Positions 1-64,000 of a stretch of DNA of 64,000 bases are shown here, piece by piece. The translations under genes were made by a program, and so were the position numbers. Numbering within the stretch: position 1 is the stretch's first letter; every line of letters begins with the position of its first letter. The notes beneath the pieces are model-generated. The model was not told where the DNA came from and searched no databases. It worked only from the letters and a program-made list of their open reading frames with translations. Source of the stretch: an uncultured Campylobacterota bacterium (GTDB taxonomy: Bacteria; Campylobacterota; Campylobacteria; Campylobacterales; Sulfurovaceae); assembly GCA_937141405.1 (NCBI GenBank), contig CAKZQQ010000006.1, forward strand, positions 310,001 through 374,000, read 5' to 3'.

Positions 1-1173
1 ATCGCAAATACAAAAGCAAATAATTATGAGATAAAAGCAAAAGAGTTAGAGGCAAAGTCGAAACAATCTCTTGTACAATCTCAGAAAAGCGACTACTATC
101 CCTATATCGATATAGGTGGCCAGTATGCGATACAAAATAAGGCTACCGCATATGGAGCAAGCGAAGCAAGAAGCGGCTTCATAACAGCGGGTATCAAGAT
201 ATTTGATGGTGGAGAGAGAAGTTCGCTTCTTAAAAAGAGTGATTATGAATATAAGGCATCTTTGCTTGAGAGTAGCAACTTTAAAAACAATAAGATACTT
301 GAACTTGCACAAAATTACTATGCACTTCTTAAACAAAAATCTTTTTTACAAGCGGTTATTACAAAAAGAGATACGCTCGGGTATCAATTGCAACGACTCA
401 AGGATTTCTATAAAGCAGGATTGACACCGAGAGAAGAGGTAGATAGGATTCAAGCTTCTTATGATGCAAGCCTCTATAATATCGAGTCGATAAAACTCTC
501 AATCGAGCAGATTAAAAATGCTTTAATGCTCATTAGCGGCAGAACAATCACTGATGTGAGCGAAGATCGTTTAATGGAGCCAAAAGGAGAGATGCCATTA
601 GAGCCGCTTGATAGCATCAAAGCGCTTACAGCACAACAAAATGCGCTAGAGCAAGGTGCAAAATCAATCGAAGCATCTAAGTATCCGACCATTAAACTAG
701 AAGACACCTACACAAGGTCTGAGTATTCAAAGCTCTCTTCTCCTGTGGCTGAAGAGTTTCTACTTCCAAGCCAAAATACGGTTACCGTGAGTGCCAATAT
801 GCGACTTTTTGACGGCGGTAAAAGAGATAAAAACAAAGAATCTTTGCAGTACCAGAAACTCTCTTTGGAGAGCCAAAAGAACTATATGCTTGAGAGTCAA
901 CAGAGTGACTTTGATCTCTCAAAGAGAAGAATAGAAGCGGTAAGTGCGCAGCTAAAAAGCACCAAAAGCTCACTCAATGCTTCAAAGAGCACGTATGAGT
1001 CTATCAAGGAGCAGTATGAGGCGGGGGTAGTTGATTATCTCTCCTATCTTGATGCACTTGATCAAAAGATAGATTCACTCGCGAGATACAAAGAGGCACT
1101 CTATGAGTATGAGATGGCAAAGGCTCTTTATTACTACTATGCCGGGAAAAATATCGAGGAGTACATCCAATGA
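1..1173 (+). CDS. TolC-family outer-membrane efflux protein (5' end missing)
   Basis: The reading frame is open from the first base of the window through to a TGA at 1171-1173, so the start codon and signal peptide lie upstream; an internal ATG at 262 is not the true start. The visible 390 residues are rich in long amphipathic helices with Ala/Ser/Gln/Lys heptads, and carry two copies of the signature near 'FDGGE/KR' (in the codons around 200-215 and 805-825), which marks the two structural repeats of the TolC/OEP fold. The last residues of this gene overlap the adaptor gene by four bases (ATGA). By family knowledge it forms the trimeric outer-membrane channel of the tripartite pump whose other two subunits follow. 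Substrate cannot be told from sequence. Confidence 0.9.
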   Translation: MANTKANNYEIKAKELEAKSKQSLVQSQKSDYYPYIDIGGQYAIQNKATAYGASEARSGFITAGIKIFDGGERSSLLKKSDYEYKASLLESSNFKNNKILELAQNYYALLKQKSFLQAVITKRDTLGYQLQRLKDFYKAGLTPREEVDRIQASYDASLYNIESIKLSIEQIKNALMLISGRTITDVSEDRLMEPKGEMPLEPLDSIKALTAQQNALEQGAKSIEASKYPTIKLEDTYTRSEYSKLSSPVAEEFLLPSQNTVTVSANMRLFDGGKRDKNKESLQYQKLSLESQKNYMLESQQSDFDLSKRRIEAVSAQLKSTKSSLNASKSTYESIKEQYEAGVVDYLSYLDALDQKIDSLARYKEALYEYEMAKALYYYYAGKNIEEYIQ

Positions 1174-1883
1174 AAAAAATACTATTTATTCTGTTTTTTA
1201 TAAATCTTTTAAGAGCCGAGGATGTCTATGCAACTTTTGATGTCCAAGCGGAACAGGAGGCTGCGATTGCGTTTAGCAGTAGCGGTATCATAAAGAATAT
1301 ATATGTCAAAGAGGGCACAAAAGTTAAAAAGGATGATGTAGTAGCAACACTTGAAAATAGTGACACTAAAGCTATGGTAGAGCGAGCAAGGGTTGCATTG
1401 AAGTATGCAAAAAAAGACCTTGATAGACAATACCAAGTTAAAAAATATCTTGATCAAGCGAGAATCGATAACTATCAAAAACTCTATGAGAGTGCAAAAG
1501 CGGAGTATGATTATCAAAATGCGCTTTATGAGAAAACTATACTTAGAGCTCCGTTTGACGGGACGATAACATCCAATCTCGTTGAAATCGGTGATGTTGT
1601 GAGCGGACAGATGATAACGAAGGCGTTTGAGATAGCTTCGCTTGATGATATAAAATTGGTCCTTACTTTTGATTCGAGACACTACGATAAGGTAAAAGTG
1701 GGGAGTCTATTTAGATACAAGATTGATGGCTCAGACAAAGAGTATACAGATAAGATTGAGCGTATCTACCCTGCAGTTGATAGCGCAACAAACAAGATAA
1801 CAGCCGAAGTGAAAGTCAAAGATTTTCCTGTAGGGCTTTTTGGTGCAGGCTACATCGTAGTCGATACGAACGGAACCAAGTAG
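1170..1883 (+). CDS. RND efflux periplasmic adaptor (HlyD/MFP family)
   Basis: 237 residues, short for the family (usually about 350-400), with a cleavable N-terminal signal (positive start, hydrophobic core, then AEDVYA). The lipoyl-like half motif 'GIIKNIYVKEGTKVKKDDVVATLE' region (about residues 39-62) and its partner 'APFDGTITSNLVEIGDVV' region (about 127-145) flank a short coiled-coil hairpin rich in Lys/Glu/Tyr, followed by a beta-barrel segment. It overlaps the upstream TolC-like gene by four bases and ends one base before the pump gene, so all three are one operon. It should bridge the inner-membrane pump to the outer-membrane channel. The short length suggests a minimal membrane-proximal domain rather than a truncation, since both lipoyl halves are present. 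Confidence 0.9.
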   Translation: MKKILFILFFINLLRAEDVYATFDVQAEQEAAIAFSSSGIIKNIYVKEGTKVKKDDVVATLENSDTKAMVERARVALKYAKKDLDRQYQVKKYLDQARIDNYQKLYESAKAEYDYQNALYEKTILRAPFDGTITSNLVEIGDVVSGQMITKAFEIASLDDIKLVLTFDSRHYDKVKVGSLFRYKIDGSDKEYTDKIERIYPAVDSATNKITAEVKVKDFPVGLFGAGYIVVDTNGTK

Positions 1884-1884
1884 T

Positions 1885-4800
1885 ATGTATAAGTTTGCGA
1901 TCAATAGACCCATCACGACACTCATGGGGGTGTTGGCATTTATAGTTTTCGGGCTAATCTCTTATAAGACGATGCCGGTAAATCTTTTCCCTAATGTTGA
2001 TTTTCCTGTTGTTACCGTGCAGACAGAGTACAGAGGTGCAGACGCGGCAACCGTGGAGAGTAAAGTAACTGATGTTATAGAAGAGAGCGTGAGCGGGATT
2101 GACGGGATCGATAAGCTCTTCTCTTCGAGTTATAACGGGTTTAGTGTTGTCACTATCCAATTTGAGCTTTCAAAAGACCTCAATGAGGCAACGAATGATG
2201 TGCGCGACAAGATAGGCTCTGCCGTCTTACCCTCTGAGGTAGAAAAGCCCGTGGTTAAAAAGTTAGGAGCCTCAGGTATTGCTATCTCTTTATTTATCTC
2301 AACAAAAAAAGATGAATCTTCATCATTGATGCGATTTGCTGATGAGAAAGTGAAGCCGAAACTTCAAAGGATAGAAGGGGTCGGCGAGGTTGAGCTGATT
2401 GGTTTTAGAGATAGGGAGATACGCATTTTTGTCAATCCGTTTTTACTTGATAAATATGAACTCACTACTTATGATTTGAGCAATAAAATCAAAACATCCA
2501 ATGTCAATTTGGGTGCAGGAGAGCTCATCGATCAAAAAAATAAAATTACCATCAAGACAAAGGGTGATGCCGATAGTATAGAGGAGCTCAAATCGATTAT
2601 CATTAAGCCCGGCGTGCGACTTAGAGATGTTGCAACCGTGATTGACGGGATGAGTGATGTAGAGAGTTACTCTTCTAGTAAAGGGGAGATAGGTGTCAAG
2701 CTTGATGTTAAAAAGATACCGGGAAAGAACACGCTCAATATCATCAGAGATGTCAAAAAAATATATCCTGATTTGGTGGAGATGGCAGGTAGCGAGTATG
2801 ATTTGAAGCTTTTAAATGATCAATCCGAGAAGATTATGGTCAATATCGATAATGTAACATTTGATCTTATCTTTGGTGCATTCTTAGCAATCCTAATCGT
2901 TTTTCTCTTTTTGCGTAATGTGCGTTCGACGTTTATCTCAGCGATGGCTATTCCTACCTCTATTATAGGGACTTTTGCTATCATTGATTGGCTAGGCTAT
3001 GACCTCAATAGGCTCACCCTTATAGGGCTTACGCTTGCGATTGGTATCTTTATTGATGATGCTATTATTGTTATAGAGAATATTAGTAAAAAGATGGAGG
3101 CAGGCATCAAGCCTTTTGAGGCATCATACGAGGGGATTAAAGAGATTATCTTTTCTATCTTGGCGATATCCTCTGTGTTGCTTGCCGTTTTTATCCCTGT
3201 TGCATATATGGATGGTATCGTGGGGATGTTTTTTAACTCTTTTGCAATGACTGTTGCTTCGGGTGTTGCGATATCTTTTTTGGTTGCTACGATGCTTATC
3301 CCGTCACTCTCGGCAAGATTATTAGATCCAAAAGAGAGCAAGTTCTACCATATGACCGAGCCGATTTTACAAAAAGTTGATGCACTTTATGTTGCTACAC
3401 TCAAACCTGTATTGAAATTTAAATATATAACGGTTATTGCGACCGTCTTGCTTTTGATCTTATCTACAAGACTGAATGTCGGTATGAATTTTCTTCCTAT
3501 GCAGGACTATAGCGAGTTTCAAGTGCAAATCAAGACACCTACAGGTGCAAATATTGAGACTACCAAAAAAATGGTGCAACCTCTCGTAGATGAAATTAAT
3601 GCAAATAAATTGGTCGATTATTCTATCTTGAGCATAGGTTACAATACGGCAAGAGAGGCAAATAAAGCAAAGATATATGTGAAGCTTATCCCAGTTAAAG
3701 ATAGAGATGTCAGCCAAGAGAATATCGTCAAAGAGTATTCGGATAAGTTTGCTAAATTCAAAGATATGAAGATCGTTGTTGAGGAGGTTTCCCCGTTTGA
3801 GACAGGAGGCAGTAATGCTGCTGTACAGATTATTATCACAGGTGATAGTTTGGATACGCTTGGTGAGGTATCTCAAAAGGCTATGGATATACTCGCGCAG
3901 ACTAAAGGAATAGTTGGGATAGATAGTGATTACGAAGCAGGCAATCCGGAGATACAGGTTCATATCCTTAGAGATAGGGCAGAGCGAATGGGTGTTGATG
4001 TTCAAGATATCGCCTCTGTGCTCAATAGCGCATACTCGAGCGATACCCCTATATCCTATTATGAAGAGAATGGGAAAGAGTATGATATAACCCTGAGACT
4101 TGATGATAAATATAGAGCAGGTATTTTTGATCTTTATAAACTTAAAGTAAGAAATGTCAATAATGAATTGGTACCGATAGATTCATTGATCGAGATTGAA
4201 AGAGGGGTTAATGTCACGTCAATAAATCGGTATGATAGAAGCAGGAAAGTACTTGTAACCTCCGGAATATTTGGAAATACGCTCGATAAGATTATCGCTT
4301 CGATAGATCCAAAATTAAAAGATATTATGCCAAAAGGGTATAGCTATACCTATAGCGGTGATGTTGAAAATATGGAAGACACCAATAAGGCTTTCGGTGC
4401 CGCGGTTCTTTTAGCAGTCGTTTTGATCTATCTCATATTGGCATCTTTGTATGAGTCTTTTGTGCAACCTTTTATCATCATGGTAGCGATGCCGCTCTCT
4501 ATTACAGGCATAATGTTTGCACTTTTTTTGGGTGGTAAGAGTTTTAGTCTTTTTGTTATGATCGGTATCATTCTGCTTTTGGGAATGGTCGGTAAAAATG
4601 CCATTTTGGTTGTCGATTTTGCAAATAAAGCTATAGCAGAAGGTAAAGAGATTGATGCGGCACTTTTTGAAGCAGGGGAGAAAAGGCTTAGACCTATATT
4701 GATGACTACCTTTGCGATGATAGGAGCGATGATGCCTTTGGCGTTTGGAAACGGTGCCGGTCATGAGAGTAACTCTCCTATGGCACTTGCAATTATAGGG

Positions 4801-4914
4801 GGATTGACAAGCTCAACACTGCTAACGCTTTTAGTTGTTCCGGCTATCTATAAGATGATATATCCGCTTGATAGATGGCTTAGAAAATGGTATGAAAAAG
4901 GGAAAGTTTCATAG
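1885..4914 (+). CDS. RND multidrug efflux permease (HAE-1/AcrB-like)
   Basis: 1009 residues, normal for AcrB-type proton-driven pumps. It opens with the family signature 'FAINRPITTLM' and 'PVNLFPNVDFPVV', has two large periplasmic loops and two sets of transmembrane helices. In TM4 the proton-relay pair is present (FIDDAIIVIENI), and in TM10 the matching lysine (GMVGKNAILVVDFA), so the pump should be active. The Asp-Asp/Lys arrangement and lack of His/Met-rich stretches favour hydrophobe/amphiphile efflux over heavy-metal (CzcA) export, but substrate is an inference. Third gene of the efflux operon; its 3' end overlaps the convergent ruvX by six bases. Confidence 0.93.
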   Translation: MYKFAINRPITTLMGVLAFIVFGLISYKTMPVNLFPNVDFPVVTVQTEYRGADAATVESKVTDVIEESVSGIDGIDKLFSSSYNGFSVVTIQFELSKDLNEATNDVRDKIGSAVLPSEVEKPVVKKLGASGIAISLFISTKKDESSSLMRFADEKVKPKLQRIEGVGEVELIGFRDREIRIFVNPFLLDKYELTTYDLSNKIKTSNVNLGAGELIDQKNKITIKTKGDADSIEELKSIIIKPGVRLRDVATVIDGMSDVESYSSSKGEIGVKLDVKKIPGKNTLNIIRDVKKIYPDLVEMAGSEYDLKLLNDQSEKIMVNIDNVTFDLIFGAFLAILIVFLFLRNVRSTFISAMAIPTSIIGTFAIIDWLGYDLNRLTLIGLTLAIGIFIDDAIIVIENISKKMEAGIKPFEASYEGIKEIIFSILAISSVLLAVFIPVAYMDGIVGMFFNSFAMTVASGVAISFLVATMLIPSLSARLLDPKESKFYHMTEPILQKVDALYVATLKPVLKFKYITVIATVLLLILSTRLNVGMNFLPMQDYSEFQVQIKTPTGANIETTKKMVQPLVDEINANKLVDYSILSIGYNTAREANKAKIYVKLIPVKDRDVSQENIVKEYSDKFAKFKDMKIVVEEVSPFETGGSNAAVQIIITGDSLDTLGEVSQKAMDILAQTKGIVGIDSDYEAGNPEIQVHILRDRAERMGVDVQDIASVLNSAYSSDTPISYYEENGKEYDITLRLDDKYRAGIFDLYKLKVRNVNNELVPIDSLIEIERGVNVTSINRYDRSRKVLVTSGIFGNTLDKIIASIDPKLKDIMPKGYSYTYSGDVENMEDTNKAFGAAVLLAVVLIYLILASLYESFVQPFIIMVAMPLSITGIMFALFLGGKSFSLFVMIGIILLLGMVGKNAILVVDFANKAIAEGKEIDAALFEAGEKRLRPILMTTFAMIGAMMPLAFGNGAGHESNSPMALAIIGGLTSSTLLTLLVVPAIYKMIYPLDRWLRKWYEKGKVS

Positions 4915-5298
4915 TATGCCAAGGTAACGTTCTAGGATTATGGAAGCGGCTATGGAGTCTATCTTGCCGTCTCTTCTGTTTTTAAAGATGCCGACACTTC
5001 TCTCTTTTGCTTCTTGAGATGAGTTTTGTTCATCTTGGTAGACTACGGGAATATCCAATTGTAAAAGAGAGACAAAATGCTCGATTCTTCTTTGCATCTC
5101 AGCAGATGATGAGCCATCAAGAGGTAATCCGACAACAAGTTTTTCTATATCCCACTCTTTTAAAGCATCTCTTGCATCATGAGCTGCTTGCTCTCTGTTA
5201 CGTCTGATAATGGCATCTTGCGGAAAGATATTTTTGCCATCAAGTGTGATGGCAAGTCCGATTCTTTTAAGTCCGATATCTATACAGGCCAGTTTCAT
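4909..5298 (-). CDS. ruvX: Putative pre-16S rRNA nuclease / Holliday-junction resolvase-like RuvX (YqgF)
   Basis: 129 residues. The N-terminal 'LACIDIGLKRIGLAI' is the RNase-H-fold first strand with the catalytic Asp; 'KLVVGLPLDG' and the C-terminal 'KIDSIAASIILERYL' carry the other conserved acidic/small residues of YqgF. In bacteria this protein is linked to 5' maturation of 16S rRNA and, less surely, to recombination. Slightly shorter than the roughly 138-residue E. coli protein. It is eight bases downstream of the NlpC/P60 lipoprotein gene on the same strand, so probably the last gene of that run. The start is the ATG of MKLACID; no better upstream option is visible. Confidence 0.9.
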   Translation of the reverse strand: MKLACIDIGLKRIGLAITLDGKNIFPQDAIIRRNREQAAHDARDALKEWDIEKLVVGLPLDGSSSAEMQRRIEHFVSLLQLDIPVVYQDEQNSSQEAKERSVGIFKNRRDGKIDSIAASIILERYLGIL

Positions 5299-5306
5299 AA
5301 GACCTC

Positions 5307-6242
5307 TTAAGAGGATAGCTTTGTAATAAATGCCTCTTTAACAATCTTCTCTTTGACTGATGTCAATGTTTTATCTGCCTCATTTCTATCTTTAAAAGGA
5401 CCAATGAGCAGTTTTTTACTATCTTTGTATTCGTTTGAAGGCAGCAGTGTATAGGTGTGCCCTGATTTTTTTATCTTATTGATGAGGTTTTGCTTCGGTT
5501 CTTTTTTGAAAAGCCCAAGCTGCACATAATACCCTGCATTCGGGTTTTGATTTACCTCGATTTTATTTGCCGCCAAATGAACATCTTGCACAATAAACGC
5601 TTTAGCATTTGGTGTTTGATTGTTTATAGCCAACATTACAGGATGTCTATCTTTGGATGCTATCTTGCTTTTTATCTCTCTAAGTGAGGCAAAATAGACA
5701 CTATCTTTGGGCGCGTTGAGATATCTTTTTGCCCCTCTAAATCTCTTTTTGTAGTACTCGTTGTCAAAAAGTTCGCTGACAGTGATTGTATAATCGGTTG
5801 TACTAGCATGGGTAAATTTTCCATCACCTAAGTATATGCCGACATGAGTAATCTTGCCGGTTCTTCTCTTGGTAGTGTCAAAGAATATAAGATCACCAAA
5901 CTGCAGATCGCTCATCTTGATAGATTTTCCCTTTTTGATCTGGTCTCTTGCAACGCGCGGTATCTCTATGCCCATCTTGCCAAACGCATAGTAGGTGTAG
6001 CCCGAGCAATCAAAACATTCAGGACCTTCTTCCGCCCAAACATAATGTCTTCCTTGCAGCTCACTGATCGTTTTCGCGAGATTTACATAGTTGGCTGATT
6101 GTGTTTTTTCAGGTTTAAATATAGCATATCTAGGATGTTTAGGGAAAGGGTTATTAGGGTCTATCTTTGCTTGTTTTTGCGAACACCCCGAGAATAGCAA
6201 CAAAAAACAGAGAATCGTAAAAGTTATTTTATATAGTTTCAT
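5307..6242 (-). CDS. NlpC/P60 peptidoglycan hydrolase lipoprotein with C-terminal SPOR domain
   Basis: 311 residues. A lipobox (LLFSGC, Cys20) ends the signal peptide, predicting a lipid-anchored periplasmic protein. The NlpC/P60 papain-like domain (about residues 60-165) shows the catalytic Cys in FDCSGY, the first His in THVGIYLGDG and the second His in FTHAST. By family knowledge such domains cleave D-Glu-meso-DAP bonds in peptidoglycan stem peptides. The last 70 residues (GYYVQLGLFKKE to the end) match the SPOR fold that binds denuded glycan at division sites. The combination suggests a septal cell-wall hydrolase. A second SPOR protein is encoded at 38342-39046; both share the 'LLIGPF/YK.R.EA' SPOR core. 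Confidence 0.88.
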   Translation of the reverse strand: MKLYKITFTILCFLLLFSGCSQKQAKIDPNNPFPKHPRYAIFKPEKTQSANYVNLAKTISELQGRHYVWAEEGPECFDCSGYTYYAFGKMGIEIPRVARDQIKKGKSIKMSDLQFGDLIFFDTTKRRTGKITHVGIYLGDGKFTHASTTDYTITVSELFDNEYYKKRFRGAKRYLNAPKDSVYFASLREIKSKIASKDRHPVMLAINNQTPNAKAFIVQDVHLAANKIEVNQNPNAGYYVQLGLFKKEPKQNLINKIKKSGHTYTLLPSNEYKDSKKLLIGPFKDRNEADKTLTSVKEKIVKEAFITKLSS

Positions 6243-6290
6243 TTTAGCTAGCCCCCTTGCAGCTAATTTTTCATATTATATCATATTATT

Positions 6291-7316
6291 TCATAAAATC
6301 AACATTCCATCACCATAAGAGAAAAATTTATATTTTTCTTTAATAGCTTCATTATATATCTGCAAAGCTTTATCTCTCCCTAAAAAGGAGCTAATGAGCA
6401 TTAAAAGTGTACTTTTTGGTAGATGAAAATTTGTAAGAAGATGATCAACTCTTTGTGGTGGATTGTTGGGATGTAAGAAGAGATCACACTCTCCTTCGCT
6501 TCTTTGAGTGCGGTGATAATACTCAATCGTTCTTGTTACGGTTGTGCCTATGGCGAGGATTTTTTTATTTGAATCAAGTGCTTTTAGGCTCTTGCTTGGA
6601 ATGTGAAAATACTCTGAATGCATGATATGCTCCATGATATTATCAGCCTCTATCGGTTTAAATGTTCCGGCCCCCACATGAAGTGTAAGCTCATATGTCT
6701 CAAACTCTCTTTGCAGATCATCTAAAAGTTGAGGAGTAAAGTGCAAAGAGGCAGTAGGAGCGGCAACGGCACCCTCTTTTTTTGCAAAGAGACTTTGGTA
6801 ATTGATGGTATCCTCTTTTGTGTCTTCTCTATCGATATAGGGAGGCAAAGGAACATGACCAATAGTCTCTAAGATGAGAGCTAGCTCTTCAAAGTTAAGC
6901 TTTTTACCCTTGCGCTCAAAAGTCACTATACGCGAGCCATCATCAAGGAGCTCTTGGACGGTTGCTTGCAGATTATTATCAAAAAAAAGCTCACTTCCGA
7001 GACTGACTCTGCCGCGAATCATCGCCATAAATCTATCATCACCGAGTGGTTTATTGAGGAGTAGTTCGACCTTGCCGCCACTACTTTTACGACCAAATAT
7101 TCTTGCTTTGATCACTTTTGTGTTATTTAAAAATATGGCTGTCTCTTGTGGGATAAAATCAAGTAGATGAGAAAAGGTGTTGTGGATAATCGTATCTTTT
7201 GATCTATCGTAGACGAGTAGTCTTGCACTATCAGGCGGATTGGCAGGCTCTTTTGCTATGAGCTCATTTGGGAGGTTATAATCATATCCTGCAGTAAGAA
7301 GGTCAGCCTCATGCAT
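6291..7316 (-). CDS. queA: S-adenosylmethionine:tRNA ribosyltransferase-isomerase QueA
   Basis: 341 residues, the usual length. It begins MHEADLLTAGYDYNLP and contains the family signatures 'ELIAKEPANPPDSARLLV', 'LNNTKVIKARIFG' and 'TASLHFTPQLLDDL', ending with 'LLTNFHLPKSTLLMLISSF'. QueA transfers the ribosyl group of SAM to preQ1 at the wobble base of GUN tRNAs, the penultimate step of queuosine synthesis. Its start codon directly abuts the tatC stop, so it is co-transcribed with tatBC. As I recall, the order queA-tatC-tatB-hemW matches C. jejuni Cj0577c-Cj0580c. Confidence 0.95.
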   Translation of the reverse strand: MHEADLLTAGYDYNLPNELIAKEPANPPDSARLLVYDRSKDTIIHNTFSHLLDFIPQETAIFLNNTKVIKARIFGRKSSGGKVELLLNKPLGDDRFMAMIRGRVSLGSELFFDNNLQATVQELLDDGSRIVTFERKGKKLNFEELALILETIGHVPLPPYIDREDTKEDTINYQSLFAKKEGAVAAPTASLHFTPQLLDDLQREFETYELTLHVGAGTFKPIEADNIMEHIMHSEYFHIPSKSLKALDSNKKILAIGTTVTRTIEYYHRTQRSEGECDLFLHPNNPPQRVDHLLTNFHLPKSTLLMLISSFLGRDKALQIYNEAIKEKYKFFSYGDGMLIL

Positions 7317-8300
7317 CTAATCTTCGCTACTCTTTTTTTCAGGATTGACCATTTTGACGATCAATATAGATACTCCATACAAAAAGACAAGCGGTATCGC
7401 CATGAGCATTTGTGTGATCACATCCGGCGGCGTTAAGAGTGCGGCAACGGCAAAGATGATAACGATGGCGTATTTGAAAAAGTCTATAAGCGTTCTATCA
7501 GTAATGAGCCCAAGCAGTGCCAAGAAATAGGCAAAAACAGGAAGTTCAAATGCAATCCCAAAGCCCATAAGTATCTTTGTGAAAAACCCAACATAGTCCT
7601 CTATATTGATAAGTGGCGTATATAAGAAGGCGCCAAAAGTGATGAGAAATTGAAATCCAAAGGGGGTAACGACATAGTAGGCAAAAAGTACACCCAAAAA
7701 GAACATGATCGATCCACCCAAAACAAACGGTATAATCATCTTTTTCTCACTATCATAGAGCCCCGGAGCGATAAAAAGCCATATTTGATAGAGGATGAAC
7801 GGGAGGGCACCTAGAAGCGCTGCAAAAAAGGAGACTTTAATCGCAACAAAGAGCGTTCCGGCGACTTGGTGTGTTGTGATGCGTCCTAAAAATCCTGAGG
7901 ATGCTCCCTCTTTGTAGGTATTTTCCTCTTTTTTAAGTATCTCTGTAAGCTCTTTGGCTGCAAGAGATGCCTCTTTGAGATAATCTGAGAGATTACTATC
8001 GAGTGGGGCTGCTTGTAGGCTTGCTTTCTCAAGATTTTCTTGAAGTTTTACCGTGGTTATGATTTTTGTGCCCTCTTTGATTGTTCCATTGGCTTCATGG
8101 TTGGTTTCCCATAACTTCTTATCTTTATTCGTGATGATGATGCCGACTTGATCGAGTGCGTCATTAAGTGGTTTTGTAATCCATGCGAGGATAGATTGGT
8201 TGAAAAAGAAAGCAATGAGAAAAAAAACGAGGACACTCGCGACACTCAGACCTAGCCTTTTTCTGAGTTCTACTAGATGCGGCTTGAGGTCTTCAAACAT
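7317..8300 (-). CDS. tatC: Sec-independent protein translocase subunit TatC
   Basis: 327 residues with six predicted membrane segments. The N-terminal 'EDLKPHLVELRKRL' and the central 'GALPFILYQIWLFIAPGLYDSEKK' are TatC hallmarks (substrate twin-arginine recognition surface). It is longer than E. coli TatC (258) because of a charged periplasmic insertion of roughly 80 residues after TM1 (about residues 45-125), a feature I have seen described for this lineage but which deserves a check. The gene overlaps the tatB stop by one base (TAATG). It would export folded cofactor enzymes, including the Tat-tagged molybdoenzyme encoded at 51259. No tatA lies in the window. Confidence 0.94.
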   Translation of the reverse strand: MFEDLKPHLVELRKRLGLSVASVLVFFLIAFFFNQSILAWITKPLNDALDQVGIIITNKDKKLWETNHEANGTIKEGTKIITTVKLQENLEKASLQAAPLDSNLSDYLKEASLAAKELTEILKKEENTYKEGASSGFLGRITTHQVAGTLFVAIKVSFFAALLGALPFILYQIWLFIAPGLYDSEKKMIIPFVLGGSIMFFLGVLFAYYVVTPFGFQFLITFGAFLYTPLINIEDYVGFFTKILMGFGIAFELPVFAYFLALLGLITDRTLIDFFKYAIVIIFAVAALLTPPDVITQMLMAIPLVFLYGVSILIVKMVNPEKKSSED

Positions 8301-8692
8301 TATTTATCATCCTTAGGCTCTTTTGTTGCATCATTTTTTGGAGTTTTTTTAAAGGTCACTTTTTCTTGTTTTGGAGCCTCCTTCTTTGGCTCTTTTTTTG
8401 CCACTTTTAGTGCATCGGCTATCTCTTTTTTTGGATCAAAATCTATATTTTTAAACCCTTTGAGATCTTCGGTTGCCTCATCAAGCTTCTTTTTGTAGCT
8501 TAGCGTCTCCTCTTTGAGATCACTCAGACGCATCTCTTCATCGATAGCACTTTTTGCTTCATTGATAGTTTTTTTCGCACTTCTAAAAAATTTGCCTATC
8601 TGCACCATCGCCTCAGGAAGTTTGTCCGGACCCAAAAAGAGTATGGCAATGATCGCTATAAAAAGTAACTCTGTAAAGCCGATTCCAAACAT
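8300..8692 (-). CDS. tatB: Sec-independent translocase subunit TatB
   Basis: 130 residues: an N-terminal transmembrane helix (MFGIGFTELLFIAIIAILFLG), the conserved 'GPDKLPEA' hinge, then a long charged amphipathic helix and a Lys/Pro-rich tail. The initial F-G-I-G-F-T-E segment with an acidic residue and the length point to TatB rather than TatA. TatB with TatC forms the receptor for twin-arginine signals. A plausible Shine-Dalgarno (GGGTAGAG) precedes the ATG. It is the first gene of the tatB-tatC-queA run; 120 bases separate it from hemW. Confidence 0.9.
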   Translation of the reverse strand: MFGIGFTELLFIAIIAILFLGPDKLPEAMVQIGKFFRSAKKTINEAKSAIDEEMRLSDLKEETLSYKKKLDEATEDLKGFKNIDFDPKKEIADALKVAKKEPKKEAPKQEKVTFKKTPKNDATKEPKDDK

Positions 8693-8812
8693 CTCTACCC
8701 CTGCTAATTAGTGGAGATATTTTATCACAAAAAGTTTAAGAGCACCTCTATAGTATTAGGGGCATATGCTTGGTTTTAACAGAGGTGTTTAAGTTTGAAG
8801 ATGCTTGCACCT

Positions 8813-9862
8813 TTAATCTATGAGGTAGAGCGCGATTGCATCACTGATAAAATAGTCTTTATTATAAAAGCGTTCGTTTTTGTAGATAAGTTTATCCTCA
8901 TCAACAAGTATTTGTGCTTTTTTTTGCCTTTTGATATCTAGTATATTTTTATCGATGCCAACCTCACTGCGTAGCCCTAAAAATATCTTTTCCATCTTTA
9001 TATCCTCATCACTGAGATGCTCTATGGAGACTTGAAGCGGATCATCGATATATTCATCGATATCGTTTGCGTTGTATAGCCTACTTTGTTTGTGCATCCC
9101 CACAGCGCCTGCACCTATGCCGATATACTCTTTGAGATGCCAATAACCTAAATTGTGTCGACACTTATAGGCTCCAAAATTAGAGATTTCATAATGAGTA
9201 AATCCTCTCTTTTGTATCTCACTTGCTACAAAAAAACCAAGTGATTCTTCCTCTTTTTTGTCTCTCTCGTCAAATTTTGTTCCTGCTTCTATGGTTAGCT
9301 CATAAGCTGAGATGTGATCGCATCCGAGTGCAAAAGCGTTCTCTATATCTTTTTGTAAAAGCAGCCGGGTATCATTTTTAACGCCATAGATAAGATCGAG
9401 TGAGATATGCTCGAAACCACATCTTTTTGCATCCTTGAGCGCTCTCATCGCCTCATCGCTATCATGCGCTCTGCCTAGATATTTGAGTTTTTCATCATTA
9501 AAACTCTGCACGCCAAAACTGATGCGATTGACACCGAAGTGTTTCATCGTTTGTAGCCACTCTAAAGAGGCAGAGTTTGGATTGGCTTCAGTTGTGATCT
9601 CAACATCTTTACTCAGATAAGGTGTGATGAGCCTAAAGAAATCATTATAGAGTGTGGCTTCAATGCAAGAGGGGGTACCGCCCCCTATAAAGAGGGAGCT
9701 TATAGACTCCGGTGCAAGTGCATATCTTTTGGCTTCAAAGGTAAATTGTTCACATATTTTTTGCATATAGACTTTTTTTGTTGCATGCATTTTGGTAGTG
9801 GAGTTGAAGTTACAATAAAAACACTTCGAGTCACAATAAGGTATATGAAGATAGAGGAGCAC
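8813..9862 (-). CDS. hemW: Radical SAM heme chaperone HemW (HemN-like)
   Basis: The reading frame extends to a TTG at 9892, but a GTG at 9862 gives the usual compact start MLLYLHIPYC, so I chose that (349 residues); the TTG remains possible. The radical-SAM motif C-x3-C-x2-C is in CDSKCFYCNF, followed by 'SLFIGGGTPSC', 'EITTEANPNS' and 'GVNRISFGVQSF'. The pattern CxxxCxYC(N)F with the missing extra Cys separates HemW from true coproporphyrinogen dehydrogenase HemN. By family knowledge HemW inserts heme into acceptor proteins. It faces rppH divergently across roughly 110 bases. Confidence 0.88.
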   Translation of the reverse strand: MLLYLHIPYCDSKCFYCNFNSTTKMHATKKVYMQKICEQFTFEAKRYALAPESISSLFIGGGTPSCIEATLYNDFFRLITPYLSKDVEITTEANPNSASLEWLQTMKHFGVNRISFGVQSFNDEKLKYLGRAHDSDEAMRALKDAKRCGFEHISLDLIYGVKNDTRLLLQKDIENAFALGCDHISAYELTIEAGTKFDERDKKEEESLGFFVASEIQKRGFTHYEISNFGAYKCRHNLGYWHLKEYIGIGAGAVGMHKQSRLYNANDIDEYIDDPLQVSIEHLSDEDIKMEKIFLGLRSEVGIDKNILDIKRQKKAQILVDEDKLIYKNERFYNKDYFISDAIALYLID

Positions 9863-9974
9863 TGTTTTTCTTTCAAAAGGTTCTAATAGCAAATTAGTTA
9901 AAATAATAACAGAAATAATGTTGCAAATAGATTTTAACTTTGGTATTGAAATCTAAAATAGAAATAAAGTTATA

Positions 9975-10484
9975 ATGATGAGTCCTTTATCTTACAGAAA
10001 AAAAAGATACCGTAGAAATGTTGCTGCGGTTATATTGTCTCCTGAGCATCCTAAGCGATGTAAATTTTTCATAGGAAAGAGCTTGGGGATAAAAAACCGA
10101 TGGCAATTTCCTCAAGGTGGGATAGATGGAAACGAGACTCCCGAGCAAGCTCTTTTTAGAGAACTCAAAGAGGAGATTGGCTGTGATGAGGTTGATATTT
10201 TAGGAGAGTTCCCCCACTGGGTTACCTACGATTTTCCAAAGATGAAACGAGTAAAGAAGCGATATCCTTTTGATGGGCAGACACAAAAATATTTTTTGGT
10301 CCGTCTTAAGGACAAAGCAAAGATAGATTTGAACGCTTTTAGTGTTCCGGAGTTTGATGATTATGATTTTGTTGAGTATAATGAGGTTTTTAAAAGAGCC
10401 TCATATTTTAAAAAACAGATCTACAGAAGAGTGATAAATTATTTTATAAAAGAAGGATATATTGAGTATGTTGTTGGTTCATAA
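9975..10484 (+). CDS. rppH: RNA pyrophosphohydrolase RppH (Nudix)
   Basis: 169 residues. Opens with 'YRRNVAAVILSPE' (RppH/NudA type) and has a complete Nudix box, G-x5-E-x7-REL-x-EEIG, in the stretch GGIDGNETPEQ... REL-KEEIG (about residues 46-66). It removes pyrophosphate from 5'-triphosphorylated RNA and can hydrolyse diadenosine polyphosphates. Two adjacent ATGs (9975 and 9978) follow an AT-rich leader; a TATAAT string overlaps the first ATG, so either the promoter is further upstream or the true initiator is slightly downstream. Its end overlaps lysC. The rppH-lysC-hobA-holB-folP-ligA order recalls C. jejuni Cj0581-Cj0586. Confidence 0.92.
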   Translation: MMSPLSYRKKRYRRNVAAVILSPEHPKRCKFFIGKSLGIKNRWQFPQGGIDGNETPEQALFRELKEEIGCDEVDILGEFPHWVTYDFPKMKRVKKRYPFDGQTQKYFLVRLKDKAKIDLNAFSVPEFDDYDFVEYNEVFKRASYFKKQIYRRVINYFIKEGYIEYVVGS

Positions 10485-11673
10485 ATATGGAGGAACAAGC
10501 GTCGGGTCTTTAGAGAGGATAGAAAATGTTGCCTCCCGTGTTGCAAAAGCAAGAGAAACAGGAGATGATCTTGTGATTGTCGTCTCTGCGATGAGCGGAG
10601 AGACAAATAAGCTCATAGAGTATGCAGAGCATTTCTCAACAAATCCCTCAAAAAGAGAGATGGATATACTCTTAAGTTCGGGCGAGCGAGTCACCGCTTC
10701 GCTTCTTGCGATTGCGCTTCAATCAAAAGGTTATGATGCTGTTGCTATGACAGGACGTCAAGCAGGTATCATCACGGATGATTTGCATACATATGCAAGG
10801 ATAGAATCGATCGATCCGACACCCATTAAAAAAACAATTAAAGAGGGTAAGATCGTAGTCGTAGCCGGTTTTCAAGGCATCAACAAGGAGGGTAATGTTA
10901 CAACACTTGGGCGTGGCGGTAGTGACCTTTCAGCTGTTGCTATAGCAGGAGCCATAGGCGCAGATGCCTGTGAGATATATAGTGATGTTGACGGTATCTA
11001 TACGACTGATCCCCGCATTGAGCCTAAGGCAAAAAAGATAGATATGATATCATACGATGAGATGTTGGAGATGGCATCTATGGGTGCTAAAGTGTTGCAA
11101 AACAGATCGGTAGAGCTTGCAAAAAAACTAGATATAAAACTCTACGCTAAGAGTAGTTTTAGCGATAATGAGGGAACACTAATAACAAAGGAGAGCAATA
11201 TAATGGAGCAGGTACTAGTAAGCGGCGTAGTCTTGGATAAAAATCAAGCGAGGGTAACACTCAGAAACGTCTCTGACAAGCCGGGAATCGCAGCTGAGAT
11301 ATTTACGAAACTTGCACACGAGAATATCAATGTAGATATGATCATACAAAATGTGGGGATTGATGGCTCAACAAATCTAGGCTTTACCGTGCCTCAAAAT
11401 GATCTTGAGAGTGCAAAGAGAGTGATAGAGAGCTTGAGTCACAATATCGGCGGTATGGATTTTGATCAAAATATCTGCAAGGTTTCCGTAGTGGGTGTAG
11501 GGATGAAATCGCATGCAGGCGTAGCTGCAAAAGCATTTGAAACACTTGCTAGTAGTAACATCAACATAGAGATGATATCAACAAGTGAAATCAAAGTTTC
11601 CATGGCAATCAGCGCGAAATATGGAGAGCTTGCCGTGAGACTTCTCCATGAAGCTTATGGGTTGGATAAGTAG
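10468..11673 (+). CDS. lysC: Aspartate kinase
   Basis: 401 residues. The ATG at 10468 gives the canonical MLLVHKYGGTSVG start with an AAGGA ten bases upstream; a TTG two codons earlier is possible but too close to that site. The kinase domain carries KYGGTSVG, 'TLGRGGSDLSAVAIA' and 'YTTDPRI'. Two C-terminal ACT domains begin near 'VSGVVLDKNQARVTL' and 'VCKVSVVG'-like segment, typical of lysine/threonine-feedback-regulated enzymes. It phosphorylates aspartate as the first step toward lysine (and diaminopimelate), methionine and threonine; dapE at 45788 acts further down the same pathway. The gene overlaps rppH by 17 bases. Confidence 0.95.
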   Translation: MLLVHKYGGTSVGSLERIENVASRVAKARETGDDLVIVVSAMSGETNKLIEYAEHFSTNPSKREMDILLSSGERVTASLLAIALQSKGYDAVAMTGRQAGIITDDLHTYARIESIDPTPIKKTIKEGKIVVVAGFQGINKEGNVTTLGRGGSDLSAVAIAGAIGADACEIYSDVDGIYTTDPRIEPKAKKIDMISYDEMLEMASMGAKVLQNRSVELAKKLDIKLYAKSSFSDNEGTLITKESNIMEQVLVSGVVLDKNQARVTLRNVSDKPGIAAEIFTKLAHENINVDMIIQNVGIDGSTNLGFTVPQNDLESAKRVIESLSHNIGGMDFDQNICKVSVVGVGMKSHAGVAAKAFETLASSNINIEMISTSEIKVSMAISAKYGELAVRLLHEAYGLDK

Positions 11674-12222
11674 ATGATGCAAGAACTTCTCTCCTGGACC
11701 TTGCAAGCTATTCGCGATGAAAGTTCGGATTTTTCGTGGATGGAAGAGAGAAGATATGAGTGGACCCCCTTGGTCAATAGTGTTATCTCCCGTGTTACAA
11801 AAGGACAGAGTGTCCTTATATTGACCGATGATAAGTTTCGATGGTTTGCACATTACATACAAAATAAGATTAATAATGTCTCGCTCGGCAGACCTTTTTT
11901 GCCTTTTTATCAACTTGGTCGAATGTTCATAGAGATCAATGATATCAAGAGCAATCAAGATATAGAACTGCTTGAGGATATGCTTGATATCTCTTTTCCA
12001 AACGGATATCTCATCTGGTATATAGGCAGTGGTGACCACCCTTTTACAAAATTGGCATATAGAAGTGATGATAACTTCTTGTGGGTGCTCGATAAAAATA
12101 TCCAAAATAGTTTTCCTCTAGAGAGCAGTGATGAGCTTTTAGACATCAAGTTGTTGCAGCTCTATCGACTTTTTGATAAGACTTTAAATAGCGCACTTTT
12201 TGAAGATTTGAAGATAGAATGA
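11674..12222 (+). CDS. hobA: DNA replication initiation regulator HobA
   Basis: 182 residues, starting immediately after the lysC stop. The sequence 'WTLQAIRDE', 'WMEERRYEWTPLV', 'LTDDKFRWFAHYIQNKIN' and 'RPFLPFYQL' match the HobA family, a Campylobacterota-restricted SIS-like fold protein that tetramerises and organises DnaA at the origin (functional analogue of DiaA). Its presence is one of the strongest taxonomic clues in this window. It overlaps holB by four bases, so both replication genes should be translated in a coupled way. No membrane segment or signal is seen. Confidence 0.92.
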   Translation: MMQELLSWTLQAIRDESSDFSWMEERRYEWTPLVNSVISRVTKGQSVLILTDDKFRWFAHYIQNKINNVSLGRPFLPFYQLGRMFIEINDIKSNQDIELLEDMLDISFPNGYLIWYIGSGDHPFTKLAYRSDDNFLWVLDKNIQNSFPLESSDELLDIKLLQLYRLFDKTLNSALFEDLKIE

Positions 12223-12860
12223 TGCAGTTAGTAAGCCAAGTAGTCATAGCCGAAAACATCGAAGAGAGCCTAGAGCTTCTCGAGGCACAAAAAAAAGACG
12301 AAATCATACATAAGATATACAAAGAGGATAGCTTTGCTCTTGAAGATGCAAAATTTGCCATAGAAAAAGCCTATATCACGAGCGTGCAGACTAAAGTCAT
12401 CATCATGGCTTCAAAAAGCTTTTCAAATATCGTGCAAAATAAGCTTTTAAAAGTGCTTGAAGAGCCTCCTAAAAATACGGAGTTTATACTCATAACCAAT
12501 CAAAAATCAAGCATCTTGCCTACGATAAAGTCGCGGATTCCTGTCAATACTATAAAGAGCACCCAAAGAGAATCACAACAGTATCTCGATGTGGATACGC
12601 TTTCGCTCGAGAGTGTTTTTGGGTTTTTAAAAGCAAATCAGCGGATACGATCAGGTGAGGCAAGAGCCATGTTACAAGCCATACTCGCAGATGCGATTAA
12701 GAGTAAGCATTATGTTTTTGATCAAAAGAGTCTCAAGCTTTTTGAAGAGGCAGTGACTGTTTTGAACTTTGGCGGTGTGCGAAGCGAGTTTGTGCTTCAT
12801 ACCGTGCTTTTGAAGATGCTTGCAAAAAAACGCAAGCCAAAAGATATAGGGAAACGATGA
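12219..12860 (+). CDS. holB: DNA polymerase III subunit delta' (short form)
   Basis: 213 residues, much shorter than the roughly 334-residue E. coli delta'. It starts 'MQLVSQVVIAENIEESLELLEAQKKDE', lacks a Walker A loop, but has the clamp-loader core 'SKSFSNIVQNKLLKVLEEPPKNTEFILIT' and the 'LPTIKSRI' sensor-like motif. Short delta' proteins of this sort are usual in Campylobacterota. It would be one subunit of the clamp loader that places the beta clamp on DNA. Four-base overlaps join it to hobA upstream and folP downstream. Confidence 0.87.
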   Translation: MMQLVSQVVIAENIEESLELLEAQKKDEIIHKIYKEDSFALEDAKFAIEKAYITSVQTKVIIMASKSFSNIVQNKLLKVLEEPPKNTEFILITNQKSSILPTIKSRIPVNTIKSTQRESQQYLDVDTLSLESVFGFLKANQRIRSGEARAMLQAILADAIKSKHYVFDQKSLKLFEEAVTVLNFGGVRSEFVLHTVLLKMLAKKRKPKDIGKR

Positions 12861-13995
12861 TGAAGCTATATAGAGTCGATATAAGTGATAAAAAAGAGTT
12901 TTTAGAAACGCTCGATGTTGACAAGGGTGGCAGAGGTATCATACAAGACAAGATGGAGCTTTATACGATCTATATCAAAGATATCAAAACACCTGCTGTG
13001 AATATCTTAAAACAAGATGCGCTTAGTATCGGTGCCGAAGTAGCATCTCCATGCGGCGTGATAACATGTAAGAGTGAGTATAGTGATTGTCTTTTGATCG
13101 GGACAAAAAAGCATCTAAAGATTTTGAGCAAAAAAGAGCTTACCCAGCCTTTTGGGCTCAAAGAGGTGGCTAAAAACTTGCAAGATTTTTTATCTGAAAA
13201 GCATTTTCCGACCAAGATTATGGGGGTGCTCAATATCAATGAAGATAGCTTTTATAGCGGCAGTAGATTTGCACCCGATGAAGCACTGCAAGCACTTGAG
13301 CGTCTCATAGACGAAGGTGCTGCTATCATCGATATCGGCGCTGTCTCTTCAAGACCAAATGCTGAAAAAGTGAGCGAAAAAGAGGAGTTTGAAAGAGTTG
13401 TTGAGCTTCTTGATGAGATCGATGATAAAAGACTCTATGAAAGAGCTATTTTTAGTATCGATAGCTATGCGCCAAGTGTGGTAGAGCATGCATTGAAGAG
13501 CGGTTTTAAGATCATCAACGATATCACAGGTGCAAGTAGTGATGCCATCATCAAATTGGCACTCAAATACGATGCACAGCTTTGTATCATGCATATGCAA
13601 GGCACACCTCAAGATATGCAAAAAGAGCCACACTATGATGATGTGATGAGCGAAGTAAGTGATTTCTTTGAAGCGCGTATCGCCAAGTGTGAAGCGCTTG
13701 GACTAAGTCGTGAAAATATCATCCTTGATGTCGGTATCGGTTTTGGCAAAACTTTAGAGCATAACCTCACACTCCTAGCAAATATACGCCATTTCAAAAA
13801 ATTTGGATGTGAATTGCTCATAGGAGCGAGTAGAAAAAGCATGATTGATGCGCTCTATCCAAGCAGTGTCGAAGAGCGACTGCCCGGAACTTTAGCCATA
13901 CACCTCAAAGCACTTCAAAACGGTGCAAGCATCATCCGTTGTCATGATGTGGCAGAACATAAGCAAGCACTTAATGTATGGGAGTCGATAAAAGA

Positions 13996-13999
<4 letters not shown>
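12857..13999 (+). CDS. folP: Dihydropteroate synthase
   Basis: 380 residues: an N-terminal extension of about 115 residues that is typical of the Campylobacterota enzyme, then the TIM-barrel core. Signatures visible are 'IMGVLNINEDSFYSGSRF' (pterin/pyrophosphate loop), 'GAAIIDIGAVSSRPNA' and 'IINDITGAS', with the final 'LIGASRKSMI' and 'RCHDVAEHKQAL'. It condenses 6-hydroxymethyl-dihydropterin pyrophosphate with p-aminobenzoate in folate synthesis and is the sulfonamide target. The role of the N-terminal extension is unknown to me. It overlaps holB by four bases. Confidence 0.93.
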
Positions 14000-16601
<2,602 letters not shown>

Positions 16602-16624
16602 AATATTATAAATTTTTTTTACGA

Positions 16625-16630
16625 TATAAT
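16625..16630 (+). promoter_or_regulatory. Probable -10 box of the methyltransferase/ATPase module
   Basis: A perfect TATAAT sits 26 bases before the methyltransferase ATG in a strongly A/T leader containing a run of eight T about the usual -35 distance upstream. Campylobacterota sigma-70 promoters often have a clear -10 and only periodic A/T tracts upstream. An AAGAAGG ribosome-binding site follows. This suggests the module has its own promoter rather than reading through from ligA. Confidence 0.5.
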
Positions 16631-16656
16631 TTTAAGCAAGTCACAAAGAAGGTTTA

Positions 16657-17757
16657 ATGACAGTTATGATAGATAATCAAACAATACATAATGAGATAAA
16701 TACCCAAGAAAATAATCTATTAATATCAGCAGTTGATTTATTTTGTGGCATAGGTGGGTTAACTCATGGATTAATTAAATCGGGAATCAAAGTTAGAGCT
16801 GGAATTGATTTAGATAGTAGTTGCAAATATGCTTATGAAATTAATAATAATGCAAAGTTTATTAATGCTAGTATTACGGATATTTCAGGAAAACAGATAA
16901 AAGAATATTGGCATGAAGACGAGGTAAAAATTTTAGTAGGTTGTGCTCCATGCCAGCCTTTTTCAACTCATTCTAATAAGGTTAAAGGGAAAGAAAATGG
17001 CAATAAGTGGAATTTGCTAAATCAATTTTCAAGATTAATTAGTGAGACACTTCCAGATATTATTTCGATGGAAAATGTAACTAATCTATCGAATAAAATA
17101 ATATTTAAAGATTTTATTAATTCATTGGAAGGTCTTGAATATAAAGTTTTTTATAAAAATGTTTATTGCCCAGATTATGGTATGCCTCAAAAAAGAAGAA
17201 GACTTGTGTTGTTGGCTTCAAAATTTGGTGAAATTAATCTAATTCCACCTACACATAAGAATAAATATAGAACTGTTCGCGATGCAATTGGGCATCTAGA
17301 ATCAATTCAAGGTGGTCAAAAAAGCACGAAAGACCCTCTCCATTTTACTATAAAGCTTAGCGATATAAATTTAAAAAGAATACAATCTTCTGTTCCTGAT
17401 GGAACTTGGGAGGATTGGGATAAAAGCCTTTGGCTAAATTGTCATAAAAAAAATACAGGGAAAACTTATAAATCTGTTTATGGAAGAATGTCTTGGGATG
17501 AGCCAGCGCCTACAATTACAACACAGTTTTACAATTATGGGACTGGTAGGTTTGGGCATCCTGAGCAAAATAGAGCCTTAACAATCAGAGAAGCATCAAT
17601 TCTTCAGGGCTTCCCAGCGAATTATAAATTTATAAAGAAAAATGATAAGCCTACATTGGCAAAAATTGGAACCCATATTGGCAATGCAGTGCCAGTAGAT
17701 TTGGGTTATATAATTGGCAAAAGTATAATAAAACACCTAAAGGAAAAAAATGGATAA
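16657..17757 (+). CDS. DNA (cytosine-5-)-methyltransferase
   Basis: 366 residues with all main C5-methyltransferase motifs: motif I VDLFCGIGG (residues 26-34), catalytic PCQ loop (Cys99 in APCQPFS), motif VI ENV, the QKRRR motif VIII, and a C-terminal IGNAVP motif X, so it should be active. The region between motifs VIII and IX, which holds the target-recognition domain, is short; specificity cannot be read from sequence. The gene and its partner are visibly richer in A and T (many AAT, AAA, TTA codons) than ligA upstream, suggesting transfer. An AAGAAGG precedes the ATG. It overlaps the next gene by eight bases. No separate restriction endonuclease is encoded nearby, so the partner at 17750 is the likely effector or the enzyme is orphan. 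Confidence 0.93.
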   Translation: MTVMIDNQTIHNEINTQENNLLISAVDLFCGIGGLTHGLIKSGIKVRAGIDLDSSCKYAYEINNNAKFINASITDISGKQIKEYWHEDEVKILVGCAPCQPFSTHSNKVKGKENGNKWNLLNQFSRLISETLPDIISMENVTNLSNKIIFKDFINSLEGLEYKVFYKNVYCPDYGMPQKRRRLVLLASKFGEINLIPPTHKNKYRTVRDAIGHLESIQGGQKSTKDPLHFTIKLSDINLKRIQSSVPDGTWEDWDKSLWLNCHKKNTGKTYKSVYGRMSWDEPAPTITTQFYNYGTGRFGHPEQNRALTIREASILQGFPANYKFIKKNDKPTLAKIGTHIGNAVPVDLGYIIGKSIIKHLKEKNG

Positions 17758-19405
17758 GTTTACATTCAATATCTCATTAAGTGTGCTTAACCATTTAGGG
17801 AGGAATCTTTATAGAAATTTTATTACTGTACTTGGAGAAGCAATTTCAAATTCATGGGATGCAGACGCAAAGAACATATGGATTTACATTAATCAAGATA
17901 AAAATTATCTAATTGTCAAGGATGATGGCAAAGGTATGACTTCTGACGATTTTCAAAATAAGTTTCTCAAAATAGGATATTCAAAAAGAAAAGATGGTGC
18001 TAATAGGACTGAGTCCGGACGTCCATTTATTGGTCGAAAAGGCATAGGAAAACTTGCCTTATTATCGTGTGCCAAGCGTATTCATATTGTTTCAAAAACA
18101 AAGGACACAGACTTTGTGGGAGGCATTATTGATAATAGGGCTTTAGATGATGCTATTGATAGTGATTTAAATCCACAACAATATCCATTAGAGGATGTAA
18201 AGTTAAACATATTCAATAGTTTGAAAGAAAATTTTGAAAAAGGTACCATGGTTTATTTTGAAGACATTAATGATGGAATTCGAAATCGAGTTGAATATAT
18301 CAGAAAATTAATAGCCCTCTCATTCAGATTTTCATTAATTGACAAATCTTTTAAAATTCATCTTAATGATGACGAAATTACTCTAAATGAATTAAACGAC
18401 TTATCACTAAACACTCAATTTGTTTGGCAAATAAACTCTATTGACGACCCATATTTGAAAGAGAAAATTTCTGCTACAAATGAGCATATTAAGCAATATA
18501 ATAAAGTTGAATCATCTCTTCCGATATCCGGGTTTATTGCTTCGGTTGAGAAACCTTCATATTTAAAAATAAGACAAACAACTGAAACTGTAACAGTTGA
18601 TTTATATGTAAATGGTAGACTTAGAGAAAAGGATTTATTGAAGCATATTCCATCAACTAGGTTGGTAGAAAGTTATCTATATGGACAAATCCATTTTAAT
18701 TTATTTGATGATGACATTGACCGTTTTACAAGTAGTAGAGAAGGTGTAATTTCTGATGATCCTCTATTTAAAAATTTTTTAGAAGAGTTGAACAGAATAG
18801 TTCAAAAACTAATGAAAGATTGGGATGATTGGCGTAGGCAATTAAATCAAGATGGAGATCCAGATGATACCAGAATAACTCGAAAAGAAAGAAAATCAAG
18901 AGAATTGTTTAATACGGTTGTTGATGAATATATTCCGCCAAAGTCATCAGCAAATAGAAGTCAAGTTGATAACTGGGTAAGCACAATAAGCGAAGAAGCC
19001 CAATTTAATTTATCTTCTTATGCTGAGTGCTTTGTTTCGGAAAACTTACTTAGAAAATATATTAGAGAGAAAAATGTCAATATTTCAAAAGAAGCAGAGA
19101 AAGAATTCAATAAATGGAAGCAGAAAGAAGAACAAGACAAAGATAAAGCAAACATAAGTTTTGACATTCGAGATAAAGTTGATAATTTACATTATCTTTC
19201 AATGGATCATTTAGCAAACCTTGCAGATATGCATAAAGAGCATAAAAAGACAGCATTATCAAGGGATGCGATAGTTTACAAGCCAGTGCGTGATGCTATG
19301 GCACATACTGCAATTTTAACTCAGTTAGCAAAACAGAGTCTAAACACAACATTCGAGAATATAAAAGCGAGAATAAAAAAACTATTAGAACAGCAAGAAG
19401 TTTAG
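17750..19405 (+). CDS. MORC/MutL-like GHKL ATPase with C-terminal HEPN-type motif
   Basis: 551 residues. The N-terminal GHKL/HATPase_c_3 domain is intact: N-box with E30, N34 and D37-A38 (GEAISNSWDADA), G1 box D58-D-G-x-G-M63, and G2 box GRKGIGK at 95-101. A second S5-like domain follows (about 220-330). The C-terminal 170 residues are helical and charged, and contain R514-D-A-M-A-H519 inside a helix, matching the R-x4-H active-site motif of HEPN ribonucleases. Known family context: bacterial MORC-like GHKL ATPases occur in restriction-modification operons (Iyer, Abhiman and Aravind 2008). I infer an ATP-gated effector paired with the upstream methyltransferase. The HEPN assignment rests on this motif and helix context alone. 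Codon use is strongly A/T biased, like the methyltransferase. Confidence 0.82.
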   Translation: MDKFTFNISLSVLNHLGRNLYRNFITVLGEAISNSWDADAKNIWIYINQDKNYLIVKDDGKGMTSDDFQNKFLKIGYSKRKDGANRTESGRPFIGRKGIGKLALLSCAKRIHIVSKTKDTDFVGGIIDNRALDDAIDSDLNPQQYPLEDVKLNIFNSLKENFEKGTMVYFEDINDGIRNRVEYIRKLIALSFRFSLIDKSFKIHLNDDEITLNELNDLSLNTQFVWQINSIDDPYLKEKISATNEHIKQYNKVESSLPISGFIASVEKPSYLKIRQTTETVTVDLYVNGRLREKDLLKHIPSTRLVESYLYGQIHFNLFDDDIDRFTSSREGVISDDPLFKNFLEELNRIVQKLMKDWDDWRRQLNQDGDPDDTRITRKERKSRELFNTVVDEYIPPKSSANRSQVDNWVSTISEEAQFNLSSYAECFVSENLLRKYIREKNVNISKEAEKEFNKWKQKEEQDKDKANISFDIRDKVDNLHYLSMDHLANLADMHKEHKKTALSRDAIVYKPVRDAMAHTAILTQLAKQSLNTTFENIKARIKKLLEQQEV

Positions 19406-19453
19406 TATTTGATATGAATTTTAAATTAGATAATACTTCAAAGGCTATAGTGT

Positions 19454-20029
19454 ATGCATAGTGTGAGAAAAAAATTTGTATTCTTTCTAATACTATTTTG
19501 TTCAATTTGGCTCTTCGCAGGAACCAACGAAGCTTTCATCAAATCAGCACAAGATCAGATAGGTAAGACCTTAACCTACAATCCTGAATATGTTAGCATC
19601 AAATACCCAATGGGGGATATTCCCATCTCGAAAGGTGTCTGTACCGATGTGGTGATCCGTGCATTTCGAGGTGTAGATATCGATTTGCAAGAACGCATCT
19701 ATAAAGATAAAAAGAGATTCCCAAGTCGCTATAAAGGACTTTATTATACGGACAAACTTGATCCCAACATCGATCATAGGAGAGTAAAGAACATTCAGGC
19801 GTATCTTGCATCAAGAAAATATAGGGTCGATGATGCGTTTAAACCGGGCGATATCGTAGTGTGGGAGCTTCAAGGCAGGACAAAAATACTCGATCACATC
19901 GGTATTTGTTCAGATAAGAGAAATAGTAACGGCGAGCCATTGATTATTCATAATATCGGTAGTGGTGCACAAGAAGAAGATGTATTAAGAGAATTTAAGA
20001 TAGTAGACCATTTTAGGGTTTTTGAGTAG
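19454..20029 (+). CDS. Exported DUF1287 protein
   Basis: 191 residues with an N-terminal signal (KKFVFFLILFCSIWLFAG). The remainder matches DUF1287: 'AQDQIGKTLTYNPEYVSIKYPMGDIP', 'GVCTDVVIRAFR', 'DLQERIYKDKK', 'DPNIDHRRVKNIQAYL', 'FKPGDIVVWEL', 'DHIGICSDKR', 'IHNIGSGAQEEDVL'. The conserved Cys (GVCTDV), His (IDHRR / DHIG / IHNIG) and Asp residues resemble an NlpC/P60-like cysteine-hydrolase arrangement, so a periplasmic peptidase or amidase role is plausible but unproven. Base composition returns to that of the core genome here, placing the right edge of the AT-rich module between 19405 and 19454. Confidence 0.82.
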   Translation: MHSVRKKFVFFLILFCSIWLFAGTNEAFIKSAQDQIGKTLTYNPEYVSIKYPMGDIPISKGVCTDVVIRAFRGVDIDLQERIYKDKKRFPSRYKGLYYTDKLDPNIDHRRVKNIQAYLASRKYRVDDAFKPGDIVVWELQGRTKILDHIGICSDKRNSNGEPLIIHNIGSGAQEEDVLREFKIVDHFRVFE

Positions 20030-20072
20030 ATTGCGTGCTTAAGGCTATTTTCTTGAAAATTTGGAGTTGATA

Positions 20073-20384
20073 ATGTATGTTGTTATATTTAAAGCAAAAA
20101 TGAGAGAAGTCGATGAAGAGTATCATTTGAGTGCAAAGAGAATGAGAGAACTTGCATTTGAGAGATATAATTGTCTTGATTTTACAAGCGTATGTGAAGA
20201 TGATAATGAAGTATCTATCTCTTATTGGGAAAGTGAAGATGACATTAAAGCGTGGAAAGAAAATGAAGAGCACTTGAGAGCACAAGAGCTTGGCAGAAAA
20301 AAATGGTATGAATCGTATACCGTAGAGATTGTAAAGACACTTGATAAAAAAACATGGAAGTTAAAAAATGAAACCACAATTTGA
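20073..20384 (+). CDS. Small antibiotic-biosynthesis-monooxygenase-like (ABM fold) protein
   Basis: 103 residues from the ATG at 20073, which has GGAG seven bases upstream; a TTG at 20061 in the same frame overlaps that site and is rejected. Begins MYVVIFKAKMREVDEEYHLSA and includes 'CLDFTSVCEDDNEVSISYWESEDDIKAWK' and 'HLRAQELGRKKWYESYTVE', the pattern of dimeric ferredoxin-like ABM proteins annotated as heme-degrading or quinone-monooxygenase-like. Substrate unknown. It is followed by a 31-codon reading frame and an AhpD-like gene with almost no gaps, so the three are probably co-transcribed. Confidence 0.72.
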   Translation: MYVVIFKAKMREVDEEYHLSAKRMRELAFERYNCLDFTSVCEDDNEVSISYWESEDDIKAWKENEEHLRAQELGRKKWYESYTVEIVKTLDKKTWKLKNETTI

Positions 20385-20463
20385 GATAAAAGATAGAAAC
20401 ATCATCGATGATAGATCGACTGCTAAAGAGATGAGGATATTCAAAACTAAGCACAAGGAGTAA
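20368..20463 (+). CDS. Possible 31-residue peptide
   Basis: An ATG at 20368 opens a 31-codon frame (MKPQFEIKDRNIIDDRSTAKEMRIF...) that overlaps the end of the ABM-like gene by 17 bases and stops two bases before the ATG of the next gene. The composition is charged and not membrane-like. It also ends with an AAGGAG that serves as ribosome-binding site for the next gene, so part of its apparent conservation could be regulatory. I do not recognise the peptide. It may be a translational-coupling reading frame rather than a functional protein. Confidence 0.3.
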   Translation: MKPQFEIKDRNIIDDRSTAKEMRIFKTKHKE

Positions 20464-20465
20464 AG

Positions 20466-20993
20466 ATGTTTATAATTGAACCAATAAAAAAAGAGGAAGC
20501 CACGGGGGAACTAAAGCTATTTTATAGAATGGTTGAAAGGGCTTTAGGTATGATTCCTCCTCATTTTGAAGTTTTTGCAACGATAGATTTGCCTTCGATG
20601 CAAGCATTTATGCAGCTCAATCAATATATGATGACGCACCCAAAAATCAAAAGAGAACTACTGCCATTTTTGAGACTCTACATTGCCAAAAAAGAGTGCA
20701 GAGGCTACTGCACCAACTTTAATACACAAATGCTTCTTGGTATGGGTATTGACAAGGAGATTGTAGATAATATAGAGACCAGTATAGAGGCTATACCACT
20801 TGAGAAGTCACAAGTAGTGTTGCTCCAAAAAGTATTAGATGCTTTAGAGGATGCACAAAGTTTTGGGCAGGGTGACTTTGAAGAGTTATATGCTCAAGGT
20901 TTTAGCGACAAGGACTTTTTTGATCTGCTCAACTATGCATGTGAATTTAATGCAAAGAGCAAAATGATAGAGATATATCTAAAGAATGATTAG
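20466..20993 (+). CDS. AhpD/carboxymuconolactone-decarboxylase-like protein
   Basis: 175 residues, all-helical in appearance. 'FLRLYIAKKECRGYCTNFNTQMLLGMGIDKE' resembles the AhpD-fold motif E-x2-C-x2-C-x3-H-x6-G but with C-x3-C spacing (C-R-G-Y-C) and Asn in place of the usual His. 'PHFEVFATIDLPSMQAFMQLNQYMM' upstream and 'FSDKDFFDLLNYACEFNAKSKMI' downstream fit the helical dimer of that family. The changed active site suggests either a redox variant or loss of the peroxidase-linked activity. A good AAGGAG lies upstream. No other peroxide-defence genes are adjacent, so function stays open. Confidence 0.6.
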   Translation: MFIIEPIKKEEATGELKLFYRMVERALGMIPPHFEVFATIDLPSMQAFMQLNQYMMTHPKIKRELLPFLRLYIAKKECRGYCTNFNTQMLLGMGIDKEIVDNIETSIEAIPLEKSQVVLLQKVLDALEDAQSFGQGDFEELYAQGFSDKDFFDLLNYACEFNAKSKMIEIYLKND

Positions 20994-21022
20994 GCAAGCA
21001 GCTTCCTTTTAATAATGCTTGC
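20994..21022. terminator. Weak hairpin between convergent genes
   Basis: GCAAGCA and TGCTTGC form a 7-bp stem around a 15-base loop in the 64-base gap between the convergent AhpD-like and Crp/Fnr genes, with an A/T-rich flank on both sides. It could serve as a bidirectional terminator, but the loop is long and no strong U-run follows. Confidence 0.3.
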
Positions 21023-21057
21023 ATTTTGCAATGTAGTAAATTTATTTTTAAAAGTGC

Positions 21058-21693
21058 TTATTTGATAGAATCGTTTTCGCTTACCTCAATGTAGCCTCTG
21101 CCAAGTGATACAATGCCTTCTCGTTCTAGATTTTTTAAGATTCTACTAATCACCTCTCTAGAGGTTCCAAGTATTTGTGCGATCTGTTCATGCGTGACAT
21201 AGATGGTGTTTCTTCCTTGTACAAAAAGCCAATTGAGAAGCCTTTGATCCATCCTTTTAAAACGCAGTTCCTCGATGAGTTGCAATATTTGATTTAGACG
21301 ATTAGCGCAAAATGAGATTTTAAAATCCCTATATGCAGGTGAATTTGCCATGAGCCATTGCATCGTCTCTTTTGGGACAATCCAACCTTTGATAGCCTCA
21401 TCAACGATAGCAGTTGCGCTTGTAGGTGTTTGCGAGATAGTGCTTAGTGTGTTGACAAGACACTGCTCTCCGGGGGTGATGTAGTAAAGTGTGATCTCGC
21501 CTTTGCCGATCTCATCAGAGTAGAGAAAGACCTTGACGCACCCTTGGCTTAAAAAAAGAATCCCCTCATTTATATCCCCTTGGTAGTACAAAAATGAACC
21601 GATGCCAAGAGAAATGTGCTTTGCATCTTCAAGCACTCTCTCCATAGCATTTGGTTCTAGTGTTTTAAAAAACTGATAATCTTGAAGATGCAT
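21058..21693 (-). CDS. Crp/Fnr-family transcriptional regulator
   Basis: 211 residues: an N-terminal cyclic-nucleotide-binding fold (SLGIGSFLYYQGDINEGILFLSQGCVKVFL), dimerisation helix, and a C-terminal winged HTH (IYVTHEQIAQILGTSREVISRILKNLEREGIV). The recognition helix reads S-R-E-V-I-S-R, keeping the Arg, Glu and Arg that in E. coli CRP read TGTGA. It has no N-terminal cysteine cluster, so it is not a classical Fe-S FNR, and I do not see the full cAMP-binding signature. A CRP-type TGTGA-N6-TCACA palindrome lies 500 bases away at 22233. Likely local target: the adjacent exported DsrE genes. Confidence 0.88.
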   Translation of the reverse strand: MHLQDYQFFKTLEPNAMERVLEDAKHISLGIGSFLYYQGDINEGILFLSQGCVKVFLYSDEIGKGEITLYYITPGEQCLVNTLSTISQTPTSATAIVDEAIKGWIVPKETMQWLMANSPAYRDFKISFCANRLNQILQLIEELRFKRMDQRLLNWLFVQGRNTIYVTHEQIAQILGTSREVISRILKNLEREGIVSLGRGYIEVSENDSIK

Positions 21694-21729
21694 AGTCCGC
21701 CCTTTTGAATATAAGTATAACAGAGTAAA

Positions 21730-22164
21730 TTAAAAAGTCATAGTTACGGTATTTGGAGCATAGAGTGCACCTGCTAAATCACTTGGAGCAGCAACTTCTA
21801 TCCCTTGTACCATATCTGTCTTTTTGATATTCCCTAGTTTTACAAAGCCTTCACACATCATAACTTTTCCGCCTTTTTTGATGAGTGCACCGATGAGTTC
21901 TTGTGTCGTGCTCCCGGCAAATTTCTTATGATCACCGTTTTTTAAAGCATATTTGATTGCATCTGCAGAGACAAATACTGTACTTTGCACACCCGCATCT
22001 TGCATCGCATTTGCCACAGCAAGACCAAAACCGCTTTTCACCACAGACGTATCAGTGATTGTGATAGCGATTTTTTTTGTATCTTTACTCACTGTATCGG
22101 CATTGACACTTGTAAGTAGAAGGAAAATTCCGATAATCCCGACAGCTATTTTTTTTAGGTTCAT
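21730..22164 (-). CDS. Exported DsrE-family protein
   Basis: 144 residues with a signal peptide (KKIAVGIIGIFLLLTSVNA). The mature part is a DsrE/DsrF-like fold: 'KKIAITITDTSVVKSGFGLAVANAMQDAG', 'STVFVSADAIKYAL' and 'GKVMMCEGFVKLGNIKKTDMVQGIEVAAPSDLAGALY', with a single conserved Cys104 at the position that carries persulfide in sulfur-relay members. An excellent ribosome-binding site (AAGGAGG) precedes the ATG. It faces another exported DsrE gene at 22374 across a region with a CRP-like palindrome. Periplasmic DsrE proteins are common in sulfur-cycling Campylobacterota; a sulfur-trafficking role is inferred. Confidence 0.78.
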   Translation of the reverse strand: MNLKKIAVGIIGIFLLLTSVNADTVSKDTKKIAITITDTSVVKSGFGLAVANAMQDAGVQSTVFVSADAIKYALKNGDHKKFAGSTTQELIGALIKKGGKVMMCEGFVKLGNIKKTDMVQGIEVAAPSDLAGALYAPNTVTMTF

Positions 22165-22232
22165 ATTTGAGCCTCCTTTGATAATTTTGCATCATATAAT
22201 GCAAGAAAATTATAGGAGTTTGGAGAATTTTT

Positions 22233-22254
22233 TTATGTGACATATATCACATAA
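22233..22254. promoter_or_regulatory. CRP/FNR-type operator palindrome
   Basis: An 8-base perfect inverted repeat, TTATGTGA and TCACATAA, separated by six bases, gives an exact CRP-type TGTGA-N6-TCACA core. It lies in the 209-base gap between the two divergent DsrE-family genes, 69 bases upstream of one start and 120 of the other. The Crp/Fnr regulator next door has the CRP-like recognition helix S-R-E-x-x-x-R expected to read this core. Direct binding is an inference. Confidence 0.7.
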
Positions 22255-22340
22255 GGATGATTTTGCATATATACATACGAGGCAATGCGGTAAAATTTAT
22301 TTTAAAAGCCAAAAAGTATCGCGATAAATCTTATATCAGA

Positions 22341-22346
22341 TATAAT
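22341..22346 (+). promoter_or_regulatory. Probable -10 box upstream of second DsrE gene
   Basis: TATAAT 28 bases before the ATG at 22374, with a GAGGAG ribosome-binding site between. The CRP-like palindrome centres about 100 bases upstream of the implied start, a distance more like class I activation with looping or regulation of the opposite gene than direct overlap. Confidence 0.45.
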
Positions 22347-22373
22347 ACTGCAATAATAAAAAGAGGAGCATAG

Positions 22374-22847
22374 ATGAAAATGTTGATGAAGTTACTATCG
22401 GTTGGTTTGCTACTTTCCGCATTTGCTTTTGCGCAACAGCAGACGCAAAAAGTTGTTGTAGATTTGACAACGGGTGATGCAAAGACGATCACATCACATT
22501 TTATAAAAGGTTTTGCAAATACCTTGGAGCATCTTCAAAAAAATGGGACCGGTATCGATGCCGTTGTGATCATCCATGGAGATGCATACCGTTTCTTTGT
22601 TGAAAAATTAGAACAATCGCCTTACAGTAATGATAAGGAGTTGCAAAAGAGACAGCAAGAGTTTTTAGCCGGCTTTACAATGCTTGCGGAAAAATACCAT
22701 GTTAGATTTGAGGTATGCTCGCAGGGCATGAAGGCACGCAATCTCAATATAGATATCTTTTATCCGTTTGTCCATCCGGTACCTTCGGCACAGATTAGTC
22801 TCATAGAGTGGCAAAATAGAGGCTATGCCTATCTTCCTTTTCGATAA
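22374..22847 (+). CDS. Exported DsrE-family protein
   Basis: 157 residues, signal peptide ending AFAFAQQ. DsrE-like features: 'KVVVDLTTGDAKTITSHFIKGFANTLEHL', 'DAVVIIHGDAYRFF' and near the C-terminus 'VRFEVCSQGMKARNL... PVPSAQISLIEWQNRGYAYLPF', which matches the YchN/DsrE ending with a single Cys115. It probably acts in the periplasm on sulfane sulfur, in line with the divergent DsrE gene at 21730. Its stop overlaps the start of a 44-codon reading frame (TAATG). Confidence 0.78.
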   Translation: MKMLMKLLSVGLLLSAFAFAQQQTQKVVVDLTTGDAKTITSHFIKGFANTLEHLQKNGTGIDAVVIIHGDAYRFFVEKLEQSPYSNDKELQKRQQEFLAGFTMLAEKYHVRFEVCSQGMKARNLNIDIFYPFVHPVPSAQISLIEWQNRGYAYLPFR

Positions 22848-22981
22848 TGAACGCAACACTTGAGATAGTTTTAAAAACACACATTAGAAAAGTTGGGCTT
22901 GAAGTGATAAAAGAGTTTCAATACAACGGCAATAATTATTATGAGCTTGTGCATGATACAAGCAAAAAGGTAAAACTATAA
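22847..22981 (+). CDS. Small 44-residue protein coupled to DsrE gene
   Basis: An ATG overlapping the stop of the DsrE gene by one base (TAATG) opens a 44-codon frame beginning MNATLEIVLKTHIRKVGLEV and ending with a TAA 32 bases before the MFS gene. It has a plausible amphipathic helix followed by 'EFQYNGNNYYELVHDTSKKV', reading like a small beta-hairpin protein. The overlap, coding-like composition and lack of other use for this space argue it is translated. I do not recognise the family. Confidence 0.5.
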   Translation: MNATLEIVLKTHIRKVGLEVIKEFQYNGNNYYELVHDTSKKVKL

Positions 22982-23012
22982 AATATACAATTTTAATACA
23001 AGTAAGAGAGAG

Positions 23013-24209
23013 ATGAAATACATTGCGATTCTGAAAAATCCTATCATTCGAGGGCTCACTGCAGTTCAATTTTTGAGTTATTTTGGGACTGTATTTTCCC
23101 ATGTGGCTATAGCATCACTTATGGTGACTCTTGGCGCTAGTGCCGATATGATAGCGATGATTTTTATAGCGATCTTGCTTCCAAGTTTAGTGCTTGCCCC
23201 TATCAATGGCTATATCATAGATAGGTTTGAGTTTAAAAAACTTATCTTGGTGCTGCTTAGCATCGAGATGAGTATGACGATATGTTTTATGTTTATAAGT
23301 GATTTGGCGCACATTTGGTTGCTTTGGATATTTTTGTTTGTCAGATCCATAGCAGGCACCATCATATTTACAGCCGAGATGTCTTATCTGCCGAAGATCA
23401 TCTCAGACGATACACTCAAATCAGCAAATGAAATCCATAGCATCATCTGGTCAAGTACCTTTGCTTTTGGTATGGCGCTCGGTGGATTGAGCACATACTA
23501 TTTTGGCTATATCGGTACATTTATGATAGATTTTTCATTTTATGTCGTAGCATTTTTTGTGATGTTTAAACTGCCTATCGAAGCCATACGAAACAAGGCT
23601 CAAAGTGCTTGGAGTGCCACAAAAGAGGTTTTTGACTACATCGGAAAAAACAGAAAACTCATTCATATCATGATTCTTCATTCAAGTGTGGGGTTGACCG
23701 TTTTTGATACTATAGTTACACTTCTTGCAGAGCAAACATATAAGTATGTCCTAGCAGTACCGCTTGCTATCGGTTGGATCAATTTTTCACGAGCAGCCGC
23801 ACTGATGATAGGCCCTTTTGTTTTTGGAAAACACATCAAGATGAGTAATCTATGGGTAGTTATGGTTTTGCAAGGTGCGAGCATCATCCTTTGGGCATAT
23901 CTGCAATATGATTTCACTCTTTCACTCTTTAGTATGTTCCTTGTAGGACTATTGACGACATCTATATGGTCATTTACATACTATTTGCTTCAACAAAATA
24001 CCAATAAAGAATTTTTGGGAAGAGTGATATCATACAATGATATGGTTTTCATGGCAGTAAGTGTTGGTGTGACATATGCCATGGGTAAAATGGCAAGTGC
24101 AGGCATAGCACTCAGTTATATAAGTGCAATGGTAGGGGTTGTTTTCTTTTTTGTTGCACTGTATGCTTTCGTGTTGAGAGACAAGATTGATATAGGCAAA
24201 AAAGATTAA
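23013..24209 (+). CDS. MFS transporter
   Basis: 398 residues with about twelve hydrophobic segments. 'IMFIAILLPSLVLAPINGYIIDRFEFKKLILVLL' contains the cytoplasmic loop 2-3 motif of the major facilitator superfamily in degenerate form (G-x-x-x-D-R-x-x-x-K). The layout resembles the MFS_3/enterobactin exporter-like group (EntS), which exports small molecules. A GAGAGAG-type ribosome-binding site precedes the ATG. Substrate unknown; neighbours give no firm clue. Confidence 0.82.
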   Translation: MKYIAILKNPIIRGLTAVQFLSYFGTVFSHVAIASLMVTLGASADMIAMIFIAILLPSLVLAPINGYIIDRFEFKKLILVLLSIEMSMTICFMFISDLAHIWLLWIFLFVRSIAGTIIFTAEMSYLPKIISDDTLKSANEIHSIIWSSTFAFGMALGGLSTYYFGYIGTFMIDFSFYVVAFFVMFKLPIEAIRNKAQSAWSATKEVFDYIGKNRKLIHIMILHSSVGLTVFDTIVTLLAEQTYKYVLAVPLAIGWINFSRAAALMIGPFVFGKHIKMSNLWVVMVLQGASIILWAYLQYDFTLSLFSMFLVGLLTTSIWSFTYYLLQQNTNKEFLGRVISYNDMVFMAVSVGVTYAMGKMASAGIALSYISAMVGVVFFFVALYAFVLRDKIDIGKKD

Positions 24210-24231
24210 ATGAGATTTGATTCATTTTTTG

Positions 24232-24237
24232 TATAAT
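24232..24237 (+). promoter_or_regulatory. Probable -10 box for the SH3/DUF815 gene pair
   Basis: TATAAT 25 bases before the ATG at 24262, with GGCGGC close to the start codon as a possible ribosome-binding site. No -35 match at the usual spacing. Confidence 0.4.
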
Positions 24238-24261
24238 GATAAATAAAATAGGCGGCAATGG

Positions 24262-24822
24262 ATGAAAAAATATTTTAAAAGTATATTTTTAACGGTATTA
24301 TTGTCTTCTTTGACATACGCTATCGATGCCGCTAATCCTCCTCTTTTTGCTACTGTTACGGGGGTTGCGGAGGATGATGTGCTCAATATTCGTCAAGAGC
24401 CGGATTATCATTCTCTCAAAGTCGGCTCACAAGTGCCGGATGCTTACATGGCAGTTGAGCGATGCGTAAAAATAGGAGGCGCTACTTGGTGTAAGGTGTA
24501 TGAGGTGGCACAATACCTCTACTCGGAAGATTTTAAACCCGGTTGGGTCAATGCAAGATTTCTCAAGCCAACTAATAAAGGGTACGTGTCGATTGACGGG
24601 AAGAGAAATTGTGATTATGTTATTGGATGTGAGGCAGATAAGTGCGAGGTGGTTGTATCGTATAAAGCAGATGAGAACGGCAGTGCCGTAAGCATCAAGA
24701 CAAAATGGGTAGAGCGAAGCAAACTCAAAGGCGAGAGCCACTTTAGCGCGATGCCCGATGATGAAGACGGGTATTGTAATATCGGTCAATTTGTAGATGA
24801 TTATCTTGGGAAGAACAAATGA
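24262..24822 (+). CDS. Exported bacterial SH3-domain protein
   Basis: 186 residues. Signal peptide (SIFLTVLLSSLTYAIDA), then an SH3b-like domain: 'VTGVAEDDVLNIRQEPDYHSLKVGSQVPD' and 'GATWCKVYEVAQYLYSEDFKPGWVNARFLKP'. The C-terminal part (YVSIDGKRNCDYVIGCEADKCEVVVSY) has a Cys triplet likely forming a disulfide. Such proteins usually bind the cell wall or a periplasmic partner. It overlaps the DUF815 ATPase gene by four bases. That coupling to a cytoplasmic ATPase is odd for an exported protein and may only reflect compact packing. Confidence 0.75.
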   Translation: MKKYFKSIFLTVLLSSLTYAIDAANPPLFATVTGVAEDDVLNIRQEPDYHSLKVGSQVPDAYMAVERCVKIGGATWCKVYEVAQYLYSEDFKPGWVNARFLKPTNKGYVSIDGKRNCDYVIGCEADKCEVVVSYKADENGSAVSIKTKWVERSKLKGESHFSAMPDDEDGYCNIGQFVDDYLGKNK

Positions 24823-25589
24823 AAAGTATCAATTGGAAAAATACGGATGGGGCAATATGGAGAGCCAAGAAAGGGCATCTTAGAGCCGTAAAAGAGATAG
24901 ATGCTGTAGCGCTCAATGATCTTGTCGGTATCGATGCACAAAAAGCGGCGCTCTTAGAGAATACGCGAAGATTTTTAAAAGGCTTGCCGGCAAACAATGC
25001 CTTGCTTTGGGGGAGCAGAGGAAGCGGTAAGTCGTCGCTTATCAAAGCGGTAGTCAATCACTATAAATCTAAAGGATTAAGGATTATTGAGGTTGATAAA
25101 GATGATCTTGATGATCTCCTAGAGATATCTGACATTATACGCAATGAGTCTTATCGGTTTATCATATTTTGTGATGATCTCTCTTTTGAAGAGGGTGATA
25201 AGAGTTACAAGGGACTCAAAAGGATCATGGAAGGTTCCATAGAGGCGCCACCAAATAATGTCATCATCTATGCTACATCAAACAGAAGACATCTTGTAAG
25301 CGAATATATGAGTGACAATGAGGGTACAAAAGTTGGCAATCGCGGCGAGATACATTACGGCGATAGTGTTGAGGAGAAGATATCACTGAGTGATCGATTT
25401 GGACTTTGGCTCTCTTTTTATACGGGTGATGAAGAGGAGTATCTCAAAGTAGTTGATAGCTATTTTGAAGATTATAAAGGTGATCAAGAAGTGCTCCATC
25501 AAAAAGCATTGGACTTTGCAAGAAGTAGAGCGAGCAAGAGTGCAAGAACGGCGAAGCAGTTTTATAACAGCTTTTTTAAAAAAGATTGA
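24819..25589 (+). CDS. DUF815-family AAA-like ATPase
   Basis: 256 residues. Walker A is GSRGSGKSSL (about residues 67-76) and the Walker B-like segment is 'YRFIIFCDDLSFEEGD'. 'DLVGIDAQKAALLENTRRFLKGLPANNALLWG' and 'APPNNVIIYATSNRRHLVSE' are characteristic of DUF815 P-loop ATPases, whose role is unknown but whose architecture is AAA+. It keeps the SDRFGLWLSFY sensor segment. Cytoplasmic, no membrane segment. It shares a four-base overlap with the SH3 protein gene. Confidence 0.85.
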   Translation: MKSINWKNTDGAIWRAKKGHLRAVKEIDAVALNDLVGIDAQKAALLENTRRFLKGLPANNALLWGSRGSGKSSLIKAVVNHYKSKGLRIIEVDKDDLDDLLEISDIIRNESYRFIIFCDDLSFEEGDKSYKGLKRIMEGSIEAPPNNVIIYATSNRRHLVSEYMSDNEGTKVGNRGEIHYGDSVEEKISLSDRFGLWLSFYTGDEEEYLKVVDSYFEDYKGDQEVLHQKALDFARSRASKSARTAKQFYNSFFKKD

Positions 25590-25601
25590 TTAGGAGAGCG
25601 T

Positions 25602-25883
25602 GTGTCTGTATATGTTGTAGGGCAGATCAAGATCAAAGATCAGGCAGTATGGCAAGAGTATAAGGATCAAGTCGGCGATACACTTAAACCTTACGGTGGG
25701 CGTGTACTATTTCGCGCTCAAGCGGCAGATTCTTTTGTGGGAGCATGCGCATATCCGGAGATCGTTGCTATTGAGTTTGATTCCATCGATCAGGCAAAGG
25801 CGTGGTATGGGGGTGAAGAGTATCAAAAGATCGCTCCCTTGCGTAAACAGAGTGCCGATGTGATACTCTGTGTATATAGGTAG
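25602..25883 (+). CDS. DUF1330 ferredoxin-like-fold small protein
   Basis: 93 residues from a GTG with AGGAG five bases upstream. 'VYVVGQIKIKDQAVWQEYKDQVGDTLKPYGGRVLFRA', 'PEIVAIEFDSIDQAKAWYGGEEYQKIAPLRKQSADVILC' is the DUF1330 pattern, a small dimeric alpha-beta fold related to ABM proteins. Function unknown. The downstream EamA gene can be read back into the end of this one, but its better start is 52 bases further on. Confidence 0.82.
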   Translation: MSVYVVGQIKIKDQAVWQEYKDQVGDTLKPYGGRVLFRAQAADSFVGACAYPEIVAIEFDSIDQAKAWYGGEEYQKIAPLRKQSADVILCVYR

Positions 25884-25935
25884 CACTAAAGATAAAAATT
25901 TTAGCTATACTTCCAAAAAAATATTTAGGTTAACC

Positions 25936-26832
25936 ATGCATAATGCAACTCACTCAACTCGTTATTTTATCGCTTTAAGCGTCGCTATGATCTTTTGGGG
26001 TATCGCTTGGAGTATAGGCAAGATAGCCGTAAACCATGCAGATGCGCATGTGTGTGCATTTTGGAGATATGCTATCTCTTTCATGTCGCTACTTCCTTTG
26101 ATCTATTTTTTGAAGATATCTTTCAAGAGTGATACGAAAGGTGTTTTCTATATGGTAGGCGCAGGTGTGCTCACCGCACTTTTTAATTACCTCTTTTTTG
26201 AGGGAGTAAAGCATGGACAATCAGGTTACGGTGGAACGCTTGTGACGGCACTTACGCCGATATTGACCTATATTCTCTCCATTATTCTTTTTAAGATAGA
26301 TGTCACAAAAAGACAGATATATGCACTTGGTATCGGGTTGATAGCCGCAATCATACTTTTGCGTATTCCGTTTGAGGGATTTGGGTTTTTAAATATCGAC
26401 AGCATCTATTTCTTTTACGGTGTCTTTGTTTGGTCTTTTATCACTATTCTTTCGCAGCAAGCTACAAAGAGAGTGGATGCTATTATCTACTCTCTTGTAG
26501 TGTTTGGGATAACAGCACTTGTCAATATGTATTTTGCGCTTCCGTATCATCCCTTTGATTTGCAAAGTTTCGATAGTACATTTTGGCTTAGTATCATCTT
26601 TATAGGTCTTGTTCCCGGAACTTTTAGCACGGTGCTATTTTTTATCTCAGCAGGCAAAGTCGGTGCACACAATACGGCAGCTTTTATGTTTATCGTACCT
26701 ATCGGGGCGATTATCTCAAGTTGGATTATTTTTGATGAGAAGATAGAACTCTCTACGGCTATCGGTTGTATGTTGGCATTTCTTGCTGTTGTGCTTTTCA
26801 ATATAAAAAAAAGAAAAAGAAAAACGCTTTAG
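25936..26832 (+). CDS. EamA/DMT-family permease
   Basis: About 298 residues from the ATG at 25936 (MHNATHSTRYFIALS); an in-frame GTG at 25870 overlaps the preceding gene and lacks a site. Ten hydrophobic helices in two EamA repeats: 'AMIFWGIAWSIGKIAVNHADAHVCAFWRY' opens the first and 'FVPGTFSTVLF... KVGAHNTAAFMFIVPIGAIISSWIIFDE' the second. The latter is the classic drug/metabolite transporter ending. Probably exports an amino acid or metabolite; substrate unknown. It ends 25 bases before cutA. Confidence 0.85.
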   Translation: MHNATHSTRYFIALSVAMIFWGIAWSIGKIAVNHADAHVCAFWRYAISFMSLLPLIYFLKISFKSDTKGVFYMVGAGVLTALFNYLFFEGVKHGQSGYGGTLVTALTPILTYILSIILFKIDVTKRQIYALGIGLIAAIILLRIPFEGFGFLNIDSIYFFYGVFVWSFITILSQQATKRVDAIIYSLVVFGITALVNMYFALPYHPFDLQSFDSTFWLSIIFIGLVPGTFSTVLFFISAGKVGAHNTAAFMFIVPIGAIISSWIIFDEKIELSTAIGCMLAFLAVVLFNIKKRKRKTL

Positions 26833-26846
26833 AGCAATTTTCGTGA

Positions 26847-26852
26847 TATAAT
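26847..26852 (+). promoter_or_regulatory. TATAAT box very close to cutA start
   Basis: A perfect TATAAT ends six bases before the cutA ATG at 26858. If it is the -10 element, the transcript would start at or within a base or two of the ATG and be leaderless. No other Shine-Dalgarno is visible ahead of cutA. It may also be a chance match in A/T-rich DNA. Confidence 0.35.
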
Positions 26853-26857
26853 TTGAT

Positions 26858-27172
26858 ATGTATTGCATAATTCAAACAACATATACTCATAGAAATATCG
26901 GAGAGGCTATTATCAACGCACTTTTTGAAAAAAATCTTGCAGCGTGTATTCAAAAGCAAGCAATTAGTAGTCGTTATAAATGGAATGGGCAAGTAGAGCA
27001 CGAAAATGAGACCTTGCTACTGATCAAGACAAAAGAGGTGCTTTTTGAAGAGATAAAAGATCTTATCTTAGAACTGCATGACTCTGCAACGCCTGAGATT
27101 ATCATGGTTCCTATCATTAGTGGAAGTCAAGAGTATCTTGATTGGATAGATGAGGTAACATGTGCGACTTGA
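26858..27172 (+). CDS. cutA: Divalent-cation tolerance protein CutA
   Basis: 104 residues. 'YCIIQTTYTHRNIGEAIINALFEKNLAACIQKQ', 'SRYKWNGQVEHENETLLLIKTK' and 'HDSATPEIIMVPIISGSQEYLDWIDE' match CutA, a trimeric ferredoxin-like-fold protein structurally close to PII regulators. It is linked to copper tolerance in E. coli, although its core role is debated. No Shine-Dalgarno is seen before the ATG. The gene overlaps tlyA by eleven bases and is the last gene of the block that separates ligA from tlyA. Confidence 0.9.
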   Translation: MYCIIQTTYTHRNIGEAIINALFEKNLAACIQKQAISSRYKWNGQVEHENETLLLIKTKEVLFEEIKDLILELHDSATPEIIMVPIISGSQEYLDWIDEVTCAT

Positions 27173-27875
27173 TAGTTATCTTGTTGAAAATGGATATTTT
27201 GAGAGCCGCAATAGAGCATTAGAGGCAATTAAGAGCGGGAAAGTTTTTGTTGACGGTAGGGTGGTCAAGCCTTCTTTGAAGTATGATGATAGCATGAGGC
27301 TTGAAGTCGTAAATGAGAAATTTTATGTCAGTAGAGCAGGGCGAAAACTTGAAAGCTTTTTCGATGAGTATCCTCTTGTTGTGCAGGAGAAAAAAGCTTT
27401 AGACATAGGATCATCAACCGGAGGATTTGCGCAAATTTTACTTGAGCGTGATGTGAGCTCTTTAGTATGTGTTGATGTTGGCTGCAACCAGCTTCATAAC
27501 TCTTTACGCCAAAAGAGTAATCTCAGGCTCTTTGAAGAGACCGATATCCGTGATTTTAGTGATGAGGGTGGGTTTGAGCTTATCACTTGTGATGTTTCGT
27601 TTATCTCCTTGCTAGAGATTATCGATCACATAGATAGAATGGCATATGGCGATATCGTGCTCCTTTATAAGCCACAATTTGAAGTGGGAAAAAATGTTAA
27701 ACGAGACAGTAAAGGTGTGGTACAAGATAGAGATGCAATCAGGTATAATATGCAAAAATTTGAAGATAAAGCCAAAGAGCTTGGCTGGAGACAGCACTAT
27801 AAGAGGCTCTGTGAGATAAAAGGAAAAGAGGGAAATGAGGAGTATTTTTACCATTTTACTAAGGATGATTTGTGA
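27162..27875 (+). CDS. tlyA: TlyA-family rRNA 2'-O-methyltransferase
   Basis: 237 residues from a GTG inside cutA. N-terminal S4 RNA-binding domain (MRLDSYLVENGYFESRNRALEAIKSGKVFVDGRVV) followed by an FtsJ-like SAM methyltransferase domain (ALDIGSSTGGFAQILLERD, 'VDVGCNQLH', 'LITCDVSFISL', 'LLYKPQFEVGK'). TlyA enzymes methylate 2'-OH of C1409 (16S) and in type II also C1920 (23S), affecting capreomycin sensitivity. tlyA-ribF-cmoA recalls C. jejuni Cj0588-Cj0590. Overlaps ribF by four bases (GTGA). Confidence 0.92.
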   Translation: MRLDSYLVENGYFESRNRALEAIKSGKVFVDGRVVKPSLKYDDSMRLEVVNEKFYVSRAGRKLESFFDEYPLVVQEKKALDIGSSTGGFAQILLERDVSSLVCVDVGCNQLHNSLRQKSNLRLFEETDIRDFSDEGGFELITCDVSFISLLEIIDHIDRMAYGDIVLLYKPQFEVGKNVKRDSKGVVQDRDAIRYNMQKFEDKAKELGWRQHYKRLCEIKGKEGNEEYFYHFTKDDL

Positions 27876-28666
27876 TTAGATCGATCGCTTTGGGGGCGTT
27901 TGACGGTATTCACCTAGCACATCAAGAGCTCATACGAAGAGTTGATGGGGTTGTGATTATCGAACGAGGTAACGGCAGATTAACGCCCGGATTTGTTAGG
28001 GAGCAATATATAGCAAAGCCTACTTTTTTTTACCATTTTGAGAAGATAAAAGATTTGAGCGCTAAAGAGTTTGTCGCTATGCTGAAAGTTGATTTTCCAA
28101 GTTTAGAGAAGATTGTTGTGGGATACGATTTCCATTTCGGTAAAAATAAAGAGGGTGGAACAGCACTGCTTAAGGAGCTGTTCCATAAAGAAGTTGATGT
28201 GGTTGAGGAGATTATGCTCGATGGTATCTCTATCCACTCAAGGGTAATCAGAGAGACTTTGGAGGCAGGTAACATAAAAGTTGCCAATAGACTCTTAGGA
28301 AGAGCATACAAGATATGCGGAATCGTTATCGCAGGACAAGGAGTCGGAAAAAAACAACTTGTGCCGACTATCAATCTCAAAGTTCAAGACTATATTCTCC
28401 CAAAAGAGGGTGTTTATGTGACCCAAACAGTCATTGACGGTATCTGCTATGAAAGTGTGAGCTTCATAGGCCATAGAGAGAGCACCGATGGATCGTTTGC
28501 GGTTGAGACGCACATCTTGGATAAGGACATACAAGCTGTGCTTGAGAGAGTTGAGATAGTTTTTTTGGATTTTATAAGAGAAAATAGAAAGTTTGATGAT
28601 CTTGACAGACTTAAAAAACAGATAGATTTGGATATCAAAACAGCAAGGCAAAGTAATGAAAGATGA
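27872..28666 (+). CDS. ribF: Bifunctional riboflavin kinase / FAD synthetase
   Basis: 264 residues from a GTG overlapping the tlyA stop. N-terminal nucleotidyltransferase domain with '[16 protein letters not shown]' (HxxH-like motif) and '[14 protein letters not shown]'; C-terminal riboflavin-kinase domain with '[14 protein letters not shown]... [11 protein letters not shown]' (PTxNL motif in PTINL form). Shorter than the usual 300-plus residues but both modules are recognisable. It makes FMN and FAD, cofactors of flavoproteins such as the FMN protein at 31005. Confidence 0.9.
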
Positions 28667-29369
28667 AGTTTTTAAACAAGACAATAAAAAACAGTTCGAA
28701 TTTGATGCATCGGTTGCAAGTGTTTTCGATGATATGCTTACTCGCTCAATCCCATTTTATGATGAGGTAAGAGCACTTATTATTTCACTTATCCTAAAAG
28801 ATCAAGGTGATGGGAAAAATGTTTTAGACTTGGGCTCATCAACAGCAAAATTTTTACTCGATCTCTATAGTGCTATGGATACAAAAATGCATCTTTGCGG
28901 TGTAGACAACTCAAAAGCGATGATTGAGCAGGCAAAAACAAAAATTAGAGCGTATAAAGCTGAAATTGAGCTAAAATATGGGGATATAATCACATATGAT
29001 TATCCAAAAAATCAAGATTTTATCATAGCAAATTATACCCTTCAGTTTATACGCCCCTTACAGCGGGGCGATCTCGTAAAAAAGATCTATGATTCCTTGA
29101 GCGAAGAGGGTACTTTTATCTTTTCCGAGAAAGTAATCTTTAAAGATAAAAAGCTTGATAGAGCTATGATAGATGTCTACTATGACCACAAGAAAGCCCG
29201 TGGATACAGCGATTACGAGATATCAAAGAAAAGAGAAGCCTTGGAGAATGTGCTTATTCCTTATACAATTTCTGAAAATATTGCAATGTGTCAAGAGGCA
29301 GGATTTAAAACCGTCGAAACTATTTTTCAATGGTCAAATTTCGTTACACTCGTTGCTAGAAAGGCTTAA
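28656..29369 (+). CDS. cmoA: Carboxy-S-adenosyl-L-methionine synthase
   Basis: 237 residues. '[23 protein letters not shown]' is the CmoA-specific N-terminus, followed by '[16 protein letters not shown]', '[13 protein letters not shown]', '[16 protein letters not shown]' and '[30 protein letters not shown]'. CmoA forms carboxy-SAM from prephenate and SAM; CmoB then modifies the wobble uridine of tRNAs. cmoB is not in the window. Overlaps ribF by eleven bases. Confidence 0.92.
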
Positions 29370-29382
29370 GTATAACTTGGTA

Positions 29383-29432
29383 TTATTCACATTATATTTA
29401 TATTTTTTAATAGAGTTTATTCACATTGTGAA
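29383..29432. promoter_or_regulatory. Direct repeat and palindrome upstream of DAHP synthase gene
   Basis: TTATTCACATT occurs at 29383-29393 and again at 29417-29427, a spacing of 34 bases (about three helical turns). The second copy extends into a 13-base palindrome TTCACATTGTGAA (29420-29432). It lies 37-86 bases upstream of the promoter at 29469. This layout suggests a dimeric regulator with two sites; no known operator consensus is claimed. Confidence 0.4.
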
Positions 29433-29468
29433 AAGAGATAAAAATTATCTTCTTTTTTGATGCAAAGT

Positions 29469-29496
29469 TTGACTTTTGATTTCAATAAGGTATAAT
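29469..29496 (+). promoter_or_regulatory. Sigma-70-type promoter of the DAHP synthase gene
   Basis: TTGACT and TATAAT separated by 16 bases, 27 bases before the ATG at 29523 with an AAGGA ribosome-binding site in between. This is the clearest -35/-10 pair in the window. Confidence 0.65.
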
Positions 29497-29522
29497 CTTC
29501 CAATTTTATTTGACAAGGACAC

Positions 29523-30869
29523 ATGATGAGCTGGACTCCAAGTAGCTGGAGAAATTTTCCAATAAAGCAGCAACCGACTTATGAAGATCAAGCGTTGCTA
29601 AAAATAGTTGAGAATGAGATAGCAAGTTATCCTCCGCTTATTTTTGCAGGGGAAGCAAGAAGTCTCAAAAATGAACTTGCAAAAGTAGGTAGAGGTGAAG
29701 CGTTTTTACTTCAAGGTGGAGACTGTGCTGAGAGTTTTGGTAATTTTAAAGCCTCAACAATCAAAAACCTATTTAAGTTGATGCTACAGATGAATATGGT
29801 GTTAATGTACTCTTCGGGAAAACCTGTTGTGAAAGTAGGAAGAATCGCGGGACAATTTGCAAAACCGAGAAGCAGTGATTTTGAAGAGATAGACGGCGTT
29901 AAATTGCCGAGTTATCGCGGGGATATCATCAATGATATAGAATTTACATCTGAGGCTAGAATGCCGGATCCAAATAGGATGCTTAAAGCGTACAATCAAT
30001 CAGCTGCGACGATGAATCTTCTGCGCGCATTCGCAAGAGGCGGGATGGCTGACTTGGAGAAGGTGCATCAATGGAATTTGGATTTTATCAAAGATCATAC
30101 ATTGGAGAATAAGTACGAGGAGCTTAGTGCTAAGATAGATGATGCTATGCGTTTTATGAGTGCTTGCGGTTTGGAGGTTAAAAGTCTTCCACAGCTCCAT
30201 CAAACAGTGCTCTATACATCCCATGAAGCGCTTCTATTGAACTACGAAGAGGCGCTTACAAAAGTAGACAGTATCACGGGCGATTGGTATGACTGTTCTG
30301 CGCATATGCTTTGGATAGGCGATAGAACGAGAAATCTAGATGATGCCCATATCGAGTTTTTAAGAGGCGTGCACAATCCAATAGGCTGTAAAGTCGGCCC
30401 AAGTATGCAAGAGGACGAGCTTATCAAGCTTATTGATGCACTCAATCCAAATAATGAAGAGGGAAGACTCAATCTTATCGTAAGAATGGGTGCATCTCAA
30501 ATAAGTGAACATTTGCCTCAATTGCTTAGAAGAGTCAAACAAGAGGGTAAAAATGTGGTTTGGTCGTGTGATCCTATGCACGGTAATGTTGAAAAAGCAA
30601 GCAGTGGATTTAAAACGAGAGATTTTGAAAATATCCTGAGTGAAGTCAAACAGTTCTTTGCTATCCATGAAGCAGAGGGGACAATCGCAGGTGGTATCCA
30701 TCTCGAGATGACGGGCGAAGATGTGACCGAATGTACCGGGAGTCAAAGTTCTCCTATCACAGTAGAGGGACTTTCAAACAGATACCATACGCAGTGTGAT
30801 CCGAGACTCAATGCAAATCAAGCACTTGAGCTTGCATTTACAATTTCTGACTCACTCAAGCGAAGTTGA
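29523..30869 (+). CDS. Class II 3-deoxy-7-phosphoheptulonate (DAHP) synthase
   Basis: 448 residues, standard for plant-type class II DAHP synthase. '[19 protein letters not shown]' N-terminus, metal ligand Cys in 'QGGDCAES', '[11 protein letters not shown]', '[13 protein letters not shown]', '[10 protein letters not shown]', '[14 protein letters not shown]' and '[14 protein letters not shown]' are all family signatures. It condenses phosphoenolpyruvate and erythrose-4-phosphate, the entry step to aromatic amino acids; aroE and trpE of the same pathway are encoded at 36129 and 36927. It has its own promoter and possible operator repeats upstream. Confidence 0.95.
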
Positions 30870-30874
30870 TGCTA

Positions 30875-30894
30875 TTCGTCTCCTGCGAGGCGAA
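30875..30894 (+). terminator. GC-rich hairpin after DAHP synthase gene
   Basis: TTCGTCTC and GAGGCGAA pair (one G-T) around a CTGC loop, starting six bases after the stop codon. It is the most stable-looking stem nearby, but an A-rich rather than T-rich stretch follows on this strand, so termination would be weak or factor-dependent. On the other strand it would be preceded by that tract's T-run, which does not suit a terminator. Confidence 0.4.
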
Positions 30895-31004
30895 ACAAAA
30901 AACAAGCAAGAGTTTCGTGGCTAAAACCAATATATAAACTGCATCTTAGTATGAAAATATTATTATCTTAATGAAGATCGATAATATTGACAAAAAGGAT
31001 ACAA

Positions 31005-32495
31005 ATGAAGCCAAGAACTCTTTTTATATGGTCAAGTTTTACGCTTTGGCCACTATTTATCGCTATCCCTTTTTATTTCGGACAGTCTGCCTCTTTAACA
31101 ATTATAATTTCAATATTTTTTCTCATCGGCTGGTATGATTTGCTCCAAACAAAACGCTCTATTTTAAGAGATTATCCCGTTGTGGGCCATTTCCGTTATA
31201 TTTTACGAGCTATATCTCCGGAAATACATCAATACTTTGTTGAAAGCAACACCAATGGCGTCCCCTTTGATAAGGAGAGCATAGATCTTATCAATAAGAG
31301 GTCTGATGACAAACCGGCATTTCACCCTTTTGGTACAGAGAGAAATCTTTATAAAAACGGATATGAGTGGGTCGCGCATAAGATGTTTCCTAAGGATTCA
31401 AATTTTGATACCCTCAGAGTCACAATTGGCGGTAAATCGTGTTCAAAGCCATACCAATCTTCAATCTTTAATATCTCAGCTATGAGTTTTGGCGCCTTGG
31501 GTGAGCGTGCTGTCTCTTCTTTGAATATAGGGGCAAGAATCGGGCAGTTTTCTCATAATACAGGTGAGGGTGGATTGACTCCTTATCATAAGCAAGGCGG
31601 AGATATTGTTTTGCAAATTGGAACTGCAAATTTTGGCTTTAGAGATGAAAACGGTAACTTTCACGATGAGATATTTAGAGAAAAAAGCACTCTTGATGAG
31701 ATAAAGATGATAGAGATTAAACTTTCACAAGGGGCAAAGCCGGGCCATGGGGGTTTGCTCCCTGCGGCAAAAAATACTCCGGAGATAGCAAAAATAAGAA
31801 TGGTGCAGCCCTACACGGATGTATTTTCTCCGCCTACAAATGCAGAGTTTGATTCTCCGAAAGCCTTGGCAGCTTTTATCGATAGAGTCCGTAAATTAAG
31901 CGGAGGTAAACCTGTTGGAATAAAACTGTGTATCGGGAATAAAAAAGAGTTTTTAGAGTTGATTACGGTTTTTAAAGATGAGGGTATTTTCCCGGATTTT
32001 ATTACGGTGGATGCTGCTGAAGGGGGGACGGGAGCAGCGCCGGTAGAGTATACTGATTATATAGGGATGCGAGGAGAAGAGGCACTTAAATTCGTAGATG
32101 AAGCTTTGCGTGAACTTGGACTAAGAGAGGAGATAAGAGTGATATACTCCGGCAAGGTTTTTAGCGGATTTACACTTCTAAAAGCACTCTGTTTCGGAGC
32201 GGATGTCTGTAATGGGGCTAGAGGGTTTATGTTTGCACTCGGATGTATACAATCACTTCGTTGTCATACAAATCGTTGTCCTACAGGTGTTGCTACACAA
32301 GATGAAACACTGCAAAACGGTTTAGTTTCTCAAGAGAAATCCGTAAGAGTGGCAAATTTTCATAAAAATACACTCAAAGCCTTTACGGATATTGCCTCTA
32401 CTTTGGGAGTCTCATCTTTGAATGAGCTTAACTCTTCTTTGATACATACAACATACTCAAAAATTCATGAGAGATTGAGAAAGAGAGAAAAATAA
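31005..32495 (+). CDS. Membrane-anchored FMN-binding glutamate-synthase-like protein
   Basis: About 496 residues from the ATG at 31005, preceded by AAGGA; an in-frame TTG at 30987 is less likely. Two hydrophobic helices (about residues 5-50) precede a glutamate-synthase central/FMN domain: 'ISAMSFGALGERAVSSLN', 'GEGGLTPYH', 'SQGAKPGHGGLLPA', 'VDAAEGGTGAAPVEYTDYIG' and a 3Fe-4S motif C-x5-C-x4-C in CIQSLRCHTNRC. There is no amidotransferase domain. Proteins of this group are annotated as FMN-binding glutamate synthase family with unknown reaction. Translationally coupled to the ThDP enzyme by TAATG. Confidence 0.88.
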   Translation: MKPRTLFIWSSFTLWPLFIAIPFYFGQSASLTIIISIFFLIGWYDLLQTKRSILRDYPVVGHFRYILRAISPEIHQYFVESNTNGVPFDKESIDLINKRSDDKPAFHPFGTERNLYKNGYEWVAHKMFPKDSNFDTLRVTIGGKSCSKPYQSSIFNISAMSFGALGERAVSSLNIGARIGQFSHNTGEGGLTPYHKQGGDIVLQIGTANFGFRDENGNFHDEIFREKSTLDEIKMIEIKLSQGAKPGHGGLLPAAKNTPEIAKIRMVQPYTDVFSPPTNAEFDSPKALAAFIDRVRKLSGGKPVGIKLCIGNKKEFLELITVFKDEGIFPDFITVDAAEGGTGAAPVEYTDYIGMRGEEALKFVDEALRELGLREEIRVIYSGKVFSGFTLLKALCFGADVCNGARGFMFALGCIQSLRCHTNRCPTGVATQDETLQNGLVSQEKSVRVANFHKNTLKAFTDIASTLGVSSLNELNSSLIHTTYSKIHERLRKREK

Positions 32496-34222
32496 TGTCA
32501 AAAAAGATAAGCGATCAAGTTGTAGAGATTTTAAAAACGGCAGGCGTAAGAAGGATTTACGGGATACCCGGAGACACTATAGATACCCTTATGGAAAGTA
32601 TTCGAGCTGACAATGAGGTTGATTTTGTTTTAACTAGACATGAAGCAAACGCAGGTTTTATGGCTTCAGGAGAAGCACGAATAAGCAACAAGATAGGTGT
32701 TGCAGTTGCTTGTCAAGGACCAGGAGCAAATAATCTTTTAAACGGTTTAGCAGATGCTGCACGAGACGGCATTCCCGTTTTGGCTATAACAGGGCAGATA
32801 GATACGGAATTTATAGATACCAATATGCCCCAAGGCTCTAACCAGATACAACTTTTTGAAGACATTACTCTCTTTAATGCCGAAGCACGTTCCCCAAAAA
32901 ATCTTATAGAGATACTTCATATAGCTATTAATGCAGCCCTAAAAGGGGGAGTCGCACATATCTCAATACCTTCAGATATTATGCGCGCAGGATCAATCAA
33001 ATATAAAAAGAGACCTTTTGTTTATAGAAAAAACTCTACTTTGCTCGCTGATGAGCAGAGTATTGAGCGTGCAGTTGAAGCGATAGATGCAAAACAAAAG
33101 ATAGCTATCTTGTATGGAGAGGGTTCAAGAGGGCAAGCGAAACAACTTATAGAGCTTGCAGAAAAATTAAAAGCCCCACTGATTCATACAACACGCTCAA
33201 AAGACATTATAGACAATACGCATCCACAAGTTTTGGGAGGAATCGGGCTCATGGGCTCGCATCCTGCCAATGAAGCGCTTCAGGAGTGTGAACTTTTATT
33301 GATAGTTGGGAGTAATTATGCTTACAAAAGATTTTACCCTTCGGTGCCCGTTGTTAAGATAGATAACAATCCTCTTCATTTAGCAACACATGTCGGTGTT
33401 GATTATCCACTCCTTTCTGATGTCTCTTATGCATTGACGCAAATCTTGCAAAAAGTAAAAGCAAAAGAAGATAAAACCTCTTTTTTTGATATTCTAAAAA
33501 ATTCACTTGCAAAACATCTTGATGATTTTGTTTTTTTGGATTATAAAACGGCAGATGACAAACTTATCCATCCATCCGCAGTTGTTGCAGAGGTAGTGCA
33601 AAATATGCAAGATGACGCAATTCTTTGTGGTGACTCCGGCTCGGCAACTATATGGATAAATAATGTTGCAAGATTTCAGCAGAACCAGCGTTTTATCTGG
33701 AGTGCTAATCTTGCGACTTTAGGTGCGGCTTTGGGACAGGCTATGGGAGCGTGGTTTAGCTCCAAAAGAGAAGTTGTTGTAATCGCAGGTGATGGAGGAT
33801 TTTCGTTTAGTATAAGCGATTTGGTTACGGCCGCTATGTATGGAGTACCGGTAAAATGTTTTATCTTAAATAATAGTCGATTTCGTTTTATAGAGTTTGA
33901 AGAGCGAAGTCATGATGGCAATGTCCCCTATGGCACAAAACTGCTTAATCCCGATTTTGCCGCTATTGCAAAAGCGTCACACTGCAAAGGAATGAGTGTC
34001 CATAACTACAAACAGCTTCAAGCAGCCGTAAAGGAGGCATTTGCCTTTGCAGGACCTGTGGTTGTTGATTGCAGAATTGACCCCGATGCTCTATTGATTC
34101 CACCGGCGGTTAACGCGGAGATGGCATATAACTATATTAAAAGTGAGATAAAGAGTTGGTTTACGACAAGTGATAAAATTGAGCAAAAAATTGTAGAGCT
34201 TTCTCAAAATGCAAGTTCATAA
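32495..34222 (+). CDS. ThDP-dependent pyruvate-oxidase-like enzyme
   Basis: 575 residues with the three-domain layout of pyruvate oxidase/acetolactate synthase. The catalytic Glu sits in 'VLTRHEANAGFMA', the central domain has 'LIVGSNYAYKRFYPSVPVVKIDNNP', and the ThDP motif GDG-x~25-NN spans 'AGDGGFSFSISDLV... CFILNN'. It lacks acetolactate synthase partner genes (ilvN), and 'GIPGDTIDTLMESI' resembles pyruvate oxidase (PoxB/SpxB) N-termini. It could make acetate or acetyl-phosphate from pyruvate. The exact electron acceptor and product are not determinable here. Tight coupling to the upstream FMN/3Fe-4S protein suggests they pass electrons or share a pathway. Confidence 0.85.
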   Translation: MSKKISDQVVEILKTAGVRRIYGIPGDTIDTLMESIRADNEVDFVLTRHEANAGFMASGEARISNKIGVAVACQGPGANNLLNGLADAARDGIPVLAITGQIDTEFIDTNMPQGSNQIQLFEDITLFNAEARSPKNLIEILHIAINAALKGGVAHISIPSDIMRAGSIKYKKRPFVYRKNSTLLADEQSIERAVEAIDAKQKIAILYGEGSRGQAKQLIELAEKLKAPLIHTTRSKDIIDNTHPQVLGGIGLMGSHPANEALQECELLLIVGSNYAYKRFYPSVPVVKIDNNPLHLATHVGVDYPLLSDVSYALTQILQKVKAKEDKTSFFDILKNSLAKHLDDFVFLDYKTADDKLIHPSAVVAEVVQNMQDDAILCGDSGSATIWINNVARFQQNQRFIWSANLATLGAALGQAMGAWFSSKREVVVIAGDGGFSFSISDLVTAAMYGVPVKCFILNNSRFRFIEFEERSHDGNVPYGTKLLNPDFAAIAKASHCKGMSVHNYKQLQAAVKEAFAFAGPVVVDCRIDPDALLIPPAVNAEMAYNYIKSEIKSWFTTSDKIEQKIVELSQNASS

Positions 34223-34240
34223 AGAGTATCCTATGACACG

Positions 34241-35446
34241 CTATTTTGGTGTATCAACGATAAAAATATTTTGACCGTCTCGATAGTCATATTTTAAATC
34301 CATATCGTGTATATCGAGTATATTTTTGACGATATAGAGCCCAAGACCAAATCCTTTTTTTGATGAGTGGAACGGTTTATAGTACTCTTTGATATCGCCT
34401 TTTAAACCCTCCCCATCATTTATAATCCTAATCTCATCGCTATCGACAACTACTGCAACTTTTTTTGAGAGGCTATACTCTATGGCATTGGCAAAAAGAT
34501 TTTTAAGCACCAGCGTAAAAAGTTCAAAATCAACATAAAGCACTCTCTCATCTTTTATATCTAGATCAAAATGTTTTTGAGGATGATCTATGAGAAGCAT
34601 ATCGATACTTGCATCGATGATATCGGTTATCTTATAGGGTTTTATATTGAGTTTAAAATTCTTTGATGTGATTTTTTCGATTTTTGCAAACTCATCAATG
34701 AGGAGATTGAGTCGTTCAAATATATTTTTCATCCTCTCTTTTTGCTGCGCATCATGAATCATCTCGGCCGATATTCTTCCCTTTGCGATAGGAGTTTTAA
34801 GCTCATGCATAATCGCTCTTAAAAAGAGTTGTCTAGAGCTCATAAGCTCTTTGATTATCTTGACAGCGTTGTTAAATTCGTTTGCTACTTCACCTATCTC
34901 GTCATCTGAGCTACTTTTACACTCAATATCGAGGTTTCCCTTGGAGAAGTGTTTAATCTTCTCTTTAAGCTCTCGTAATGGCTTGAGGCTTGATATAGTC
35001 CACCAATATAAGACACCGAGTATTATAATAAGCGAGATGAAGACCAAAATGGTCTCTATGGGAAACTCCGGCCTATTTTTATTTTCCAACAAGAGGTTAA
35101 AGAAATTGTTGCGTATCAAGATGACTCTTTTGCCATCGAGTATACCGGCCATATATCTACCGTGTGGTCTTTTAAGCGATTGAAAATAATCGATTATCTT
35201 TTTCTGTTCGGCTTTATCGGTTATCAAGGAGATGTTTTGTGATTCTAAATAGGACTTATCTATGGTGCCGTATTGTAGATAATAGATAAAGATATAGTGG
35301 GTGATTGCGCGCTCTTTTTCTATCAATATCCTATTTTCTCTATGAAACTGGTTGTTAAGAAATATAAAAAAAAGTGCTGCTGAGAGAAGGAGGGCTATGA
35401 TAAAAAAGAGTGTAATTTTTGTATAGAGAGATGAGCGCTTTATCAT
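34241..35446 (-). CDS. Sensor histidine kinase, ArsS-like
   Basis: 401 residues: TM1 near the start, a periplasmic sensor of about 110 residues, TM2 (ETILVFISLIIILGVLYWWTI), HAMP, then HisKA with 'LRAIMHELKTPIAKGRI' and HATPase with 'NLFANAIEYS' and 'GFGLGLYIVKNIL'. Length and the ELKTPIAKGR box resemble ArsS (HP0165), the acid-sensing kinase of H. pylori. It overlaps the response-regulator gene by four bases, so both form one operon. Which signal is sensed in a free-living relative is unknown. Confidence 0.87.
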   Translation of the reverse strand: MIKRSSLYTKITLFFIIALLLSAALFFIFLNNQFHRENRILIEKERAITHYIFIYYLQYGTIDKSYLESQNISLITDKAEQKKIIDYFQSLKRPHGRYMAGILDGKRVILIRNNFFNLLLENKNRPEFPIETILVFISLIIILGVLYWWTISSLKPLRELKEKIKHFSKGNLDIECKSSSDDEIGEVANEFNNAVKIIKELMSSRQLFLRAIMHELKTPIAKGRISAEMIHDAQQKERMKNIFERLNLLIDEFAKIEKITSKNFKLNIKPYKITDIIDASIDMLLIDHPQKHFDLDIKDERVLYVDFELFTLVLKNLFANAIEYSLSKKVAVVVDSDEIRIINDGEGLKGDIKEYYKPFHSSKKGFGLGLYIVKNILDIHDMDLKYDYRDGQNIFIVDTPK

Positions 35447-36093
35447 ACGAGTTTATACCCGATTCCTCTCACTGCCTGAATCGCCTTATTGTTGCCGATT
35501 TTTGATCGTATTTTACTGATAATCACATCCAAGCTTTTGCCGTGAGAGTCTATATTCATAGCTTGTGCACTATTGATGATTTGCTCTCTTGAGAGGGTAA
35601 TACTTTGATTTTTAATCATAATAGAAAGCACTTCAAATTCTGCCGGAGTAAGTGTAAGCGGATTCTCTTTATAATATATAGTATCACCCCTTATCTCAAA
35701 ATAGCTCTGTATCTTTGAGCCCTCTTGGGATTTTCTATCGTATCTTCTTAGAAGAGAGATAATCCGTGCATACATCTCTTGTGGATCATACGGTTTTGGT
35801 AGATAGTCATCTGCGCCAAGCTTGAGTCCTTCAACCTTATCATCAAGGTCACTTCTTGCAGAGGAGATGATGATAGGTATATCATATCTTTGAGTTATCT
35901 CCTGACAGACTTCGAGCCCATCCATTCCCGGGAGCGTAAGGTCTAAGATAAGAAGGTCATATTTTTTAATGCCTGCACTGAGTCCTAGAAAAGGGTCTTC
36001 ATAGTTGGTTATCTTGATATCAAATTGCGCAAGGTATTCGCTCAGAATCTCAGCAAATTCAACATCATCTTCGATCATCAATATATTTATCAT
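35443..36093 (-). CDS. OmpR-family response regulator, ArsR-like
   Basis: 216 residues. Receiver domain with acidic pocket 'IEDD', phosphoacceptor Asp in 'LILDLTLPG', Thr/Ser in 'IISSAR', Lys in 'LPKPYDP'; C-terminal winged helix 'LTPAEFEVLSIMIKNQ... SLDVIISKIRSKIG... AVRGIGYKLV'. It is the partner of the downstream kinase. The pair resembles HP0166/HP0165 of H. pylori in size and sequence feel; target genes are not apparent from this window. Confidence 0.9.
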   Translation of the reverse strand: MINILMIEDDVEFAEILSEYLAQFDIKITNYEDPFLGLSAGIKKYDLLILDLTLPGMDGLEVCQEITQRYDIPIIISSARSDLDDKVEGLKLGADDYLPKPYDPQEMYARIISLLRRYDRKSQEGSKIQSYFEIRGDTIYYKENPLTLTPAEFEVLSIMIKNQSITLSREQIINSAQAMNIDSHGKSLDVIISKIRSKIGNNKAIQAVRGIGYKLV

Positions 36094-36128
36094 AGGTCTA
36101 CCTCATTTAAGAGCATACTCGCTTAAGT

Positions 36129-36926
36129 TTAACCGAAGTCAAATGCCCGCTTCATTGTCTGTTCAACCCCATAAAGATCAAATTGATGATCCGTAAAATA
36201 ATCAAAGGCTAAAACACCTTGCTTGAGAAGCATAGTTGATCCATCTATAGTCTCTATTTTGAGCTTTTTTGCCAATTGTAAAAATGGCGTCTCTTTCCCG
36301 TAGATAATATCTATACATCCTTTTGTATTTTGAAACAGTTGCAGTAGTAACTCTTCGGGCGCGGGGAGATTGTCATCACTTAATCCCGCAGAAGTCATAT
36401 TGATGATGAGATCAAAATCAAAATCATCAATCGTTTCAAATGTATATGTCGGGAAGCCGCTATTTTTAAAAGATTCAAGTTTCTCTTTTCCCCTATTGAG
36501 AATAGCAACATCAAACCCTACATCTCTAAGAAGTATACTTGTCGATCTTGCCGTACCGCCTGCGCCTAAAAAAAGAATCTTGTGTATCTCTTGAAAAGTT
36601 TTCATAGAGGCAAAAAATCCAAGTGCATCAGTGTTGTATCCGTGGAGTTTGCCCTCTTTGAGGATGATAGTGTTAACCGAACCTACGCTTTTGGAAAAAT
36701 CATCACACCAATCGCAGGCTCTAAATGCTGCCTCTTTATGCGGTACAGTGATATTGGCTCCACTCAAACCTAGTTCGAAGAATTTTGATCGGAGTGCATC
36801 ACCGTCTTTGAGAAGATATCGTGTATAGCAACTATTGACGCCAAAAGTGTTGAAACCAAGGTTGTGCATAAGTGGAGATTTTGAGTGGTTCACCGGATCG
36901 CCGAAAATAGCAAAGAGCTTACTCAT
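36129..36926 (-). CDS. aroE: Shikimate dehydrogenase
   Basis: 265 residues. The substrate-binding motif is 'FGDPVNHSKSPLMHN', followed by 'ANITVPHKEAAF', 'GSVNTIIL', 'NTDALGFFASM', the nucleotide-binding glycine loop 'LGAGGTARSTS' and 'TSAGLSDDNLP'. It reduces 3-dehydroshikimate with NADPH. It directly abuts trpE upstream. Compare the protein at 56419, which looks like only the first domain of this fold. Confidence 0.95.
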   Translation of the reverse strand: MSKLFAIFGDPVNHSKSPLMHNLGFNTFGVNSCYTRYLLKDGDALRSKFFELGLSGANITVPHKEAAFRACDWCDDFSKSVGSVNTIILKEGKLHGYNTDALGFFASMKTFQEIHKILFLGAGGTARSTSILLRDVGFDVAILNRGKEKLESFKNSGFPTYTFETIDDFDFDLIINMTSAGLSDDNLPAPEELLLQLFQNTKGCIDIIYGKETPFLQLAKKLKIETIDGSTMLLKQGVLAFDYFTDHQFDLYGVEQTMKRAFDFG

Positions 36927-38345
36927 CTAAATCTCTTCAAGCTCTTTGAGCGTAGCGATAAGAGCGCCGAGTTTATTGTTTACTTCCAAGTATTCAAGTT
37001 CGGGTTTTGAATCAGCTACTACACCGGCTCCTGCTTGGAGCGTTATCTTATCTTTTTGAATCAGAGAGGTTCGGATGGTAATGGCTGAATCCATATTGCC
37101 GTTAAATGCAAAATAGCCCACACTCCCACTATAGAAGCCTCGTTTGAGTTTCTCAAATTTTGCAATGAGTTCCATCGCTTTTATCTTTGGTGCACCGGTC
37201 ATTGTGCCTGCTGTAAAAGTGGCGGCAAAGAGGTCAAACATATCTTTATCCTCAGCAAGGGTTGCTTCGATATCCGTTACCATATGCATCACATGGCTAT
37301 AACGCTCCACACGCATCATTTCGGTCACTTTGACACTCCCGATCTTTGCGACTCTGCCGACATCATTTCTTCCAAGGTCGATAAGCATAAGATGTTCAGC
37401 ACACTCTTTTGGATCATTAATCATTTCGATCTCAAGCTCTTTATCGCGCGCGCTTGTATCGCCTCTTTTTCTTGTGCCTGCTATTGGGCGAAGCAGCATC
37501 TCATCATCAGTGAGTCTCACCATAACCTCAGGAGATGAACCGCATATCGCAAATGTCTCATACTCTAACAAAAAGAGATAGGGTGAAGGATTTTTAGAGC
37601 GAAGCAGTCTGTAAAAACTAAGAGGGTCGATCTCGCCCTTTTGCGTATAGCGGTTAGAGATAAGTATCTGAAATATATCCCCGGCTTTTATATGCTCTTT
37701 AGAGTCTTCAATAATCTGCTTAAATGCCTCTTTGTCTATATGGAGCGAGCCGCTATCTTGGAGTTTTGGACGCTTCAAAGCGAGTGGCGAATGGGGTTTG
37801 AGCAGAAGCTCTTTTATGGAGGCAACAGCTTGCGTCATGCTTGTATCATTTTGGATAATCGTTAGCATCGAATTTTTATGTGAATATCCGATGATTATCT
37901 TTGGGCGAATAAGATCAAGATCGGGCGTTTCTAGATCATCTTGCAAGTTATCCATAGAGGGGTAGAGTGTCGGCTCAAATACCTTTACGAGGTCATAACC
38001 TATGAAACCGATAAAGCCATCTGTGAAGCTAAATCCTGCTTTTTGCGCTCTTTTTTCATACTCTTTTTTATCAATCTTTGCGTAGTACTCTTTCATAAAG
38101 TCAAAAGGATTTTTGGCTATAGAAGACTCTGTGCCATTTTCATCGATATAGGTACTCTCGTTGTTTTTATGGATGATCCTCTCTTTAGCACCTATGGCGA
38201 TGAAGCTAAAATTACCTTCATTTGTATTGACTACACTCTCAAAGAGCATGGTAATCTCATCATCGAAAAGTGTCTTGAGCTCCCCGTAAAGTGCTACGGG
38301 AGTGAGTTGATCGAAGAGTATAGAGGAGATATCAGACATTATCAA
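36927..38345 (-). CDS. trpE: Anthranilate synthase component I
   Basis: 472 residues of the chorismate-binding family. 'LRPIAGTRKRGD' has Ala (PIAGT) where aminodeoxychorismate synthase PabB has a catalytic Lys (PIKGT), so I call TrpE rather than PabB. Other signatures: 'LISNRYTQKGEIDPLSFYRLLRS', 'LMLIDLGRNDVGRVAKIGSV', 'FAATFTAGTMTGAPKIKAMELI', 'AGAGVVADSKPELEYLEVNNK'. It converts chorismate to anthranilate with a glutamine amidotransferase (TrpG), which is not in the window. Overlaps the SPOR protein gene by four bases; no leader peptide or attenuator was seen upstream. Confidence 0.93.
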   Translation of the reverse strand: MIMSDISSILFDQLTPVALYGELKTLFDDEITMLFESVVNTNEGNFSFIAIGAKERIIHKNNESTYIDENGTESSIAKNPFDFMKEYYAKIDKKEYEKRAQKAGFSFTDGFIGFIGYDLVKVFEPTLYPSMDNLQDDLETPDLDLIRPKIIIGYSHKNSMLTIIQNDTSMTQAVASIKELLLKPHSPLALKRPKLQDSGSLHIDKEAFKQIIEDSKEHIKAGDIFQILISNRYTQKGEIDPLSFYRLLRSKNPSPYLFLLEYETFAICGSSPEVMVRLTDDEMLLRPIAGTRKRGDTSARDKELEIEMINDPKECAEHLMLIDLGRNDVGRVAKIGSVKVTEMMRVERYSHVMHMVTDIEATLAEDKDMFDLFAATFTAGTMTGAPKIKAMELIAKFEKLKRGFYSGSVGYFAFNGNMDSAITIRTSLIQKDKITLQAGAGVVADSKPELEYLEVNNKLGALIATLKELEEI

Positions 38346-39046
38346 TATTGGACTAAAAATGCATTTTTATTGATGCGATCTTTGATTCGAATCAGTGCAT
38401 TAGATGCCTCTTCTCTATTTTTATATGGTCCTATAAGTAGTTTGGTTCTATCATTGACTTTTCTTGTCTCATAGCTATAACCGCTTTTTTTGATGATATC
38501 CAAAAAAGTCTTATTTGGCTGTGCTTTATAAGCACCGACTTGGACATAGTATGTTCCCTCTGTGGCTGTTTGTTTTGGTGTTTGTGTTACTTTTGTCTCA
38601 ACTTTTGCAGGAGTTTGTACTGCCGGTGTAACTGCCGGGGTTGTCTCTTCTTTTGTAGCAGGTTTTTTTGGTTGCGTAGTTGTTTCTGTTTTAGTATCTG
38701 TTTTTTCTTCTGCTTTTGGAGTGACGGCAGCTTTTACATCTTGTTTGATCTCTGTTTTGTTTGACTCTTCATCTATGAGTGTTGATAGGGGCTCAGACTT
38801 GACTGCTTCCGTTGTTGTATTGCTCTCTTTTTCAAGTTTAAGCTCAGGGTCTATCGTTTTATTATATGTCTGCTCAAATGCAAGATCATCACTTTTTGGC
38901 TCCTTGAGTATGATTTTAGTAAGGAGCATGGCTACGATTAGTATGATAATAATCAAAGCGACTATCGTTAAGATATTTTTCAGTCCGTTACTGCCTTTTG
39001 ATTCTTCATCTTCTAAAATCAAATCATCTAAATCGTTATCTCTCAT
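38342..39046 (-). CDS. SPOR-domain membrane protein
   Basis: 234 residues: an acidic cytoplasmic N-terminus, one transmembrane helix (ILTIVALIIIILIVAMLL), a long Thr/Lys/Glu/Pro-rich linker (low complexity) and a C-terminal SPOR domain 'GTYYVQVGAYKAQPNKTFLDIIKKSGYSYETRKVNDRTKLLIGPYKNREEA'. Architecture resembles FtsN/DedD-like division proteins. It precedes trpE and aroE and follows DUF1882/glyA on the same strand, the arrangement I recall for C. jejuni Cj0402-Cj0405. Confidence 0.87.
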   Translation of the reverse strand: MRDNDLDDLILEDEESKGSNGLKNILTIVALIIIILIVAMLLTKIILKEPKSDDLAFEQTYNKTIDPELKLEKESNTTTEAVKSEPLSTLIDEESNKTEIKQDVKAAVTPKAEEKTDTKTETTTQPKKPATKEETTPAVTPAVQTPAKVETKVTQTPKQTATEGTYYVQVGAYKAQPNKTFLDIIKKSGYSYETRKVNDRTKLLIGPYKNREEASNALIRIKDRINKNAFLVQY

Positions 39047-39130
39047 AATGCAATCTCCAAAAATATTGTGTTCTTTTGTTGGATTATACCATTATTTCAT
39101 TTTTATCTACTTGTTGCAGGAGGCTTTGGA

Positions 39131-39634
39131 CTAATACTTTTTATAAGGCAATGTTGCTATATTGTACTGTTCCGGTAGGTTTTTGTTTGGGAGCGTTCTC
39201 CAATCACTTGGTAATTTTATGCAAAGTAGATCAGATATCTCTTGTAGTTTTTTGCTTGCATCTTCTAGACTAAGGGACTCTGTTTTTATATATATCTGTA
39301 TATGTCTATCGCTTTTACCCTCATAGGCTTCGTAGTCTTTTATGCCTATAGAACCAAAGAGCTGTTTTGCCGTGTAGTAAAACTTTGTTGCCTCATCGCC
39401 TTTGTACTCTATGAGTAACAGCGTTGTACGGCCATTTTTATCTAAAAGTGAAAGAGCCACAGTGGACTCTTTTTTGAGGTGTTGTTTCAAAAGAGTATCG
39501 TTGATAGGCTCGTCGATCTTCTCAAATTTGGCATAAAAGGTGCGATTTTCAAATTGAATCTTATCTACAACATAGCCTCGCTTGATATAGTAGTGATCGG
39601 TATTAAACCCAAGCTTTTTGATATTTTCGATCAA
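39131..39634 (-). CDS. DUF1882-family protein
   Basis: 167 residues from a TTG seven bases after the glyA stop. 'LGFNTDHYYIKRGYVVDKIQFENRTFYAKFEKID' is the DUF1882 hallmark, a family confined to Campylobacterota. The start codon is uncertain because no ribosome-binding site is obvious; it is likely coupled to glyA translation. No signal or membrane segment. Function unknown; its fixed position after glyA-lysS-fur across the class hints at a housekeeping role. Confidence 0.82.
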   Translation of the reverse strand: MIENIKKLGFNTDHYYIKRGYVVDKIQFENRTFYAKFEKIDEPINDTLLKQHLKKESTVALSLLDKNGRTTLLLIEYKGDEATKFYYTAKQLFGSIGIKDYEAYEGKSDRHIQIYIKTESLSLEDASKKLQEISDLLCIKLPSDWRTLPNKNLPEQYNIATLPYKKY

Positions 39635-39641
39635 GCTTGGC

Positions 39642-40892
39642 TCAATATATAGGTTTATCGTAGATTACAAATCTGTTTGCAAGCTCTTTGACTTCCTCTT
39701 TTATCTTTGCATGGAGTGCACTATCTTCGATATTATCAAGCACATCTGCGATTTTTCCGGCGATAAATTCAAATTCAGCCTCTTTCATTCCTCTGCTTGT
39801 AAGTGCAGGTGAGCCTATGCGTATTCCCGAGGTTACAAAAGGACTTCTTGTTTCACCCGGAACTGTGTTTTTGTTAACCGTGATACCTGCATTTCCAAGT
39901 GCAGCATCGGCATCTTTTCCAGAGAATGATTTATCAAGGAATGAGACAAGTATTAAGTGGTTATCGGTTCCGCCTGAGACTATATCATAGCCTCGCTCAC
40001 TAAGAACACGTGCGAGCACTTTTGCATTTGCTTTTACCTGTTTGGCATATGTTTTCCATTCATCACTGAGATTGTGTTTAAAACCGACAGCCTTGCCTGC
40101 TATCACATGAACTAATGGACCGCCTTGAATGCCTGGGAAGATTGCTGAGTTGATTTTTTTAGCTATATCCTCATCGTTTGTAAGGATCATACCGCCTCGT
40201 GGACCGGCTAAAGTTTTATGCGTTGTTGTAGTCACAATATCTGCATATGGAAATGGGCTCGGATGCTCGCCTGCTACGATAAGACCTGCGATGTGAGCAA
40301 CATCTGCAAAGAGAAGTGCATTGACACTGTCGGCTATCTCTTTAAATCGTTTAAAGTCTATCTCTCTCGCATAAGCACTTGCCCCGCAAACGATGATTTT
40401 CGGTTGGACAATTTGCGCAATCTCGGCTACTTTGTCGTAGTTGATTCTTCCATCAAGTTCAACGCCGTAAAAGAAACTATGATAATTTTTTCCTGAGAAA
40501 TTTACTTTGCTTCCGTGTGTGAGGTGACCACCATGGCTTAGATCCATCCCTAAAATTTTGTCTCCGGCTTTGAGTAGAGCAGCATAAACAGCGCCGTTTG
40601 CTTGGCTTCCTGAGTGAGGCTGTACATTTGCAAATTTACAATCAAAAAGTTTACAAGCTCTATCGATTGCGAGTTGCTCAACTACATCAGCATATTCACA
40701 ACCGCCATAATATCGTTTATACGGGTACCCTTCGGCATATTTATTTGTAAAGACGCTTCCCATCGCCTCCATAACAGCAGGGAGCGTGAAGTTCTCGCTC
40801 GCAATCATCTCAAGATGCTCTGTCTGTCTTTCAAGTTCGCTCTCTATCGCTTGAAAAACCTCGGGGTCAAATTTTTCTATCGCATAACTCAT
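39642..40892 (-). CDS. glyA: Serine hydroxymethyltransferase
   Basis: 416 residues. '[32 protein letters not shown]', '[16 protein letters not shown]', '[11 protein letters not shown]', the PLP-lysine motif '[15 protein letters not shown]' and 'FPGIQGGPL' are all present. PLP-dependent interconversion of serine and glycine, supplying methylene-tetrahydrofolate to the folate pathway (folP at 12857). Follows lysS by 12 bases. Confidence 0.97.
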
Positions 40893-40904
40893 CTATCAAT
40901 CCTT

Positions 40905-42536
40905 TTATTTTTTTAATCTCTCTTTGCATGCATTGGCATCTATGCAAAACATATCTTTTCCATTTTTACCGAGCTTGAGCTCCCCTGCAACATCATTCCC
41001 ACATTTTTTGCATTGTGCTTTTGTTTCAAGTTGCACCTCTTTTTGTGGAGCTTCCGGTCTCATAGCAGGAAAGAGCAATACATCTCTGATGGAGTGCTCA
41101 TTACTGAGCATCATCACAAGCCTATCTATTCCTATGCCCTCGCCGGCAGTTGGTGGCATACCGTAACTTAGCGCCTTGACATAATCCAAATCCATATGCA
41201 TCGCTTCATCATCACCGCTTACCTCTTTGGCTTCAACTTGTGCTTTAAATCGCTCATACTGGTCAATCGGGTCATTGAGTTCACTAAAACCGTTTGCTAT
41301 CTCTTTGCCTGCAATAAAAAGCTCAAATCTCTCTGCGATATCGGGGTTGGCATCATTTCGTCTTGCAAGTGGTGAGATGTCGATAGGAAAATCAGTCACA
41401 AAAGTAGGGTTGATGAGTTTTGCCTCAACAAATTCATCAAAAAGTTCAGCTTGGAGATACCCAAGTGAGAGATTGGCATCTACTTTGAGCCCATTTTCTC
41501 CTAAATACTCTATAATCTTTGCTCTGTCATCCACAATGTCGCTTGGAACCCCGCCAATTTCTTGCAACGCATCAAGATACGCAATCTTTTTAAAAGGTGT
41601 TGCAAAGTCAATTTCCAGCTCTCCGTATGGAAGTTTAGTAGGGAGATTAAGTTCCTCAAAAAGGTAAGCAAACATACCTTCACTCAATTCCATAAGATCC
41701 ATATAGTTGTGATATGCCCAGTAAAACTCTAGCATTGTAAACTCAGGATTGTGTGTATGATCCATCCCCTCGTTTCTAAAGTTTCTGTTGATCTCAAAGA
41801 CAGCCTCCATGCCACCGACTACCAATCTCTTGAGGTAAAGTTCCGGTGCAATTCTAAGATACCTCGCGACATCCAGTGCATTGTGATGTGTGATAAACGG
41901 TCTTGCATTTGCGCCACCGGGGATCGGATGAAGCATCGGTGTTTCGACCTCTAAAAATGCTTTTGCTTCAAAAAATCTACGCACGAGTGAGACGATCTTA
42001 CTTCTGAGTAAAAAGGTATCTTTTACCTCAGGATTCATGATCATATCAAGATAACGCTGTCTATATCGGAGCTCTTGATCTTGCAATCCGTGAAATTTTT
42101 CAGGCAATGGAAATAGAGTTTTAGTCACTATTTCAAAAGAGCTACAGTGCAGCGTTAGCTCACCTGTTTGCGTGATAAATGGAAAACCTGTAGCGACGAC
42201 GATATCACCGACCTCGATAAGTTTTTTGATGCCGTTATAATATCCCTCGGGCAGATCATCTCTCGAGTAGTAGAGTTGCACCATACCATCACCGTCTTGT
42301 ATCTTTGCGAAAGCAGCTTTCCCCATGATGCGAAGAAGCTTGATGCGCCCCCTTAGAGTGCATTGCGCTTTTTCATCTCGTTGATTCTCTGCATCTTTGA
42401 CATAGTCAAACTGCACTTTAAATCGATCAGAACTTATAGCCTCTTTTTTGCTATTTGTGTAGGGGTTGATGCCTAGTTTTTTAAGCTCTTCGGATTTCTT
42501 TATTCGCTCTTGAATATAGGTATTCTCAAATATCAA
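40905..42536 (-). CDS. lysS: Class II lysyl-tRNA synthetase
   Basis: 543 residues: N-terminal anticodon-binding OB fold ([29 protein letters not shown]), class II motif 2 '[23 protein letters not shown]' and motif 3 'GIGIDRLVM'. It carries a C-terminal extension of about 40 residues with two CxxC pairs (CKKCGN... CIDANAC), a zinc-ribbon-like tail found in Campylobacterota LysS. Overlaps fur by four bases. Confidence 0.96.
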
Positions 42537-42991
42537 TTTTTACCTCTCTTTTTTTGACAAGTCTCACAAATGCCTATAAGTTTCATGTGATGATCTTTGA
42601 GTGTAAAGTTAAGCTTTTTTGCTATTTCATTTTGTCGCTTTTCGATCGTTTCATCGTAAAATTCTTTGATAAGACCACACTCTGAGCAGACAATATGATC
42701 GTGGTGTTTTGTAAGTCCAAATTCATATTTTTTTCCTTGGGCATCAAAAGAAAGCGATGTTACCATGCCCGATTCTTCAAGCAGGGTAAGTGTTCTATAG
42801 ATTGTTGCTATGCCTATCTTCATATCTTCATGACCCTTTTTGAGTGCCTCATTGATCTCTTCAGGAGTAAAATGTCCCTTGTTGTTGTAGATAAAAGAGA
42901 CGATTGCTTCTCTCTGTTTCGTGTATTTAAGTCCATTAGTTTTAAGTGTCTGTTTAAATTTTTCTAAAATTTTGTCAAAATTTTCAATCAT
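42533..42991 (-). CDS. fur: Ferric uptake regulator Fur
   Basis: 152 residues. N-terminal winged helix ([15 protein letters not shown]... TPEEINEAL... [15 protein letters not shown]), then the metal site '[16 protein letters not shown]' and a second CxxC (CETC) forming the structural zinc site. Fe2+-loaded Fur represses iron uptake genes at Fur boxes; in Campylobacterota apo-Fur also regulates. A Fur-box-like sequence lies at 45016 in the gatC/ftrB intergenic region. Overlaps cvpA and lysS by four bases each. Confidence 0.93.
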
Positions 42992-43548
42992 TGTTCACCT
43001 GCTTTCTGATCCATTGTTTTGTTGGCATCAATACTTGGGATATTTTCAAAATCTATGTTTTTAAGATCAATATTGATCAGATAAGAACCCGTTTTTAACA
43101 AGGGTTCATAGAGGATACTCTTTTGTATTTTTGGGATAAAATTACTTTTTACCATCTCGATATTTGACAGTGCTGCCGTGATAAGAGCAAAGATGATAAA
43201 ATATTTTCCGCCTCCGGTAATAAAGCCAAGTATATTATTTAAAAAACCAAGGCCACTCATATTGATAAGTTTTGAAAAAGCACTGCCTACAGCTATTGCT
43301 CCCCACCAGAAGAGGGCTAAGATTGCCATAAATGCTATAAGTTTTAAGATTGCATCATTTTCAAAAGAGTATATGTTGTTATTGATAAAATCAGCAACGA
43401 CGAGATTGAATCTGGAGCCTAAAAAAACTCCAAGTACAAGACCAAGCAGACCGATAATCTCATTTACAAAACCCCTCAAAAGACCCTTGAGCCCTAAGAT
43501 GAGTACAATTGAGCCGATGATGATATCAAAATAATGTATGCCATTCAT
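42988..43548 (-). CDS. CvpA-family membrane protein
   Basis: 186 residues with four hydrophobic segments. 'FDIIIGSIVLILGLKGLLRGFVNEIIGLLGLVLGVFLGSR' is the CvpA signature; the C-terminal third is soluble and periplasmic or cytoplasmic. CvpA proteins affect envelope integrity and colicin V production in E. coli, mechanism unresolved. Overlaps fur by four bases. A hairpin at 43580-43601 separates it from pilT upstream. Confidence 0.88.
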   Translation of the reverse strand: MNGIHYFDIIIGSIVLILGLKGLLRGFVNEIIGLLGLVLGVFLGSRFNLVVADFINNNIYSFENDAILKLIAFMAILALFWWGAIAVGSAFSKLINMSGLGFLNNILGFITGGGKYFIIFALITAALSNIEMVKSNFIPKIQKSILYEPLLKTGSYLINIDLKNIDFENIPSIDANKTMDQKAGEQ

Positions 43549-43579
43549 AAAAAATATCTACCTTAAAAATAATGGCTTA

Positions 43580-43601
43580 TTTTACCCACTGATGAGTAAA
43601 A
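43580..43601 (-). terminator. Hairpin between pilT and cvpA
   Basis: TTTTACTCA pairs with TGGGTAAAA (one G-T) around a TCAG loop on the minus strand, seven bases after the pilT stop, followed by an A/T-rich run. It could end or attenuate the gatC-pilT transcript before cvpA-fur-lysS. Confidence 0.4.
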
Positions 43602-43607
43602 AGCATC

Positions 43608-44681
43608 TTAGTATGGTCTTGGCATTAGTTTAGCTAGTTCATCAGGCGCATTGGCATATTGGAAAGCATTTTCTTTTGAGATAGCACCTTGCTTGACGAG
43701 ATTGAAAAGAACTTGCGTTTGTGTCTGCATGCCCGTGCCTTCTTGACCCAGCTGCATTTGCGAATAGACTTGATGCACTTTATCTTCCCTGATAAGGTTA
43801 GCTATCGCGTGATTCATAACCAATATCTCTGAAGCAGCAATCCTTCCTTTATTGATTTTTGGGATAAGTGTTTGTGAAATGATAGAGACTAGAGAAGTTG
43901 AGAGCATAGCTCGAATCTGTGGCTGTTCATCGCCTGTGAAAACATCAAGAATCCTGTTGATTGTTCTTGCAGAAGAGCTTGTATGGAGTGTTCCAAAAAC
44001 CAAGTGTCCGGTCTCTGCGGCTGTCAGCGCAGCTTCGATAGTCTCTTTATCCCGCATCTCCCCGATAAGTATGACATCGGGGTCTTGTCTGAGCGCGTAT
44101 TTGAGTGCCGTGGCAAATGTTCGCGTATCTTTTTCTACTTCTCTACACGAGAAGACGGATTTTTTATTTCTATGGATAAACTCCACTGGATCCTCAATGG
44201 TGATGATATGTTTTTTTTGAGTTAAATTGATCTCATTGAGCATCGCGGCAAGTGTTGTTGATTTCCCTGAGCCCGTAGGTCCCGTTACAAGGATAAGACC
44301 TTTTTCTCTTTGCATCAATTTTTTATAGAGTTGTGGTGCACCTAGCTCATCTAGGGATGGAACATCAAAAGGGATCGTTCTAAATGCTGCCGCAACATCG
44401 CCGAGTGTTCTATAGAAGTTCGCTCTAAATCTCCCAATACCCTCAAGCTCTATCGAAAAGTCAAGCTCATTGAACTCTTCAAACTGGTGTTTTTGTTTCT
44501 CTTTAAGTAAAGAGTATGCCATCTCTTCGATATCTTTCCCTGTCAACTTTGGTAGATTAACCGGCTTCAAAATCCCATCAAGTCTGATAAGAGGTTCACA
44601 ATTTGCAACAAGGTGAAGGTCTGATGCCCCATATGTGGTAACACTTTTTAGTAATTTTTTGATATTAAATTCATTTTCCAT
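43608..44681 (-). CDS. pilT: Type IV pilus retraction ATPase PilT-like
   Basis: 357 residues. PilT/VirB11 secretion-ATPase motifs: Walker A 'GPTGSGKSTT', Asp box 'ITIEDPVEFIH', Walker B 'LIGEMRDKETI', His box 'GHLVFGTLHTSSS', and the PilT-specific C-terminal stretch near 'AIANLIREDKVHQVYSQM'. It drives pilus retraction by ATP hydrolysis. No other pilus genes are in the window. Preceded by gatC on the same strand. Confidence 0.9.
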   Translation of the reverse strand: MENEFNIKKLLKSVTTYGASDLHLVANCEPLIRLDGILKPVNLPKLTGKDIEEMAYSLLKEKQKHQFEEFNELDFSIELEGIGRFRANFYRTLGDVAAAFRTIPFDVPSLDELGAPQLYKKLMQREKGLILVTGPTGSGKSTTLAAMLNEINLTQKKHIITIEDPVEFIHRNKKSVFSCREVEKDTRTFATALKYALRQDPDVILIGEMRDKETIEAALTAAETGHLVFGTLHTSSSARTINRILDVFTGDEQPQIRAMLSTSLVSIISQTLIPKINKGRIAASEILVMNHAIANLIREDKVHQVYSQMQLGQEGTGMQTQTQVLFNLVKQGAISKENAFQYANAPDELAKLMPRPY

Positions 44682-44695
44682 TCTGGCTCCTTGGT

Positions 44696-44986
44696 TTATT
44701 CGATTATAGCCGGAACTATAAAAAAGTTATCTTCGCTTTGTGGCGCATGTTTGAGTATATCTTGTGAACTTTTTTGATCCTTTTGTATGGTATCTTCCCT
44801 CATCGGTGTGCCTCCGTCAAGTGTTGAGAAAGAAGCATCAAGATTTGAAGTGTCAAGTTCACCTAGATTTTCTACATATTTGACGATCTCATTTAGCTGT
44901 CCGAGAATCTCCTCTTTTCTTGAGTCATCAACCTTTAAGTGAGACAATTTTTCTAGCTTTTCTAAAACGGTGTTATCAAAATTCAC
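44696..44986 (-). CDS. gatC: Aspartyl/glutamyl-tRNA(Asn/Gln) amidotransferase subunit C
   Basis: 96 residues, standard for GatC. 'VLEKLEKLSHLKVDDSRKEEILGQLNEIVKYVENLGELDT' and 'GTPMREDTI' are the conserved features; GatC stabilises the GatCAB complex that converts Glu-tRNA(Gln) to Gln-tRNA(Gln). gatA and gatB lie elsewhere. Divergent from the ftrB-like gene across about 100 bases. Confidence 0.92.
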   Translation of the reverse strand: MNFDNTVLEKLEKLSHLKVDDSRKEEILGQLNEIVKYVENLGELDTSNLDASFSTLDGGTPMREDTIQKDQKSSQDILKHAPQSEDNFFIVPAIIE

Positions 44987-45015
44987 AATTTATCCCTATT
45001 TGAACTTAGTTTTTC

Positions 45016-45028
45016 GATTATCATTATA
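45016..45028. promoter_or_regulatory. Possible Fur-box-like sequence
   Basis: GATTATCATTATA; its complement TATAATGATAATC differs at one position from the left 13 bases of the E. coli Fur consensus. It lies between divergent gatC and the Fe-S reductase gene at 45088, about 30 bases upstream of the latter's -10 box. Only half of the classical palindrome is matched. Confidence 0.35.
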
Positions 45029-45057
45029 TATTAAATAGCTTTAAGATATAACTTGAT

Positions 45058-45063
45058 TATAAT
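45058..45063 (+). promoter_or_regulatory. Probable -10 box of the ftrB-like gene
   Basis: TATAAT with a preceding TTGAT-containing stretch, 25 bases before the ATG at 45088 and an AAGGGG ribosome-binding site between them. Confidence 0.5.
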
Positions 45064-45087
45064 AAAGTAAAAATAAGGGGTTTTATA

Positions 45088-45423
45088 ATGTTACAACAGA
45101 TTGATATGGGCTCTGATGAGTTTAAACATGAGCTTGAAAAGACTAAAAAGTTTACTGATAAAGTGTGTAAAACTTTTGGTTTTGTCTACCATCCGAATGA
45201 GGATGTCAATGAGGGTGTCTTGATGGGGCTTGCAAGGCACAAGTTGCTTTATGGAAAGCGATTTTGTCCCTGCTTTATGGTCGTTGAAGAGGACGGAAAA
45301 ATGAAAAGTGCTGATGATAGGATATGTCCATGCAAACCGGCTCTTGAGTTGGAGATACCAAATGAAGGAAAATGCCACTGTGGGATATTTTGCACTCCCG
45401 AATATGTAAAAAATAACAGTTAG
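45088..45423 (+). CDS. Ferredoxin:thioredoxin reductase catalytic-subunit-like protein
   Basis: 111 residues. Three cysteine pairs in the order CPC, CPC, CHC (RFCPCFM, RICPCKP, KCHCGIF) are the signature of the FtrB catalytic subunit, which holds a 4Fe-4S cluster beside a redox disulfide and passes electrons from ferredoxin to thioredoxin. Spacing differs a little from the plant motif (CPC-x16-CPC-x8-CHC): the last gap is longer here. No variable-chain (FtrA) gene is nearby, as usual outside phototrophs. A rhodanese gene follows within ten bases. Confidence 0.88.
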   Translation: MLQQIDMGSDEFKHELEKTKKFTDKVCKTFGFVYHPNEDVNEGVLMGLARHKLLYGKRFCPCFMVVEEDGKMKSADDRICPCKPALELEIPNEGKCHCGIFCTPEYVKNNS

Positions 45424-45433
45424 AGGGAAAGGG

Positions 45434-45778
45434 TTGTACGATAAGAGAGATATAAGCTCAGATGAGTTGGAGGCGATGTTAAAACAGAGAGAGCAGGACG
45501 AGATCGATTTTTTACTCATAGATGTAAGAGAGTCTTTTGAGTATGATGAAGCGTATATTGAGGGGGTTGATCTTCTGAAGCCTACATCGGAGTTTTCAAG
45601 CTGGGCGAGAGATTTTCTAGAGAATGAAAAGGATAAAAAACTGATTTTTACCTGTAGAACTGGCAATAGAAGTGCACAGGTACAACACATCTTAATGCGC
45701 AATGGACATAAAGATTGTGTCAATCATATTGGTGGAATTGTATCTTATCGTGGTAAAATAGTAGCACCAAAGCAATAA
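45434..45778 (+). CDS. Rhodanese-domain protein
   Basis: 114 residues from a TTG with a GGGAAAGGG upstream; no ATG is available near. The single rhodanese domain has 'DEIDFLLIDVRESFEYDEAYIEGVDLLKPTSEF' and active-site loop 'FTCRTGNRSAQV', with the persulfide-forming Cys. Cytoplasmic. Located directly after the FtrB-like gene, which suggests a shared thiol or sulfane-sulfur redox task. The six-residue loop size (CRTGNR) matches sulfurtransferases. Confidence 0.86.
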   Translation: MYDKRDISSDELEAMLKQREQDEIDFLLIDVRESFEYDEAYIEGVDLLKPTSEFSSWARDFLENEKDKKLIFTCRTGNRSAQVQHILMRNGHKDCVNHIGGIVSYRGKIVAPKQ

Positions 45779-45787
45779 GGATGAGAG

Positions 45788-46891
45788 ATGAGTGTTGTGG
45801 ACATTCTTTTAAAGTTACTCAGTTTTAGATCGATAACCCCCGAAGATGATGGTGCGTTTGATTGGATTGAAGCATATTTAGATGAGTTTGAAGCCATATA
45901 TTACAACGAGGCCGGAGTTAAAAATCTTTTTTTAACAAAAGAGTTTGGCAAAGGTGCGCATCTCTGTTTTGCCGGGCACATTGATGTTGTTCCCCCGGGT
46001 GAGGGGTGGGAGAGCAATCCTTTTGTACCTATGATTGATGAGGGCTATATCTACGGTAGGGGAGCACAAGATATGAAAAGCGGTGTCGCTGCATTTCTTG
46101 CCGCACTCAAAGAGAGCTCAAATTTTCAAGGAAGACTCTCCGTGCTACTCACATCTGATGAGGAGGGGGATGCTCTGCATGGTACAAAAGTGATGTTAGA
46201 GCATCTCAAAAGCATCAATCTTTTGCCCGAGTATTGCGTCGTAGCAGAGCCAACATGTGAGGAGCATTTTGGTGATGCTTTCAAAGTGGGCAGGCGAGGC
46301 TCTATCAATGGAGTGATTACGGTTCACGGCGTTCAAGGGCATGCCGCTTATCCTGAAAAATCAAAAAATCCTATCCATATGATAGCTCCAATATTAGCTG
46401 AAATTGCCGGTGTCGAGCTTGATAGCGGTGATGCATTTTTTGCGCCAAGTAGACTCGTCATCACTGATATTCGCTCCGGCTTCGAAGTAACCAATGTAAC
46501 GCCTGATGTTTTAAAGTTGATGTTCAATGTCCGAAACTCTACAAAGACATCAGGCGAGGCGATAGAGGCATTTATCAAAGATCATTTTGCCGGAGTTGAT
46601 TATGATTTGAGATTAATGCAAAGTGCTGAGCCTTTTGTAACGAGAGAATCTATATTGGTTGACTATTTAGCCAAAAGTATAGAAGAGATTACGGCATTAA
46701 AACCAAAAAGCTCAACAGCAGGCGGGACGAGTGATGCTAGATTTGTCGCCGCTTATGGTATAGATGTGGTAGAATTTGGAGTCAAGAATGATAGGATACA
46801 CTCTAAAAATGAGCGAGTCGGTATCGATGAGGTTGAAGCACTCTATGAGGTGTTTTTAAAAGTTATAGAGGCATTTAAGATAAAGGATTGA
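45788..46891 (+). CDS. dapE: Succinyl-diaminopimelate desuccinylase
   Basis: 367 residues. Metal-binding 'LCFAGHIDVVPPG' (His, Asp), 'YGRGAQDMKSGVAAF' (Asp), catalytic 'LTSDEEGDA' (Glu-Glu) and late 'TAGGTSDARFV' and 'EFGVKNDRIHSKNE' follow DapE of the M20 family. It hydrolyses N-succinyl-LL-DAP toward lysine and peptidoglycan DAP, downstream of lysC. Follows the rhodanese gene by nine bases. Confidence 0.94.
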   Translation: MSVVDILLKLLSFRSITPEDDGAFDWIEAYLDEFEAIYYNEAGVKNLFLTKEFGKGAHLCFAGHIDVVPPGEGWESNPFVPMIDEGYIYGRGAQDMKSGVAAFLAALKESSNFQGRLSVLLTSDEEGDALHGTKVMLEHLKSINLLPEYCVVAEPTCEEHFGDAFKVGRRGSINGVITVHGVQGHAAYPEKSKNPIHMIAPILAEIAGVELDSGDAFFAPSRLVITDIRSGFEVTNVTPDVLKLMFNVRNSTKTSGEAIEAFIKDHFAGVDYDLRLMQSAEPFVTRESILVDYLAKSIEEITALKPKSSTAGGTSDARFVAAYGIDVVEFGVKNDRIHSKNERVGIDEVEALYEVFLKVIEAFKIKD

Positions 46892-46892
46892 C

Positions 46893-47306
46893 TTGAAAAG
46901 AGTACTATTTTTACTTTTGGCTTTATCTGCTCTGATTTTTGCAGATGGGCTCAACTGGCGGGCAACACTCGGCGATGCTATAAGTGTGGCAAAAAAACAA
47001 GATAAGATGATTATGGTTTTTGTTGAGAGTGACTATTGTAGATGGTGTAAAAAGATGAAAAATAGAACTTTTATCAATCCCAATGTAGTCCAGAGGCTCT
47101 TGCAAATAGAGGCAGTAAAAGTGAAGCGAGATGATTATGATACACTTCAAGATTTCCCTTCCATACGGGGTGTTCCCACGATATTTTTTATCACATCGGA
47201 TAAAAAGATCGTAGGGCAGATTGTCGGTTATGTTGATCCGGTTGATTTTTTGAGCTACCTTAATGATGCGCAAGCTAAAGCGAAGAAGCTAAAAAAAGAG
47301 ATATAG
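46893..47306 (+). CDS. Exported thioredoxin-fold protein
   Basis: 137 residues from a TTG one base after the dapE stop. Signal peptide (KRVLFLLLALSALIFADG) then a thioredoxin fold with active site 'YCRWCKKMKNRTF' (C-x2-C) and the cis-proline 'GVPTIFF'. Resembles the DUF255/thioredoxin_7 periplasmic group (SoxW/YyaL-like small forms). Probably a periplasmic disulfide reductase. Only two bases precede the histidine kinase gene. Confidence 0.86.
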   Translation: MKRVLFLLLALSALIFADGLNWRATLGDAISVAKKQDKMIMVFVESDYCRWCKKMKNRTFINPNVVQRLLQIEAVKVKRDDYDTLQDFPSIRGVPTIFFITSDKKIVGQIVGYVDPVDFLSYLNDAQAKAKKLKKEI

Positions 47307-47307
47307 G

Positions 47308-48330
47308 ATGCTCTACAAAAAACCAAGACTCAGCGAATATATCTTAGCAAGAGTTGTAACGGTTTCTCTTGGGCTCTATCTTCTCTTTTTTATTATCATG
47401 CTCTCCTTTTTAGGGTCCAATAGGCTTGCTTGGCTCTCTTTAGCGTTTGTTGCGCTTGCTTTTATCGCATTTATCTATATAGTGTATAGAGGAACAAAGA
47501 GCGTTCAAAAAGAGCTCTCGATAGTCAATAAATATCTCGCAAATCTTGAAGAGACCGATGTAATCGATTATGAGACGAAATTTTTCGCTAAAGAGTTTGA
47601 ACAGATCAATGAAAATCTCATCAAAGTGCTGAGTAAATACAAAAAAAGAGAGGAGATGAAACAAAAATACACCTCCAAACTAAAACTCAAAAATCGCCAA
47701 AGAAGCGATATGATCTCAGCCATTGCCCATGAGTTTAGGAACCCAATCGCCGCCATTATGGGATATGCACAGACGCTTGAAGATGATAAAGATCTCAGTG
47801 ATGCGATGCGAGATAGATTTTTAAGCAAGATCAATGCAAATAGCCAAAAGATAGAGGACCTCCTTAAAAGGCTTATCTTGTGGAATAAGTTTGAAAGTGG
47901 CGAGGCGAGACTGGAGAAGACAAATTTTCGCATCACTTCTTTGGTAGAGAACATTGCTCAGGATCTTAAAGAGAAATATAAAGGCAGAGATATTCTCGTC
48001 CGGGGTGAGGATTTTAGTATCGATGCCGATAGAACACTCATGGAAGTCGTTGTTAAAAACCTTATAGAAAATGCGCTCAAATACTCTAGCGAAGATGTTG
48101 AGGTCAAACTAGAAGGCAGAAAGATAAGTATTGTAGATAAGGGTGTGGGTATCTCCGAGGAGCATCTCGATAAGGTAACGAAGAAGTTTTATCGCTCCGG
48201 TACGCATAATTGGGATAACTCTATGGGATTGGGGCTTTCTATCGTCAAAACGATTCTTTCACTGCATGGTAGTTACCTTGAGATAGAGAGCAAAGAGAGT
48301 GAGGGCTCTACCTTCTCATTTGAGATGTGA
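47308..48330 (+). CDS. Orphan sensor histidine kinase
   Basis: 340 residues. Two N-terminal membrane helices (about 13-35 and 40-60) with almost no periplasmic loop between, a short linker, HisKA with phospho-acceptor His141 in 'AIAHEFRNPIAAIMGYAQTL', then HATPase with 'NLIENALKYS' and 'SMGLGLSIVKTIL'. The minimal loop suggests it senses a membrane or internal signal. No response regulator gene is adjacent, so its partner is elsewhere. Confidence 0.86.
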   Translation: MLYKKPRLSEYILARVVTVSLGLYLLFFIIMLSFLGSNRLAWLSLAFVALAFIAFIYIVYRGTKSVQKELSIVNKYLANLEETDVIDYETKFFAKEFEQINENLIKVLSKYKKREEMKQKYTSKLKLKNRQRSDMISAIAHEFRNPIAAIMGYAQTLEDDKDLSDAMRDRFLSKINANSQKIEDLLKRLILWNKFESGEARLEKTNFRITSLVENIAQDLKEKYKGRDILVRGEDFSIDADRTLMEVVVKNLIENALKYSSEDVEVKLEGRKISIVDKGVGISEEHLDKVTKKFYRSGTHNWDNSMGLGLSIVKTILSLHGSYLEIESKESEGSTFSFEM

Positions 48331-48337
48331 TAGCGCC

Positions 48338-48712
48338 ATGCAGTATGATCTAGATATCAAGAGCAAATACGCGCAAATATTTAAAACCATACGCAAGATA
48401 CTCCTTTCTTACCCTCAAATCAAAGAGTTTAAAAATGCCAAGCAGACCTCTTATGGTGATGCGTATGGCGTAGTTGTTATGATGAGGAGTAAAAAAGAGT
48501 ATTTAGTTGTTGCTTTTGGAAGAGGACATAAGCTTCAAGAGAAGTTTCCACAGCTGCAAGGGAGCGGCAAGATAGTCAGACATCTCTATTTTAAAGAGAG
48601 CGATAGTGTGGATGAAGCACGCTTGCGCGAGATGATAGAGGAGAGTTTTATCTTGGGGTTAGAGGCAGATGAGATAAAGCGCTTGAGGGCTATAAGGAGT
48701 GGGAGAGGGTGA
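48338..48712 (+). CDS. DUF1801-family protein
   Basis: 124 residues from the ATG at 48338 (MQYDLDIKSKYAQIF); the open frame runs back into the kinase gene but that start is unlikely. 'YDLDIKSKYAQIFKTIRKILLSY', 'AYGVVVMMRSKKEYLVVAFGRGHKL', 'GSGKIVRHLYFKESDSVDEARLREMIEESF' match the DUF1801/YdhG fold, a small alpha-beta protein thought to bind small ligands. Function unknown. Confidence 0.75.
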   Translation: MQYDLDIKSKYAQIFKTIRKILLSYPQIKEFKNAKQTSYGDAYGVVVMMRSKKEYLVVAFGRGHKLQEKFPQLQGSGKIVRHLYFKESDSVDEARLREMIEESFILGLEADEIKRLRAIRSGRG

Positions 48713-48736
48713 GTTGGCTCACCAACTCTTTATCTT

Positions 48737-49264
48737 TTAAGGCATTGTATATTCAGCCAATCCACACTGCGTAACCTTCATGCAATCCATAGTGTTTTTA
48801 GCTCTAAATCCGCTCATGCATTTGATTGTTTTTTCCGACCAGTGTTGACACTCTTGAAAGCAGGTGTTATAAGCAGCATTGCGATCTGTTTGGGTATCAT
48901 CATCAGCATAAGAGACACAGTATTTGTAGTTGTAGCATGCCTTAGTGCATCGATAGTCTATAGGTTTTTCAGGCTCATATTCGTAAGGGTCTTGCGTGTC
49001 TTCCGTGCGGCAGCTTCCCTCATTGATATTGATTTGATCACATTTTGTAGCTTTACTCATGCACTCAATAGCGCTATCTTTCCAGCCGTTGCAATGCGTT
49101 AAGCAGTCATCTAGATTGATATTTGCATCAGGGCAAAGTGCTTTTATCTTGTCATGACAGACCGTAAAGCAGTTAGCTTCATCAAATTCAGGAGGTGTAG
49201 GTGTTGATGAGTTACACCCGACAAAAAAGAAAATCACGGGAATCAAATAGAGGTATTTTTTCAT
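48737..49264 (-). CDS. Cys-rich lipoprotein with duplicated twin-CX3C repeat
   Basis: 175 residues from the ATG at 49264; a start 32 codons upstream is in frame but lacks a ribosome-binding site while AAGGCAAGAAG precedes this one. Lipobox FVGC with Cys17. The mature part holds two similar units: C32-x3-C36 ... C54-x3-C58-x2-W61-x6-C68-M, and C106-x3-C110 ... C135-x3-C139-x2-W142-x6-C149-M. The exact C-x3-C-x2-W-x6-C-M match in both shows internal duplication; such twin-CX3C layouts form disulfide-linked helical hairpins. I do not recognise a named family. It faces the molybdoenzyme operon divergently. Confidence 0.72.
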   Translation of the reverse strand: MKKYLYLIPVIFFFVGCNSSTPTPPEFDEANCFTVCHDKIKALCPDANINLDDCLTHCNGWKDSAIECMSKATKCDQININEGSCRTEDTQDPYEYEPEKPIDYRCTKACYNYKYCVSYADDDTQTDRNAAYNTCFQECQHWSEKTIKCMSGFRAKNTMDCMKVTQCGLAEYTMP

Positions 49265-49566
49265 CTTCTTGCCTTTATGCTTTATTAATTTAATTGTAAC
49301 ATAAAGTAATTTAGTTCCGTTTGACAAATAATTATCTGAATAATTAAATATATATAACAATATATATCATTTTAATTAATGAAAAAACGCATAATTTTTT
49401 ATCAAAATTGCTACCATTTTGCTATAGTTATATAAAAATCTCTTATTTTTCTTTAAAATATTTCCTTTTTAATAATATTTCATATACACTATATCTAAAG
49501 CATATTGTTTTTGAATAAATTAATAAATATTGCTTATATTTATTATAACTAACAAAAGGAGGCGCT
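49265..49566. promoter_or_regulatory. 302-bp AT-rich intergenic regulatory region
   Basis: The only gene-free stretch above 300 bases. Contains no open frame worth calling. Two overlapping inverted repeats: TAATTAT-CTGA-ATAATTA (49329-49346) and a longer A/T-only one with arms AATTAAA and TTTAATT (49342-49377). A TTGACA at 49321 followed after 17 bases by TTAAAT could be a promoter pointing right, though 220 bases from the operon start; a second TATAAC lies close to the start. An excellent AAAGGAGG-type site precedes 49567. Likely the promoter/operator of both the molybdoenzyme operon and the lipoprotein. Confidence 0.5.
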
Positions 49567-50304
49567 ATGAAGTTAGGGTTTTTGGTAGATCTTCACCTTT
49601 GCATGGGATGCAAGGGGTGTGAAGTAGCCTGCAAAGTTGAAAATGAGGTTCCTCTTAGTTCATGGAGATTGAGGGTCAAATATCTCGATAGAGGAGTATT
49701 TCCCGATACTTCTAGAAGTTTTACGCCACTTCGATGTAACCACTGTGAAAATGCACCCTGTGAGAGGATATGTCCCGTATCGGCACTTCATTACCTTGAT
49801 AACGGCATCGTTAATATAGATAACGAAAGATGCATAGGCTGTGCCGGCTGTATGATGGCATGTCCGTATGGTGCTATCTATATGGATCCGGAGACAAATA
49901 CCGCTGACAAATGCACCTACTGTGCCCATAGAGTTGAGGGTGGTTTACTGCCGGCTTGTGTTGTTGCATGTCCTGTTGAGGCAAATATTTTTGGAGATAT
50001 AGAAGATGATACAAGTCACATATCTCAGTATATCATGGCACACAAAGGGAATGTGCAGGTAAGAAAACCGGAAAAACATACCAACCCTAAGCACTATTAT
50101 GTTGGCGGTGGTACCTCTTCGCTTGATCCGCTTGCACATGAGAGAATCGAAGGGTATGGGCTTTTCAATAATATCACACACCTTAAAACAAACGGTGATC
50201 CGCATCACGGCATAATCGATAGATTTTTAGCACCTTTTAAATCGCACGAAAAAGACAATAAAAGTTTTATGCAATCTGACAAAACCGAAAAAGGAGGTCA
50301 CTAA
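49567..50304 (+). CDS. 4Fe-4S electron-transfer subunit (PsrB/PhsB/TtrB type)
   Basis: 245 residues. Four Cys clusters in the dicluster DMSO-reductase-B layout: 'CMGCKGCEVACK', 'CNHCENAPCERICPVSAL', 'CIGCAGCMMACPYGAI' and 'CTYCAHRVEGGLLPACVVACP', giving four 4Fe-4S sites that wire the Mo subunit to the membrane quinone. No signal peptide of its own, so it should be exported with the Tat-tagged A subunit. First gene of the operon in B-C-A order. Overlaps the NrfD gene by one base. An AAAGGAGG-type site precedes it. Confidence 0.92.
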   Translation: MKLGFLVDLHLCMGCKGCEVACKVENEVPLSSWRLRVKYLDRGVFPDTSRSFTPLRCNHCENAPCERICPVSALHYLDNGIVNIDNERCIGCAGCMMACPYGAIYMDPETNTADKCTYCAHRVEGGLLPACVVACPVEANIFGDIEDDTSHISQYIMAHKGNVQVRKPEKHTNPKHYYVGGGTSSLDPLAHERIEGYGLFNNITHLKTNGDPHHGIIDRFLAPFKSHEKDNKSFMQSDKTEKGGH

Positions 50305-51248
50305 TGCAAGAGACAATTAACGCCACACAATCACTCGTCACGCTTGATGTTGCACTCCCGGGGATTATCTGGGGAGGTATCATTACTATCAATATGTGGG
50401 CAAAGAGTATCGGCACGGGAGTTATCATAGTCGGTGCGTATCTTCTTTTTCGCCATAAAAAAGAGCAGATGCCAAACTATAGATGGCTCATACCGCTTAT
50501 CGCATTTATCGCGCTCAATGTCTTTTTGCTCTTTACGCTCATCGACTTGCACCAGCCTTATAGGATGATAAATATATTTCTTCATCCGCACTTTACCTCT
50601 GCAATCACGGTTGGAGCTTGGATAGCATCTCTCTTTACGCTTTTGGTATCAGTGATGCTTATCATCGGACTTGCAAGTGGTTTTCCTGATGTTCTCAGAC
50701 ACAATGGTGTTGCGAAAAAGTTACGAGGGAGCGAATCGCTCTACGATAAACTTTCTCCGATTGTTCTATTTTTGGCATTTCCTGTGACGCTCTATACTGC
50801 GATCATTATGGCAGAGTCCAGTGCGAGAGAGTTATGGCAAGCACCTACGGAGCTCACGCAGATGTTTTTAGCCGCACTCATAGCAGGTGCAGCTACACTC
50901 TTGCTTTTTAGTGCAAAATGGAGTGATGCAGTGAAAAAGGATATCACGCTCGTGTTGATATTTGCTGTTACTTTTAGCTTTTTGATCTATATGGGTGAAT
51001 ACTTTTTCTCATTTAAATCATCAGAAGCTGAGGCAACTCTGGCATACATTCATCTAGGGGGCACCTATAGTATCCAGTTTTGGGTAGCGATGATATTGGG
51101 ATATATCTTACCATTTTTCTTAGGTATCCTCTCTATTAAAGAAAACACAAAAAGCGTTGCAAAAGTTGCTGCTGTTTCGGCTCTCATAGGGCTTTATTTG
51201 GCAAAAGATGTTTGGCTAAAAATACCTCAACTATTACCGTTGAGCTAA
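50304..51248 (+). CDS. NrfD/PsrC-family membrane anchor
   Basis: 314 residues, eight or nine hydrophobic helices. 'IIWGGIITINMWAKSIGTGVIIVGAYLL' and 'LFLAFPVTLYTAIIMAESSARELWQAP' fit the PolyS/NrfD fold, which holds the quinone site and no heme. It passes electrons between the quinone pool and subunit B. The start ATG at 50304 overlaps the previous stop. The single long second half is typical of the PsrC/TtrC group. Confidence 0.88.
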   Translation: MQETINATQSLVTLDVALPGIIWGGIITINMWAKSIGTGVIIVGAYLLFRHKKEQMPNYRWLIPLIAFIALNVFLLFTLIDLHQPYRMINIFLHPHFTSAITVGAWIASLFTLLVSVMLIIGLASGFPDVLRHNGVAKKLRGSESLYDKLSPIVLFLAFPVTLYTAIIMAESSARELWQAPTELTQMFLAALIAGAATLLLFSAKWSDAVKKDITLVLIFAVTFSFLIYMGEYFFSFKSSEAEATLAYIHLGGTYSIQFWVAMILGYILPFFLGILSIKENTKSVAKVAAVSALIGLYLAKDVWLKIPQLLPLS

Positions 51249-51258
51249 GGAGATTGAT

Positions 51259-54200
51259 ATGGTTAAAAAGATGAATCAAAACAGAGAAAGTTTTTTTGAG
51301 AGCAGAAGAAATTTCCTCAAAAATAGTGCCTATACCGTAGCTGGAACAACGCTTACTCTAGGAGTTTTTAAAACTATCGTAGATACGCCTGCAAACGCTT
51401 CAAGTGAGTTTACATCTACCCCAAAAACACTCTTTTCTTATCCAAATCCAAAAGAGTGGGATAGTTATGTCGAGCTTGATGGTAATGATTGGAAAAGAGG
51501 CGGTATCGGCAGAAGAGGGATTAAGAGTGAAAAAAATCCTGAGGGTATCACGGCGACAGAATATATGCTCGTTCCTACTGCTTGTTCAAATTGTGAAGCA
51601 TCATGTGGATTGACGGCTTGGGTTGATTTGAGCTCTTACAAAAAAGGTGGTCAGCTTAAAGTAAGAAAATATATGGGAAATCCTCTGCATGCGGGAAGTA
51701 GAGGGAGAAATTGTGCCAAAGGATATGCAGCGCAATCGCAAATGTATGATCCCGATAGAATCCCATTCCCACTCAGAAGAGCTCCCGGAAGCAAAAGAGG
51801 CGATGGGAAATGGGTGCGAACTACTTGGGATGAGGCGATGAGCGAGATAGGCTCTAAAATCGCAAGTCTGCTTAAAAGTGATGATGAGGTCTCTAAGAAG
51901 ATGTTTATGTATCAAGTGGGTCGTCCAAATGAGAATGGTTTTGGTGCAAGAGTGCCACAATCTCTCGGCGTAGATGGTTGGAACTCACATACAAATATCT
52001 GTAGTGCGGGTGCTAGAGAAGGAACAATCCAGTGGACAAATGATGATAGAAATTCTCCTGATTGGGCGAATGCCGATCTTATCTTTTTGCAATCTTCTCA
52101 CGCAGCAGATGCAGGACACTATTTCCAACAAGCCGCAGGGCGAATAGCTGATGCGAGAAAAAGAGGCGCTAAGCTTGTCGTTATGGATCCTCGGATGTCA
52201 AATTCAGCCGGTATGGCTGATCTTTGGGTGCCTTGTTGGCCGGGAACCGAAGTAGCGCTTTATCTCTATCTTGCCAATAGAATTCTCAATGAAAAAGGGC
52301 TCAATGGTGACTCTTTGGTCAACCACAATTTTGTAAAAAAATGGGTCAACTGGGATAGACTGATGTCAAACAAAGAGTATCTCTCGCTCCTTGTTGAAAA
52401 GGGTTATATCAAATCAGTGCCAAAAGGTGATAGCTATGAAGATTTCATAACGATGATATCAGAGATGTATAGTCCATATACGCTTGATTTCGTGGTTAAA
52501 GAGTGTCGCATTGAGGCGAAAACAGTAGAAAAACTCTATGATATGTTTATCGATGCAGGCGCAAGGGTTGCGACCTATATTTGGAGAGCCGGTCCTATAG
52601 GACACAGAGGCGGATGGATGAACGCAAGAGCAGCATTTTTGCCGTTTGTTCTTCGAGGTGCTATGGCGGGCGATAAGGGTGGCATGGGACTTCACCATTG
52701 GCATGTAATCTCGGTTAACGGTAAAGGTGACAAGGCAACAGTTTCAGGTGTTGCGCCGGACAAAGTAGATGTTTGGAATGAGTTGGCTTGGCCACCGGAG
52801 TATCCTTTGAGTGCTTATGAGATGAGCTTTTTATTGCCGCATTTGCTCCTTGATGATGAATGGAGAGCAAAATGGAATGCCAAAGGGCTTAAAGTGCCTG
52901 AAAAGTTAGGCGTTTATGTACCACGTATCTACAATCCGGTCTGGATCAATCCTGATGGATTTAGATGGATAGAGGCACTTAAAAGAGAAGACAAGGTCGA
53001 GCTCTCTTTTAACCTCTCGCCGACATGGTCTGAGACAAATTGGTTTTGTGATTATGTATTGCCGGTGGGATTAGCAGGGGAGCGACACGATCAGCAATCA
53101 GAGGCAACACAGCCTTCTCGCTGGCTCAGCTTTAGAAATCCGGCTCTTAGGGTTGCGCTTGAAAAAATGGGATGGAAACCAAAAAATCCAGCGAGAGCAA
53201 CACTTGAAGCACATATCGAAGCAGGTCTTGGTGAGATATGGGAAGAGGTTGAGTTTTGGGCAAATATCATGGTAGATTATGTTGACCCTGACGGATCACT
53301 TGGAGTACGAGAACATTGGGCTTCTAAAGAGGATCCAAGTAGAGCAGTGACGATTGCTGAGTGGTATCAAGAGGCATTTGATAATCTGCCAAACCTCAAA
53401 GCAGCAGCAAAGATAAAATACCCTGATTCTAAGTATCCAAACTATGAGATGATGCGCGATATGGGTACTTGGCTTGAAGAGGATAATATCTATAAACCGC
53501 AAGAGAGACCACTCGAAAAAGAGGGCGATGCCTATATCGTAGAGGGCAAGAGATATGAGGCGAGTCAAGTGACCAAAGATAAATTTGGCACACTCCTTGT
53601 TGCGGATGCACATGGAGAAAAAGAGGCGATAGGTATCGAGATTGATGGAGAGATCATGGATGGCTTTCATACGCTGAGTAAAAAACTTGAGTTCTTCTCT
53701 GAATGGTTTGCACAGTGGAAATGGCCGGAGTATGCCGTGCCTATCTATCCGAAGAGCAAAGCCGAGAGAAAAGAGATGATTCATCTTGTGACACAAGTGC
53801 ATCATGATTATATGAATGGAGAGAATGAGTTTGCACTCAATACGATTTTTAGATTGCCATACAATATCCATACGCGATCGGTTAACTCAAAACATCTTAT
53901 GGAGATATCGCAAAATCACAATCCTGTATGGATACACACAAGTGATGCCGCGCGACTTGGCATCAAAAGAGGTGATTCCATAAAAGTGACGATTACTGAT
54001 ACGCTTTGTGGTTTAGAGTCGGGCTATTTTATAGCAATGGCAGTGCCGACAGAGGGTACGATGCCGGGCGTGCTTGCTTGTTCTCATCATGCAGGAAGAT
54101 GGAAGCTTAAAAATGCCATTGAGATACCCGGGTTTGAGCACAAATTAGGTGTTCTCGGACTCGGCGCTCCACTTTTTGAGATGCATATGGATGGAGAAAT

Positions 54201-54591
54201 CGGTACGATGAAACCTCTAGAGGGTATCAAAGAGGGGATGCTCAAGCGACCTGATACTTGGCAGTTTAAAGAGTACAACAAGGACCTTGACAATATCTGG
54301 TGGGATGGACTTAGTGGCTCATGGCAAAATGCAGTTGCTGCCGCACACCCCGATCCGATAGCAGGAAACCATGCTTGGCACCAAAAGGTAATTATAGAAA
54401 AAGCTAAGCAAGGAGAGGTGATAGGCGATATCTATGTCAATTATGCAAATAACATGAAAATTTATCAAGCGTGGAGAGATCAACTCACAAGACCACTTGA
54501 AGCAGGCGATACACTTAGAAGACCGGTGCACATGAAGCGTCCCGGTCCAAAGATATCTAAAAAAGGTTACAGTGTAGAGATTATAGGCTAG
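51259..54591 (+). CDS. Tat-exported molybdopterin oxidoreductase catalytic subunit
   Basis: 1110 residues, long for the family. Twin-arginine signal S-R16-R17-N-F-L-K, predicting periplasmic location. 4Fe-4S motif C109-x2-C112-x3-C116-x35-C152, then Mo-bis-MGD domains; Cys248 in NICSAG is the likely Mo ligand (Cys rather than Ser or Sec). Later 'PTWSETNWFCDYVLPVG' and a C-terminal MopB domain 'IHTSDAARLGIKRGDSIKV'. Family candidates: polysulfide/thiosulfate (PsrA/PhsA) or tetrathionate reductase (TtrA), the latter sharing B-C-A gene order and size above 1000 residues. Substrate is not settled. Good GGAG before the ATG. Confidence 0.88.
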   Translation: MVKKMNQNRESFFESRRNFLKNSAYTVAGTTLTLGVFKTIVDTPANASSEFTSTPKTLFSYPNPKEWDSYVELDGNDWKRGGIGRRGIKSEKNPEGITATEYMLVPTACSNCEASCGLTAWVDLSSYKKGGQLKVRKYMGNPLHAGSRGRNCAKGYAAQSQMYDPDRIPFPLRRAPGSKRGDGKWVRTTWDEAMSEIGSKIASLLKSDDEVSKKMFMYQVGRPNENGFGARVPQSLGVDGWNSHTNICSAGAREGTIQWTNDDRNSPDWANADLIFLQSSHAADAGHYFQQAAGRIADARKRGAKLVVMDPRMSNSAGMADLWVPCWPGTEVALYLYLANRILNEKGLNGDSLVNHNFVKKWVNWDRLMSNKEYLSLLVEKGYIKSVPKGDSYEDFITMISEMYSPYTLDFVVKECRIEAKTVEKLYDMFIDAGARVATYIWRAGPIGHRGGWMNARAAFLPFVLRGAMAGDKGGMGLHHWHVISVNGKGDKATVSGVAPDKVDVWNELAWPPEYPLSAYEMSFLLPHLLLDDEWRAKWNAKGLKVPEKLGVYVPRIYNPVWINPDGFRWIEALKREDKVELSFNLSPTWSETNWFCDYVLPVGLAGERHDQQSEATQPSRWLSFRNPALRVALEKMGWKPKNPARATLEAHIEAGLGEIWEEVEFWANIMVDYVDPDGSLGVREHWASKEDPSRAVTIAEWYQEAFDNLPNLKAAAKIKYPDSKYPNYEMMRDMGTWLEEDNIYKPQERPLEKEGDAYIVEGKRYEASQVTKDKFGTLLVADAHGEKEAIGIEIDGEIMDGFHTLSKKLEFFSEWFAQWKWPEYAVPIYPKSKAERKEMIHLVTQVHHDYMNGENEFALNTIFRLPYNIHTRSVNSKHLMEISQNHNPVWIHTSDAARLGIKRGDSIKVTITDTLCGLESGYFIAMAVPTEGTMPGVLACSHHAGRWKLKNAIEIPGFEHKLGVLGLGAPLFEMHMDGEIGTMKPLEGIKEGMLKRPDTWQFKEYNKDLDNIWWDGLSGSWQNAVAAAHPDPIAGNHAWHQKVIIEKAKQGEVIGDIYVNYANNMKIYQAWRDQLTRPLEAGDTLRRPVHMKRPGPKISKKGYSVEIIG

Positions 54592-54614
54592 AGCATGAGA
54601 ATATCTCACGCTCT
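54590..54614 (+). terminator. Intercistronic hairpin after the Mo-subunit gene
   Basis: AGAGC-a-TGAGA and TCTCA-c-GCTCT pair with one mismatch around an ATA loop, beginning within the stop codon region. A T-run follows only after about 20 bases. It probably protects the 3' end of the upstream message or attenuates the accessory genes relative to the enzyme subunits. Confidence 0.5.
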
Positions 54615-54673
54615 TAGTTGACTCTTTGTCGTTTTTTAAATACTATATCTCTAAATAAGATTGTGAGGTTCCA

Positions 54674-55309
54674 ATGAATTCCTTTAAAGAAGAAACAAAT
54701 GCTCGTCAAGCACTCTATAGCTTCATCGCAAGATTGATGTTGGTCGAAGTTGATGAGAAATTTTTAGAGAGCTTTGAGAGTGAAGCAAATCTTCTCTCTA
54801 TGTTCCCGAACTACAAAGAGTGGAGCAAAAAAAAAGAGTTCTCAAGAGCAGATTTGATCGCACAATATCTCAATGTTGATTTTACAAATCTCTTTTTGAT
54901 GCATCTTATCCCCTATGAGAGCTTCTATACGAGAGATGATCAGATGATAGAAAGTGGCGGCAATAACCCGATTATTGAGCTTTATAACTCCTATGATTTT
55001 AGAGTAGAGCTCGATAAAGCAAGGGTCATAAGCCCCGATCATATCGGTGTTGAGCTCGAGTTTATGTATATGTTGTGCAGTGCACTTCAAAAAGCACAAG
55101 AGGCTGATGATGCAGAGGGAATCGATGATATCCTAAGAGTACAAAAAGATTTTTTAGAGCAACATCTACTTCGTTGGGCACCGATGTTTCTTATCAATGT
55201 CAAAAGAGAATCAATCACACCGTTGTATCATGATGGAGCAGAGTTTGCGTTGGATTTTTTACTGAGTGATTTTGAGTATATAAATTCGAAACTCAAAAAG
55301 AGCTGTTAA
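54674..55309 (+). CDS. TorD/DmsD-family molybdoenzyme chaperone
   Basis: 211 residues, all-helical. 'ARQALYSFIARLMLVEVDEKFLESF' , 'FTNLFLMHLIPYESFYTRDDQM', 'DHIGVELEFMYMLCSALQKA', 'FLEQHLLRWAPMF' follow the TorD/DmsD pattern, including the E-x-x-Y-x-x-D and H-x-x-x-W-x-P segments. Such proteins bind Tat signals and cofactor-insertion intermediates. Obvious client: the subunit at 51259. Four bases separate it from the ferredoxin gene. Confidence 0.9.
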   Translation: MNSFKEETNARQALYSFIARLMLVEVDEKFLESFESEANLLSMFPNYKEWSKKKEFSRADLIAQYLNVDFTNLFLMHLIPYESFYTRDDQMIESGGNNPIIELYNSYDFRVELDKARVISPDHIGVELEFMYMLCSALQKAQEADDAEGIDDILRVQKDFLEQHLLRWAPMFLINVKRESITPLYHDGAEFALDFLLSDFEYINSKLKKSC

Positions 55310-55312
55310 TCT

Positions 55313-56407
55313 ATGCGATTAGAACTTGATGTAGCCAAATGCGTACGCGCAAAAAGTAAATTTTCTCTTTGTGTTTGTTGTGCTGGGGCATCGCCTGAGC
55401 ATATCAGTATAGTAGAAAATATTCCTACATTTAAAAATCAAACAGGCATCGAAGCTGCCGCTTCAGTTGGAGCTTGCCCGTGTGAGGCGCTTGGTTTGAG
55501 CGGCATTGTTTTGAGTCGATTCTTTTTTGATTTTTTGGATGCAAAGAGTGATACGCTTGTACCATCAAAAGAGCTTCCTTGCTTATCGTTATTGAGTGTC
55601 GAGCATCTCCTCTCTCTTGCATTGGCACTAGAGCAAAATCTCAAAATAAATATTGGGAGCTATAATAGGGATTCCGTTCAATTGCAACAGATTTTAAAAA
55701 GAGTTGACGAGGTCAATCAAATACTCAGTGCAGTTTCTGCTAAAAAGATAGAGGTGATTCAAGAGCACTCAGAAGATGAGAGCGAATCTGTAGACAAGGA
55801 TGAGAGTGGATCAAGAAGGGATTTTCTAACAAATCTTTCACTCAAAGGCGCACTCAAACAAAAAAAGCGTTTTGAGGAGTCCCTTGAGGCAGATGAGCTG
55901 AGTCAACACCTCTTAGAGAGTGATGATATAGCAAAACTCAAAGAGCAACATATCCCGGAAAAGAGAAAGATACTCTTTAGCGTTTTAAAATATTCTGATC
56001 TTTTTAAAAATAGTGTAGCCATCAAGAGAGAGAAGATAAGTTTCATCTCGGATAAGGTCGTAAATGATAGTTGTACAAATTGCCAAATGTGCTATAGGCT
56101 CTGTCCGAGCGGTGCACTCTCAAGCGATGGGAGGTTTTCACTAATCAATTTTGATGCTATGCTCTGCTTAAAGTGTCGTTTATGCCATGATGTGTGCGAG
56201 GTAGACGCCATAACGATGAGTCCCCATTTTGATCTTGGGGAGTTTGGGAAGCACCATCAAGAAACACTCATACGGTTTGATATAAAAAGATGTAATGAGT
56301 GCGGCAACAGTTTTACATATAGGGGTGGTGAGATGCTTTGCCCAAGGTGTAAAGTAGAAGAAGAAGAGGCTGCATCGCTTCATGAAAAAAGCGGTATTAT
56401 ATTTTAA
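55313..56407 (+). CDS. Multi-cluster ferredoxin-like protein with C-terminal zinc ribbon
   Basis: 364 residues. N-terminal Cys set C10, C20, C22, C23, C55-P-C57 resembling a split 4Fe-4S site ('CVRAKSKFSLCVCC... ACPCEA'). A long central acidic/Lys-rich linker (about 150-250). Then two canonical C-x2-C-x2-C-x3-C sites (CTNCQMCYRLCP and CLKCRLCHDVCE) and a zinc-ribbon pair (CNECG... CPRC). No signal peptide, so cytoplasmic. Found immediately after the TorD-type chaperone, it may supply electrons or assist cluster assembly for the molybdoenzyme. I do not know a characterised homologue. Confidence 0.8.
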   Translation: MRLELDVAKCVRAKSKFSLCVCCAGASPEHISIVENIPTFKNQTGIEAAASVGACPCEALGLSGIVLSRFFFDFLDAKSDTLVPSKELPCLSLLSVEHLLSLALALEQNLKINIGSYNRDSVQLQQILKRVDEVNQILSAVSAKKIEVIQEHSEDESESVDKDESGSRRDFLTNLSLKGALKQKKRFEESLEADELSQHLLESDDIAKLKEQHIPEKRKILFSVLKYSDLFKNSVAIKREKISFISDKVVNDSCTNCQMCYRLCPSGALSSDGRFSLINFDAMLCLKCRLCHDVCEVDAITMSPHFDLGEFGKHHQETLIRFDIKRCNECGNSFTYRGGEMLCPRCKVEEEEAASLHEKSGIIF

Positions 56408-56418
56408 AGGAGAGAGAC

Positions 56419-56886
56419 TTGGAGCCACACGAGATACGACCGGATACACAGCTTTGTACTATTTTGGGTTTAGCAGGACAAAACTCTTTAGAGCGAAGAA
56501 TTTTCAATAAGATACTCAAAACTGATGCGATCAATGCCACAGCCATCGCGCTCAATGTCAAAGAGGAGCATTTTGATTTTACCTTTACCAATATCGCACG
56601 ATCAAAGATAGATAAAGTCATACTCTTAGATGAGTTTAAAGAGCGGGTACGCTCTTTTTGTGATATTTTAGAGAACGGGGATGAGGCGATCGATTATTTA
56701 GAGATCAAAGCAGGCAGGATAAGTGCTTTTTCTTTGGCAGGTGATATAGAAAAACTTTTTGACAATACGGAGGTACTCGATGAGAGCACTATAAAAGCAG
56801 CAAAAATGCTGTTGCTTGCTAGCAAATGGTATGGAACAAGTATGGATATCAACCGTATCCCGACACTTTTAGGAGAAGAGCGATGA
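56419..56886 (+). CDS. Unknown protein resembling the AroE N-terminal domain
   Basis: 155 residues from a TTG preceded by AGGAG seven bases upstream. 'LCTILGLAGQNSLERRIFNKILKTDAINATAIALNVKEEHF' follows the pattern of the shikimate-dehydrogenase substrate-binding domain (I-G-x-P-x-x-H-S-x-S-P-x-x-H-N...), but with the S-x-S catalytic region changed to NSLERR and no NADP domain. It could be a stand-alone fold reused as a regulator or scaffold, or an unrelated similarity. It overlaps the next gene by four bases (ATGA). Position in the molybdoenzyme operon suggests an accessory role. Confidence 0.6.
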   Translation: MEPHEIRPDTQLCTILGLAGQNSLERRIFNKILKTDAINATAIALNVKEEHFDFTFTNIARSKIDKVILLDEFKERVRSFCDILENGDEAIDYLEIKAGRISAFSLAGDIEKLFDNTEVLDESTIKAAKMLLLASKWYGTSMDINRIPTLLGEER

Positions 56887-57326
56887 AAGATATAGACGAT
56901 TTAAAAAAAGCTTTTGAGGGTTTTGATGCCAATAAGTATTGTGCGCAAGGCACTTGTGAGAGTGAAGATGAGCTCAAGGATTATCCCTCTTTTACTGAGG
57001 CGCTCTATGCGAAGATCATGGCACCGAGTGTGAGCGGGGTCTATATATCAAGATGGGATATCAAAGATATAGCCGCAACAGCAGGTGATTCGATGGCGAT
57101 CCATCCTAGAAAGAGGATGTTTGAGCTTTTGATGAAATATGCAAGTGATAGAGACAATATGCAGCGTGTTCTAGGTGCCTTAAGAGCACATATAGAAGAT
57201 AAGATAGGGATATATGAAGAGTTTATTAGAAGAGCTCCTACGAGTAGTGCTATCTTTGAGAGTCATATCGCAAGAGCAAAGAAGACGATCGCTTTTTTAC
57301 CTAAGATTTTAGAGGAGTATTTTTAA
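56883..57326 (+). CDS. Unknown protein, last gene of the molybdoenzyme operon
   Basis: 147 residues from the ATG overlapping the previous stop; an in-frame GTG at 56826 is less likely. Begins 'KDIDDLKKAFEGFDANKYCAQGTCESEDELKDYP', with Cys in C-x4-C, then a helical region 'MAIHPRKRMFELLMKYASDRDNMQRVLGALRAHIEDKIGIYEEF'. No signal, no membrane segment. I do not recognise a family; helical content resembles molybdoenzyme or hydrogenase assembly factors. It ends four bases inside the convergent pgpA. Confidence 0.65.
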   Translation: MKDIDDLKKAFEGFDANKYCAQGTCESEDELKDYPSFTEALYAKIMAPSVSGVYISRWDIKDIAATAGDSMAIHPRKRMFELLMKYASDRDNMQRVLGALRAHIEDKIGIYEEFIRRAPTSSAIFESHIARAKKTIAFLPKILEEYF

Positions 57327-57817
57327 CCTAGCATCTTATCAAGCCCTATCAATATCACCCCGCTTAATAGTCCGGCAGCAAGTCCTGCGAGGATATCATC
57401 GCCCATAACCCCAAGTCCGCCTTGCACCTTTCTATCGATCCAGCCGATCGTTGAAGGTTTCCATATATCAAAGAGTCTAAACGTTAAAAAGCTTAAAACA
57501 AAAGAGAGCATCACCCCAAAACCATAACTCACTTCTGCTCCTATTGGGTAGGCTATGATCATAGTAAGCCACATACCTGCTACTTCATCGATGACGATCT
57601 CTTGAGCATCATGCTCCTTAACTCTGTTTTCATATCGATTGATTTCAAATATACCGACGATAGTGATAGCAAGTGTAAGTATGGCGAGGCTCTCTAAGCC
57701 TAGAAAATAGATCACGGGAAGTCCTGCAACAAGAGCAGCCAATGAACCGGCAGTTCCAGGAGCTTTTGGGCTCAGACCGGCGCCGAAAAAAGTCAAAAAA
57801 AGTTTTTGTAAGTCCAT
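57323..57817 (-). CDS. pgpA: Phosphatidylglycerophosphatase A
   Basis: About 164 residues from the inner ATG at 57817 (MDLQKLFLTFFGAGLSPKAPGT), which is the usual PgpA start; the open frame extends 13 codons upstream. 'GLSPKAPGTAGSLAAL', 'EIVIDEVAGMWLTMI' and 'FRLFDIWKPSTIGWIDRKVQGGLGVMGDDILAGLAAG' are PgpA motifs. It removes phosphate from phosphatidylglycerophosphate to give phosphatidylglycerol. Start of a conserved Campylobacterota block with the next three genes. Confidence 0.9.
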   Translation of the reverse strand: MDLQKLFLTFFGAGLSPKAPGTAGSLAALVAGLPVIYFLGLESLAILTLAITIVGIFEINRYENRVKEHDAQEIVIDEVAGMWLTMIIAYPIGAEVSYGFGVMLSFVLSFLTFRLFDIWKPSTIGWIDRKVQGGLGVMGDDILAGLAAGLLSGVILIGLDKMLG

Positions 57818-57824
57818 GTTATTC

Positions 57825-59015
57825 CTATTTGAGTGATGTTGTTTGATAGAGCTCAATCAGTTTGATATAGAACTCCTCATCGCTATGATCTTCGAGCAGC
57901 CCACTACTTGGCATAAGCGAATAGTAGATCTCTTGGATATTTTTAAGTCTATTTGGAAAGAGTGCTGCTAGTATCGATGCGCTGATCTCTTTTCTTACCA
58001 AAATGGTTGGAGGGATGAGTCCTGATTGGATAAGCTTCATGATTGAATTTGAGTTGTAGTGTATGTGATGATGCCTCCCGTGTGGGCAGGTTGAATAGCT
58101 CACAAGCGTTTTACACACCTCGCAATAGACATACTCGTCAATCGTCGTGATATCAAGCCCTATATCTTTGCACTGATTGAAGATCGTATGGATCTCATTG
58201 TGATCATAGTAGAGTCCAAGCCCTCCATGATTTGTCCCTACTACAAGCTCATTACAACCATAATTTTTTACTAAAAGTGCATCAAGAATAAGCTCATTAT
58301 ACCCGGCAAATACATAGGTGTTTTCAAAAGGGACAATCGCAACTTTATTTGCAGGCAAGAAACGCTCAACATAGAGTTTGAGTGCATCATATCGTATATT
58401 AAAAGAGAGCCCCTCTTCGGTAAAAGGTTTTCGCAAGAAGAGAACGACGATATCTGACCTGCTCAGTGTATCTCGTATGACTCTCTCGTGTGATCGATTG
58501 AGAGGATTTGCTGCAAGCATCAATCCGGTGACTTTCTTTGCGTCATTTTTTTCAATCATCTCTCTTAACATTGAGATACTCTCATCAATTGGCGCATATT
58601 TTACATGATATTCACCACTCACAGCCAAAGAGCCGAGTCTTGTTATTGTATTTTTTACACCGGGATGCCCCATATCTGTTGTGCCATAAATGTTTTGAAC
58701 TCGCTCTAAAGGATCAATCTCAAATACTTCCCCCACAATAAGCTCTCCGACCTTTTCTTTGTCGTTAATAAGATCAACAATCTCCCCGTTTTTAAGTGAG
58801 CGTATCACCTCTTGATTTCTTTTGCCGCTAGGCGCAAGCACAAAAGAGAAAGGGAAAGGCACACCTTTATAATACTTTGTCTCATTTACTTTTTTTGAGG
58901 TCTTGGAGTCCATAAGTCCATCAACAGGAGATATCAGCCCTGCTTTTACAAGTGCCAAGGACGAGAGCGCTTCGGTATCGATATAGATAGATTTATTTTT
59001 TCTTGTAGAGACCAT
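57825..59015 (-). CDS. ATP-sulfurylase-family protein with altered catalytic motifs
   Basis: 396 residues. PUA-like N-domain (YYKGVPFPFSFVLAPSG) and sulfurylase catalytic domain are recognisable, but the usual RNP-x-HRAH motif reads A169-N-P-L-N173-R-S-H176, losing the Arg and first His, and the GRDHAG motif reads G260-T-N-H-G-G. A zinc site typical of Thermus/archaeal sulfurylases remains (C298-x2-C301-x8-C310 plus His). So sulfate activation is doubtful. As I recall, C. jejuni has a homologue (Cj1609) in the same place. It may bind ATP/adenylate or act as a regulator. Overlaps the regulator gene. Confidence 0.8.
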   Translation of the reverse strand: MVSTRKNKSIYIDTEALSSLALVKAGLISPVDGLMDSKTSKKVNETKYYKGVPFPFSFVLAPSGKRNQEVIRSLKNGEIVDLINDKEKVGELIVGEVFEIDPLERVQNIYGTTDMGHPGVKNTITRLGSLAVSGEYHVKYAPIDESISMLREMIEKNDAKKVTGLMLAANPLNRSHERVIRDTLSRSDIVVLFLRKPFTEEGLSFNIRYDALKLYVERFLPANKVAIVPFENTYVFAGYNELILDALLVKNYGCNELVVGTNHGGLGLYYDHNEIHTIFNQCKDIGLDITTIDEYVYCEVCKTLVSYSTCPHGRHHHIHYNSNSIMKLIQSGLIPPTILVRKEISASILAALFPNRLKNIQEIYYSLMPSSGLLEDHSDEEFYIKLIELYQTTSLK

Positions 59016-59874
59016 ACTTCTTCCTTTTTTCCCATAAGCTTTTTCTAGAAATTCCTAATTTTTTAGAGAGTTCCGTGTCGGGAAATTGATGCTGAAAAGT
59101 ATTGATGATAAATTTGACATAATCATCGATAGTCAATACCTCATTTTGATGATAGAGCTTATCATCACTCTCTAATGTGACGGTTTCATAATCACTCTCT
59201 ATGGCACTGTTTGTTGCTATGATGAACTTGTATGGCTTGAGAAGCTCCAAAACTTCATCTTGATCTTTTTTCTTGAGCCTATCAAAGTCACTAAAATAGA
59301 GGAGCGAACTCGCTGTCTGTTTTGTTATGGCATCCTTATACCCCTTCTCTTTAGCAGAGAGCATCGTGAGCGAGAGTTTATTTTTATAGGCATAATCAAA
59401 GACCATTTTATCAGCAAGTCTTAAATAGTTGGTGATGATAATGCACGGGGTTTTTAGCTTACTGATGTCATAGTCATATTCGATATTTGAGAAGATATTT
59501 TGGATATAGTCTTGGCAGAGGAGATTCTCTTTTTTGAGTGCTTGAAACTCTCTAAAGTGCTCGATTTTTCTTAGTAGTTCCTCTATCATAAAAGGCTTGA
59601 CGATGTAGTCTTTTGCCCCTAGTTTGATGGGTTCGCTGACGGTGTCATTGTTGATATAGTTGACCATCAAGATGATAATCTTATCTTTATGTTTTTCGAT
59701 AAGCGAGTTTATCGATTGCCCTTGCAGATTTGCAGAGAGCAGATAGACATCAGCCTCACGTTCATTTGCTTCTTTGACGGAGCTAAAAAGCTCAACTTCA
59801 AAGTTTTTCTCCATGAGTTTAGCAGCGATACTTTGCGCTAAATAGACCTCATTTTCTATGATTACTATCTTCAT
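58993..59874 (-). CDS. Atypical orphan response regulator, HP1021/CemR-like
   Basis: 293 residues. The receiver has Ser47 (VYLLSANL) in place of the phosphoacceptor Asp, as in H. pylori HP1021, and keeps Lys in 'DYIVKPFMIEELLRK'. A central region follows, then a Fis-type HTH (LSKKLGISRKSLWEKRKKYGL). HP1021 and its C. jejuni homologue (Cj1608, CemR) are known as non-phosphorylated, redox-linked regulators of replication and energy metabolism. This gene also sits beside ispDF, as HP1021 does. Targets here unknown. Confidence 0.88.
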   Translation of the reverse strand: MKIVIIENEVYLAQSIAAKLMEKNFEVELFSSVKEANEREADVYLLSANLQGQSINSLIEKHKDKIIILMVNYINNDTVSEPIKLGAKDYIVKPFMIEELLRKIEHFREFQALKKENLLCQDYIQNIFSNIEYDYDISKLKTPCIIITNYLRLADKMVFDYAYKNKLSLTMLSAKEKGYKDAITKQTASSLLYFSDFDRLKKKDQDEVLELLKPYKFIIATNSAIESDYETVTLESDDKLYHQNEVLTIDDYVKFIINTFQHQFPDTELSKKLGISRKSLWEKRKKYGLYKKK

Positions 59875-60989
59875 AAACTACCCCAATCTCTATAGGAAAT
59901 ATTGGCTATCGCGTGGACGCTTATCCCTTCACATCTGCCTATAAATCCCATTTTTTCCGATGTTGTTGCTTTGATGTTGATATATCTCTGCTCTAAGCCT
60001 ATAATCTCGGAGAGTTGAGCCCCAATAGCATTTTTATACTCCGATATTCTTGGTTTTTGTGCGACGATAGTGGTGTCGATATTGACAATCTCAAAACCAA
60101 AATCATGGATCATTTTTACTGCATCTCGAAGTAGCAGAGTCGAGTCTATATCTTTATATGCTGCGTCATTATCGGGAAAGAAATCCCCTATATCACCCAA
60201 ATTACTTGCACCTAAGAGTGCATCAATGATAGCATGGATAAGTACATCCCCGTCACTATGAGCTTTACAGCCGACATCGGATTGTATCTCTACGCCTCCG
60301 AGGAGGAGTTTTTTCCCCGCCTCAAATTGATGTGTATCTATGCCAAAACCCATGAAGTTTTTCTTTGCAGCTGTTTGGAGGCAATCCAATTTTTTAAGAT
60401 CATCTTTGCTTGTGAGTTTCATAGCTTTTGCCGAGCCCTCTACAAAATGTATCTTGCCACCTTGATGAGCGATAGCACTGCTCTCATCTGTAAACTCTTT
60501 CGTATCTATAAGAGATTTTTTGAGTACTTGTGTAACACTAAGCTGTGGAGTTTGTATCAATTTTACACGCTCTCTGTCGATATTTTCATTATCATAATAG
60601 ATAGTATCTATAGGAGCAATCGCAGGTACGATGCAATCTGCCTCGCCTTTTTGATCCAATATTCGCTCTATCATCTCATGATCTATGCAACATCGTGCTA
60701 CATCCGTGATCAAGACATAGGGGCTCTCGACGAGCGAAAGGGCATTTTTTAGAGACTCTTGTCTGCTTGATCCGCCTTCTATGAAAGCAAAATCGGCAAA
60801 TTTTTTCATATAGACTATCTCTTTTTTAGATCCGGTAATAATTATCTTATTAAAATTATATTTTTTGAATTGATTTGCTACGAAAAGCCACAATGGTGCA
60901 TCATCTATATACAACCACTGTTTTTTAACAGGGCTCTCAAATCGTGTTGAAGAGCCTGCTGCAAGCAAAATCAGGGTTATGTCTCTCAC
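59871..60989 (-). CDS. ispDF: Bifunctional IspD/IspF enzyme of the MEP pathway
   Basis: 372 residues: N-terminal IspD cytidylyltransferase (ILLAAGSSTRFESPVKKQWLYID) and C-terminal IspF MECDP synthase (GFGIDTHQFEAGKKLLLGGVEI... 'HSDGDVLIHAIIDALLGA' with metal ligands, 'KATTSEKMGFIGRCEGISVHAIA'). Fusion is usual in Campylobacterota. Two successive steps in isoprenoid precursor synthesis. Overlaps the regulator gene by four bases. Confidence 0.94.
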   Translation of the reverse strand: MRDITLILLAAGSSTRFESPVKKQWLYIDDAPLWLFVANQFKKYNFNKIIITGSKKEIVYMKKFADFAFIEGGSSRQESLKNALSLVESPYVLITDVARCCIDHEMIERILDQKGEADCIVPAIAPIDTIYYDNENIDRERVKLIQTPQLSVTQVLKKSLIDTKEFTDESSAIAHQGGKIHFVEGSAKAMKLTSKDDLKKLDCLQTAAKKNFMGFGIDTHQFEAGKKLLLGGVEIQSDVGCKAHSDGDVLIHAIIDALLGASNLGDIGDFFPDNDAAYKDIDSTLLLRDAVKMIHDFGFEIVNIDTTIVAQKPRISEYKNAIGAQLSEIIGLEQRYINIKATTSEKMGFIGRCEGISVHAIANISYRDWGSL

Positions 60990-61087
60990 GTAACGATCCT
61001 TTATTGGTTTGTAATGCTAAGTGTAACTAAATTATACACTCCATATACTTGATACAATCTTTTTTGATGATCGATTAAGTTTTTTTC

Positions 61088-61103
61088 TACCTAAGATTAG
61101 GTA
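61088..61103. promoter_or_regulatory. Perfect palindrome upstream of thiC
   Basis: TACCTAA-GA-TTAGGTA, a 16-base perfect inverted repeat, about 92 bases before the thiC start in a 205-base gap. No sequence resembling a TPP riboswitch (thi-box) is visible in this gap. The palindrome could be the operator of a repressor. Confidence 0.5.
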
Positions 61104-61194
61104 ATTTATGAGAAACATTATCTGATTTATTTTTTTTTATATGAGTTTAAGATTTAATAAGTATAAATATCTAGATAATATCTAAGGACGGTCT

Positions 61195-62538
61195 ATGAGA
61201 GAAAAGTGGATAGAGAAGAGAAAAGAGCATCCGGTACAGACGCAGATGTATTTTGCCAAGCAAGGTATCATCACCGATGAGATGGCGTATGTAGCGAGCC
61301 AAGAAGATATCGATCCGGAGCTTTTGCGAAGTGAGATTGCAAGAGGACGGTGCATCATTCCTGCCAATATCAACCACAAGCACCAAAAACCGATGGCGAT
61401 TGGTATGGTAGCGAGTTGCAAAATCAATGCAAATATAGGCTCATCTGCTCTTGCTTCTGATATTGCCGGTGAGATTGAGAAAGTAGATGTTTGTTTGAAA
61501 TACGGTGCAGATACCATTATGGATCTCAGTACCGGTGGTGATTTGGATAGCATCAGAGAGGCAGTCATCGAGCATTCAAGTGTGCCTATTGGGACGGTGC
61601 CTATCTATCAGATACTTCATGATTGTAATGATAAGATTGAGGATTTGACGATTGAGAAGATGCTTGAAGTTATCGAAAAACAGGCAAAGCAGGGAGTAAG
61701 CTATTTTACCGTACATGCAGGATTTTTACTCCGTTTTATGCCACATATTGCCAAAAGAAAGATGGGAATCGTGAGTCGTGGTGGCTCTTTGATGGCAGCT
61801 TGGATGATGCATTATCATAGAGAAAATCCTTTTTATGAGGCGTATGATGCCATTCTTGATATCTGCCAAAAGTATGATGTTGCACTCTCACTCGGTGATA
61901 GCCTGCGTCCGGGATGCCTCCATGATGCAAGTGATGAGGCGCAATTGAGTGAGTTAAAAATATTAGGCGAGCTTACACTGCGAGCATGGGAAAAAGATGT
62001 ACAGATCATGATAGAAGGACCGGGGCATATACCACTCAATCAGATTGAGAGAAATATGAAGATAGAGCGTGAATACTGCCATGAAGCACCGTTTTATATC
62101 TTGGGCCCTCTTGTTACCGATATCGCTGCGGGGTATGATCATATCAGCTCAGCGATTGGTGCGGCAGTCGGCGGTTGGCACGGAGCGAGTATGCTCTGCT
62201 ATGTGACGCCAAAAGAGCATCTCGGGCTTCCTAATGCCAAAGATGTAAGAGAGGGGATCATCGCCTATAAGATAGCTGCGCATGCTGCGGATATCGCTAG
62301 AGGGAGAAAAGGCGCGCGTGATGTGGATGATGCGATGAGTGATGCACGGTATCGATTTGATTGGAATCGCCAATTTGAGCTCGCACTCGATCCCGATAGA
62401 GCCAAAGAGTTTCATGATGAAACGCTCCCCCAAGATGTCTTTAAGGAGGCAGAATTCTGCTCTATGTGCGGTCCGAAATTTTGCTCTTATAAGATAACGC
62501 AAAGCATTATAGAAGAGCACAAAGAGTCTATGAATTGA
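61195..62538 (+). CDS. thiC: Phosphomethylpyrimidine synthase ThiC
   Basis: 447 residues. '[24 protein letters not shown]', '[28 protein letters not shown]' and the C-terminal cluster motif C-x2-C-x4-C in '[13 protein letters not shown]', with the 'GPGHIPL' loop. It converts aminoimidazole ribotide to HMP-phosphate by radical SAM chemistry in thiamine synthesis. Preceded by an AAGGA site. It supplies the cofactor used by the ThDP enzyme at 32495. Confidence 0.96.
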
Positions 62539-62542
62539 TAAA

Positions 62543-62584
62543 AAGTTTTAGCACATTATGCCAAGCAGAGATGTGTCAAAACTT
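62543..62584 (+). terminator. Long hairpin after thiC
   Basis: AAGTTTT-a-GCACAT and ATGTGT-c-AAAACTT pair over 14 positions with one mismatch and one G-T around a 14-base loop, starting five bases after the thiC stop. A T-run (62590s) follows at distance. Probably a terminator or mRNA-stabilising structure. Confidence 0.4.
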
Positions 62585-62682
62585 CTAAAATAGATTTGCT
62601 TTTTTAATTAAGAGTAAAATTATATTATTTGGTTAAAATTCAAAAACTTTAAAAGAGCTTTAACAATTAAAAAGGAAAAAAG

Positions 62683-63801
62683 ATGGCAACAAAAGAAGAG
62701 ATTTTAGAAGCTTTAAAAAATGTGATTTATCCGGGCTTCACAAAAGATATCGTTACTTTTGATTTTATCAAAGATGTTGTAGCGCAAGGCGAAAAAGCTT
62801 CAGTAGCACTCGAGATTACATCAAGCGCACCTGAAGTAAAAGAGCAGCTTACCAAAGATATCGAGATCGAGCTTAAAAAGATAGGCGTGAATGAGGTTGC
62901 ATTGATTATCAACCAACCAAAAGCACCTGTTGAAAAAAGCAACACCATTAGCGGCAAAAACTTAGTGCCGCATATCAAAAATTTTGTGATGATAAGCTCA
63001 GGAAAGGGGGGCGTTGGCAAATCAACTACCTCTGTCAATCTTGCTATCGCTATGGCGATGCAGGGTAAAAAAGTAGGACTTCTGGATGCAGATATCTATG
63101 GTCCAAATATTCCAAGAATGATGGGGCTAAATGATCAAAGACCTGAAGTCCAAAACAATCAAGTCATACCACTCAAAGCTTATGGCGTTGAGGTGATGAG
63201 TATGGGCTCACTCATGGAAGAGGGGCAATCACTCATCTGGAGAGGCTCTATGGTTATGAAGGCGATTGAGCAACTTCTTCGTGATATCCTCTGGAGTGAT
63301 CTTGATGTACTTGTTATCGATATGCCACCGGGAACAGGAGATGCACAACTTACCCTCGCACAATCAGTTCCGGTAACGGCGGGCATTACCGTCACAACAC
63401 CGCAAGAAGTGAGCTTGGATGACAGCAGAAGAAGTTTGGATATGTTCCAAAAACTTCATATCCCGACAGCCGGAGTGATCGAAAATATGAGCGGCTTTAT
63501 ATGCCCGGAGTGTAGTACGGAGTCCGATATCTTTGGTATGGGTACGAGTGAAGCGGTCGCTAAAGAGTTTGATACCTGTTTGATGACTCGCATACCTATC
63601 GAGCCGGCGATCAGAATAGGTGGTGATACGGGTGCACCGGTTGTCTATAATCAACCCTCAAGCGAGAGTGCAAAACGATACCAAGAGGCAGCTTCTCAGC
63701 TTCTCAACTTTATAGATGAGGTTAACAAAGAGGGCAGAGCTGATAATAGTGCTATCCAACCGACAACTCCTCCGGGCGTAAGTGCTTGTAGCACACACTA
63801 G
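62683..63801 (+). CDS. mrp: Mrp/ApbC-type Fe-S carrier P-loop ATPase
   Basis: 372 residues: N-terminal DUF59/MIP18-like domain (ILEALKNVIYPGFTKDIVTFDFI), then a P-loop domain with the deviant Walker A 'SSGKGGVGKSTTSVNLA', switch 'DADIYGPNIPRMMG', Walker B 'LDVLVIDMPPGTGD' and a CPxC site ('GFICPECSTES') for Fe-S transfer. Mrp carries 4Fe-4S clusters to target proteins; the window's many Fe-S enzymes are plausible clients. A good AAAGGA site precedes the ATG. Near ispDF in C. jejuni too, as I recall. Confidence 0.93.
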   Translation: MATKEEILEALKNVIYPGFTKDIVTFDFIKDVVAQGEKASVALEITSSAPEVKEQLTKDIEIELKKIGVNEVALIINQPKAPVEKSNTISGKNLVPHIKNFVMISSGKGGVGKSTTSVNLAIAMAMQGKKVGLLDADIYGPNIPRMMGLNDQRPEVQNNQVIPLKAYGVEVMSMGSLMEEGQSLIWRGSMVMKAIEQLLRDILWSDLDVLVIDMPPGTGDAQLTLAQSVPVTAGITVTTPQEVSLDDSRRSLDMFQKLHIPTAGVIENMSGFICPECSTESDIFGMGTSEAVAKEFDTCLMTRIPIEPAIRIGGDTGAPVVYNQPSSESAKRYQEAASQLLNFIDEVNKEGRADNSAIQPTTPPGVSACSTH

Positions 63802-63842
63802 AGTGATGATCTCTGCTGCTTTCACGCTTCTTATGCCATACT

Positions 63843-63903
63843 CGTCATGCTGAACTTGATTCAGCATCTAAATTATAGACCCTGAATCAAGTTCAGGGTG
63901 ACG
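63843..63903. repeat. Dispersed-type intergenic repeat, two inverted units
   Basis: Starts CGTCATGCTGAACTTGATTC and ends with GTTCAGGGTGACG. It contains ATGCTGAA/TTCAGCAT and CCCTGAA/TTCAGGG stems; the second unit is an inverted partner of the first (CTGAACTTGATTCAG against CTGAATCAAGTTCAG). Elements with this sequence recur in intergenic DNA of many bacterial genomes as I recall. It may also act as transcript end for mrp. Confidence 0.7.
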
Positions 63904-63910
63904 GAGTGTT

Positions 63911-63944
63911 GTCATTGCGAGAAGCTTTAGCTTCTTGGCAATCC
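63911..63944. repeat. Second intergenic hairpin repeat (GTCATTGCGAG type)
   Basis: GTCATTGCGAGAAGC and GCTTCTTGGCAATCC form an imperfect stem around a TTTA loop. The GTCATTGCGAG...GCAATCC framework is a familiar dispersed repeat in many genomes. Separated from the preceding element by seven bases. Confidence 0.65.
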
Positions 63945-63960
63945 GTACTTTTTCTTCTTT

Positions 63961-63979
63961 CCACTTTTTAGAAAAGTGG
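63961..63979. repeat. Third hairpin at window end
   Basis: CCACTTTT-TAG-AAAAGTGG, an 8-bp perfect stem. On the plus strand it is preceded by a T-rich run, and a further CGTCATGC (start of another copy of the first repeat?) appears at the last bases. Incomplete because the window ends. Confidence 0.5.
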
Positions 63980-64000
63980 AGTAAAAGCGTCATGCTCACA

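Follow-up and report, generated by a model that had tools for sequence, protein, structure and literature searches.

The gene satL of the window (the whole 64,000-nucleotide stretch of DNA analyzed here) encodes a divergent member of the ATP sulfurylase family that, as judged from its sequence, is almost certainly not a sulfate adenylyltransferase. Comparison with relatives points to a distinct ATP sulfurylase subfamily (SatL), vertically inherited from an early ancestor, in which the pocket has lost its sulfate side and the arginine that binds pyrophosphate (PPi) but still conserves its ribose-contact/HxxH side. As a working model, we consider SatL most likely to be a nucleotide-binding protein whose acceptor side has changed and which carries a zinc/histidine lid.

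Table 1. Features of satL and its neighbors, in window coordinates. Residue numbers are those of the window SatL.
Feature	Position	Strand	Basis
satL, divergent ATP-sulfurylase-family protein, 396 aa	57825..59015	-	ORF, translation, Pfam PF01747 + PUA_2
SatL N-terminal PUA-like domain, residues 6-135	58611..59000	-	Pfam PF14306 (PUA_2), 3.8e-16
RNP/HxxH block, residues 166-178 (MLAANPLNRSHER)	58482..58520	-	alignment of 83 SatL and 6 canonical Sat
GRD block, residues 258-266 (VVGTNHGGL)	58218..58244	-	alignment of 83 SatL and 6 canonical Sat
Zinc ligands C298, C301, C310, H312 and SatL-specific GxHHH cluster, residues 298-317	58065..58124	-	alignment
SatL-specific C-terminal tail, residues 352-396, ending LYQTTSLK	57828..57962	-	gap in canonical Sat
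cemR, atypical response regulator (Cj1608/HP1021 type)	58993..59874	-	ORF, synteny
ispDF, first gene of the conserved group	59871..60989	-	ORF, synteny
pgpA	57323..57856	-	ORF, synteny

In the ORF listing of the window, satL is read from the minus strand and starts with ATG; its ends are exactly those given in an earlier note on this DNA. A profile search of its own genome found it to be the sole PF01747 gene. Its product matches the Pfam ATP-sulfurylase profile at 1.1e-48 and, among PDB profiles, 8a8d at 1e-42. The NCBIfam sat models TIGR00339 and NF003166 gave 118 and 173.7 bits, respectively, below their cut-offs of 323 and 387 bits. We also attempted to model the protein with AlphaFold from two sequences. 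Unfortunately, the model turned out to be unusable (pLDDT of 38). A PADLOC run returned nothing. In one other locus (L053:406-2247), the SatL ORF has a long N-terminal extension within an open frame of 614 aa.

PF01747 matches are present in 307 of the 397 Campylobacterota genomes, one of them below the family cut-off, and their scores fall into two groups, six at 249-281 bits and the rest at 209 bits or less. We extracted 89 different sequences, the six of the high-scoring group (canonical Sat) and 83 that are divergent (SatL), and assigned the roughly 200 matches outside this set to SatL by score; counted in this way, SatL is found in about 300 of the 397 genomes. Weak PF01747 matches in the genomes that lack it were rejected as SatL, being short, low-scoring and seemingly other nucleotidyltransferases. 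The canonical proteins (L003-L008) are about 350 aa long and carry intact QTRN[PA]xHxAH and GRDHAG motifs. In a quick tree, they form a branch separate from SatL with 100% support, and five of the six genomes that encode them encode SatL as well. The SatL part of the same tree requires the minimum possible number of changes of taxonomic family (12 of 12), and this close tracking of the families is a sign of vertical inheritance from an early ancestor. SatL is specific to Campylobacterota as far as searched; a single pattern scan beyond the phylum found L001 alone. The canonical sat of L003 adjoins cysC and a cysQ-like gene, and in L003, L004 and L006 a similar pyruvate-kinase-like gene comes after it.

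The roles of the pocket residues were taken from A. vinosum Sat, where sulfate is held by Gln199 and Arg201 (PMC3779200). In the first block, a true Sat reads Q-T-R-N-P-x-H-x-A-H whereas the window SatL reads L-A-A-N-P-L-N-R-S-H, so that leucine stands for the sulfate glutamine, alanine for the sulfate arginine and asparagine for the first histidine of HxxH. In the second, G-R-D-H-A-G has become G-T-N-H-G-G, with Arg-Asp replaced by Thr-Asn and the glycine and histidine that contact the ribose retained. The PPi-binding arginine of SGTxxR is a methionine. The changes of RNP-x-HRAH to ANP-L-NRSH and of GRDHAG to GTNHGG that the earlier note had pointed out are thus real, and the loss of the glutamine comes in addition to them.

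A more careful comparison of all 83 SatL sequences shows which of these changes belong to the family. The equivalents of Gln199 and Arg201 are Gln/Arg in none of them, the arginine position being mostly alanine, and Q/R in all six canonical proteins. The GRD aspartate (Asp297 equivalent) is likewise missing from all 83; the GRD arginine (Arg296 equivalent) persists in six and the PPi arginine (Arg365 equivalent) in seven. The ribose contacts are kept in 79 (Gly) and 76 (His) sequences, and the histidines of HxxH in 67 (first) and 80 (second). Asparagine (12) or threonine (4) replaces the first histidine in the remaining 16, which include the window's own genus, and a few sequences, e.g. L056, have both the HxxH and the GxNH motifs damaged. 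SatL as a whole has therefore lost the sulfate side, and the NRSH of the window is a lineage detail, because the first histidine is kept in 67 of the 83. Hence, the substitution of catalytic residues claimed earlier is family-wide for the sulfate Gln/Arg and the GRD Asp, but the step from HRAH to NRSH was taken only in some lineages, and most SatL still conserve the adenylate half of their pocket. When the contacts are split by role, a division chosen after the motifs had been seen, the conservation percentiles within SatL are 0.93 for HxxH and 0.89 for the ribose Gly/His, against 0.44 for the sulfate contacts, 0.31 for the alpha-phosphate contacts and 0.21 for the PPi arginine. Pooled, the 11 old Sat contacts are not significantly more conserved than average (p of 0.09).

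The top of the conservation scale is occupied by the zinc ligands (percentile of 1.00) and the GxHHH cluster (0.98), and the last quarter of the protein holds half of its 45 most conserved positions. The zinc site, which is optional in the Sat family and had been noted to remain in the window SatL, is indeed intact there and is kept as CxxC-x8-CxH in 83 of 83 sequences. The GxHHH histidines are present in 82-83 of the 83, and the canonical proteins (n = 6) show no such conservation. The conserved tail positions 372-389 fall in a gap in all six canonical sequences, and a comparison of the C-terminal tail with the PDB yielded no credible relative.

The genome of the window contains a cysQ-cysC-cysD-cysN cluster and, after it, another APS-kinase-like protein, whose N-terminus is membrane-like (L145:2434-6919; C6:57433-61918), near glycosyltransferase-like and sulfotransferase-like genes; names in this cluster other than Pfam matches are our reading of the translations. 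This arrangement suggests production of PAPS for a sulfated surface polysaccharide. CysDN, composed of the PP-loop protein CysD and the GTPase CysN, is an APS-making ATP sulfurylase of a fold unrelated to SatL. As the genome carries cysD-cysN, APS can come from CysDN, which is probably what activates sulfate there. We surveyed 40 SatL genomes without canonical Sat, counting matches over 100 bits as strong. Such a match was found to APS kinase in 13 genomes and to the CysD/CysH family in 15, and 23 genomes had none of either kind. SatL is therefore retained independently of these APS users. A search for aprA gave no match, but its controls were silent too, so that it provides no evidence.

Most loci have the order ispDF-cemR-satL-pgpA, and beyond it there is usually thiC or mrp. 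The conserved place beside a response regulator, ispDF and pgpA that the earlier note described thus holds over most of the phylum. In the window, cemR overlaps the start of satL by 23 bases and pgpA overlaps its end by 32 bases. Beyond pgpA, the opposite strand (51259-57326) encodes a molybdopterin oxidoreductase-like protein along with chaperone-like and ferredoxin-like genes.

In three genera of family f6 (Arcobacteraceae-like by our reading), satL lies away from cemR, and ispDF-cemR-pgpA has closed up without it. At its new place (L039, L074 and L078), satL is oriented divergently to a QueH-like gene and has a small lipoprotein-like gene next to it, joined by an nfo-like gene in L074 and L078. 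Clean loss of satL is seen in further f6 genera and in several genera of f2, and no remnant of the gene could be found in the interval between cemR and pgpA of G228. In Arcobacteraceae-like f6 genomes and in many Helicobacter-like genomes, cemR occurs without satL; satL without cemR was never seen among the genomes examined. Both are missing from the f5 genomes (L153-L155) and from G141, and ispDF is present in G141 and in three of the four f5 genomes tested. G387 lacks satL and ispDF, probably through an assembly gap. Given the relocation in f6, the clean losses and the genomes with cemR only, satL appears to be selected in its own right, independently of the operon, and cemR appears not to need it. 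An obligate CemR-SatL partnership was set aside on account of the cemR-only genomes and the f6 relocation, and the tie to the neighboring regulator proposed earlier is doubtful.

The claim that selection is keeping satL finds support. Compared with its relative L001, satL has a dN/dS of about 0.05, an approximate ratio since dS is saturated and the overlaps with the neighbors are included, and so low a dN relative to dS means that the gene is not in random decay. Protein identity to L001 is 86% for SatL, 78% for IspDF and 84% for both CemR and PgpA. Cj1609 of C. jejuni, annotated as a sulfate adenylyltransferase in the literature, is very probably SatL, an assignment based on synteny, as it follows Cj1607 (IspDF) and Cj1608 (the response regulator). 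By TraDIS, Cj1609 was reported to be essential in all tested strains, six of C. jejuni and four of C. coli; it is core in C. lari and C. hyointestinalis, but its essentiality is not common to them (PMC10077673). A polar effect on pgpA may underlie this essentiality. Among about ten changes in the passaged aerotolerant C. coli OR12 is an A290V substitution in a gene called sat (PMC5366326).

These findings leave little room for two conservative explanations. That SatL is a still-working sulfate adenylyltransferase with unusual residues is very improbable. It does belong to the same fold family by sequence, and genes of this kind have been annotated sat (PMC4584964, PMC4674564, PMC10092268), but the sulfate Gln/Arg and the GRD Asp are absent throughout and the PPi Arg mostly so, SatL persists in genomes that have no strong match to an APS-using enzyme, the window's own genome has CysDN, and five others have a true Sat as well. 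The doubt cast earlier on this activity is thus borne out by sequence. Least credible of all is the view that satL is a relic in decay, preserved by its location in an essential operon. The clean losses, which left the neighbors without visible damage, would fit such a relic, but the low dN/dS, an identity to L001 that exceeds that of IspDF, the survival of satL intact at another position in three f6 genera and the reported essentiality of Cj1609 all speak against it. An adenylyl-sulfate sensor, a role suggested in the earlier note, is unlikely because the sulfate-binding residues are gone.

Our preferred explanation, held tentatively, is that SatL is an old, repurposed and vertically inherited branch of ATP sulfurylase that makes no APS but transfers adenylyl groups to some other acceptor and performs a housekeeping function in Campylobacter. 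Such a protein would no longer bind sulfate or make APS. An adenine nucleotide would still be bound in the old cleft under the zinc/histidine lid, and its adenylyl group would most likely be passed not to a small oxyanion but to another kind of acceptor, such as a protein, an RNA or a cofactor. The housekeeping job in Campylobacter would be one that several lineages can dispense with. On this view, SatL may well be an adenylyltransferase that uses a different acceptor, with the reading as a non-catalytic scaffold not far behind. Replacement of either HxxH histidine by alanine kills human ATP sulfurylase (PMC11697783), and as the first of them is lost in 16 of the 83 SatL, catalysis may not be the conserved function. 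The loss of the PPi arginine likewise weighs against the preferred explanation. It is possible, though on balance doubtful, that SatL is a pseudoenzyme, i.e. a non-catalytic scaffold or a nucleotide-responsive regulator, whose lid and tail bind a partner, with CemR as one candidate, and in which any bound nucleotide just alters the conformation of the protein. The concentration of conservation in the zinc ligands, GxHHH and the last quarter is consistent with this, as is the retention of the zinc/histidine part in several lineages where HxxH and/or GxNH is broken. The invariable company of CemR and the joint absence of both proteins from f5 and G141 would fit such a partner, but the cemR-only genomes and the relocated f6 genes argue against an obligate one, and the high conservation of HxxH and the ribose contacts argues against a pseudoenzyme. 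A new metal-centered enzyme, in which GxHHH and the zinc site, possibly together with His176 and His263, form a second metal site for a new reaction in the old cleft, is rather unlikely. Almost every SatL has the triple histidine, a feature that canonical Sat does not conserve, and it is located on the segment that links the adenine and PPi sites in Sat (PMC3779200), but homology predicts coordination of zinc by CxxC...CxH only.

In summary, SatL resembles Sat-type enzymes (EC 2.7.7.4; A. vinosum Sat, T. thermophilus 1V47 and M. thermolithotrophicus 8A8D) in its PUA-like domain followed by the ATP-sulfurylase domain, in its zinc ligands and, in most members, in HxxH and the ribose Gly/His. It differs from them in the loss of the sulfate Gln/Arg and the GRD Asp and mostly of the GRD and PPi arginines, in the added GxHHH and conserved C-terminal tail, and in having no consistent genomic link to APS metabolism. 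The canonical Sat of Campylobacterota belongs to the same Pfam family, but has intact motifs and a branch of its own.

Published metabolic reconstructions have interpreted genes of this type as ATP sulfurylase. One study called a sat gene 'conspicuous' where the remainder of the pathway was missing (PMC4674564), the Sat-type enzymes of Sulfurimonas were taken as assimilatory (PMC4584964), and one from Nautilia was called dissimilatory (PMC10092268). Our analysis suggests that these genes may be SatL and, if so, the metabolic inferences drawn from them need revision. SatL could quite possibly represent an unrecognized enzyme family of most Campylobacterota, in which the ATP-sulfurylase cleft under a zinc/triple-histidine lid serves a new adenylyl-transfer or metal-dependent reaction that is essential in some species. 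For a protein of known fold family that is reported as essential in C. jejuni and C. coli, the testable question is that of its substrate.
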